From IMG/VR virus record IMGVR_UViG_3300031586_000017, positions 1 to 31,728 of that record: 31,728 nt of DNA. One strand, written 5' to 3'. Below are positions 1 through 31,728 of this stretch, piece by piece (within the stretch, counting starts at the first letter, position 1; every line of letters begins with the position of its first letter). A program made the translations under genes and the position numbers. Source of the DNA: a virus. The notes under the pieces were generated by a model. It saw nothing but the letters and a program-made list of their open reading frames with translations, was not told where the DNA came from and searched no databases.

Positions 1-701
1 GTGAACGAGGCGAGCCCGACGCCATGCCTCTCCGCGGCTATGCCGTCTATCGCGTACAGGTTGTTCTTGTAGTACCAGTGCTTGTAGGCCGCCCTCAGCA
101 GGCTGATGCCCCTGAAGTTGCTGCCCTCCCTTTCATGCGTGAACACGAGCAGCTTGTCGGCAGGTATCGACACTTGCTCGAACTTGCTGCCGATTATGGC
201 CTGCTGGACGACGTGGTCCAGCTCGCCCTCGTCGGTTACGTGCCACTCGGCTATCGACTGCGGCAGCCTGGGCGCCATCTTGCGCCATGCATACCGCCCG
301 TCCCTCAGCTCCCACACCTTCTCGAAAGGCATATGACCGAAGTCAAGCATTATCAACGCCTGCCTGAGGAAGTCGTCCCATGTTATGGTCATGTTCTCGA
401 ACAGGTCGTCCTTGACCATCTGCGCTATCTCCACGTCAAGCTGCTCGTCGCTGGCAGGCGCCACGTCCCAGCGCGCCACCATCAATGGAAGCTTGCACGC
501 CAGCAACCCGGCCTTGACCTGGCCGTCGCTCCGGCGCATCTTGTCGTACGTCTTGATTGCCTTCTCGCCCTGCAGGTCGGAGTTGTACTCCTCCTCGTAG
601 AGAAGACCTGCGAACACCGACGTGCCGGTCGCGCCCAACTCCGCTCTTACCTGCGGCTTCTCTGCGCCCAGCATAGACTGAAGCCTTGACCTTATGCTCA
701 T
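1..701 (-). CDS. Phage portal protein (Mu gp29/DUF935-like), N-terminal part
   Basis: The first 233 codons of a gene that runs off the left edge of the window. Portal proteins form the dodecameric ring at the capsid vertex through which DNA is packaged and ejected. The start ATG at 701-699 lies one base after the terminase stop codon and follows a GGAAGGAG ribosome binding site, so the two genes are coupled. Segments such as MRRSDGQVKAGLLACKLP (about residues 56-73) and ITWDDFLRQALIMLDFGHMP (about 110-129) recall the Mu gp29-like portal family. The position directly after the large terminase is the usual one for a portal. The C-terminal part cannot be seen. The family call rests on remembered sequence resemblance. 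Confidence 0.85.
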   Translation of the reverse strand, partial: MSIRSRLQSMLGAEKPQVRAELGATGTSVFAGLLYEEEYNSDLQGEKAIKTYDKMRRSDGQVKAGLLACKLPLMVARWDVAPASDEQLDVEIAQMVKDDLFENMTITWDDFLRQALIMLDFGHMPFEKVWELRDGRYAWRKMAPRLPQSIAEWHVTDEGELDHVVQQAIIGSKFEQVSIPADKLLVFTHEREGSNFRGISLLRAAYKHWYYKNNLYAIDGIAAERHGVGLASF

Positions 702-702
702 A

Positions 703-2145
703 TCAGAACTCCTTCCCCCGTATGCCCTTAAAGCCGACGGGGGGCAGCGGATTCTCGTCCTCCAGGAAGTCGAACTCGGACAGGCCGGCGGCCCTTATCG
801 CCGCGACCGCCATCATGCCGATGGAGATGACAAGGTCGTTCCGCTTGCCACGGACGTGGTCTATCTTCCAGCCCTGCCCAGTCTGCTTCGCTATAATCTC
901 CCTGAACTCTTTGTCGAGCAGCGGCTCGTTGTAGCAGACGAGCGTGCCATTCCTGAGCATCGTGATGACCGTCTGCGACATGAACATCATGTCCGTGTTG
1001 AAGTTGAACGGCTCGACGGCAAAGTACGGCTTGAGCCTCTGCATGACGTACTCCATCTGCCACGGGTCGATGACCATCTTCCTCGGATGGAACCTGACGC
1101 CTGTGTCCTTCAGGTCGGCCTCGACGTCGGCCATGTCCACATGCGCCTTCTTTGTGCCCTCCCACCACCTGAGGTTGTCGACATATACCCGCCCGTCAAG
1201 AGGGTCGTAGTGCCCGACGCATCTTGCCGTCCTGTCGTGGCTCAGGCCTGCGTCGCAGGACACGACATACTCAAGCAGCGGCCTGTCCTGGTCGGGCCCG
1301 TACTGGACGGTCCAGGGGACGCCATGCAGTCTCGCAATGTCGGTCTCCGTGACGAATGTGCCCTCGGCCGACGCCCATCTGTTCTCGTGGAAGCGGGCGT
1401 AGCTGTTCGGCGGCAGCCTGCTCTTCTGGCTGTCGAGGTATTCCCGCGTCACCCATGAGGCGCGGTTCTCATGCATCCATATGTAAAACATGCGCGGGTC
1501 CTTGCCCGCCTTCCCGGCCTTATAGAGCTCGTACAGGAGCGAGTCTTTGTCGTAGCCCGCGTATGTCACTATGAGGCCAAGCGGGTTCTGCCTGGCCGGC
1601 GACGTCGTCAGCTCGTCATAGAACTCCCTGCCCGGGAACCCCCAGAGCTCGTCGAACAAGACCAGCGTCGGGTTGACCCCGGCTGCGGTCTGGTACTTGT
1701 GGGCGATTGGCCGGCATGTCGTGCCGGTCCGCTTCATCTCTATGCCCGTCTTGAGCAGCCGGGCTGAGGCCATCAAGTTGGGGTTGGCCTTGAACGCAGC
1801 CCGTATCTTTTCGTAGATTATCAGCGAGGCCTGGTCTAGGTTGTTCGCCGCTATTATCACCTCCCCGTGCGACTCTCCGGCAAAACAGAACCAGAGCCCT
1901 ATCCCGGCGGCCAGCGTGCTCTTGCCATTCTTTTTTGGCATGCCCACCAGCGCCAGCGTGTACCGGCGCCTTCCGTCAGGAAGCAGGTCGTAGAACAGCG
2001 GCCGGAGTATCAGCTCCTTCTGCCACTCCTCCAGAACTATCAGCTCCCCCGTCTCCGGTACTATGTACTGCTCCTCGAGGAAGGATACGATGTCCTTCTT
2101 GTACAGCGTGGCCTTCTCCTCATCGAACTCGACTGGCTTAACCAT
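703..2145 (-). CDS. terL: Terminase large subunit
   Basis: Packaging motor of 480 residues that cuts concatemeric DNA and pumps it into the prohead with ATP. The N-terminal ATPase has a Walker A GMPKKNGKST at residues 68-77 and a Walker B LVLFDE at 161-166. The C-terminal RNase H-like nuclease shows three acidic positions: D298 in SCDAG, D360 in VIDPW and D437 in RNDLVIS. Length and motif order fit HK97-type large terminases and the gene looks intact. Its ATG overlaps the stop of the preceding small gene by one base (TAATG), which suggests translational coupling. The portal gene follows after a single base. Confidence 0.96.
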   Translation of the reverse strand: MVKPVEFDEEKATLYKKDIVSFLEEQYIVPETGELIVLEEWQKELILRPLFYDLLPDGRRRYTLALVGMPKKNGKSTLAAGIGLWFCFAGESHGEVIIAANNLDQASLIIYEKIRAAFKANPNLMASARLLKTGIEMKRTGTTCRPIAHKYQTAAGVNPTLVLFDELWGFPGREFYDELTTSPARQNPLGLIVTYAGYDKDSLLYELYKAGKAGKDPRMFYIWMHENRASWVTREYLDSQKSRLPPNSYARFHENRWASAEGTFVTETDIARLHGVPWTVQYGPDQDRPLLEYVVSCDAGLSHDRTARCVGHYDPLDGRVYVDNLRWWEGTKKAHVDMADVEADLKDTGVRFHPRKMVIDPWQMEYVMQRLKPYFAVEPFNFNTDMMFMSQTVITMLRNGTLVCYNEPLLDKEFREIIAKQTGQGWKIDHVRGKRNDLVISIGMMAVAAIRAAGLSEFDFLEDENPLPPVGFKGIRGKEF

Positions 2146-2351
2146 TAGAATCTCTCCGGAAACTCCCTACTGAACACGGTCGGCTTCTCGACCTGCGCCC
2201 TTATCTTGGCGACGCCATCGACGATACCTTGCATGAACAGCTCCAGCTCGCCAACAGACGGGAACAGCAGGCGCGTCATCGTCCCCTCCGGGTCGTCAAT
2301 ATCCCAGATGTCCAATATGCCCGCCGCCGTCGCGCGCCACTTGAGCGTCAC
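2145..2351 (-). CDS. Small protein between the terminase subunits
   Basis: A 68-residue protein of unknown function. It starts with GTG at 2351-2349 inside a GTGA overlap with the upstream gene and ends in a TAATG overlap with the large terminase. This coupling on both sides is the main support for it being translated. The sequence is soluble and mixed alpha/beta in appearance (WDIDDPEGTMTRLLFPSV near the middle), with no cysteine clusters or membrane segment. A role in packaging is only suggested by position. Confidence 0.75.
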   Translation of the reverse strand: MTLKWRATAAGILDIWDIDDPEGTMTRLLFPSVGELELFMQGIVDGVAKIRAQVEKPTVFSREFPERF

Positions 2352-2779
2352 GCCGGCTCCTCCGCGTCGCTCATCATCGAGGCCAGGTCCTTGCTGGCCT
2401 GCAGCATCCCGATGCCGAGCTTAATCCTCGAGTCCGGCGTCATGCCCAGCTGGGCGCACAGCCTAGTCGCGGCGTTCATTGCGGCAAGGTACACCTTGAA
2501 CGGCCCCTGCCTAATGTTGTTCTCCTCGTCGAACACGCCGCAGGCCGCGAAGTACCTGTCTATCAACTCCATCTTCGCGAGGCATCCGGCCAGCATGTTC
2601 ACCGCTATCATGTCGGCGGGTCCGACCGACACCTTGGCGCCGGTCAGCACCGCGACTATCTCGTCCCTCTTGACGGGCGACAGCATCGCAAGCTCCGAGC
2701 CGGTGAAGGCGCCGTGCTTCGGCGGCCTGCCCACCGGTCTCTTGGGTTTGGGCAACATCACCCTCGTCTCCTCATTCAT
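2348..2779 (-). CDS. Terminase small subunit candidate
   Basis: A 143-residue protein one gene upstream of the large terminase. The basic N-terminus carries an AT-hook-like stretch KRPVGRPPKHG at residues 13-23, which fits a DNA-binding role. The rest is helical and resembles small terminase subunits that recognise the packaging site (for example the AAMNAATRLCAQLGM segment). The ATG at 2779 follows GGAG by 8 nt and overlaps the end of the kinase gene by 8 nt. The assignment relies on position, size and general look, because small terminases diverge strongly. A general phage DNA-binding protein is the alternative. Confidence 0.7.
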   Translation of the reverse strand: MNEETRVMLPKPKRPVGRPPKHGAFTGSELAMLSPVKRDEIVAVLTGAKVSVGPADMIAVNMLAGCLAKMELIDRYFAACGVFDEENNIRQGPFKVYLAAMNAATRLCAQLGMTPDSRIKLGIGMLQASKDLASMMSDAEEPA

Positions 2780-3338
2780 GCGTCGGTCTCCTGCCTATGC
2801 CTTTCATCATCATCGCCGCCCCCTCGTGCAGCGAGTCGTAGGTCGTGCCGTCCAGCACCCAGTCGAACTCCATGTCATCAAGGTCCGTCTCGGACTGGTC
2901 GTTCACGAGTGCCATGTCCACTCTTGAACCATACTTCTCGATGCGCCTCAGCCTCGCGTCCTCGTCGCTGTCCACCCTGACCATAACGAAGTCGAACGCC
3001 TTGAGCGCGAGGTATTCGTACCTGAACCTGAGGTCCGATATGACGACGTCGCACCTGAGCGGCATCTGCCCGAGCACGTGGTTCACCCACACCAGCTTGT
3101 CAATCTCGCACATCTTGCGCCCGAGCTCTACCAGAAGGTGGCGGTTCTTGGCGCCCGGAGGCATGCCGAACAGCTCTCGGGCCACCTCCTTGAGGCGGTC
3201 TGCGAACGCGTAACGCCTGAAGCCGTACCGCTCGACCAGCCGGTCGGCCAAAGTATCCTTGCCGGACCGCATCTTGCCTGACACGGCCAACCTAAGAACG
3301 GGGGCTTTGTCCTCTGTCACCATTCCATTATACGCCAT
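2772..3338 (-). CDS. Deoxynucleoside monophosphate kinase-like P-loop protein
   Basis: A 188-residue P-loop kinase. The N-terminal strand and Walker A are LRLAVSGKMRSGKDT, with GKMRSGKDT at residues 21-29. It is followed by the family-typical helix, an FADRLKEVAREL segment, and an acidic-strand motif VVISDLRFRYEY near 98-109. Phage dNMP kinases phosphorylate dNMPs to supply dNTP precursors. I chose the ATG at 3338 because it forms a TGATG overlap with the previous gene and has AGAAGGA upstream. An in-frame start 34 codons earlier would overlap that gene out of frame. Exact substrate is unknown and a related adenylate-kinase-like role is possible. Confidence 0.85.
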   Translation of the reverse strand: MAYNGMVTEDKAPVLRLAVSGKMRSGKDTLADRLVERYGFRRYAFADRLKEVARELFGMPPGAKNRHLLVELGRKMCEIDKLVWVNHVLGQMPLRCDVVISDLRFRYEYLALKAFDFVMVRVDSDEDARLRRIEKYGSRVDMALVNDQSETDLDDMEFDWVLDGTTYDSLHEGAAMMMKGIGRRPTHE

Positions 3339-3652
3339 CAAGGGCCGTCCTTCTGTCTCGCGTCCCCCCGGAACAGGTCTATCGCCTCGTTGAACTTGGA
3401 GGCCAATCGAATCGCCCTCAACGGGTTCGGCAGCCGGCACCAGAAGCTGCTCTGGTGCATGTACTCGACCTCTACCCCGGGGCTGTACTGCCGCGCAATA
3501 ACGACATCAGCGTTATCCGGCTCGCCGCTCAGCGTCACCGTCACCTCGTTGATGCCAAACCTTATCCTCAGCATGTCGCCCTCCTTTACCGCTGCAATAC
3601 CGTATTCGCCCAGGCCTTCAGACGCGAATCCTGGGCTCGAGAGCACAGTCAT
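3338..3652 (-). CDS. Hypothetical protein with a degraded paralogous copy elsewhere
   Basis: A 104-residue protein of unknown function between the DNA ligase and the dNMP kinase. It is predicted soluble and beta-rich in the first half (MLRIRFGINEVTVTLSG), with a more helical C-terminal part. The start codon is 8 nt after the ligase stop, with a weak GGCGAG site. Its N-terminus (MTVLSSPGFASEGLGEYG) is mirrored by a short sequence at 17317-17388 that reads MIVLSTPEFAS and also carries the ligase end. A segment spanning the ligase/this-gene junction has therefore been copied. Function is not inferred. Confidence 0.75.
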   Translation of the reverse strand: MTVLSSPGFASEGLGEYGIAAVKEGDMLRIRFGINEVTVTLSGEPDNADVVIARQYSPGVEVEYMHQSSFWCRLPNPLRAIRLASKFNEAIDLFRGDARQKDGP

Positions 3653-3660
3653 ACTCGCCG

Positions 3661-4539
3661 TCAGTCAGAGGCGCCCAGATTCTCGCCGTGGCGCTCCTGG
3701 CGGCCGCCCAAGCCCATGTAGACCGGGAACCTGAGCATCCCGTCGTTGGTGACCTCCACGTACTTGACCCTGAAGTACACCGGCTCACCGCTCTCCTTCA
3801 CCAGCGCCGTCAGGCGCCTGAGCTCGGCATCGCCGAACCCAGTGCCAACGTAGCCGACGTAGTCGTGCCTATCGTCCTCGAGCATGAACGACCCCGCCAA
3901 GCCAGACCTCTTGCCGCGGCCCGGACACCAGCCGACGACCCTGAACGTCCCCTCGAGCCATCGCTTGACCTTGACCCACGCCCTCCTGTTCGGCAGGTAC
4001 GGCTCGTCCAGCCTCTTGCCGACCACGCCCTCCCAGCCATACGTCTTCGCCTTCTCGAACAGCTCCACTCCTGAAGCGTACCGGAAGGACGTAGCGAACC
4101 GCGCCGGGTCACTGCCGAGCATCACCTCCCTGAGCAGCTCATACCGGTCGGAGCACGCCCTGTGTCGCTTGTCTTCGTTGCCTATGTACAGCAGGTCGAA
4201 CGCCACGAACTTGGCGGGCAACTCCAGCGCCGTCTTGCCGATGTCCTCGGTCCTGTTCATCCGCCGCTGGTTGAACTCCTGGAAGCCCAGGCCCCGGGCG
4301 CTCACGACCTCGCCGTCAAGAGAGCACGCGCCCCACTTGACCCAAGGATTCTGGTCGCACAGCTCCGGGAACTGGGCCGTCTTGTCGGCGCCGCTTCGGG
4401 CGGCCAGCCTTACACTGCCGCCGCGGCTGATGTCCATCCGCATCCGGCAGCCATCCCACTTGCGCTCCCATCTCCAGAGCGGGTCGTCGAACGCGGCCGC
4501 CTTCAGCTTGCACAGCATCGCCCATTTGTTGTCCTTCAT
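3661..4539 (-). CDS. ATP-dependent DNA ligase
   Basis: A 292-residue ligase that seals nicks through an adenylated lysine. Motif I is ERKWDG with the nucleophile K27. Further motifs are LDGEVV (about 74-79), FVAFDLLYI (111-119), EGVVGKR (170-176) and WVKVKR (188-193). An OB-fold domain follows from about 196, with YVEVTNDGMLRFPVY (260-274). The length is that of a minimal nucleotidyltransferase plus OB ligase, with no N-terminal DNA-binding domain. The start has AAGGAGAG 7 nt upstream. It probably joins Okazaki fragments or repair nicks with the phage polymerase. Its 3' end is partly duplicated near 17420. Confidence 0.95.
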   Translation of the reverse strand: MKDNKWAMLCKLKAAAFDDPLWRWERKWDGCRMRMDISRGGSVRLAARSGADKTAQFPELCDQNPWVKWGACSLDGEVVSARGLGFQEFNQRRMNRTEDIGKTALELPAKFVAFDLLYIGNEDKRHRACSDRYELLREVMLGSDPARFATSFRYASGVELFEKAKTYGWEGVVGKRLDEPYLPNRRAWVKVKRWLEGTFRVVGWCPGRGKRSGLAGSFMLEDDRHDYVGYVGTGFGDAELRRLTALVKESGEPVYFRVKYVEVTNDGMLRFPVYMGLGGRQERHGENLGASD

Positions 4540-4712
4540 GCCAATCTCTCCTTAGACAACCCGACCGCAGTCTTTGAGTTGTCGACGCTCTAATTGTTTG
4601 ACTTAATTCCATATCAGTCTCCCGAAAACCCTGTATTCGGTCCGCGTTTTATTACGCTAGCGCGCAGGTCCAGGGCCGGCACCGCCCTGTGATTCCTGCC
4701 GAATAGGACCTC
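4540..4712 (-). other. Intergenic gap upstream of DNA ligase
   Basis: A 173-bp gap, long for this compact genome. It contains the ligase ribosome binding site, a short dyad (GCGT, six bases, ACGC on the minus strand) and at its edge the 4701-4718 inverted repeat. An ATG at 4612 opens a frame that only runs into the ligase gene out of phase, so I do not call it. I see no convincing -35/-10 pair. Regulatory function is possible but not shown. Confidence 0.3.
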
Positions 4713-4718
4713 CTATTC
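4701..4718. repeat. Perfect inverted repeat at a gene end
   Basis: GAATAGGA, CC, TCCTATTC: two 8-bp arms with a 2-bp centre. It overlaps the stop codon of the 4713-5414 gene. There is no T-run after it on the minus strand, so it is not a typical intrinsic terminator. With so tight a centre it is better read as a protein-binding dyad. Its role is unknown. Confidence 0.45.
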
Positions 4719-5414
4719 AAGCGGCGTTCTCGTTTCGCGCAGGTTACAGGCCTTCTGCACCGTGTTACCAACGGAACCAGAACATGCGCTCTGAAGAGAG
4801 CCCGCATAAGCGCGTTCATTGTACTGGCGCACCATGACGCACTGCCGCTGGAAGCTAACGCTGTGTATGCCGCTGATTCCCTTCAGTGGTAGCGCAGCCA
4901 GCGTGCTTCTCCACCGGTTGCCATCATTCCGCACTATGCTGTCCTGGCCTTGGCACCAGCGACGCACCTGCCGAGCAGACACGCCAAGCATGCTGGCCAC
5001 CAAGGCCTCAGGCTTATTGTTCTGGCGCATCCTCACCGCCGCGGCCTTGAGCCTCTTCCTCGCGACCGGGTCGCGGCTGCGCCTGTCAGGCGCGGGGATT
5101 GCCGCATGGACGTATGGCTTCGCCTCTTCCTCGACGGCGTCCTCGGTCATGCCAAAGAACGCCGCCAGCCATGGCAGCGGCATGCCAGCCCTGAGCATGC
5201 CGGCCAACGCCGTGCCTCTCATTCTCTTCCCTTTCTCCGAATGGTACGCGACCGGCCTGCTGTTTATACAGTCATCCCAGCGACACGCCTCACAATCAAC
5301 AAACCAGTGGCAGCCGCTCGGGCCGGATGGCCGTTGCCATCGCTCCGTGTCTTCCGCGCCGTCCCTGCCCAGCTCCCCGAGCGTGACCACCTCGTAAAAA
5401 GTCTCCTGCTTCAA
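4713..5414 (-). CDS. Cys-cluster and helix-turn-helix DNA-binding protein
   Basis: A 233-residue protein starting with TTG at 5414, chosen for the GGAAGGAG site just upstream. The N-terminal part has a cysteine cluster C35, C41, C44, C49 that could bind metal. Two HTH-like segments follow: about 68-95 (ML(R)AGMPLPWLAAFFGMTEDAV type) and about 128-153 (KPEALVASMLGVSARQVRRW). This suggests a regulator or transposase-like DNA-binding protein. The last 70 or so residues look unlike a normal domain (Ser/Gln/Asn-rich, no pattern) and could be a frameshifted or read-through tail. A promoter with dyad sites lies upstream, so autoregulation is plausible. No family recognised with certainty. Confidence 0.65.
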   Translation of the reverse strand: MKQETFYEVVTLGELGRDGAEDTERWQRPSGPSGCHWFVDCEACRWDDCINSRPVAYHSEKGKRMRGTALAGMLRAGMPLPWLAAFFGMTEDAVEEEAKPYVHAAIPAPDRRSRDPVARKRLKAAAVRMRQNNKPEALVASMLGVSARQVRRWCQGQDSIVRNDGNRWRSTLAALPLKGISGIHSVSFQRQCVMVRQYNERAYAGSLQSACSGSVGNTVQKACNLRETRTPLE

Positions 5415-5494
5415 CGCGCTCTCCTTCCGCGCCTACACGCCCAAAAACGGCGGCTCTTAAGACTTATGTGGCAGGCGCATAATACTTTATACAC

Positions 5495-5552
5495 ATTATA
5501 GGAACGCGCAACTTTCGAACTCGCCTCCGTCAACTGTTGCGAGGCAGTTGCG
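5495..5552 (-). promoter_or_regulatory. Candidate promoter with operator-like dyads for the HTH gene
   Basis: On the minus strand a perfect TATAAT -10 box occupies 5500-5495, about 80 bp before the HTH gene start. The -35 region is poor, which suggests activator dependence or a different polymerase contact. CGCAAC-type elements sit at 5507-5512 and as a dyad CAACTG, 8 nt, CAGTTG at 5531-5550. The 11-mer CAACTGTTGCG at 5531-5541 recurs at 20800-20810 upstream of the vsr-like gene. The same region follows the polymerase stop codon. Confidence 0.4.
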
Positions 5553-5555
5553 TCG

Positions 5556-7775
5556 TCAAAACACCACCTTCTCCGTCTCCCCGAGGCTCGGGCCCATCGC
5601 GGCCTCGACCTTCAGCTCGAACGGGCAGTCCACCGCCTCCATCAGCCTCACCAGCTCCCGGACCATCTCCCTGCCGCCCCTCTCCGGGACGTAGAAGTCG
5701 AGCTCGTCGTGCACCTGGCTGAACGGCACGCACACGGCCGCCGCCGCGGCCAGCTGCAGCTTGAGCACGTCCCCGGACGTCCCCTGGACGGGCATGTTCT
5801 GGCCCTGCCTCTCGGCCGCCCTGAAGTTGCCGGTGTATATCTCCGGTATGTACCGCCTGCGGCCGTACGCCGTCTCCACGTAGCCGGTCTCCCGCAGCGA
5901 CCTGTGCGTCTGGTCGACCCACTCGTATATGCCCGGGTGCTTCAGCCTGTGGGCCTCCAGGAAGTCGCGGGCCTTCCGCAGCCCGACCTTGGCCTTCATC
6001 GCAAGCGCGTCCTCCCCGCCGCCGAACACCGTCAGGAAGTTCGCCGTCTTCGCCACCCTCCTGGCGAGCTCGGTGTCCTCGCCCTTGAGCAGCCCGGCCG
6101 TCTCGTCGTGGGCGTCCCTTCCCTCGCGGAATATGCGGTTCAGCTCGTAGTCCTGCGACAGGTAGGCCAGAGACCGCAGGTCAATCTGGCTGTTGTCCAG
6201 GCACGCCACCGCGAAGCCCTCGGGCGCGACGAACCCCAGCCTCACCGTCTTGTCGGTCCTCTTCGGCAGCTGCTGCATGTTCGGCTTGCTGCACGACCAT
6301 CTGCCGGTGCCCGTCCCCGTCTGGTTGAAGTCGGGGAACACGAGGCCGTGCCGCTGCAGCCCGAGGATGCTGTCGACGAACGCCGTCTTCAGCTTGTACT
6401 TCGACCTGAACTCGAGAATCATGGGCATCACCGGATGGAGCCCTTCGAGCCTCTCCAAGGCGAACCTCTCCGTGTTGGGGACGTTCCTCTTGAGCAGGCG
6501 CGAAAGGAACTTGGCGAGCCGCGCGGGCGACGTCAGCGTCTCCCACTCCAGGCCGCGGCATCCGCCCAGCCCCTGCGTCTCCCTCCACCGCCGTATGAGC
6601 TGCTGCTCCAGGCCGAGCGACATCTGCTCGAAATACGGCACGTCCACCGCCACCCCAGCCAGCTGCGCCTTGGCCATTATCCTCGGCAGGGGCTTCTCGA
6701 TGGTCTCGTAAAGCCGCCTCTCCCTCGAGACGGCCGCCTTCCACAGGCAGTCCCAGAGCTGCAGGGTCATGTCCGCGTCTCCGCCTGCGTAGTCCCTCAC
6801 GTCCTCCAGGTCGACGCCCTCCAGGGTGTCGCCTTCGGCCACGTCGGCGAACTTGGTCATCTCCACATGGAGCTCCTGGGCGACGAGCGACTTCAGTCCC
6901 AGCGGCTTCCTGTTCATGCAGTACGCCAGAAGCAGCGTGTCGTCCACGTCCTCCCAGTCGTCTACGCGCACGACACCGTTGCTGTCCAGTATGCCCAGGT
7001 CGAACTTGGCGTGGTGCATGGTGGCATGGTCCGGCACGTTGTCCTGGTGCCGGAGCAGCCTCGCCTCGTAGTACGTCCCCATTCCCGGGGAATCACTGAA
7101 GCTGGCCCCAAGCATCTCCGACCTGAGGTCCAAGCCTTTGGTCTCCGTATCCACTGCGAAGCGGTCATTGGCTATGCTCGGCCAGCCGGCTTTGTCGGCG
7201 AGAGAATAGGCGCCGTCGTTGACCTTGAGCGTCGGCCTCTTCTTGAGGCCGGAGTAGTCCTTCGCTATCACCCTCAGCAGGTCCGGGTTGTCGTCATAAG
7301 CGTTCGGCTGGTACATCGGCACCAGCGTGTAACCGTCGGCCTGTATCTTCTGCCCGTGGTACACGCCTATCTTGCCTCCCGGATAGAAGGCCTCGAGCGC
7401 CGAACTGCCGAGCGTGATTATCGTGTGCGGCCGGCACTCCGCCATGGCCTTCTCGAGCAGCGGCCTGCAGCACCGCATGGCCGTCTTGGTCGGCTTCCTT
7501 GTTTTGGGCACGTGGCACTGGACGACGTCGTCAATCCAGCAGTCGTCGAACATCAGACCTGCCCTGCCCAGCTGCCTCGCCAGCCTCTTGCCGGTCAGCC
7601 CCGAGTACCTGCGTCCTGTCGTTGTGTCTGACTCGCCGGGGCCGGCGCCGACAAGCATGATGCCGCTTTTCCTCTCCTGCGCTTTTATCAGCGGAGTGTC
7701 CTTGTATGGGCAATGTCCGCAATATGGCCCAGGCTTGCCGGGATGTCTCTTTTCTTTGAGAACCCTCTCGGCCAT
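5556..7775 (-). CDS. Uracil-DNA glycosylase-like domain fused to family A DNA polymerase
   Basis: A 739-residue replicative polymerase with an unusual N-terminus. Residues about 10-175 match family 4 UDGs: GAGPGESD (43-50), LGSSA (122-126) and four likely Fe-S cysteines C19, C22, C87, C103. A 3'-5' exonuclease follows, with DTE at D209/E211, D259 in HHAKFD and Y329/D333. The polymerase has motif A LDNSQIDLR (D527), motif B RRVAKTANFLTVFGG (K576, with Phe584 where Tyr is usual) and motif C VHDE (H689-E691). I chose ATG 7775, which forms a TGATG overlap with the previous gene and has GGAG upstream. A start 12 codons earlier is possible. It likely copies the phage genome. UDG-PolA fusions exist in some other phages as far as I recall. 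Confidence 0.93.
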   Translation of the reverse strand: MAERVLKEKRHPGKPGPYCGHCPYKDTPLIKAQERKSGIMLVGAGPGESDTTTGRRYSGLTGKRLARQLGRAGLMFDDCWIDDVVQCHVPKTRKPTKTAMRCCRPLLEKAMAECRPHTIITLGSSALEAFYPGGKIGVYHGQKIQADGYTLVPMYQPNAYDDNPDLLRVIAKDYSGLKKRPTLKVNDGAYSLADKAGWPSIANDRFAVDTETKGLDLRSEMLGASFSDSPGMGTYYEARLLRHQDNVPDHATMHHAKFDLGILDSNGVVRVDDWEDVDDTLLLAYCMNRKPLGLKSLVAQELHVEMTKFADVAEGDTLEGVDLEDVRDYAGGDADMTLQLWDCLWKAAVSRERRLYETIEKPLPRIMAKAQLAGVAVDVPYFEQMSLGLEQQLIRRWRETQGLGGCRGLEWETLTSPARLAKFLSRLLKRNVPNTERFALERLEGLHPVMPMILEFRSKYKLKTAFVDSILGLQRHGLVFPDFNQTGTGTGRWSCSKPNMQQLPKRTDKTVRLGFVAPEGFAVACLDNSQIDLRSLAYLSQDYELNRIFREGRDAHDETAGLLKGEDTELARRVAKTANFLTVFGGGEDALAMKAKVGLRKARDFLEAHRLKHPGIYEWVDQTHRSLRETGYVETAYGRRRYIPEIYTGNFRAAERQGQNMPVQGTSGDVLKLQLAAAAAVCVPFSQVHDELDFYVPERGGREMVRELVRLMEAVDCPFELKVEAAMGPSLGETEKVVF

Positions 7776-7906
7776 CACTTCTCCAGTGTCACCGTGTCGC
7801 TGACCGGCCAAGCGCCTTGCTCGACTTTGTGCGCCGCTATGGACGTTGCAATCAGCAGCGCTATGGCCAAGACCAACAGGATAAACAGCATTGTCATTGT
7901 CTTCAT
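7775..7906 (-). CDS. Small single-pass membrane peptide (43 aa)
   Basis: Starts at ATG 7906 with a perfect GGAGG site 5-6 nt upstream and ends in a TGATG overlap with the polymerase gene. The sequence has a short basic start (MKTMT), about 20 hydrophobic residues (MLFILLVLAIALLIATSIAA) and an acidic polar tail. It is predicted to sit in the inner membrane, or to have an uncleaved signal. Function is unknown. Position between a replication cluster and the polymerase gives no clear hint. Confidence 0.7.
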   Translation of the reverse strand: MKTMTMLFILLVLAIALLIATSIAAHKVEQGAWPVSDTVTLEK

Positions 7907-7925
7907 TTTGCCTCCTTTGATGGCG

Positions 7926-8114
7926 TCAGTCGTATCTCTTGTGCACCGCGAACGGATAATAGGGGCAATCAAGGTCTGGCGGGCACTCGAGCGTCTTGTC
8001 CGGGTCGCAACCATTCGTGGCCAAGCACTTCCTGCACCTGTCCGGCCAGTCCGGCGCGCCCTTGTCCTGCCCCGCCAGGTTTTTGTCAATGTTATCCATG
8101 CAAGACTCGCTCAT
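7926..8114 (-). CDS. Small cysteine-rich, probably zinc-binding protein
   Basis: A 62-residue protein with five cysteines in the C-terminal half: C27, C30, C36, C44, C50. CRKC is a knuckle-like pair and DLDCPYYPF follows. This suggests a small metal-binding fold. The ATG at 8114 is favoured by AAGGAG 4-5 nt upstream, although it makes a 23-nt overlap with the end of the primase gene. A second Met at 8099 would shorten the overlap. Function unknown. Confidence 0.65.
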   Translation of the reverse strand: MSESCMDNIDKNLAGQDKGAPDWPDRCRKCLATNGCDPDKTLECPPDLDCPYYPFAVHKRYD

Positions 8115-10008
8115 TCTGCTCCTTCGCGACCTTCGGCATTCTTGCTGCCTTCAGCGGCCTCTCCTTCGCCTTCCTGTAGAGCTCCCCCAGCCTCTCCATG
8201 GCCGCCTGACCCGGGTTCTGCCTGCCGGAGTACCACCGCGACACCTGAGACTTGTCAACTCCGAGCATAGAGGCGAGCTCCGTCTGGGAGCAGCCATTGC
8301 GGTTGCGTATGACGTTCATCATGCCCTTGACCCGGCGGCTCTCGCTGCTCTCCCTGCCCCACAGGTCCCGATACGTCTCCGGGTCGAACAGCTCCATGCC
8401 CTCTTCAGCGGCTATCGCCCTGTGCGTCAGTGTCGTGTGGTCGTAGTCTATCACGGTCTTTGGTGGGTCCCATGCAGGCTTGTTGGTCCGGCCGGTGAGC
8501 AGATTGAAAGTGTCGTAGCCGGTGATGGGAGTGTAGACCAGTGCCGTCTGCGCTTGGTCGACGAGCCTCTTCAGTCCTTCTATGCGGTCGAGCGAGTCAA
8601 CCTCTATGGTCTCTCTGCCGGATGCGTACTGGGTCTTCTTGAAGTGGTGGATGACTATCGTGGCGCAGCCGAGCGACTGCCTCAGTGACTTCAGCCAGGT
8701 CATCGCCGGCCTGACGTACTCTGGGTCACTCGCCCTATGCCCGACAAACCAGCCCCATCCATCCAGGACGACCAGGTCTGGGCAGAACTCTTCCAGCCTC
8801 GCGTACAGCTGGCCCATTATACGGCCATGGTCTACCTGGAACTGGCCGGTCTTCTGCGCCAGTAGCAAGAACCTGGAGTAGTCGGGTTCGCCTATCACAG
8901 AGGACATCAATAGCTGGTTCTCGCGTATCTGCAGGAACTTGCGCTCCTGGTCAATGTAGGCTATTCGCATCGGGCCTCTAACGGCAAGCAGCCCCCATGC
9001 CGGCAATCCTCTGGTGGCCGTTATCGAGGCGTCGAGAACTAGAGACGTCTTGCCCATCTTTGCGGGGGCGGCGATTACCGTGTTGCCCTCCTCGCCGGCC
9101 AAGACCAGCTTCTCTATGAGCGAGTCGCTCTCTGTCGGCGCTCGAATCTCGTCAAGCCTAAATGCCTGAACCTCTTCGCCCTCCTCGTCCTCGTCAGACG
9201 TCGCATATTGCCGCCTTTGTCCTGTCACTCTGACGCCTTCGTGTGCATATCGCTTGAACCCTCCCTCGAATATGCCCTTGGCCTCTTCCCAGTCCATGCC
9301 ATCCTGCGGCCAGTGCTTCTCGAAGTTGTGCTGCATGACCTCCAAGGCCGTCTCCAGGTCTATGCCCCTTGCGCGAAGCATCCCGGCTATCCTCACGAGG
9401 TTGTTCGAGCGCTCCCCTTCGGTCGTCTCCTTGAGCAGCGACGACAGCTCGTCCGTGGCCGACGTCTCCACCGACCTCGCCAGTCTGTCCCTGTTGAGCA
9501 GGTCAAAGTCGAGCACGTCCTTCAGCCACCTGTGCACGTGCAGCTGAGGAATCTGCTCGAGCTTGAGCCACTTGTATCCTTGGGTCGGCGGCACCACCGT
9601 TATGGAGCCCTCTCCCCGGACCTCCAGCTTGGGCCTGTTCTTGAACGTCTTCTGGGGCAGAGTTGGCACAGGTTCCGGCGACCGCATCAATACGCCATAG
9701 CCGCCGCCCTGCCTCTGCGACCTGAATACCGGAACCTCCGGCGGCAGCTGGCCTTTGAGCTCCTCGTAGTCCTTCGGGTCGTCGAAATCCAGCCGTATCA
9801 GGTTCTCCGATACGCCGCCGCAGACGATTGCCATTCCCCAGCCGGAGTCGACGAACCACTTCATCAGCTCGACCCTGTCTGCGCGCCTCGACTGGAACTC
9901 CTTCCACGCGACGGCCGGCAGCTTGCCCTCCCTGAGCGGTATGACGGAGCAGCCGATGGACCTGTAGTAGTCGGCCCACTTGAACAGGTCATCTGTCTTC
10001 GGTATCAA
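8092..10008 (-). CDS. Primase-polymerase/RepA-like helicase with C-terminal HTH
   Basis: A 638-residue replication protein. The N-terminal PrimPol domain has the metal-binding pair RLDFDD (D74, D76), GGGYG (101-105) and KLEVRGEGSITVVPPT (127-142). A helical primase C-terminal segment (about 197-252) follows. The RecA-like ATPase has Walker A APAKMGKTS (314-322) and Walker B LVVLDGWGW (412-420), with VIHHFKK near 452-458. A Cro-type HTH occupies about 572-594 (SQTELASMLGVDKSQVSRW). The protein can be read as primer synthesis plus helicase in one chain, and the HTH may mediate origin binding or regulation. It lies eight bases after the deoxyribosyltransferase-like gene. Confidence 0.9.
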   Translation of the reverse strand: MIPKTDDLFKWADYYRSIGCSVIPLREGKLPAVAWKEFQSRRADRVELMKWFVDSGWGMAIVCGGVSENLIRLDFDDPKDYEELKGQLPPEVPVFRSQRQGGGYGVLMRSPEPVPTLPQKTFKNRPKLEVRGEGSITVVPPTQGYKWLKLEQIPQLHVHRWLKDVLDFDLLNRDRLARSVETSATDELSSLLKETTEGERSNNLVRIAGMLRARGIDLETALEVMQHNFEKHWPQDGMDWEEAKGIFEGGFKRYAHEGVRVTGQRRQYATSDEDEEGEEVQAFRLDEIRAPTESDSLIEKLVLAGEEGNTVIAAPAKMGKTSLVLDASITATRGLPAWGLLAVRGPMRIAYIDQERKFLQIRENQLLMSSVIGEPDYSRFLLLAQKTGQFQVDHGRIMGQLYARLEEFCPDLVVLDGWGWFVGHRASDPEYVRPAMTWLKSLRQSLGCATIVIHHFKKTQYASGRETIEVDSLDRIEGLKRLVDQAQTALVYTPITGYDTFNLLTGRTNKPAWDPPKTVIDYDHTTLTHRAIAAEEGMELFDPETYRDLWGRESSESRRVKGMMNVIRNRNGCSQTELASMLGVDKSQVSRWYSGRQNPGQAAMERLGELYRKAKERPLKAARMPKVAKEQNERVLHG

Positions 10009-10016
10009 ATGTCCTC

Positions 10017-10475
10017 CTAACCGAATGTCTGTATTATGTAGTCACAGGCGTCGTCCGGGTCATCGAACCAGATGCTCGACGCCTCCCTCACAAACGTGTG
10101 CATATGCGGGTTGCCTTCTTTCTCGATGACCGTCACCACGAAGCGACCGGACAGGTACGCCCAGCCCATCTCCATCATGGTGCCGATGCTTATCCTGGTG
10201 GCGTGCTTCAGGTTCACGAACAGCAAATCCGCCCTGGTGGCGTCGAACTTGTCTCGGGCGAATACCACATGCTTGTTCTCCGTGAACTCTTCCTCGTAGG
10301 CGTCCCGCACGACTGACTCCGGCTCCAAGAACACCAGCCCTCTGGCCGGGTCCAGCACAGTAAAGCCGGCGTCCTCAAGAGCCACGCGCGCCCTCTCGCG
10401 CCAAGTCGTGACGTGCTCCAAGGTCATGCCGGTCATTGGCCCGGCTAGGTAGACTATGAGTCCTCTTCTCGTCAT
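10017..10475 (-). CDS. Nucleoside 2-deoxyribosyltransferase-like protein
   Basis: A 152-residue protein with YLAGPMTG (9-16) at the N-terminus and D83 in RADLLFVNLK. The family signature RISIGTMMEMGWA (95-107) has a likely catalytic Glu102. Relatives transfer deoxyribose between bases or hydrolyse nucleoside monophosphates. The ATG at 10475 has GGAG seven nt upstream. The 5' end overlaps the radical SAM gene by 101 nt in another frame, but the conserved N-terminal motif shows that this start is real. With the neighbouring radical SAM protein it could take part in nucleotide salvage or base modification. The substrate cannot be told. Confidence 0.82.
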   Translation of the reverse strand: MTRRGLIVYLAGPMTGMTLEHVTTWRERARVALEDAGFTVLDPARGLVFLEPESVVRDAYEEEFTENKHVVFARDKFDATRADLLFVNLKHATRISIGTMMEMGWAYLSGRFVVTVIEKEGNPHMHTFVREASSIWFDDPDDACDYIIQTFG

Positions 10476-11019
10476 TGTTTCTCCAGATGTACAGGTCCTC
10501 GTTGTCTGGCACGCAGCAATCTCCCGGCTCCAGCCACGGTTTCATTTCGATGCGTGTCCAGCATCCCGGCGTTATGACTATTGGCGTGAACACTATCTGG
10601 GGATGCATGGCCAGCCTGTGCGAGCCATGAAACTGTTTTGCCAATGTCTGGAACCCGTAAAACCTGTCTATGTCGCCCAGATTGGTCGACGCATGCAGGG
10701 CATAATTGACACCGTCTACCAATGCCATGAGCCGAGCCAGGTCTTCCCTGTGGCAGTAGTCAGAGACATAAGCATAAATCTTTATTCCTGGCCAGGCATG
10801 CCTAATGGCCTTAGCGAAGGCTATCATGTGCTCCGGCATGACAAGCATTGGCTCGCCACCGGTGAGACACACGACCTGATACTTCGCGAGTGCCTTGACC
10901 ATCTCGTGCATGAACAAGAATGACCTCGCCTGCTCGAGAACGCCCGGGTACTTGTTCACGCAGTACGAGCAGCGTCTCGGGCACTTAGTCGTCAGTATGA
11001 CTCGGGCGGTGTCCTTCAT
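10375..11019 (-). CDS. Radical SAM domain protein
   Basis: A 214-residue compact radical SAM enzyme. The [4Fe-4S] motif CPRRCSYC (C13, C17, C20) lies at the N-terminus. CLTGGEP (51-57) is the SAM-binding GGE motif, and later beta/alpha units follow (IKIYAYVSDYC, VNYALHAST). Residues from about 181 on are encoded within the overlap with the next gene and look basic and irregular, so the functional end may be near residue 180. The start forms an ATGA overlap with the upstream gene. It may act on a nucleotide with the neighbouring deoxyribosyltransferase-like protein. A QueE-like or activase role cannot be excluded. Confidence 0.82.
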   Translation of the reverse strand: MKDTARVILTTKCPRRCSYCVNKYPGVLEQARSFLFMHEMVKALAKYQVVCLTGGEPMLVMPEHMIAFAKAIRHAWPGIKIYAYVSDYCHREDLARLMALVDGVNYALHASTNLGDIDRFYGFQTLAKQFHGSHRLAMHPQIVFTPIVITPGCWTRIEMKPWLEPGDCCVPDNEDLYIWRNNDEKRTHSLPSRANDRHDLGARHDLAREGARGS

Positions 11020-11321
11020 GACTCGAACACCTCCCCGTCTTCTTGCGCCTTCAGGTCTTCGTACACGGCGCCCAACTTGCGGTAGACCTCAAGGCTGACG
11101 CATCCCATCAAGCCGACCGCCCTTTCAATCTTGATGTAAGACGGCTTCGCCGGCAGGAGCAGCTTCAGGACCAACTTCGTGATGGAGTAGTTCATGGCGC
11201 CGTCTGGCTTGACCGTCCTGGAAGCTGTGCCGCGTTTGACGGTCGCCTTTTTGATTGCCTCCGCCAGTCCGTCGATGGCTTTGTCTATGACCTGCCGCTG
11301 TTCTTTAGGTATATACGGCAT
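11016..11321 (-). CDS. Conserved phage-type small protein (MPYI family)
   Basis: A 101-residue soluble protein with the pattern MPYIPKEQR, then NYSITKLVLKLL (about 44-55), a glycine/cysteine step VGLMGCVSLEVYRK and YEDLKAQEDGEV at the end. I recall this arrangement from a family of small proteins of unknown function common in phages and often next to nucleotide-metabolism genes. It ends in an ATGA overlap with the radical SAM gene, which suggests co-translation. No catalytic motif is evident. Confidence 0.75.
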   Translation of the reverse strand: MPYIPKEQRQVIDKAIDGLAEAIKKATVKRGTASRTVKPDGAMNYSITKLVLKLLLPAKPSYIKIERAVGLMGCVSLEVYRKLGAVYEDLKAQEDGEVFES

Positions 11322-11335
11322 AAGTCACCTCCAGT

Positions 11336-11749
11336 CTATTTAAGGCGCTTCAATTCGTCCGTGCTCGCGAAATCCCAGTATTCGCGGGTCTTGCCTTGCC
11401 GCATGACGAAGGCATTCTGCAGAGGCAGCCTTGTCTTGTCGACGTTGGCCAGACCCTTGAGTACCACGGTCGCGTTTGTGTTGACGACCTTCAGCGCGCC
11501 ACCAAGCTTAATCTGGATGCAGGCGTATGTCCCGCCTTGCTTGAATGTACTCGGCAGGAACTTGAAGTCGATGACCGTGTGCCTGCGGTCCTTGATGGCT
11601 TCCATTGTCAGCAGGTCGCCCTCGTAGGTCCCGCCACCGGTGCCGGCCAAGTCGGCCAGTGACTCGGCCTCAGCCGTCTCCTGGTCGAACAGTTCGGCCT
11701 CGCTGGTCTCTTCCTTTGGCTCTGGTGCTGTCTGCTTCTTTGCGCTCAT
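11336..11749 (-). CDS. Hypothetical protein with acidic N-terminus
   Basis: A 137-residue protein. The first 40 residues are acidic and probably disordered (PEPKEETSEAELFDQETAEAE). The rest looks like a beta-rich domain (KDRRHTVIDFKFLPSTF, TYACIQIKLGG, ATVVLKGLANV). The start at 11749 has AAGGAGG upstream at a spacing of about 9. An OB-fold single-strand binding role would suit the replication context, but no motif proves it. Confidence 0.7.
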   Translation of the reverse strand: MSAKKQTAPEPKEETSEAELFDQETAEAESLADLAGTGGGTYEGDLLTMEAIKDRRHTVIDFKFLPSTFKQGGTYACIQIKLGGALKVVNTNATVVLKGLANVDKTRLPLQNAFVMRQGKTREYWDFASTDELKRLK

Positions 11750-11768
11750 TGCTCGTCCTCCTTCTGGA

Positions 11769-11781
11769 CTCGCGTGTCGCG
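11769..11781. repeat. Short inverted repeat TCGCG/CGCGA upstream of the 11749 gene
   Basis: TCGCG, GTG-type centre, CGCGA on the plus strand, just ahead of the ribosome binding site of the 137-residue gene. It is short and GC-rich and may be chance. It could be an operator or a small leader hairpin. Confidence 0.25.
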
Positions 11782-11814
11782 AATCCTGCGTTTGTTAGTG
11801 CTTATCCGTACTAG

Positions 11815-12720
11815 TCAGGCAGCCGGACGCCTCCCCTGGTTGCCGTGGCACTCCACGAGGCGCTTTATGACCTCGGTCGCTACCTGCACCGTTATCGCGT
11901 TGCCGGCCTGCTTCATCCGCTGGGAGTCGCTGACCCCTTCGGTCCATCCATCGGGGAAGCCCTGCAGACGCTCCTTCTCTATCGGCGTCAGCAGCCTAAG
12001 CCCTGTCCCGGTGTCGACGAACGGCCCCTTGTCTCCGGCTGTCAGCGTCGGGCAGGCGCTTCCTGGTCCGTAGACCCGTCCTCCTTGGTGCTTGTGCAGC
12101 CTGCCGATTGCCTGCCCTCCTTTATTGCCTTCCACCTCTCCTGCAATGTCGAAGAGCGGAAATACCTCCGGGAAGGGGACGTCTCGAGCACTGCAGACAA
12201 TGTAGACTCTGCGCCTGTCTTGGGGAACCCAATGTCGACTGTGAAGCACCTGCCATTGCACATTGTACCCCAAGTCCCCCAGCGACTCCAGGATTCTGTA
12301 GAAAACCCATCCGGAAGTCTCAGGAACGGCGAGCCCCTGCTCGTCAACGAAAGGCGCCGACAAAAGTCCCGTAACGTTCTCAAGAACGGCGTAGTTGGGC
12401 CGCTTCGCTTCAAGGAGACGACATACCTCAAAGAAGAGGGCGCCTCTTTCGTCTTGGAAGCCAAGCCTCTTGCCGGCGATGCTGAAGGACGGGCAGGGGA
12501 AGCCTCCGCAGAAGAGGTCATGGCCTGGAACCTCCCAGGGGTCGACGTCTCTGGCGTCGGCGAACTCAGGCTCGTGCCCGAACCGCTTGGCGTAAGTCTG
12601 TCTTGCCCATTTGTCGTTCTCGCAGGAGGCGACGCACTCGAGGCCGTTGGCCTCTCCCGCAAGCCTGAAGCCGCCGATGCCGGCAAACCAGTCGACAAAG
12701 CTGGATAATCCTTCTGACAT
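11815..12720 (-). CDS. dcm: C5-cytosine DNA methyltransferase (Dcm-type)
   Basis: A 301-residue enzyme that methylates cytosine at C5 using SAM. Motif I is FAGIGGF (12-18). Motif IV is GGFPCPSFS with the nucleophile C76. Motif VI is ENVTG (114-118), motif VIII QDRRRVY (167-173), motif IX LLTPIEKERLQGFP (243-256) and motif X QAGNAITV (271-278). The target recognition region (about 180-240) is short. The ATG at 12720 follows GAAAGGAGAC. No restriction enzyme gene is adjacent, so it is probably an orphan phage methylase that protects the DNA from host restriction. A Vsr-like endonuclease at 20395-20769 is a functional partner candidate. Confidence 0.95.
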   Translation of the reverse strand: MSEGLSSFVDWFAGIGGFRLAGEANGLECVASCENDKWARQTYAKRFGHEPEFADARDVDPWEVPGHDLFCGGFPCPSFSIAGKRLGFQDERGALFFEVCRLLEAKRPNYAVLENVTGLLSAPFVDEQGLAVPETSGWVFYRILESLGDLGYNVQWQVLHSRHWVPQDRRRVYIVCSARDVPFPEVFPLFDIAGEVEGNKGGQAIGRLHKHQGGRVYGPGSACPTLTAGDKGPFVDTGTGLRLLTPIEKERLQGFPDGWTEGVSDSQRMKQAGNAITVQVATEVIKRLVECHGNQGRRPAA

Positions 12721-13139
12721 TTGTTCTGTCTCCTTTCAAGGCCATGGAGCCGCATATGCTCAATGTGCTCTAATGGCTGTATATTTATTGGCCTGTCGTC
12801 TGCCTGGACATGATTTTTGTGATGGGGCTCGCAGTTCATTGGAAATGGCGCGTCGTTTTCTAGCTCCCAGCTGACTATTGCCCTGAGCACATAGCCTTGG
12901 GCGTCAGCCTTTGGATGCTTGGGGCATAATAATTGCACATATCCTTCTTGAACTCGTGTGCCGCCTTTCCAATTTGGATTGTTTGCTCCAGTTATCGCGC
13001 CAGGCTCTCTTCCAACAGAACGCAACTTTATGCCATCGGATAAAATGTCTCGATAGACTCGCGATTTGCTAGTCTGCATTTTAGCTGCCACTTCGCGTAA
13101 TGATAGCCCGGTCAAATATAGTTCGCTCGCTCTTGTCAT
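12042..13139 (-). CDS. HNH endonuclease whose frame runs into the methylase gene
   Basis: Residues 1-140 look like a free-standing HNH homing-type endonuclease. An HTH (about 12-34, LSLREVAAKMQTSKSRVYRD) precedes an HNH segment (82-132) with EPHHKNH, DDRPINIQPL and HIEHMRLH. The usual upstream EHR histidine is replaced (VLRAIV). The reading frame stays open for another 226 codons, but these overlap the methyltransferase gene by 679 nt and read as Ser/Pro/Thr-rich sequence with no domain. So the functional protein probably ends near 12720 or has a meaningless tail. The start forms an ATGA overlap with the nuclease gene. The 12720-13139 stretch is AT-richer than its neighbours, which suggests insertion. 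Confidence 0.72.
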   Translation of the reverse strand: MTRASELYLTGLSLREVAAKMQTSKSRVYRDILSDGIKLRSVGREPGAITGANNPNWKGGTRVQEGYVQLLCPKHPKADAQGYVLRAIVSWELENDAPFPMNCEPHHKNHVQADDRPINIQPLEHIEHMRLHGLERRQNKCQKDYPALSTGLPASAASGLRERPTASSASPPARTTNGQDRLTPSGSGTSLSSPTPETSTPGRFQAMTSSAEASPARPSASPARGLASKTKEAPSSLRYVVSLKRSGPTTPFLRTLRDFCRRLSLTSRGSPFLRLPDGFSTESWSRWGTWGTMCNGRCFTVDIGFPKTGAESTLSAVLETSPSRRYFRSSTLQERWKAIKEGRQSAGCTSTKEDGSTDQEAPARR

Positions 13140-13849
13140 GCTGCGCCTCCGAACTTGCTGACCCGGCGGTAGGCCTTCGTCTGCGCCTTATTGCGATTCG
13201 GGTCGCGTCTTTTCTGCAGTACATAGATGGCCCGAAGGTGCTTGAATATCTCGAACTCGGTGGACAGGTCGCCAAACGGATGCACCGTCAGCAGTCCTGT
13301 CTCCTTGTCCATGTGGATGGCCTCTTTTGCTTCTATCGGCATGTCGGGATGGACCTCATTCCATGCCTGTTCGTAAGCGGCTATCTGTATGAGGTACTCG
13401 GCATATATGCCCTTGCTGGTCTTGATGTCCCTGATGGTCACCAGGCCGGTTGCCTTCGGCCTGCATACCCAGTCGATGCATCCGCCGAATTGCCACCTCT
13501 CGGAGACCACGTTCTCCTCCGATGCGATTGTCTCAGCGGGGTTGTTCGCCAGGTAGGCCTTAAGCGCAGGCATCATCTTCTTTGCGGCCGCGACCACGTA
13601 CGGCGTGGTGTGCTGGAAGTCGGGCTCTTGACCCTTGAACATGCACTCCGCCATGTAGTGCGTGGTCGTGCCAATGTCGGCGGCCAGGTCCCGCACCTTG
13701 TTCATGTCCTCGCCCTGCATGCCCAGCCTCCATGCCCACGGAATCAACGCCGGCTTGGCGAGCAGCGCGATGACGGTCGTCACCCCGGGGACTATCGCCC
13801 CGGCCTTGTTCCTGTACCGCTGATGAGCGGCGGTCGGTGAACTTTTCAT
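13136..13849 (-). CDS. PD-(D/E)XK nuclease (RecB/Cas4-like exonuclease)
   Basis: A 237-residue nuclease. An early GTTTHY gives the conserved His at about 64. The active site is FGGCIDW (D126), then TIRDIKTSKG (D141, K143), and QIAAYEQAW (Q155) as the RecB-type motif IV. Such proteins resect DNA ends in phage recombination or repair, and some are Cas4-like without the Fe-S cysteines. I see no cysteine cluster here. The ATG at 13849 has GGAGG about 8 nt upstream. A TTG start 26 codons earlier has no such site and would overlap the micro-ORF. No single-strand annealing protein is recognised nearby. Confidence 0.85.
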   Translation of the reverse strand: MKSSPTAAHQRYRNKAGAIVPGVTTVIALLAKPALIPWAWRLGMQGEDMNKVRDLAADIGTTTHYMAECMFKGQEPDFQHTTPYVVAAAKKMMPALKAYLANNPAETIASEENVVSERWQFGGCIDWVCRPKATGLVTIRDIKTSKGIYAEYLIQIAAYEQAWNEVHPDMPIEAKEAIHMDKETGLLTVHPFGDLSTEFEIFKHLRAIYVLQKRRDPNRNKAQTKAYRRVSKFGGAA

Positions 13850-13862
13850 TACCACACCTCCA

Positions 13863-13946
13863 TCACAAGTGATATAAGCCAACGCATCCTGCGACAAAGG
13901 CAAATACCACAAGCGTGTATAATGCAAATAGCTTGACTCCGTTCAT
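13863..13946 (-). CDS. Membrane or lipoprotein-like micro-ORF (27 aa)
   Basis: A 27-codon frame with a near-perfect AAGGAGG site six nt before its ATG at 13946 and a stop just upstream of the nuclease start. The product is almost wholly hydrophobic (VKLFALYTLVVFAFVAGC) and VAGC fits a lipobox. It may be a tiny membrane peptide or a leader. The strong ribosome site and its fit in the gap between two genes are the only evidence for expression. Confidence 0.5.
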   Translation of the reverse strand: MNGVKLFALYTLVVFAFVAGCVGLYHL

Positions 13947-13959
13947 TAGAACCTCCTTG

Positions 13960-14157
13960 TCACTTGTTCGGCCTCACGAGAATCACGCCTCCCGGCGACC
14001 GCAACGTCTTATGGAACGGATTGAAAAGCAGTGTCGGACCTGGCGGCTTGACGGGCTTGTTGGCGCTGAGTCGTATCGCCTTTGTCCGCCTCTCGTCGTC
14101 TGCTTGTCGCTTCGCGAGTATGTCTTCCCGGGTTCTTTTCCTTGTTTTCTTGCTCAT
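13960..14157 (-). CDS. Small basic protein (65 aa)
   Basis: Starts at ATG 14157 in an ATGA overlap with the preceding zinc-protein gene. A TTG four codons earlier is less likely. The N-terminal 30 residues are strongly basic and helical (SKKTRKRTREDILAKRQADDERR). The C-terminal half is Pro-rich with PGPTLLFNPFH. This suggests nucleic acid contact, but I do not recognise the family. Confidence 0.6.
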   Translation of the reverse strand: MSKKTRKRTREDILAKRQADDERRTKAIRLSANKPVKPPGPTLLFNPFHKTLRSPGGVILVRPNK

Positions 14158-14381
14158 GCTGCGGTCCAATCATTGTCAAAGTGCTGGCATCCGATGCATA
14201 CCGGAAACAGCCTGCCTGCCAAGACGACGCCCTGGTACTGCTTCTGGAGTTGATGGCCAACAGCACAATGCACCTTAAGCCTGTGCGTCAGGTATTTCGG
14301 CGGTGTCACGTGGCAGTTGACGCAATTCCTTGCGCTCACTTCATCCTCCGGCCACGGTTCTGTCGTTACTGTCTTCCTCAT
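14154..14381 (-). CDS. Small zinc-binding protein (75 aa)
   Basis: Has CVNCH (C20, C23), a middle C39 with H43, and CIGCQH (C62, C65, H67). The CxxC pairs at both ends suggest a zinc ribbon or treble-clef fold. The ATG at 14381 is preceded by GGAGGTG and overlaps the upstream stop as TGATG. The stop overlaps the next gene as ATGA. Function unknown, probably nucleic acid or protein binding. Confidence 0.7.
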   Translation of the reverse strand: MRKTVTTEPWPEDEVSARNCVNCHVTPPKYLTHRLKVHCAVGHQLQKQYQGVVLAGRLFPVCIGCQHFDNDWTAA

Positions 14382-14728
14382 CAGTTCACCTCCTCGTATT
14401 TGATTGCTATTCTCTTATTGTCCATGCCGGCCTGTGTTCTCGCCAGCATTATCAGGTCTTCCATCTTCTCCGGGTCGTCTATCAGTTTCGTGTATCGGCT
14501 CAGCAGGTTCACCAGGTAATGGGCGCCTCTGCACAGCCATACTGTCAGGTCCGGGTCCTCTTCTATCGTCATCACGTGGTGCTCGGCGAAATACTTGAAG
14601 CCGCGCTTCCCGGTCAGCCAGCACTCGCGCTTGATTCTGGTGCCGCGGCGACGCCTGCCAGCAGACTGCTTCGCAGTCTTTTGGCGGAGGCCGGGTGATG
14701 GAGCCCGGGCGCCGTTGTCCCGCGGCAT
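14381..14728 (-). CDS. HNH-like zinc protein with missing cysteines
   Basis: A 115-residue protein with a very basic N-terminus (residues 16-34). Its middle follows the layout of small HNH/treble-clef proteins: CWLTGKRG (first knuckle), EHHVMTIEEDPDLTVWLC, then RGAHYLVNLL. The expected second Cys of each CxxC pair is absent (CWLT and CRGA), so the zinc site seems lost, while the HH pair and the final His remain. It could be a decayed HNH nuclease or a metal-free derivative. The ATG at 14728 has AGGAGG upstream. Confidence 0.65.
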   Translation of the reverse strand: MPRDNGARAPSPGLRQKTAKQSAGRRRRGTRIKRECWLTGKRGFKYFAEHHVMTIEEDPDLTVWLCRGAHYLVNLLSRYTKLIDDPEKMEDLIMLARTQAGMDNKRIAIKYEEVN

Positions 14729-14729
14729 G

Positions 14730-14792
14730 TTATTCGCCTCCTTGCTTGTCGATTGGCGGGATATAAGTCATTGTCATTGCGTCAATTCTCAT
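14730..14792 (-). CDS. Possible leader peptide (20 aa) after the integrase
   Basis: An ATG at 14792 within the last codons of the integrase gene has AGAGGT upstream and opens 20 codons (MRIDAMTMTYIPPIDKQGGE). The frame ends one base before the next ATG and contains that gene's ribosome binding site. This layout would couple integrase translation to the following gene. It may equally be chance. Confidence 0.3.
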   Translation of the reverse strand: MRIDAMTMTYIPPIDKQGGE

Positions 14793-15960
14793 CGCTTACC
14801 TCTTTGAACTCGCCCTCCACGATTCCGTGCTCCGGCAGTGCCGGCCTTTCCTCCGGCATGGTCAGCTGCGGGCCGTAGTCCCTGACCGCCTCGTGCATCT
14901 CGTCCGTCAGGACGTGTCTGTAGATGTCCGCGGTGGTGCCGACCGACGCGTGCCTGAGTATTTTGCTCACGACCTCCAGCTTCGCCCCATGGGACAGCGC
15001 GTAGGTCGCGAAAAAGTGGCGCAGCGTGTGGGGGTGAAAGTTCTTGAGGTCGTACTTCTGGCATGCCCGTTTGAGCGTCTTCTCGTACGAGGAGATGGAC
15101 CAGTATCCAGTCTTGCCTTTTCCGGGAAACACATACGGCGAGTCCTTTTCCGGATGGTCCTCCATCCAGCCTCGGAGCAGTTCCTCGGCCGCCGGTATCA
15201 TGGGCACGGTGCCTTCCTTGCCGCCGCCCATGCCTTTGCCCACCACGCGGAGCTCGTGCCTCGCGAACAAGACGCCGTCCTTCCGCATGCCGCAGGCTTC
15301 CGTGAGTCTCATGCCTGTCGTCGCCAGCAGCTGGGTCATGACCCTGTACTTCTGCGTCTGCTCGACGCCATGGCATCTGTACTCCAGCAGTTTGCAGACC
15401 TCCTCCAGCGTCGGCGGCTCCTTCGTGCGGCGCGGCACCCTGATGCTCTTGATGCCCGCGGTCGGGTCCACGTGCCAAAGGTTCTCTTCCTTCAGAAACG
15501 AGAACAGCGAGCGAAGCGCTTTTCGGTCTGTGGCTACTCTTGCCGGCGAGCACTCGCCCATTCTCTTCGCCAGCCACTGCTGCAGGTCCAGCCTGCTCGG
15601 GGCCGGGTTGTCCCGCAGGCACATGTTTATGGTGGACATGTACACCCGTATCGTCCCAGGCGAATAGCTCTCCTGCTTCAGTTTCGAGGTCCATAGCAGC
15701 ACTCCGTCCATCGGGCAGGATATTCGGGCCTTCCTTTCAGCGCCGACGTCTATCCCTTCACGGGTCGAGAGCTGCCTGACCAGCGAGGTCACCAACTCCA
15801 GGCTTGCCGGACTGAGTGCCATTATCGCGGAAACAATAGGCTCGAGTTCCTTGCCGACATTCACCTTCGTGTAGTCATTTCCTCCAGGGCACATATCCAT
15901 TATACCGCCTTCAGCACGCCCCGTTTGGCTGACGTCCCCTCGGGTTTCAGTTTTCTCCAT
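14782..15960 (-). CDS. int: Tyrosine recombinase / integrase
   Basis: A 392-residue recombinase. A SAM-like core-binding domain (about 83-165) is followed by the catalytic domain with R218 (ATTGMRLTEACGM), K242 (VGKGMGG), H311-R314 (HPHTLRH), H337 (LRHASVGTT) and the nucleophile Y347 (IYRHV). The full active-site set is present, so it should be functional. It probably integrates the phage into the host chromosome or resolves multimers. The ATG at 15960 has AAGGAGG and overlaps the upstream gene by 14 nt. No attachment site or excisionase is recognised. It lies inside a one-directional gene string and not at a module edge. Confidence 0.94.
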   Translation of the reverse strand: MEKTETRGDVSQTGRAEGGIMDMCPGGNDYTKVNVGKELEPIVSAIMALSPASLELVTSLVRQLSTREGIDVGAERKARISCPMDGVLLWTSKLKQESYSPGTIRVYMSTINMCLRDNPAPSRLDLQQWLAKRMGECSPARVATDRKALRSLFSFLKEENLWHVDPTAGIKSIRVPRRTKEPPTLEEVCKLLEYRCHGVEQTQKYRVMTQLLATTGMRLTEACGMRKDGVLFARHELRVVGKGMGGGKEGTVPMIPAAEELLRGWMEDHPEKDSPYVFPGKGKTGYWSISSYEKTLKRACQKYDLKNFHPHTLRHFFATYALSHGAKLEVVSKILRHASVGTTADIYRHVLTDEMHEAVRDYGPQLTMPEERPALPEHGIVEGEFKEVSDEN

Positions 15961-16219
15961 CGTTCACCTCCTTCATTATGCCTAACTTCTCGAACCTCCA
16001 GCGCAGTGCGACTCTGAGTATTGCCGCAACCGACTCCTTCGGTCCCTCGAAATAGAAGAGTTTTGACTTGCCTTGCCTGCGCATCATTACCGGGTAGCGA
16101 ACCGCGACGGCCTTCCACTCTTCCCTCAGTCGCGTGATGCTTATCCGTGATGGCCATCCGCGGAGCACGTAACCGCCGCCTTTATCGTAGAATATCCCTG
16201 GTGCGATTGTCCTATCCAT
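15947..16219 (-). CDS. Hypothetical protein (90 aa)
   Basis: Unknown protein just upstream of the integrase. It is basic and probably alpha/beta, with GIFYDKGGGYVLRGW early and a helical SVAAILRVALRWRFEKLG near the end. The start at 16219 has GAGG in its leader and overlaps the zinc protein gene by 8 nt. Its last codons contain the integrase ribosome binding site. A recombination directionality factor would fit by size and place, but there is no motif to prove it. Confidence 0.65.
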   Translation of the reverse strand: MDRTIAPGIFYDKGGGYVLRGWPSRISITRLREEWKAVAVRYPVMMRRQGKSKLFYFEGPKESVAAILRVALRWRFEKLGIMKEVNDGEN

Positions 16220-16436
16220 CGTTCGCCTCTTTCCTTGAGTTTTCGTAGATGTGTTTCACGCAATACGGCACGCCGTTGACCATCAGTCGGGTCGGCTCGC
16301 CGCAAGTGCGACACTTTAACGACAGCCAGCGCTCAGCACATACGGCGCATAAAACCGGATGCCCGAAGATTGCCGCTAACAGTCTGTCCTCCCGCGTCGC
16401 CTTAGCTCCGCACTCTGTACATTTGACTGTTTCCAT
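16212..16436 (-). CDS. Double zinc-ribbon protein (74 aa)
   Basis: Starts at ATG 16436 behind AAAGGAG. Metal ligands form two likely sites: C6/C9 and C30/C33, C42/C45 and C59/H62. This is a typical small zinc-ribbon protein. It is the first gene after the best sigma-70 promoter in the window (16455-16483), which would drive this gene, the 90-aa gene and the integrase. A frame extending 38 codons upstream crosses that promoter and is rejected. Function unknown, possibly a regulator. Confidence 0.75.
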   Translation of the reverse strand: METVKCTECGAKATREDRLLAAIFGHPVLCAVCAERWLSLKCRTCGEPTRLMVNGVPYCVKHIYENSRKEANDG

Positions 16437-16454
16437 CCTTGTCTCCTTTCCTAT

Positions 16455-16483
16455 ATTATAGTCCCTGGCTGGCCGTTTGTAAA
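16455..16483 (-). promoter_or_regulatory. Strong sigma-70 promoter
   Basis: Minus strand: TTTACA (16483-16478), a 17-bp spacer and TATAAT (16460-16455). This is a near-consensus promoter with optimal spacing. The start site would be about 12 nt before the ATG at 16436, giving a very short leader that holds only the ribosome binding site. It would direct the zinc-ribbon protein, the 90-aa protein and the integrase. Confidence 0.8.
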
Positions 16484-16570
16484 TAGTCTGCGTCCGTACG
16501 TTGCCTGGGCCTCTTTTGGCCTCCGTCCGCTCCCTATTCGGCCAGTTCATATCGCCGAATCTGCAGGCCT

Positions 16571-16586
16571 GTAACCGCTAGGTTAC
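16571..16586. repeat. Inverted repeat GTAACC-GCTA-GGTTAC
   Basis: Two 6-bp arms with a 4-bp centre, in the gap between the lipoprotein stop (16600) and the promoter at 16483. There is no T-run, so it is a weak terminator at best. A repressor operator for the integrase promoter or a recombinase site are the other readings. Confidence 0.4.
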
Positions 16587-16599
16587 GAGACTTCCATGG

Positions 16600-17100
16600 T
16601 CAGTCTCCCATCCGCTCCAGGCCATGCACCAGGACTGCGGTCGGCCGCCCGACCATGGACGGCGGGACGCTGTAGTGCACCCAGGCCAGTCCGGACGTCA
16701 CCGCCGGGATTGCCCTGCACGTGAGCACGAGGCCTGTCCCGTCGGTGAACAGTAGGACGGTCGTCTGGGCTGTCCTGCCCAGGGTCCGGCTACTGCCCGA
16801 TGAAGTCACGCCAGCAAGGATGGCGGTCACTGTGTAGTGGACCCGCTGACCGACCTCGTCACGCTCGACATAGCTGAACGAGCCTACGGGCATGGGTGGG
16901 TAGGTCTCTGGCTGGTCTATGTTAATGGTCTCCGACACTGCTGTCGGGCTGGCTTGTGACTGAACCTGGACTCTGAGCTTGCCTTGGGCGGCCACCTGCT
17001 CGGGAACGTAGCCCGGCAATTCGCGCGCGGTGCTGGGTCCACAGGACGCGAGCAGCATCAGGCACAGGGCCACAGTGGCCAATGTCAACTTGGCTCTCAT
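16600..17100 (-). CDS. Predicted phage lipoprotein
   Basis: A 166-residue exported protein. The basic start (MRAK) is followed by a hydrophobic core and the lipobox LLASC with C20, so signal peptidase II processing is likely. The mature part is beta-rich (VHYTVTAILAGVTSS, TAQTTVLLFTDGTGLVLTC) without a known domain. The ATG at 17100 has AAGGAGG. An earlier in-frame Met lacks such a site. Phage lipoproteins often act in superinfection exclusion, but nothing here proves that. It is flanked by non-coding gaps on both sides, as a moron would be. Confidence 0.78.
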   Translation of the reverse strand: MRAKLTLATVALCLMLLASCGPSTARELPGYVPEQVAAQGKLRVQVQSQASPTAVSETINIDQPETYPPMPVGSFSYVERDEVGQRVHYTVTAILAGVTSSGSSRTLGRTAQTTVLLFTDGTGLVLTCRAIPAVTSGLAWVHYSVPPSMVGRPTAVLVHGLERMGD

Positions 17101-17152
17101 CTGTCCTCCTTTTCCGGAGAGTCCTCCAGGCGAGCGGGGCAAGCCTTCTTTT

Positions 17153-17320
17153 CTAGTCTTTTGGGCCTGGCACATAATGCCTACTAGGCATATCAAGTCT
17201 ATGATTGACCTGAGCGATGAGGCGGTCTAACTCGGTCGACTCATCGGCCGTCAGCCTCAATTCGAAATACACTTTAGCTTCAAGCTCCTCAATTCTTGAC
17301 TTCTCGTAGCTATTAGTCAT
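17153..17320 (-). CDS. Small helical protein (55 aa)
   Basis: Starts at ATG 17320 with AAAGGAGG upstream. The middle is a charged helix that may form a coiled coil (YEKSRIEELEAKVYFELRL, then DESTELDRLIAQVNHRL). The start overlaps the stop of the short remnant frame 17317-17388 as ATGA. Function unknown. Confidence 0.65.
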   Translation of the reverse strand: MTNSYEKSRIEELEAKVYFELRLTADESTELDRLIAQVNHRLDMPSRHYVPGPKD

Positions 17321-17388
17321 CTTTGCCTCCTTTCGCCGCATTCGCCGGAGCCGCAGGACGCGAATTCTGGAGTCGAGAGTACAATCAT
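17317..17388 (-). pseudogene. Remnant copy of the 3338-3652 gene start (23 codons)
   Basis: The frame reads MIVLSTPEFAS then GSGEC before a stop. It matches the N-terminus of the 104-aa protein encoded at 3338-3652 (MTVLSSPGFAS...GLGEYG). It keeps an ATGA overlap with the following 55-aa gene, so it might still be translated as an upstream peptide, but it has no good ribosome binding site. I read it as a decayed duplicate. Confidence 0.6.
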
Positions 17389-17420
17389 AAAAGCCATGGG
17401 TCCGAAGTGCCCAGATTCTT
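17337..17420. repeat. Duplicated ligase/hypothetical junction
   Basis: This 84-bp stretch aligns without gaps to 3601-3684, with about 61 of 84 identical positions by hand count. The copied segment spans the end of the ligase gene (AGAATCTGGGC shared on the minus strand) and the first codons of the next gene. The best-matching blocks are at both ends and around the start codon. Confidence 0.65.
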
Positions 17421-17703
17421 ATTCTGGCCTGAGCGACAGCTTGTCGTCCACCGTCAGATGCGCATCCTTATAGTAGCCGCCACCGACTCGCACCCATTCA
17501 CTATGGGCAGGCGAGTACTCCTGCTTATCGAATCTCATCAAGACCTCACGCCTGAACGAAATGTCCTGGAGTTTCAGTCTGTACTCCCGTATCTTACCGT
17601 CCAGCTCGGTGGATTTCCGCATGTGGCCGTACCTGTCAAGCGTCCAGCCGTGCCTTTTGGCCCACTCGATGACCTGGGCCTTAGTCATTCCTGTCTTGCT
17701 CAT
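17419..17703 (-). CDS. Hypothetical protein (94 aa)
   Basis: A soluble basic protein. The first part (MTKAQVIEWAKRHGWTLDRYGH) looks like a small helical domain. The rest has YRLKLQDISFRREV and a Tyr/Gly-rich segment WVRVGGGYYKD. I recall similar small proteins of unknown function in other phages. The ATG at 17703 has GGGAGG about 10 nt upstream and overlaps the preceding stop as ATGA. Confidence 0.65.
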   Translation of the reverse strand: MSKTGMTKAQVIEWAKRHGWTLDRYGHMRKSTELDGKIREYRLKLQDISFRREVLMRFDKQEYSPAHSEWVRVGGGYYKDAHLTVDDKLSLRPE

Positions 17704-17972
17704 GTCAGTCTACCTCCCAGCCGGTCTACCTCCCAGCCGGCATTGAATATGGCCTCAAATGATTCGAACTCAACCTTGGGCTTGTCTACCAACATATCCT
17801 TCAGCACACCGCTGCTCAAGTCAAGCATATTGACCAGATATATGATAGGCTTGCCATCGGCCGTCAGTATGCCACAACTTCCTGCGGCGTGTTTCACCAC
17901 AGGCAATACAGGCCACATCGGCCAGCTTCCAGGGTCTTTCATCATCTTGACTTCCTCAGTCATGCTTCTCAT
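17700..17972 (-). CDS. Hypothetical protein (90 aa) extended by a tandem repeat
   Basis: Starts at ATG 17972 behind GGAAGGAGG. The body has GSCGILTADGKPIIYLVNMLD and VEFESFEAIFNAGWEVD. The last seven codons (RLGGRLT) come from the second copy of a 16-bp tandem repeat, and without it the protein would end at WEVD. The stop overlaps the next ATG as ATGA. Function unknown. Confidence 0.65.
   Translation of the reverse strand: MRSMTEEVKMMKDPGSWPMWPVLPVVKHAAGSCGILTADGKPIIYLVNMLDLSSGVLKDMLVDKPKVEFESFEAIFNAGWEVDRLGGRLT
17708..17739. repeat. 16-bp perfect tandem duplication
   Basis: GTCTACCTCCCAGCCG occurs twice head to tail. It carries the ribosome binding site of the 17703 gene on the minus strand (GGGAGGTAGAC). 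Because 16 is not a multiple of three, the copy changes the C-terminus and stop of the upstream gene. Confidence 0.85.
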
Positions 17973-18064
17973 CTTGCACCTCCTTCCGCGGCGCCTCTGG
18001 GCGTCACGCTTCGGCCCACCGGCTTGCATGGCTGTCGATGGGCCGCGTGCCTAACGCTCAGGTG

Positions 18065-18502
18065 TTACTGGTCGTGTCCGGTCTCTTCGGGCTGGGTCTC
18101 CTGCGTCTCCGCGGGAGGCTCTTCCGTTTTGGCCGCGGCGTCAGCCTTAGCTTTTTCGGCCTTCTCCTTCTTGGCCTTGTCGGCGGCCGCCTTCTTGGCC
18201 TTGTCGGCCTTAGCCTTGTCGGCCGCCTTCTTTGCGGCTGCCTTCTCCTTGACCTTCGCCTCGCGCTCGGTCTTCTTGGTCGCCTTCTCGGCTTCCCTGG
18301 CCTCACGGTTGGCCTTCTGCTCCTTGAGGAACTTGCTGGGCGGGAGGGCTATGACCTCGAGAGGCAGGTTGTAGTGGGCGGCGACAGCCTCGTTGATGAA
18401 GGTGTCCCAGCTCATGTCGTTGCCTTTGGTCTTGTTGAGAAGAGCGAGCCCCTTCTCGGTGGTCCGGGCTGAGTAGACAAAATGCTTTTTGGTCTCTGGC
18501 AT
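18065..18502 (-). CDS. Lys/Ala-rich protein with RHH-like N-terminus
   Basis: A 145-residue protein starting at ATG 18502 with AGGAGG upstream. Residues 5-50 may form a small DNA-binding unit (HFVYSARTTEKGLALL, SWDTFINEAVAAHYNLP, recalling ribbon-helix-helix proteins). From about 60 to 130 the chain is an extreme Lys/Ala/Glu repeat of the KAKADKAKK type, like histone H1 or TolA-like tails, and it ends in an acidic Glu/Thr/Gln tail. It may coat or condense DNA. A bulged hairpin lies 17 nt before the start, as for two nearby genes. Confidence 0.75.
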   Translation of the reverse strand: MPETKKHFVYSARTTEKGLALLNKTKGNDMSWDTFINEAVAAHYNLPLEVIALPPSKFLKEQKANREAREAEKATKKTEREAKVKEKAAAKKAADKAKADKAKKAAADKAKKEKAEKAKADAAAKTEEPPAETQETQPEETGHDQ

Positions 18503-18679
18503 CTTGCGCCTCCTGAGGAGCCTTCCGAGTCTCACGGTAAGGGCTTATCCTCCGAGCCTCGCCGGCCCGCTGCCGCACACATGTCCTCGATGAATCTTCC
18601 CTCTCAGTCCCTCCTGAGTGGAGGGTGTCCCGATACTCTCAAGACAGTCCATATGTGCGGAGTGCCAACCGGTCAGGTG
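18503..18679 (-). other. Intergenic leader region with hairpins
   Basis: A 177-bp gap between the 66-aa gene and the Lys/Ala-rich gene. Apart from the bulged hairpin at 18520-18544 it contains a second stem-loop at about 18601-18627 (CTCAG, six bases, CTGAG inside CCCT/AGGG). A 35-codon ATG frame here has no ribosome site and is not called. The first bases after the upstream stop repeat the sequence after the 18065 gene's stop. Confidence 0.4.
18520..18544 (-). promoter_or_regulatory. Bulged hairpin in 5' leader, copy 1
   Basis: On the minus strand: GCC, bulged C, TT, bulged A, CCG, loop TGAGACT, CGG, AA, GGC. It is separated from the ATG at 18502 by exactly 17 nt that hold the AGGAGG site. 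Copies 2 and 3 at 18898 and 19516 share loop, bulges and spacing. This copy pairs T-A where the others pair C-G. Confidence 0.7.
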
Positions 18680-18880
18680 TTACTTGACCTGGGCGACAAG
18701 CAGCCGGCACAGCCGCTTGTAGCCTGCGACCGCGAAGTGGGCCTTCATCCAGGCGGCCACCGTCTGGACGGCGTCCTTGTCGAGTGCCTGGAGCTCCTCC
18801 TCGGCGTCCTTGGCAGCGGCGTCCATCTTATCCATGATTGCCTGCCGTTCCGGGGTCCTTTCCTTCGAGTCTTTTGGCAT
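18680..18880 (-). CDS. Small helical protein (66 aa)
   Basis: Starts at ATG 18880 with AAGGAG six nt upstream. It is charged and helical throughout (ERQAIMDKMDAAAKDAEEELQALDKDAV), then AAWMKAHFAVAGYKRLCRLLVAQ at the end. The leader has hairpin copy 2. The sequence after its stop (TAA then CACCTGA) repeats that after the Lys/Ala-rich gene. Function unknown. Confidence 0.7.
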   Translation of the reverse strand: MPKDSKERTPERQAIMDKMDAAAKDAEEELQALDKDAVQTVAAWMKAHFAVAGYKRLCRLLVAQVK

Positions 18881-18897
18881 GCGTTCTCCTTCGCCGC

Positions 18898-18922
18898 GCC
18901 CTCCGGGTCTCACGGTAGGGGC
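18898..18922 (-). promoter_or_regulatory. Bulged hairpin in 5' leader, copy 2
   Basis: On the minus strand: GCC, bulged C, CT, bulged A, CCG, loop TGAGACC, CGG, AG, GGC. It lies exactly 17 nt before the ATG at 18880. Differences from copy 1 include a compensated pair (C-G for T-A) in the outer stem. Confidence 0.7.
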
Positions 18923-18942
18923 TTACCGGCCAGGTCGAAATG

Positions 18943-19278
18943 TCAGTTCTGGTAACCGTATTGCGGCTCCGTGTACTCGACACTGTCTACGGTGTGGACG
19001 ACGTAGTGGACGTGCTCTTCGCCGACCAGGCACATAAAGCCCAGAAGCGCCTCGTCCGCGGTGTTAAAGGCCCATGTCTTGATGCCATTGGAACTTTCGA
19101 GCTTGCGGCTGATGTCCTTGACCCAAGGCTGGGCCTCCGCCCGCTCCCTGGCCTGCGGGATGTCGTGGCCGATGTCCCAAGGCTGCCTCTCGATGCCTTG
19201 CTCCTCCAGCTCGGCCAGTTGCCTGCACTGCCTGCAGGCTTCTTTGCCGCCTTTCCAGACGCAATTGTCGCAGTCCAT
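18943..19278 (-). CDS. Hypothetical protein with N-terminal zinc knuckle (111 aa)
   Basis: Starts at ATG 19278 with AAAGGAGG upstream. C3, C6, C15 and C18 (CDNC, CRQC) form a four-cysteine site at the N-terminus. The C-terminal half resembles a small alpha/beta domain (FNTADEALLGFMCLVGEEHVHYVVHTVDS). This gene does not have the bulged hairpin. Its leader instead has a 12-bp inverted repeat. Confidence 0.7.
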   Translation of the reverse strand: MDCDNCVWKGGKEACRQCRQLAELEEQGIERQPWDIGHDIPQARERAEAQPWVKDISRKLESSNGIKTWAFNTADEALLGFMCLVGEEHVHYVVHTVDSVEYTEPQYGYQN

Positions 19279-19319
19279 GCTTGCCTCCTTTTGTCGTACT
19301 TGGGCTAACTGGCCCATTG

Positions 19320-19386
19320 CAGCCCAGGTCAATCACAGACGCGCTACTCTCCCAAAGGTGAATTTGCCGTCTCCTGACCTGGGCTG
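19320..19386. repeat. 12-bp inverted repeat with 43-bp spacer
   Basis: CAGCCCAGGTCA at 19320-19331 and TGACCTGGGCTG at 19375-19386 are perfect inverse copies. They frame the gap between the membrane micro-ORF and the zinc-knuckle gene. The core TGACCTGGGC recurs at 18685-18694. An operator pair or recombinase arm site is possible. Confidence 0.5.
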
Positions 19387-19396
19387 GGTCGGCTCG

Positions 19397-19498
19397 TTAG
19401 AGCGTGTTCTGCAGGTAGACCACCAGCCCGGCCATCACGGGAAGTGACAGAAGGGCCATCGTCTCCAGCACGCGGCCAACCATCTGGTTGACCTTCAT
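19397..19498 (-). CDS. Small membrane peptide (33 aa)
   Basis: Starts at ATG 19498 with AGGAGG upstream and ends with TAA at 19397. The second half is one hydrophobic helix (MALLSLPVMAGLVVYLQ). The leader has hairpin copy 3 at the same 17-nt spacing as in two other genes, which is strong support for real translation. Function unknown. Confidence 0.65.
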   Translation of the reverse strand: MKVNQMVGRVLETMALLSLPVMAGLVVYLQNTL

Positions 19499-19515
19499 CG
19501 TTTGCCTCCTGAGGC

Positions 19516-19540
19516 GCCCTCCGGGTCTCACGGTAGGGGC
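19516..19540 (-). promoter_or_regulatory. Bulged hairpin in 5' leader, copy 3
   Basis: Identical to copy 2 over its 25 bases: GCC stem, bulged C and A, CCG/CGG inner stem and TGAGACC loop. It is exactly 17 nt before the ATG at 19498. Confidence 0.7.
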
Positions 19541-19666
19541 TTGTCCTCGTATGGGTCGCCAGACCCGAACGCCTCCCGAGTCCGTGTCCCAGCGGGTCCT
19601 CTTCGTCTCCGCCTCGTCCGTGCCTCCGCCTCTTCGGCTTTGGCCCAGCCCGCGAGTCGGGAAGCT

Positions 19667-20261
19667 GTCGCATCAGGCGACGTACGTATTATTGTAGTCA
19701 GTCGGACGCCTCTGTCTCGGCGTTGCCAACGCGGCCTTCATGGACCGCGCCATCGACATCCGACCGACTGTCTGCTTTCTGTTTAACCCAGGCCGCATAC
19801 CCTATAGCTGGAATCCGTCTCGTCCGCTTGCCTTTCGGCAGTCCGGTTCGGGTATGGTCACGGCCGCATCGCCGGTGTTTGTGCGGCCTGGGGACCCAAA
19901 TGACACTGGAATGCAGACTTAACCTGCCGTAGCAGATGCCTCGTGACCTTGCCCTGCGTTTCGCAGATGGCCATCTGGGCAACCCTCGGCTGGCGCTCCG
20001 TCTGCCATGTCCGCGAGGACTTACTTGAGTCCAGCCCTTGGCCTCACGGCCTGAGCATTCATCCCAATGCCTCGACTTACAGTCTGGTCTGACCGTACCC
20101 CAATCTTCGGGTTGAGCGACCTCCAATATTCAGAGGCTCTTGCCCCGCTCGTCTCGGCGACTCTCCCGAGACCCGGCCGACCAGGTCGTCTCCGCCTGCT
20201 CTTCCGGCTTTAGTGTTCTGAGGCCTTCGTCTTTCGCGGCCACCGTCGTCGTCTTATTTAA
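19667..20261 (-). ncRNA. Candidate large structured non-coding RNA
   Basis: About 600 nt without a credible protein gene but dense in pairing. Small minus-strand hairpins with stable loops: GGCC-GTGA-GGCC (20040-20051), TGCC-GAAA-GGCA (19829-19840), CTGC-TACG-GCAG (19924-19935). Longer stems: GTCTCGG/CCGAGAC (20151-20172), GAGCG plus ACCTC with partners (20114-20150) and GGCCGCA/TGCGGCC (19862-19888). Long-range stems: 19856-19862 with 19942-19948 (7 bp), 19796-19802 with 19850-19856 (7 bp) and 19696-19710 with 19755-19769 (15 bp with G-U pairs). Segments 19787-19797 and 19882-19892 offer an 11-bp alternative pairing. A TATAAT box lies just upstream. Size and phage setting recall GOLLD or ROOL RNAs, but identity is not shown and the ends are approximate. 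Confidence 0.6.
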
Positions 20262-20267
20262 CCTTAC

Positions 20268-20296
20268 ATTATAATCATATTGCTGTATTCGGCCTA
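20268..20296 (-). promoter_or_regulatory. Candidate promoter of the structured RNA
   Basis: A perfect TATAAT at 20273-20268 on the minus strand, with TGAT just upstream, close to an extended -10. The -35 region at 17 bp (TAGGCC) is poor. Transcription would begin about 20261 and enter the paired region directly. It follows the terminator of the vsr-like gene, so a new transcript is expected here. Confidence 0.45.
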
Positions 20297-20342
20297 TGGG
20301 AATGGGTCATAAGTCCTATTTTGGCCTAGTACCTTAGTCCTA

Positions 20343-20367
20343 CATAACAAGAAAGGCCCGAAGGCCT
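20343..20367 (-). terminator. Intrinsic terminator after the Vsr-like gene
   Basis: On the minus strand AGGCC, TTCG tetraloop, GGCCT and then TTCTTGTT. A stable UUCG hairpin with a T-rich tail about 28 nt after the stop codon at 20395 is a typical rho-independent terminator. Confidence 0.75.
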
Positions 20368-20394
20368 GTCACGCGCGTATATAATGTATGTCTG

Positions 20395-20769
20395 TCATCC
20401 TTCCGTCTTGACCACGCCTTTCAGGTCGTGCTCCCAGACCCGTATGACCCTCCATCCGGAGTCCTCAAGCAGCTTTGTGACCGCCTTGTCCCTTGTCCGG
20501 TTGCGCTCGACCTTTAGCGCCCAGAACGAGGCATTGTCTTCCGGCGGCTTGTAGTGCTTCGGACAGCCGTGCCAGAAGCACCCGTCCAGGAAGACGGCGA
20601 CCATCTGCTCCGCATGGGCGAAGTCTGGCTTGCCGAACACACCTTTCGGTTGGTAGTCGAAACCCAGGGCCTCAAGCGCGGGCTTGACGGCCAGCTCCAT
20701 CTTGGTGTCGCTCCCTTTTATCGAGGCCATAATCCTGGACCTCGTCTTCTTGTCTACGGTGTCGGCCAT
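20395..20769 (-). CDS. vsr: Vsr-type DNA mismatch endonuclease
   Basis: A 124-residue protein with the Vsr layout: DKKTRSRIMASIKGSDTKME at the start, GKPDF with D49, LDGCFWHGCP with D62 and H67, FWALKVERNRTRD (82-94) and WRVIRVWEHDL (106-116). Vsr nicks beside T in T:G mismatches that arise when 5-methylcytosine deaminates, and it normally partners a Dcm methylase. One is present at 11815-12720. The ATG has AAAGGAG upstream. It has its own promoter and terminator. A related homing-type or free-standing nickase role is the alternative. Confidence 0.93.
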   Translation of the reverse strand: MADTVDKKTRSRIMASIKGSDTKMELAVKPALEALGFDYQPKGVFGKPDFAHAEQMVAVFLDGCFWHGCPKHYKPPEDNASFWALKVERNRTRDKAVTKLLEDSGWRVIRVWEHDLKGVVKTEG

Positions 20770-20797
20770 GGCGTTCTCCTTTCAGCGTCACCGGCCA

Positions 20798-20810
20798 CGC
20801 AACTGTTGCG
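20798..20810. promoter_or_regulatory. Operator-like dyad CGCAAC-T-GTTGCG
   Basis: A perfect 13-base dyad in the leader of the vsr-like gene, downstream of the predicted start site. Its 11-mer CAACTGTTGCG also occurs at 5531-5541 near the HTH gene promoter. A shared regulator is possible. Confidence 0.4.
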
Positions 20811-20834
20811 CCGACCGTATTCAAATCTCCTTGC

Positions 20835-20863
20835 TGTATAGAGTGTATATACATATGTCTTAA
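20835..20863 (-). promoter_or_regulatory. Promoter of the Vsr-like gene
   Basis: Minus strand: TTAAGA (20863-20858), a 17-bp spacer and TATACA (20840-20835). The match to consensus is moderate and the spacing optimal. The surrounding sequence is AT-rich in an otherwise GC-rich genome. Confidence 0.55.
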
Positions 20864-20891
20864 GTCGCCTTGTTTGGCGTCCCGGGCCGGG

Positions 20892-21791
20892 TCAGTCTAC
20901 CCCGTAGGCCGACCAGTCGGTCAGCGAGTCCTCGAACGGCAGGACCTTGCCGTTGATGTACACCCAGAAGCCGGGCTGCCACTGCGGCAGCGTCGTGATG
21001 CCGGTCTTGAACAGGTACTCCTGCTTGTTGACGTCAAACATGCCTCCCAGGTCGATGCCCAGGTACTTCCCGCTGACGTCGTACTTGAAACCGAAGTGAT
21101 GCCCGTGCCCGCAGGCGATGTTCTTGTGATAGATGCTCGCTGCCGCCGCGGCCACCTTGGCGCCGTCCCTGGAGAACGTCTTCGGGTGCTCCAGCCTCCA
21201 ACGGCTGCCCAGCAGCATAGACGGCATGTCGCTCATGTGCAGCCTGCCTTTGTCGTACGCCTTCCCGACCGCCTCGGCCGAGGCCTGCAGCATGTCATGT
21301 CCTCCGAGCCTCTGCGGAAGCCTATCCTCATGGTTGCCGTAGCACCACCACACGTCGGAATAGAAGTCGAGCAAGGTCTCGAGCGTGCGGTACAGAATCC
21401 TCGCGTCCTGGTCGAGGCCGCCTCCGCGCTGCTCTTTGCGCACGAACCTGCTTATCCATGACAGGTCGGCGAAGTCACCGACTATCGCCAGGTCATGGAC
21501 GCCAAGCATAGAGCACACGGCCAGCAGCCGCCTCAGCCACAGCAGGCTGAAGTACGGGGCGTGCCAGTCAGCCGTCAAGGCGCAAGACCTGTCCGGTATC
21601 TTGAGCATCTCTTTAGGGTAGTCGGGCAATATGTCAAGCATGACATCCAGAGGCTCGACGTCCTTCAAGTGATAGCTGGCCACCTGCTCTGAGCAGCCGA
21701 TTATCGCGGCAATGTCTTTTACGGATGTGCCGGCTTCGCGCATCGCCTTTAGTTCTCCGTCGCGTTCCGACGGCCAAGCTCCTTTGCTCAT
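20892..21791 (-). CDS. Metallophosphoesterase with N-terminal HTH
   Basis: A 299-residue calcineurin-like phosphoesterase. The N-terminus (about 18-43, GTSVKDIAAIIGCSEQVASYHL) is a resolvase-type HTH. The metal-binding set follows: D75 and H77 (ADWHAPY), D106 (VGDFADL), N153/H154 (YGNHEDR), H229/H231 (CGHGHH). All key residues are present, so it should hydrolyse phosphodiesters or phosphomonoesters. The HTH suggests that it works on DNA. The ATG at 21791 has GGGAGG upstream. It is the last gene of the tail/lysis block before the vsr unit. Confidence 0.88.
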   Translation of the reverse strand: MSKGAWPSERDGELKAMREAGTSVKDIAAIIGCSEQVASYHLKDVEPLDVMLDILPDYPKEMLKIPDRSCALTADWHAPYFSLLWLRRLLAVCSMLGVHDLAIVGDFADLSWISRFVRKEQRGGGLDQDARILYRTLETLLDFYSDVWWCYGNHEDRLPQRLGGHDMLQASAEAVGKAYDKGRLHMSDMPSMLLGSRWRLEHPKTFSRDGAKVAAAAASIYHKNIACGHGHHFGFKYDVSGKYLGIDLGGMFDVNKQEYLFKTGITTLPQWQPGFWVYINGKVLPFEDSLTDWSAYGVD

Positions 21792-21809
21792 GATATACCT
21801 CCCTTTGTG

Positions 21810-22127
21810 TTATATCGCTCCCGGCCAGACGACCTTGACGCCTATTATCCCGGCCAAAAGGCCAATAAGTGGCACAACCACCCACTTGATGAGGAACGTC
21901 GCAAGCTTTTCCGAGCCCTGCAAAGTCGCCACCTTGACCGCCAGGTCGTTAATCAGTTCTCGCAGTTTGCCTTGCTCCTCCCGTATCTCGTCCTGCGTCT
22001 TCTTGTAATCATTCATATGGTTGTTGAGCGTGGCGTCAAAGTTCTGAAAATAGCCTTCTATATTGTCGAGTCTGGTGGCGAGCTGTGCCACCTCTTCTTT
22101 TATGCTCTGCACGTCATTCTTGTTCAC
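21810..22127 (-). CDS. XhlA-like coiled-coil protein with C-terminal TM
   Basis: A 105-residue protein starting with GTG at 22127, in a GTGA overlap with the upstream gene and behind GGAG. Residues 5-70 form a long coiled coil (VQSIKEEVAQLATRLDNIEG, EEQGKLRELINDLAVKVATL). One membrane helix lies at about 82-100 (WVVVPLIGLLAGIIGVKVV). This layout matches XhlA/holin-associated proteins. It probably sits in the inner membrane and takes part in lysis with the neighbouring two-helix protein. No endolysin is recognised in the window. Confidence 0.7.
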   Translation of the reverse strand: MNKNDVQSIKEEVAQLATRLDNIEGYFQNFDATLNNHMNDYKKTQDEIREEQGKLRELINDLAVKVATLQGSEKLATFLIKWVVVPLIGLLAGIIGVKVVWPGAI

Positions 22128-22390
22128 GTCAGTCTCCAGGCAATCAGCGCCACGATTGCGACCTCCGTGATGGCCGCCCCGACCATGGCGCCGAAGTAGT
22201 CCTTCCATGCCTCATCCTTGACATGCTTGTCCTCGTTCTCCTCGTATCGAATGAACAGCTTTAGCAACGGATAGCCAAGTAGAGGCACGCCAATTAACAA
22301 GCCGACGATGACATGCTGAATGGCCCTAACTCCGAAGTCGCCCTCGTCGTCTCTCGGATGTCTTATCATATTAAGCAACTTGACTATCAT
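22124..22390 (-). CDS. Two-helix membrane protein, holin candidate
   Basis: An 88-residue protein from ATG 22390 with GGAG upstream. A hydrophobic helix at about 25-48 (VIVGLLIGVPLLGYPLLKLFI) and a second at the C-terminus (AMVGAAITEVAIVALIAW) are separated by a charged loop. Size and topology fit a class II holin. The XhlA-like gene follows directly. A longer in-frame start 32 codons upstream has no ribosome site and a non-protein-like sequence. Confidence 0.6.
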   Translation of the reverse strand: MIVKLLNMIRHPRDDEGDFGVRAIQHVIVGLLIGVPLLGYPLLKLFIRYEENEDKHVKDEAWKDYFGAMVGAAITEVAIVALIAWRLT

Positions 22391-22599
22391 GCCTCGCGCT
22401 CCGTATTTTTTAGCTTGTCGTCTATGCGCATGTCCTCTGGCTCCACCGCCTGGTCGGACAATGCCGCAAGCCTGCGCCTGAGCCACATCAGCCGGTCAAT
22501 GATGGCTTTGATGGTGACAGCCTGCGCGGCGACCGTCTCTGCGGTAGTCGGCGTTGATTCGCCGGAACTAGGCGCGCCAATGCTGTATCCATGTACCAT
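22387..22599 (-). CDS. Hypothetical protein (70 aa)
   Basis: Starts at ATG 22599 with GAAGGAG upstream. Ser/Thr-rich N-terminus (GAPSSGESTPTT), then a helix with VAAQAVTIKAIIDRLMWLRRRLAAL. It overlaps the holin candidate start. It follows the fibre gene, so a tail-associated or lysis-associated role is possible. No family recognised. Confidence 0.65.
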   Translation of the reverse strand: MVHGYSIGAPSSGESTPTTAETVAAQAVTIKAIIDRLMWLRRRLAALSDQAVEPEDMRIDDKLKNTEREA

Positions 22600-22612
22600 T
22601 GTTTCTCCTTCG

Positions 22613-25600
22613 CTAAAGCAGTCGTACCACCAGTCGCGGCGCCTCGCTGGAGCCAATGCCGGAGAACATAACGTATTCGTTATCACCGGGGTTCAGCGGC
22701 TCGATGGAGCCGATGTCGTTGGAGCTTCTCAGCCCGAACCTGGTGATGCCCTCCTTGTTTATCGCCGCTATGCCAACCGCGTTGAGGGTCAGCACCTTCC
22801 AACCGGGAGGCGTGCTCATCGCCAATGCCCCTTTGCTCGGCAGCCCGGACTGTCCTATCGTGTAGTAGTCCGGCTTCGACAGCGGACACGTCACGCCGTT
22901 TTCGCCGACAAGCGTCAGGCTCCACGCGCTGTCCACGAGTATCTCAGTAGTGTAAAAGAGCAGATATGCCTCAAGCACGTCGGCGGCAGCCGGCAGATTT
23001 GTCGTATCCAGCTCTATGAATCCGCGCATGATGTCCCACGCTGGCAAGCTGGTGCGCCTCTGCCCAATCATCAATTGACCATGGTCATTAAACGGCGCGT
23101 ATCCGCACTCCGCGGCGTTGTGACAGTCGGCGTAGTCTACGAGGCTCCTGTTGTACAGATAGCCATCGTGGTATGCGCTGAACATCTGATAGCGTTTCGC
23201 GTCCCAAAGTTGCCATTTCGTCTGCCACAGGTCGTTAGACGCCACCCACGAATGCTCCACGCCTTCTAGATGATAGGCCTCGTCGAGTATTGCTGGGTTG
23301 CGGACGTTATCCAACCGCAATGTTATCCTCGTCGATAGGTCATAGCCAAGCACCTTCGGGAACAAGTCTGTCTGCGCGGCCGTCGGGAACACATGAAGAG
23401 CCTGGCATCTGAACTTAGACGCCTTGAACCGCTCGACAAGCATAAAAGCCTGGGCGGCGGCATCTGCCGCGTTCTGTATCAGCGACTCTTTTCTGACTAT
23501 CGACCTCGGTCCTTGGCTGGCCTGAGACGTCGGGTCGAGCATCGACTGCTCGCCTATCGTCGGCCCTGAGATACTGGCCTCGTTATAAATGAAGGTATCG
23601 TCGTCTGACAGTTCTGGCTTGACGTATTTTGAGTCGTTGTCGTCATCTTTAAATGTCGCCTGCGGCGTGTTGTATGGGGACACGGTCCGAGCGATTGAAT
23701 CCTGAAACGTGACCACGCCGTCAGCCGCAACGAACAGAAGCCCGTCTTCCGCCTCGGCTGTCTTCTGCAGCGCCTCCATGATGTTGACGCCGCCAACAGC
23801 CGGAGCTATCTCTGTGACCGTCACCTGCCCAGTGTCGATGCTGGTCAAGGCGAGCGGCCACTGCACCTCAAGCAATATGTCCCTTATCCTGTAGCCGCTC
23901 GGCACCGACGGAAATTTCTTGAGGTAGCCTTTGCTTCCGCTGTACTCGTAAGACAGGTTATACAGCATCGTAACCGCCAGCGTATCATAGTCGATTGCGT
24001 CAATGTAGTTTATCTCGGCGGCGTCGTCGTCATATATCTTGATGGACTGGCCCACGACCAGCCCGTATGCATTTTCGACGTAGACCACATTCTGACCTGC
24101 GGCGGCCTCTCCGTCCAGCTTCGGGTTGGCGTCGACTAGCCTGTATCGAGCGAAACTCTTGAACACGTCCACGCATGACAGCTGTATTATCGGCGTGAAA
24201 CCGCCTTTGTCCTCCAGCCAGTCGGGCACATATGACTCGCTGACTCCGTACCATACCGGATAATAGATGCCATTGTATCTGTAGCGCAGTCTTGTGAGAG
24301 TCAGAGGCCTGATATGCGGATAGAAGGCGCCTTCCGTGTTGTTCCGCCACCAGTCACCGGTGGCATTATTCAGATTAAACACGGCCGTTCCGGCCTCGAC
24401 GCGGTTCAGCTCGTGAAGTCTGCCTCTTTTGGTGCTGAGCTCCATGAGGTAGAAGGTGATGTCGGTCCATGACGGCGACACCGTAGATATGGCCTGGTCA
24501 AACGCCTGCTCAAGCAACATGGAGCCGTAGTCGTAGTCAATCGTCATGTCGTCGCCGTAAAACGTCTCTCCGCATGCGGTAAGCAATACCGCCCTGTAGT
24601 GATAGAGCACTTCAGGGTCAAGCCCTGATACGTCGTCATAGAACTGGCTGTCTTTGTGCATGCCAGACTGCGGGTCTGTCTCGCTTCCGTAGTTCGTGTC
24701 AGGCCCATACTCGAACCATGTCGTGCAGCTGTCGCCCTCGTCCTCCGCCACATGCCCGCGAAGGCGGGCGGTGGTTCCGGTATACATGACAGGCGTGTCC
24801 GTCACGACCTGCGCATTGACCCACAAGGCGACAATGACAAGGTAGTCGCACATTGCCCTGAGATAGCCAGAGCCTCCGTTGAGCGAGATTCCGGCCTGCA
24901 GGTCGTCGACCTCGTCTATCGTCCAGGCGTCTCCTGTATACGGGTTTGTGTAGAACAGCTCGCACACCATACCAGGGCCATTGTCGCCGCCATATGACGT
25001 CTTTATGTCGCCGTCGAAGACCGTTCCGTGGGTGCGCAATGCCCTGCGGTAGTCTCCGCCGCCGAAGACCGGATAGGTGTTGTGCCCGACTCGCGCTATC
25101 CACTTGACCTTGACTATGCCGCCAGTGCGCCTGCATGGGTCGGCCATCTCGTACAGGTCGCGTCTCCACTGCGGCGCGGAATAGTGCTGCTTCTCGTATA
25201 CGCGGTTGCCGGTGAATCCGCCGAAACCCCAGTCAGACGTGTAGAACTCGCTGTCGGCATCAAGCAGCCTGTACCAATTCGGCATGCCTGGCGGGCTTCC
25301 CGTGCTGAAGCGTATGCCCGTCTCGGCCCCTGCCCCGACAGGAGGAAGCCTGTTGAAGTCTGTCGCCAAGAACAGCCGGACCTCGGCCCCGTAGCGGTAG
25401 CCGACGCTGTTGTGCGCGTATGCCCTGAGGTAGTAGTACACACGTTCCGGCATGTTCTGCATCGACAGGCTGTATGCCTCGGCGCTGAAGGAGCCGGTCT
25501 CCTCTATGTGGTGCCCGTCGTAGTCGGAGTCTTCTGGCGCCGTGTCGCCCGGGTCCGAGTGCGGCGTGGTGTCGTACACGAAGCCGCGGATGTCCGGCGT

Positions 25601-27304
25601 CGCTCCGCCGATGTCGGTTATTTCGCCGTTGGCCTCGATGGTCGAGCCTGAAGGGCACGACGGGCTTAGCGTCACGACCACGGGCGTGTCGGCCGGGGTG
25701 GTGAACGACTCCTCCTCGCCGTAGACGGCCCCCAGTGTCGGGTGCGTCACCTTTGCCATGAAGTAGTAGGTCGTCACAGGGTCCAACGGCGTCATCGTGA
25801 GCGCGAAATACTGTCCGGCCTCGTAGTCCTCGTACACCTCTTCGGTGTAAAAGCCGGAAGATGTTCCCCATATGAAGCCTATAGTGTCTGGCGCGCCGGT
25901 GCCGCTGTAGTAGCCCTCTCCCAAAGCTGAATGGGCCTCTATCTCAGACGCCGGAAAGGTGTGGACCACTATTGTTGTCGTGAATGACTGCTCTGGACCA
26001 TAGCCCCAGCCAGCAGAGTTATGCGCTTTGGCGCGGTAATAGTATGTCTTGCCGGACTCAAGCGACGTCATTGAAAGTGAGAAGACCCCCAAACCAAACG
26101 AGCCTGACTCGGTGAACTCGCTGTCGTATTCTCCCGTAGCTTCGCCGATGTCAAAACCACGTATGTCAGCGTTCTCGCCGCCGGTGGCCTCTATTGTTCC
26201 GTTGCCTGTCGCCGAGTCTTCGTCAACGTCGGTCGCCGCCAGCGTCGTCACGTCCGGCTCTGCCGTTTCGCTCAGGTCGAACAGTTCCGCCCAGGCCCAG
26301 ACTCTCTTGCCTGGCTGCGCATAGTTCGCCGCGTTGGCGGCGTAAATATAGCGGTAGTCTTCCTTGCTGTGGAGGGCACGACTCAGCGTGTCCTTAAGGC
26401 TTCCTCCGTCGGAATAATAGTCTCCCGTGGCGATGTACGCATACATGGTGCCGTAGTCGCCTATGCCTTCGTCCCTCTCTATCTCGAAAAAATAGACCGT
26501 GTCGAGGAGCGGGGAATACCAGTAATCCCGGTACCTGACGACGTCTTTCAGCTCCTCGAGGCCGATGACGTTTGGCCCGTCGCAGTCCCACCAGAACCAC
26601 ACGAACAACGCCTTGCAGTCGTTGTTGTACAGCCCGTTCTCGTCGTCCACGTAGTCGCTCAGGCCCCAGAACCACCACCCGGCATATGTGCCTTCGTAGT
26701 TGTCCAGCAAAGCCTTGCATCTGTGGGTGAAGTTGCCGCTGAAATGGCCCTCTCCTTTGTCGCAGTAGAGGCGGCCTTCCAGAGACGAGCTCTGAAACGC
26801 GGTGACCGTCACCCGGTCGGCTGTCTTGGATATTTGGACACCCCCCCCGGGGTCGACTTCAGTATAGGTGGTAAGGTCCTCGGTCGGGTCGGAGAAGGCG
26901 CGCCTGGGCATATCGTCCAGACGGAGAAGCTTGAGCTCCTCCAGCAGAGGCGAGACGGCCTCGGTCGACGCGTTCTTGGCCAGCCTCTTGTCGCCGAACA
27001 AGCGCCTCTCCAAGGCGAGCTGCTTCTCTTCGCCGACGCTTTTGACGGCCTCCGACCAGTCAGGCGGGGTCAGCTTCTCGATTAGCCGGTTCCGCTCCGC
27101 CAGGAGCTGCTTCAGCCGCAGCTTGGACTCTGCGGCGTAGGCCCTGAACCTGCCCGTCTTGATGTATTTGCCGGGGTTGGCTCTGGCTATAGCCGCCTGT
27201 CTATTGCTTTCGGCGATGTGCTGCTCGACAAGGACATAGCAAGCCTGCAACTTGTCGAAGTCTGTCTTAATAGCCAGCGGATATGTTACGACGGCTTTTT
27301 TCAT
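22613..27304 (-). CDS. Tail hub/fibre protein with Fn3-like repeats
   Basis: The largest gene, 1563 residues. Residues 20-130 are helical and may form a coiled coil. Fn3-like beta repeats lie at about 352-440, 442-535, 540-645 and 835-920, each ending in patterns like YYYRAKAHNSAGWGYG or TYYFMAKVTH. About 922-1385 resembles hub proteins that bind the tail tip (FNLNNATGDWW, PHIRPLTLTRLRYRYNG). The last 180 residues have a DNRLRE-like beta domain (ELDTTNLPAAADVLEAYLLF). It follows the tape measure gene through an ATGA overlap with a weak ribosome site. It likely closes the tail tip and binds the host surface. The function of the individual domains is inferred. Confidence 0.85.
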   Translation of the reverse strand: MKKAVVTYPLAIKTDFDKLQACYVLVEQHIAESNRQAAIARANPGKYIKTGRFRAYAAESKLRLKQLLAERNRLIEKLTPPDWSEAVKSVGEEKQLALERRLFGDKRLAKNASTEAVSPLLEELKLLRLDDMPRRAFSDPTEDLTTYTEVDPGGGVQISKTADRVTVTAFQSSSLEGRLYCDKGEGHFSGNFTHRCKALLDNYEGTYAGWWFWGLSDYVDDENGLYNNDCKALFVWFWWDCDGPNVIGLEELKDVVRYRDYWYSPLLDTVYFFEIERDEGIGDYGTMYAYIATGDYYSDGGSLKDTLSRALHSKEDYRYIYAANAANYAQPGKRVWAWAELFDLSETAEPDVTTLAATDVDEDSATGNGTIEATGGENADIRGFDIGEATGEYDSEFTESGSFGLGVFSLSMTSLESGKTYYYRAKAHNSAGWGYGPEQSFTTTIVVHTFPASEIEAHSALGEGYYSGTGAPDTIGFIWGTSSGFYTEEVYEDYEAGQYFALTMTPLDPVTTYYFMAKVTHPTLGAVYGEEESFTTPADTPVVVTLSPSCPSGSTIEANGEITDIGGATPDIRGFVYDTTPHSDPGDTAPEDSDYDGHHIEETGSFSAEAYSLSMQNMPERVYYYLRAYAHNSVGYRYGAEVRLFLATDFNRLPPVGAGAETGIRFSTGSPPGMPNWYRLLDADSEFYTSDWGFGGFTGNRVYEKQHYSAPQWRRDLYEMADPCRRTGGIVKVKWIARVGHNTYPVFGGGDYRRALRTHGTVFDGDIKTSYGGDNGPGMVCELFYTNPYTGDAWTIDEVDDLQAGISLNGGSGYLRAMCDYLVIVALWVNAQVVTDTPVMYTGTTARLRGHVAEDEGDSCTTWFEYGPDTNYGSETDPQSGMHKDSQFYDDVSGLDPEVLYHYRAVLLTACGETFYGDDMTIDYDYGSMLLEQAFDQAISTVSPSWTDITFYLMELSTKRGRLHELNRVEAGTAVFNLNNATGDWWRNNTEGAFYPHIRPLTLTRLRYRYNGIYYPVWYGVSESYVPDWLEDKGGFTPIIQLSCVDVFKSFARYRLVDANPKLDGEAAAGQNVVYVENAYGLVVGQSIKIYDDDAAEINYIDAIDYDTLAVTMLYNLSYEYSGSKGYLKKFPSVPSGYRIRDILLEVQWPLALTSIDTGQVTVTEIAPAVGGVNIMEALQKTAEAEDGLLFVAADGVVTFQDSIARTVSPYNTPQATFKDDDNDSKYVKPELSDDDTFIYNEASISGPTIGEQSMLDPTSQASQGPRSIVRKESLIQNAADAAAQAFMLVERFKASKFRCQALHVFPTAAQTDLFPKVLGYDLSTRITLRLDNVRNPAILDEAYHLEGVEHSWVASNDLWQTKWQLWDAKRYQMFSAYHDGYLYNRSLVDYADCHNAAECGYAPFNDHGQLMIGQRRTSLPAWDIMRGFIELDTTNLPAAADVLEAYLLFYTTEILVDSAWSLTLVGENGVTCPLSKPDYYTIGQSGLPSKGALAMSTPPGWKVLTLNAVGIAAINKEGITRFGLRSSNDIGSIEPLNPGDNEYVMFSGIGSSEAPRLVVRLL

Positions 27305-27939
27305 TTTATCCCCGTGCTAAAATTCCTCTCGCCCTTCTGAAGCAGGCCTTTCTGCACGCTATCGGTAAGCTGCTTCTCGGTCACCACGGAGCCTCGTATG
27401 TTCTGGGTGACGTTGACGGTAGTGGCTCCGCCTCCGGCCCTGGCCTGCCCGCCTTCCATCCGGGACACTCCATACAGAACGCCGCCGGCCACGGCCGCGC
27501 CGCCGGCCAAGGCAATCCATCCCGCCGGCCCAGCGAATGCCTGGGTCAGTATCTGCTGGACCCTCAAGGCCTTGAGAGCGTTTATCATCTGGCCGATGGC
27601 TCCGACGAAGCCGGCCGCAGAGCCTATCACCGTCATTATGGCGCCGGTCAGCATTATCGTGTTGCCTATGCTCTGCAGCATCTGGTTGTTCGACATCTGC
27701 ATCGCCACGCCGAGGGCGAGCATCGTCGTGCCCATGTATCTCACGCCTGACGACATCTCCATGAACGCCGACTTGTTGTCGACGAGTGTTTTGCCCATGC
27801 CGCCGAGCGACTCATTCATGTTGGCGCTTGAATGCTGCACGTCTACCGACGTTGCCCGCACCTGCTCGCCGAACGCCTTCAGCCGCGGAGATGCCTGGTC
27901 TTTTAGCTCCAATATGACACCTACGTTGGTTTGTCTCAT
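27301..27939 (-). CDS. Very short tape measure protein
   Basis: A 212-residue protein directly after the tail chaperone pair. It has an N-terminal helix (LELKDQASPRLKAFGEQV), a long hydrophobic Gly/Ala/Met stretch (about 70-160) and a C-terminus with NVTQNIRGSVVTEKQLTDSVQKGLL, a pattern common at the end of tape measure proteins. Tape measure length scales with tail length, and most are 600-2000 residues. By the rule of about 0.15 nm per residue, this one would give a tail of only about 30 nm. The gene looks intact. It could instead be one part of a split tape measure. Confidence 0.75.
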   Translation of the reverse strand: MRQTNVGVILELKDQASPRLKAFGEQVRATSVDVQHSSANMNESLGGMGKTLVDNKSAFMEMSSGVRYMGTTMLALGVAMQMSNNQMLQSIGNTIMLTGAIMTVIGSAAGFVGAIGQMINALKALRVQQILTQAFAGPAGWIALAGGAAVAGGVLYGVSRMEGGQARAGGGATTVNVTQNIRGSVVTEKQLTDSVQKGLLQKGERNFSTGIK

Positions 27940-28162
27940 AGTCTCATAGCTCCTCCGTGTTTTATTGTGTCTTTAACTGCCCCGTAAAGCAGTATGCTGT
28001 TCACCAAACTTTGCGGCATGGCGTCGAGCTCGTCTACCGTCGGCCTGCAGCCGGTCTCGACAATGACGAACGCCTCTTTTGCCGCCATCGGTATGGGCTT
28101 CCTCATTTGCAGCGCCACGAATATGCCTTCGGCGAGGGCCTTTCTCACGAGGCGCTGCCTGC
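27936..28162 (-). CDS. Tail assembly chaperone, -1 frameshift extension (gpT-like)
   Basis: This part is read only after a -1 frameshift at 28163-28169. It adds 75 residues (SRQRLVRKALAEGIF... to the end) to the first 125 residues of the chaperone, giving a fusion of about 200 residues. It ends in an ATGA overlap with the tape measure start. The same frame is open up to 28271 but the upstream portion has no start with a ribosome site. This matches the lambda G/GT arrangement in which the fusion binds the tape measure protein. Confidence 0.82.
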
Positions 28163-28537
28163 TAAAGGGATTGGCTTGTAAAGCCCGTCCATCTCCTTCA
28201 CCAGAATCTTGTACTGCTCGCGAGTCATTCTTGTGTCGAGCGTGTCCTTGTCGACAGGCCCCAGCGACCATTCGATTACCTGGTTGAGAATGAATATCTC
28301 GTTGATTGCGTCGTTGTCGATGTTGGTCATGTCGACCAAGAACTCGGTGCTCGGCATCGTCTCCATCTTCTCCAGCTCAGACAGCAGAATCTTGCCGTCT
28401 TTTCCGAACGTCTCCACCGGTGTCATGTATTTCCTCAGTTCCGCCTCATGCAGGCGGGCGGTCACCCTGAGCACATCCTTGTAAATCGTGGCATGGTCGC
28501 CGTTGCCCAGGTCGACCTTGACGGTCTGCAGTTTCAT
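28145..28537 (-). CDS. Tail assembly chaperone (gpG-like)
   Basis: A 130-residue acidic-to-neutral protein between the major tail protein and tape measure genes. It fits the gpG position in siphoviruses. It binds nothing obvious by motif. The middle is mixed alpha/beta (TEFLVDMTNIDNDAINEIF). Most ribosomes would stop at 28145. A fraction would shift at the slippery heptamer near the end to make the longer product. The ATG at 28537 has AAGGAGG upstream. Confidence 0.85.
   Translation of the reverse strand: MKLQTVKVDLGNGDHATIYKDVLRVTARLHEAELRKYMTPVETFGKDGKILLSELEKMETMPSTEFLVDMTNIDNDAINEIFILNQVIEWSLGPVDKDTLDTRMTREQYKILVKEMDGLYKPIPLAGSAS
28163..28169 (-). promoter_or_regulatory. -1 ribosomal frameshift slippery site C CCT TTA
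   Basis: On the minus strand CCCTTTA is read in the zero frame as C CCT TTA, so it fits X XXY YYZ. Slipping back one base moves translation from the gpG-like frame into the gpT-like frame. A GC-rich sequence follows. Confidence 0.85.
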
Positions 28538-28559
28538 GCTGCGCCTCCTTCGATTATGC

Positions 28560-29000
28560 CTATGCGGCGGCGCCGATTGTCACGCCATTGTCTGCGTGGA
28601 ACTCGGCATGGATAGCGATGTAGTCGCCGACGCGGCTGGTTATCTCGTATATGGGCAGGTATGCGCTTCCCGAGAACTTGGCGTTGCCAGCGGTCTCTCC
28701 GGCCGGGTAGTACTCGAACGCCCTCAGCGCCTTGTTCTCCCAGTGCCCGGCCAGCACCGTGTGCGTGCCGACGTCCGTGACCATGTTGAACAAGAACTCG
28801 GCAGAAAAATGGACGACGAATATCGACGGCCCGGGGCGTTCGCCGCTGGAGCCGAATGTCGTGACGTCGTTCACTTTGTATTGTCCTGGGAGTCCTCTGA
28901 GTTCCTTAATATACGCGGATAGGTCGCGGAGCTCTGAGCCGTCGTTGAGCTTGAATACGCTCACCTCTGCGTCAAAATAGGTGTCTTGGTCAGCTGCCAT
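28560..29000 (-). CDS. Major tail protein candidate
   Basis: A 146-residue beta-rich protein (EVSVFKLNDGSELRDLSAYI, then SIFVVHFSAEFLFNMV, HTVLAGHWENKALRAFEYYPAG). This resembles tail tube proteins that stack as hexameric rings. It lies between the tail terminator candidate and the chaperones, which is the usual site. The ATG at 29000 follows AAGGAGG. Confidence 0.8.
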   Translation of the reverse strand: MAADQDTYFDAEVSVFKLNDGSELRDLSAYIKELRGLPGQYKVNDVTTFGSSGERPGPSIFVVHFSAEFLFNMVTDVGTHTVLAGHWENKALRAFEYYPAGETAGNAKFSGSAYLPIYEITSRVGDYIAIHAEFHADNGVTIGAAA

Positions 29001-29015
29001 GGTGTCCTCCTTCTG

Positions 29016-29480
29016 TTAGTAGTCCTCCATCTGCTCCAGCGAGACGGGTATCATTATGCCCTGCAAGAAGGGCTGCGTGTCCATCGAGTCGGTCAGCGTA
29101 ACGGCTGCCCGCAGCTTCACGACATAGGCTATGCTGTCCTTTGCCGTTCGCAGCAGCTCGGTCAAACCCAAGGCATATCTGCACAGTTTCCTGAATCGCT
29201 TCTCCACGTCGTTGTCGCCGACAAACACGACAATGGTGATGTCGTTCGCGACATACAGGTTCGCCAGCCTCTGCTCGTTAGGCATCCAGTCCTCGCCGTG
29301 AAACGCCATAGACGGCTGGGACGGCGTCGAAGCCGGCAGGCTGCCATCATAATATTTAACTGGCTCCACAAGCAGCGAGTCGCCGTACCTGGTGTTGAGC
29401 TCAGTCACCTTGGCCGCCATGTTGGCTTGGACATAGGCAGACAGTGCATCAATAGCTCCTTCCAAAAGTGCAAGCGTCAT
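29016..29480 (-). CDS. Tail terminator / completion protein candidate
   Basis: A 154-residue protein, helical at the start (LEGAIDALSAYVQANMAAKVTEL), then a beta-rich part with NDITIVVFVGDN and GIMIPVSLEQ. Position between the virion morphogenesis protein and the tail tube fits a tail terminator (gpU-like) or Mu gp37-like protein. The start overlaps the preceding stop as ATGA. The family is inferred from order more than from motifs. Confidence 0.7.
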   Translation of the reverse strand: MTLALLEGAIDALSAYVQANMAAKVTELNTRYGDSLLVEPVKYYDGSLPASTPSQPSMAFHGEDWMPNEQRLANLYVANDITIVVFVGDNDVEKRFRKLCRYALGLTELLRTAKDSIAYVVKLRAAVTLTDSMDTQPFLQGIMIPVSLEQMEDY

Positions 29481-29950
29481 GTCAAACGTGCCTCCTTCGC
29501 TTTGTCGTATATGTAACTGTGTATCATCTTCATCCAGCTCGTTTTGTCGGCTTCTGTGAGCGCCACTATTTTCCTCATGGGCATGGTTCTCGTTCCCTGT
29601 TGATGGTAGACCGGGTACTGCATGGACGGCTCCATTATCAGTTTGAGCGGGTCAATCGTCACGCGCATTCCGGTACCGACAGCAAACTGGCTCCGCATCC
29701 ATCCAGTGAGTCGCAGCAACGGCTGGCCCGGGAAATGCCTCATCTTCCAGGCCTCGTAGCGCAGGCTCAGCTGCGGCCACGGCGTGCCACCTCGACTGCC
29801 TTTTGTGTCAAATTGCTTGGCCTCTATGCGATGAAAATCCTCGCGTATCTTCTGCCACACCGGCTTGAAGTTCCGCACGGAGTCCCCGTACCGACTGACC
29901 GCCCTGGCCAGTACCGTGTGCCCGAGCATCGTGAAGGTCACTGTCAGCAT
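29477..29950 (-). CDS. Phage virion morphogenesis protein (Mu gpG-like)
   Basis: A 157-residue protein from ATG 29950 with AAGGAG upstream, in a TGATG overlap with the connector gene. The FDTKGSRGGTPWPQLSLRYEAWKM segment and LLRLTGWMRSQF are characteristic of the Mu gpG/virion morphogenesis family, which works at the head-tail joint. The C-terminal part has QYPVYHQQGTRTMPMR, again typical. The role in tail attachment is known for relatives. Confidence 0.85.
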   Translation of the reverse strand: MLTVTFTMLGHTVLARAVSRYGDSVRNFKPVWQKIREDFHRIEAKQFDTKGSRGGTPWPQLSLRYEAWKMRHFPGQPLLRLTGWMRSQFAVGTGMRVTIDPLKLIMEPSMQYPVYHQQGTRTMPMRKIVALTEADKTSWMKMIHSYIYDKAKEARLT

Positions 29951-30411
29951 CAAAACTCCTTGTTCTTGCCGAACTTCGGCCTTGACCACGAGTCGTCGTC
30001 GACAGGCTCCGTGTCGCTGCCCACGTTTTGCTCAAAGAAGCTGAACGGCAATGCCTCGGCCGTGGTCCCGGTCGGCAGGCTGCCTTCCTTCAGATACTTG
30101 AGCCCGTCTTGGTACTGCTTCCAGTGCATGGCGGAGGCGGCCGTGCTTCCCATCATGCCCTGGGCTTCCGGAAACATCGCCCGCTCGGCCATAGCCGCCG
30201 CGCCCACTGCGTTCAGCTGCCTGAGGAACGTGACGAACACGGACGGCGCCGCTACAGGCACCACAAGGCCCCTGCCCTGCAGGACGGTGTCAACCTCGCC
30301 CGCTATCTGGTCTACATAGGCCTGCACCTGGGTCAGAGTCGGCGTGGTTGCGGCGTCGTATGTCCTTGTCGGGTTCAATGTCTGGACGTCTGCTGTCGTG
30401 CAATAGCTCAT
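29950..30411 (-). CDS. Head-tail connector protein candidate
   Basis: A 153-residue protein starting MSYCTTADVQTLNPTRTY at ATG 30411, with GGGAGG upstream. This N-terminus and a helical body resemble DUF1320/gp6-like adaptor proteins. The order connector, morphogenesis protein, tail terminator, tail tube is as in related phages. The start overlaps the upstream stop as ATGA. A start 15 codons earlier is not supported by a ribosome site. Confidence 0.75.
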   Translation of the reverse strand: MSYCTTADVQTLNPTRTYDAATTPTLTQVQAYVDQIAGEVDTVLQGRGLVVPVAAPSVFVTFLRQLNAVGAAAMAERAMFPEAQGMMGSTAASAMHWKQYQDGLKYLKEGSLPTGTTAEALPFSFFEQNVGSDTEPVDDDSWSRPKFGKNKEF

Positions 30412-30641
30412 GCGACCCTCCCCCGATTGACCTCCCACCTGGCGAGCAGCACGCACGGCAAAGGCGGGCTCTCGTCGTGGCCGCAGTTCTCCGCCTCTAT
30501 GTAGCCGATTTCCTCGTCGACCTCGCCTTCGCGGATATTGACGGCGTGATTGATGAACGGGACGACGGCGTTCCGCAGAGCTCCAGCCTGGGTCTGGTTG
30601 GTGACATTGAAAGCCAGGTCCATTCTTACTCTAACTAGCAT
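30408..30641 (-). CDS. Hypothetical protein in the connector region (77 aa)
   Basis: Starts at ATG 30641 with GGAGG eight nt upstream, within the end of the LamG-like gene. The protein begins MLVRVRMDLAFNVTNQTQAG and ends in a basic tail. No family recognised. Neighbours suggest a structural or assembly role. Confidence 0.65.
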   Translation of the reverse strand: MLVRVRMDLAFNVTNQTQAGALRNAVVPFINHAVNIREGEVDEEIGYIEAENCGHDESPPLPCVLLARWEVNRGRVA

Positions 30642-31426
30642 TGTTGGTACCTCCATTTTGTCGCTAGGTAACTGCGCAGAATCTCGGGGGCGGTTGGCTC
30701 CCGGTCGTAGAGGCGAAGCTCGCCGATGCCGCCGTGGAAGTGGTCCTCGCCGGCCCTGTAGGCCCCCACCACTTGCGCCCCGGTGGTCGAGTACAGCGTG
30801 TATGTCCCCAGGCCTGTCAGCTCCTCTTCCTTGACCAAAGACCCGTTGACATAAATGCGCTGGTGATGAGCCGTAGAGGAATACGCGAACACCACATGCA
30901 TCCATTCGCCTATCGAAAAGGCGTCGACGTCTGAGACAAGACCCCGCCAACCGCCGTCGACCTTTATCTGGTGATACAGCCTGCCGTTGACAATCAGCCC
31001 GAACGAGTATGACAGCCTGTTGGAAAATATGTAGTCAGTGCCAACGTTGGACTGCGGATAGACCCATGCCTCCAGAGCTATTCCTTCCGTCGGCGACAGA
31101 GGCACATGCTGCCCGAAGTCGATAACGTCATCCAGGTTGTCAAAGTAGCGGCCTGTGAGCCGCCACAAAGCACCCGTGACCGTCCCGGCATAGCAGTACC
31201 TGTCCATCGAATGAACCAGACCTTGACGGCTCAATTTTGAATGCCAAAGCGGGAGATGGAAGACGCATCCAGCGAGGACCGGAGGCCTGTCATAGCCGTT
31301 AATCGTTATGTTAGTCGGGGCGTCGCCGTTGACGGCTGGCAGGCTTAGAACAGCCCGCCTTCCGTTGACGGCAATGACGCCTTCCGTTTTTGTGCTTGAA
31401 GCCTTGCCGTTCAATACAACAGTCAT
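30635..31426 (-). CDS. LamG/concanavalin-like structural protein
   Basis: A 263-residue protein. After an N-terminal stretch of about 50 residues, a LamG-like jelly roll (about 52-250) is seen: IALEAWVYPQSN, FSIGEWMHVVFAYSS, RIYVNGSLVKEE, GGIGELRLYDREPT. Such domains bind glycans or decorate virions. Its place between capsid-side genes and the connector suggests a head decoration or an added virion binding protein. The ATG at 31426 has GGAG about 9 nt upstream. An earlier start would overlap the previous gene. Confidence 0.8.
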   Translation of the reverse strand: MTVVLNGKASSTKTEGVIAVNGRRAVLSLPAVNGDAPTNITINGYDRPPVLAGCVFHLPLWHSKLSRQGLVHSMDRYCYAGTVTGALWRLTGRYFDNLDDVIDFGQHVPLSPTEGIALEAWVYPQSNVGTDYIFSNRLSYSFGLIVNGRLYHQIKVDGGWRGLVSDVDAFSIGEWMHVVFAYSSTAHHQRIYVNGSLVKEEELTGLGTYTLYSTTGAQVVGAYRAGEDHFHGGIGELRLYDREPTAPEILRSYLATKWRYQQC

Positions 31427-31431
31427 TCGCG

Positions 31432-31728
31432 CTACTCCAGTTCGTACTTGAATATCAGTCCGTAGGTCCTGCCGTCGGTGTTGGTCCACGCCGCCGTCAC
31501 GGCATCAACCGCCTTGAACGACTTGCCCGGCTTGAGCGAGAGGCTGGTCACTGCGTTCGCGACCAAGTCAATGCTCAACAGGATATTGTCATAGGCAGAG
31601 TCGACGCCGTCGTCTTTGGTCAACACGAAGTTCTGCGTCCCCGTCGTCGGAGCCGCACTCAGCGTCAACTCGACCTCGACCAGCTTGAACTTGTAGCCGG
31701 GAGCCAGCTTGTGCGTGCCCACGACCAT
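31432..31728 (-). CDS. Virion protein with receptor-like beta domain (5' end uncertain)
   Basis: At least 98 residues. The frame begins with an ATG at the very edge of the window, so the true start may lie outside. The text (PGYKFKLVEVELTLSAAPTT, LLSIDLVANAVTSLSLKPG, WTNTDGRTYGLIFKYELE) is a beta-sandwich pattern that I recall from small virion surface proteins. It ends five bases before the LamG-like gene. Confidence 0.65.
   Translation of the reverse strand: MVVGTHKLAPGYKFKLVEVELTLSAAPTTGTQNFVLTKDDGVDSAYDNILLSIDLVANAVTSLSLKPGKSFKAVDAVTAAWTNTDGRTYGLIFKYELE

Follow-up and report, generated by a model that had tools for sequence, protein, structure and literature searches.

A candidate structured phage RNA whose conserved 5' domain is predicted to pair with the leader of a lipoprotein gene

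What is encoded in the largest gap between called genes (19499-20394) of a phage contig on which every called gene lies on the minus strand? The sequence-only reading of the window (the whole 31.7-kb stretch of DNA analysed) had proposed that a structured RNA of about 600 nt occupied a gene-free stretch there, perhaps as a member of the GOLLD or ROOL RNAs. The absence of genes was confirmed, since codon log-odds across the stretch are negative in six of six frames, compared with 0.13-0.47 for the called genes. A Pfam search with the 142-aa frame at 19698-20126 returned no match, in agreement with the earlier statement that the frames crossing the stretch carry no domain.

The GOLLD and ROOL RNAs, which form homo-oligomeric RNA cages, are often found next to tRNA islands. 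The stretch has in common with them that it would be a strongly structured, non-coding phage RNA in a gene-free stretch; however, a tRNA island is absent from the window, as a tRNA and tmRNA search over its 31.7 kb found none. No Rfam family matched the stretch at gathering level, and at E values up to 10 the region 19300-20450 yielded one match, to a human lncRNA, which is meaningless. The covariance models of GOLLD, ROOL and OLE, with which the sequence-only reading had proposed to check the candidate, were unmatched at both levels, and OLE was rejected on the same basis; the GOLLD/ROOL identity was thus not borne out. Size and number of hairpins do not by themselves make a GOLLD or a ROOL. 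GOLLD members are often longer than 800 nt, and it is their 3' region that is conserved, the 5' one less so (PMC12286853). Here, in contrast, it is the 5' part that is conserved and the 3' part that is not, and the conserved part spans 145 nt. Because the Rfam families are unmatched, the RNA was assigned to no known family; it is probably a new regulatory RNA of phages and none of the known giant RNAs.

The conserved part came from a comparison with relatives drawn through the neighbouring phosphatase-like gene, which gave four contigs that represent two lineages (L005, and L003/L004/L006, which are identical across the RNA region), so that there are three distinct RNA sequences in all. In both lineages, the segment that follows the Vsr-like gene matches window positions 20251-20105 with 80-81% identity, and it occupies the same place, with the -10 region and a conserved block upstream of it. 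The covariance model R1, built from the three sequences, scores those same sequences at 146-165 bits. The indels are not multiples of three and interrupt the reading frames, which argues against a conserved protein frame. The features of this region are as follows:

20354-20367, minus strand: terminator of the upstream Vsr-like gene, AGGCC-TTCG-GGCCT with a T-rich tail, a motif found in the sequence
20297-20330, minus strand: conserved block CTAGGNCAA..TAGNAC..GACC, 5' of the promoter, from alignment A5
20268-20279, minus strand: -10 region, TATGAT at 20279-20274 and TATAAT at 20273-20268, from a promoter-like scan and conserved in the relatives
20105-20251, minus strand: conserved 5' RNA domain of about 145 nt, three lineages
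20222-20241, minus strand: P1 hairpin, GGCC-loop-GGCC, with invariant arms and a loop variable in sequence and length
20173-20207, minus strand: P2 hairpin, closing CCGG/CCGG and inner CAGG/CCUG, kept in three of three
20151-20172, minus strand: P3 hairpin, GUCUCGG-loop-CCGAG(A/G)C, kept, with one U-A to U-G change
20114-20150, minus strand: P4 (GAGCG/CGCUC), internal loop GGGCAAG and P5 hairpin, two pairs of P5 being changed on both sides
19660-20104, minus strand: lineage-specific structured 3' extension, including a 15-bp helix, from fold z and the lack of a homologue in the relatives

The scan found a promoter-like pair with TATGAT as its -10, and the -10 region of the relatives in alignment A5 reads as a conserved TATNAT followed by TGTAAGG. 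Both the -10 box that had been placed directly before the RNA and the terminator just upstream were therefore upheld. The block 5' of the promoter has inverted-repeat character (AGGACTAAAGTCCT in L006) and is found at 20330-20297 (minus strand) in the window, at 7392-7440 in L006 and at 8180-8225 in L005; judging by its sequence, it is perhaps a candidate activator site.

A six-helix structure of the domain was drawn by hand from single folds, and this is the structure that was counted because RNAalifold, when run on alignment A5, mixed in DNA from upstream of the promoter. Each of the 31 pairs is a standard one in every one of the three sequences (93 of 93 pair cells); two pairs have changed on both sides and two others on one side. 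Covariation alone is weak evidence, since there are three sequences and 41 of 500 shuffles equal what was observed. Where the changes fall says more for the structure than covariation does: variable columns make up 6 of 62 in stems versus 40 of 87 in unpaired positions (p 1.7e-6), a test that is flattered somewhat because the structure was drawn from the same sequences. Taken at the level of sequence, these observations support the notion that the stretch encodes a structured non-coding RNA. The earlier proposal of a structured RNA thus stood in that its structure is kept in three lineages, with few compensatory changes, and failed in its size, the unit being about 145 rather than about 600 nt.

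The folding of the whole stretch deserves attention in this respect. On the minus strand, the 616 nt have a fold energy z of -4.98 relative to shuffles (-4.1 with fewer shuffles), the second lowest of 46 minus-strand windows (contig mean -1.1, sd 1.4), whereas the plus strand folds less well (-2.97), and 20001-20220 has the lowest z of 64 minus-strand windows of 220 nt. The three tetraloop hairpins announced by the sequence-only reading are present in the sequence, as is its 15-bp long-range helix (19769-19755 with 19710-19696); the MFE fold uses the helix and the hairpins GGCC-GTGA-GGCC (20051-20040) and TGCC-GAAA-GGCA (19840-19829), but not CTGC-TACG-GCAG (19935-19924). Within the 3' extension, z is -3.7 for 19660-19900 and -1.35 for 19880-20105, and these 3' 440 nt or so, of moderate stability, have no sequence homologue in the relatives compared. 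In L006, a different segment of about 300 nt, structured and very stable (z -5.5), follows the domain and precedes an ORF, while in L005, where only the 5' domain is present, some 30 nt separate it from an ORF that has a ribosome site. The idea of a single unit of about 600 nt was accordingly abandoned, as conservation ends near 20105 and the L005 ORF follows almost at once: since the rest is not conserved, the conserved RNA measures about 145 nt, and what lies 3' of it is either a lineage-specific extension or an element of its own.

A second structured element was noticed that starts at or just past the stop codon of a cargo ORF, at 19401-19301 (minus strand) in the window, at 8224-8294 and 8600-8705 in L006 and at 8640-8707 in L005. 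It has an outer stem resembling CTAGAAY/RTTCTAG and an inner stem in three compensatory versions (CTGCCCA/TGGGCAG, CTGCTC/GAGCAG and CAGCCCAGGTC/GACCTGGGCTG). Its fold z in the window is -5.3 (19300-19392), and a pattern scan of viral contigs for it matched only the L006 lineage.

Searches for further relatives of the RNA were carried out at several levels. No DNA similar to the stretch was found in isolated phages, three RNA patterns run over viral contigs uncovered no lineage outside the known relatives, and scans of genome contigs with the phosphatase and the major tail protein gave no prophage relative. One covariance-model match (L050, 26 bits) was rejected because it falls within a gene for a protein and because its contig had been picked for the motif. 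The RNA is absent at that place from the relative L059, whose phosphatase is 49% identical, and L056 and L068, both of them fragments, gave no RNA match. In the collection of isolated phages searched, the major tail protein had no match and terminase identity was always below 60%, so that, judged by these sequences, the phage family is far from the isolated phages of that collection. A separate observation concerns a 1563-aa tail-type protein (22613-27304 of the window, minus strand), which diverges strongly between relatives and shows a weak PHROG minor-tail match and a sub-threshold match to a purple acid phosphatase N-domain.

The clue to a possible function of the domain came from its complementarity to the leader of another gene of the same phage, for which the relevant features are:

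20139-20151, minus strand: antisense core CGAGCGGGGCAAG, reverse complement of lipoprotein leader positions 17143-17131
17126-17143, minus strand: target block CUUGCCCCGCUCGCCUGG, part of the lipoprotein leader, with all 18 nt shared by L006
16600-17100, minus strand: predicted lipoprotein gene with lipobox LLASC, the proposed target, with an L006 ortholog carrying the same lipobox

The longest perfect sense-strand complement of the RNA in the window (13 nt, shuffle P 0.053) and that in L006 (17 nt, reached in 0 of 300 shuffles) both sit in the leaders of these orthologous lipoprotein genes, whose proteins are 40% identical. The net pairing energy amounts to -28.0 kcal/mol in the window and -28.9 in L006, while shuffling the leaders yields -6.5 (sd 3.0) and -9.5 (sd 3.6), with no shuffle reaching the real value, and the best other windows sampled reach -16.2 and -18.4, respectively. 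Among 43 gene starts, the lipoprotein ranks first, with -27.6 versus -16.2 for the next. When corrected for accessibility, it takes first place in L006 and second place in the window (-9.5 versus -10.3). Raw hybrid-energy scans in 60-nt windows could not by themselves rank the window site, being too noisy in a genome so rich in G+C. The leader has otherwise diverged around the identical 18-nt block. This block also lies within an open frame (LPRSPG), which speaks against the antisense reading, but its six codons are all identical between the phages, silent positions included. RNA and target occur together in two lineages, and the RNA alone was counted in three; covariation is therefore thin, given only two lineages with both partners and only three distinct RNA sequences.

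The predicted fold exposes parts of GGGGCAAG, in the window most of GGGCAAG and in L006 GCAAG; P3/P4 bury some of the pairing region. For the RNA of the L006 lineage, the sense target that comes second (accessibility-corrected -15.3) is again in the lipoprotein mRNA, at the codons of the lipobox, where L006 positions 7501-7518 face codons at 14901-14910 of L029; this RNA segment is absent from the window RNA. Another candidate pairing, that between CCGGGUCUC of the RNA and GAGAC(C/U)CGG in the leaders of genes 18505, 18880 and 19498, looked attractive but was discarded, as its net energies (-3.5 to -5.9) do not stand out. These three consecutive small genes have in common the leader AAGCCCYTACCGTGAGACYCGGARGGC, just 5' of the ribosome site (copies at 18533, 18911 and 19529, minus strand), of which there is one copy in the L006 lineage (L029 13576); from its sequence, it may be a cis-regulatory element that these genes share.

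All these observations can be integrated by assuming that the locus is a phage gene for a trans-acting antisense RNA, whose conserved 5' domain pairs with the lipoprotein leader and represses the lipoprotein gene, a reading to which we assign a probability of roughly 0.6. The stretch is non-coding, the structure of its 5' domain is conserved and so is the complementarity to the target; we infer its transcription, its action in trans and the repression. Specifically, a structured regulatory RNA would be transcribed on the minus strand from about 20266, and its domain of about 145 nt would display GGGGCAAG in an internal loop. This loop may nucleate pairing in trans with CUUGCCCC of the lipoprotein mRNA leader, and the pairing would grow into an imperfect duplex of 31-34 nt, perfect over 13 bp in the window and 17 bp in L006. 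In the window, the imperfect duplex reaches about 17113 (leader 17143-17113) and would stop just 5' of the ribosome site; the signal peptide begins at an ATG preceded by GGAGGAC. The duplex would probably block ribosome loading, mark itself for cleavage, or both, leaving the lipoprotein repressed. Repression by occlusion or cleavage is likelier than activation because, when the core is held unpaired, the Shine-Dalgarno sequence of the leader is not freed. With a conserved -10, a target 3 kb downstream and a complementarity to its leader that is conserved, in two lineages only, the sequence has the features expected of the class of trans-acting antisense RNAs.

The notion of a cis-acting 5' leader, which would serve the cargo gene behind it as a riboregulator or an attenuator, draws on the ORFs found about 30 nt after the domain in L005, where the arrangement is like that of a 5' UTR, and about 300 nt after it in L006. 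However, the genes behind the domain are unrelated across the three lineages, the next confident gene start in the window (19498) is some 600 nt off, and such a leader would leave the complementarity to the lipoprotein leader unexplained; this explanation was considered unlikely. Even less probable is that the roughly 600 nt form one folded body, a large ornate RNA resembling GOLLD or ROOL or founding a new class of this kind: although the z of the whole stretch is about -5, its 480-nt counterpart in L006 reaches -4.6 and a long hairpin ends both, no Rfam match exists, the 3' 440 nt lack a homologue and L005 possesses the 5' domain only. Finally, an inverted DNA site (an operator or other protein-binding site) at the RNA and lipoprotein genes, the RNA having a different function, keeps its place as a rival because an inverted copy of the DNA and complementary RNAs look alike here and the motif has only two copies in the window and two in the L006 locus, at these loci, but it is improbable, considering that in the RNA gene the motif is placed some 120 nt into the predicted transcript, where the surrounding fold is conserved and much of the motif is stem, and that the similarity spans 31-34 nt with unequal mismatches.

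The trans-acting antisense RNA would have a precedent in phages. The c4 RNA is structured and acts through short complementary segments on the antirepressor operon of the same transcript, and the CI RNA of phage P4 is a similar phage antisense RNA. The RNA described here is like c4 in being a structured phage RNA with short complementary segments and a phage gene as target, the pairing being in this case predicted. It is unlike c4 in that the lipoprotein leader is 3 kb away, in its make-up of a domain of about 145 nt plus a structured extension and in having no Rfam match, and so no kinship with it in sequence or structure. The c4 RNA of phages P1 and P7 is a phage-encoded antisense RNA controlling phage gene expression, and STnc6030 of prophage BTP1 limits other phages by base-pairing in antisense with a phage gene (PMC12197685). 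Similarly, svsR of prophage NC-SV limits other phages by lowering the expression of host receptor genes (PMC12803456).

As for the target, family searches with the lipoprotein gave no known family, and its AlphaFold2 model (pLDDT 42) was of no use. Its gene is located near the integrase, which suggests, by analogy with what is generally known of such genes in other phages, a surface protein for lysogenic conversion or superinfection exclusion. Exclusion, which we infer, is plausible because prophage RNAs with anti-phage action are known; the likeness to STnc6030 and svsR is one of described function, and targets and hosts differ. A broader proposal, that of a modular RNA family in which an antisense 5' domain is joined to interchangeable structured 3' modules of 300-440 nt and controls a surface lipoprotein, excluding competing phages, is possible but doubtful. 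Few phage RNAs are known to have a predicted target, and most of those that do belong to enterobacterial phages. The one described here combines a conserved structure that Rfam lacks with a concrete target site that is conserved in a distant relative, which makes this a testable RNA-target pair.
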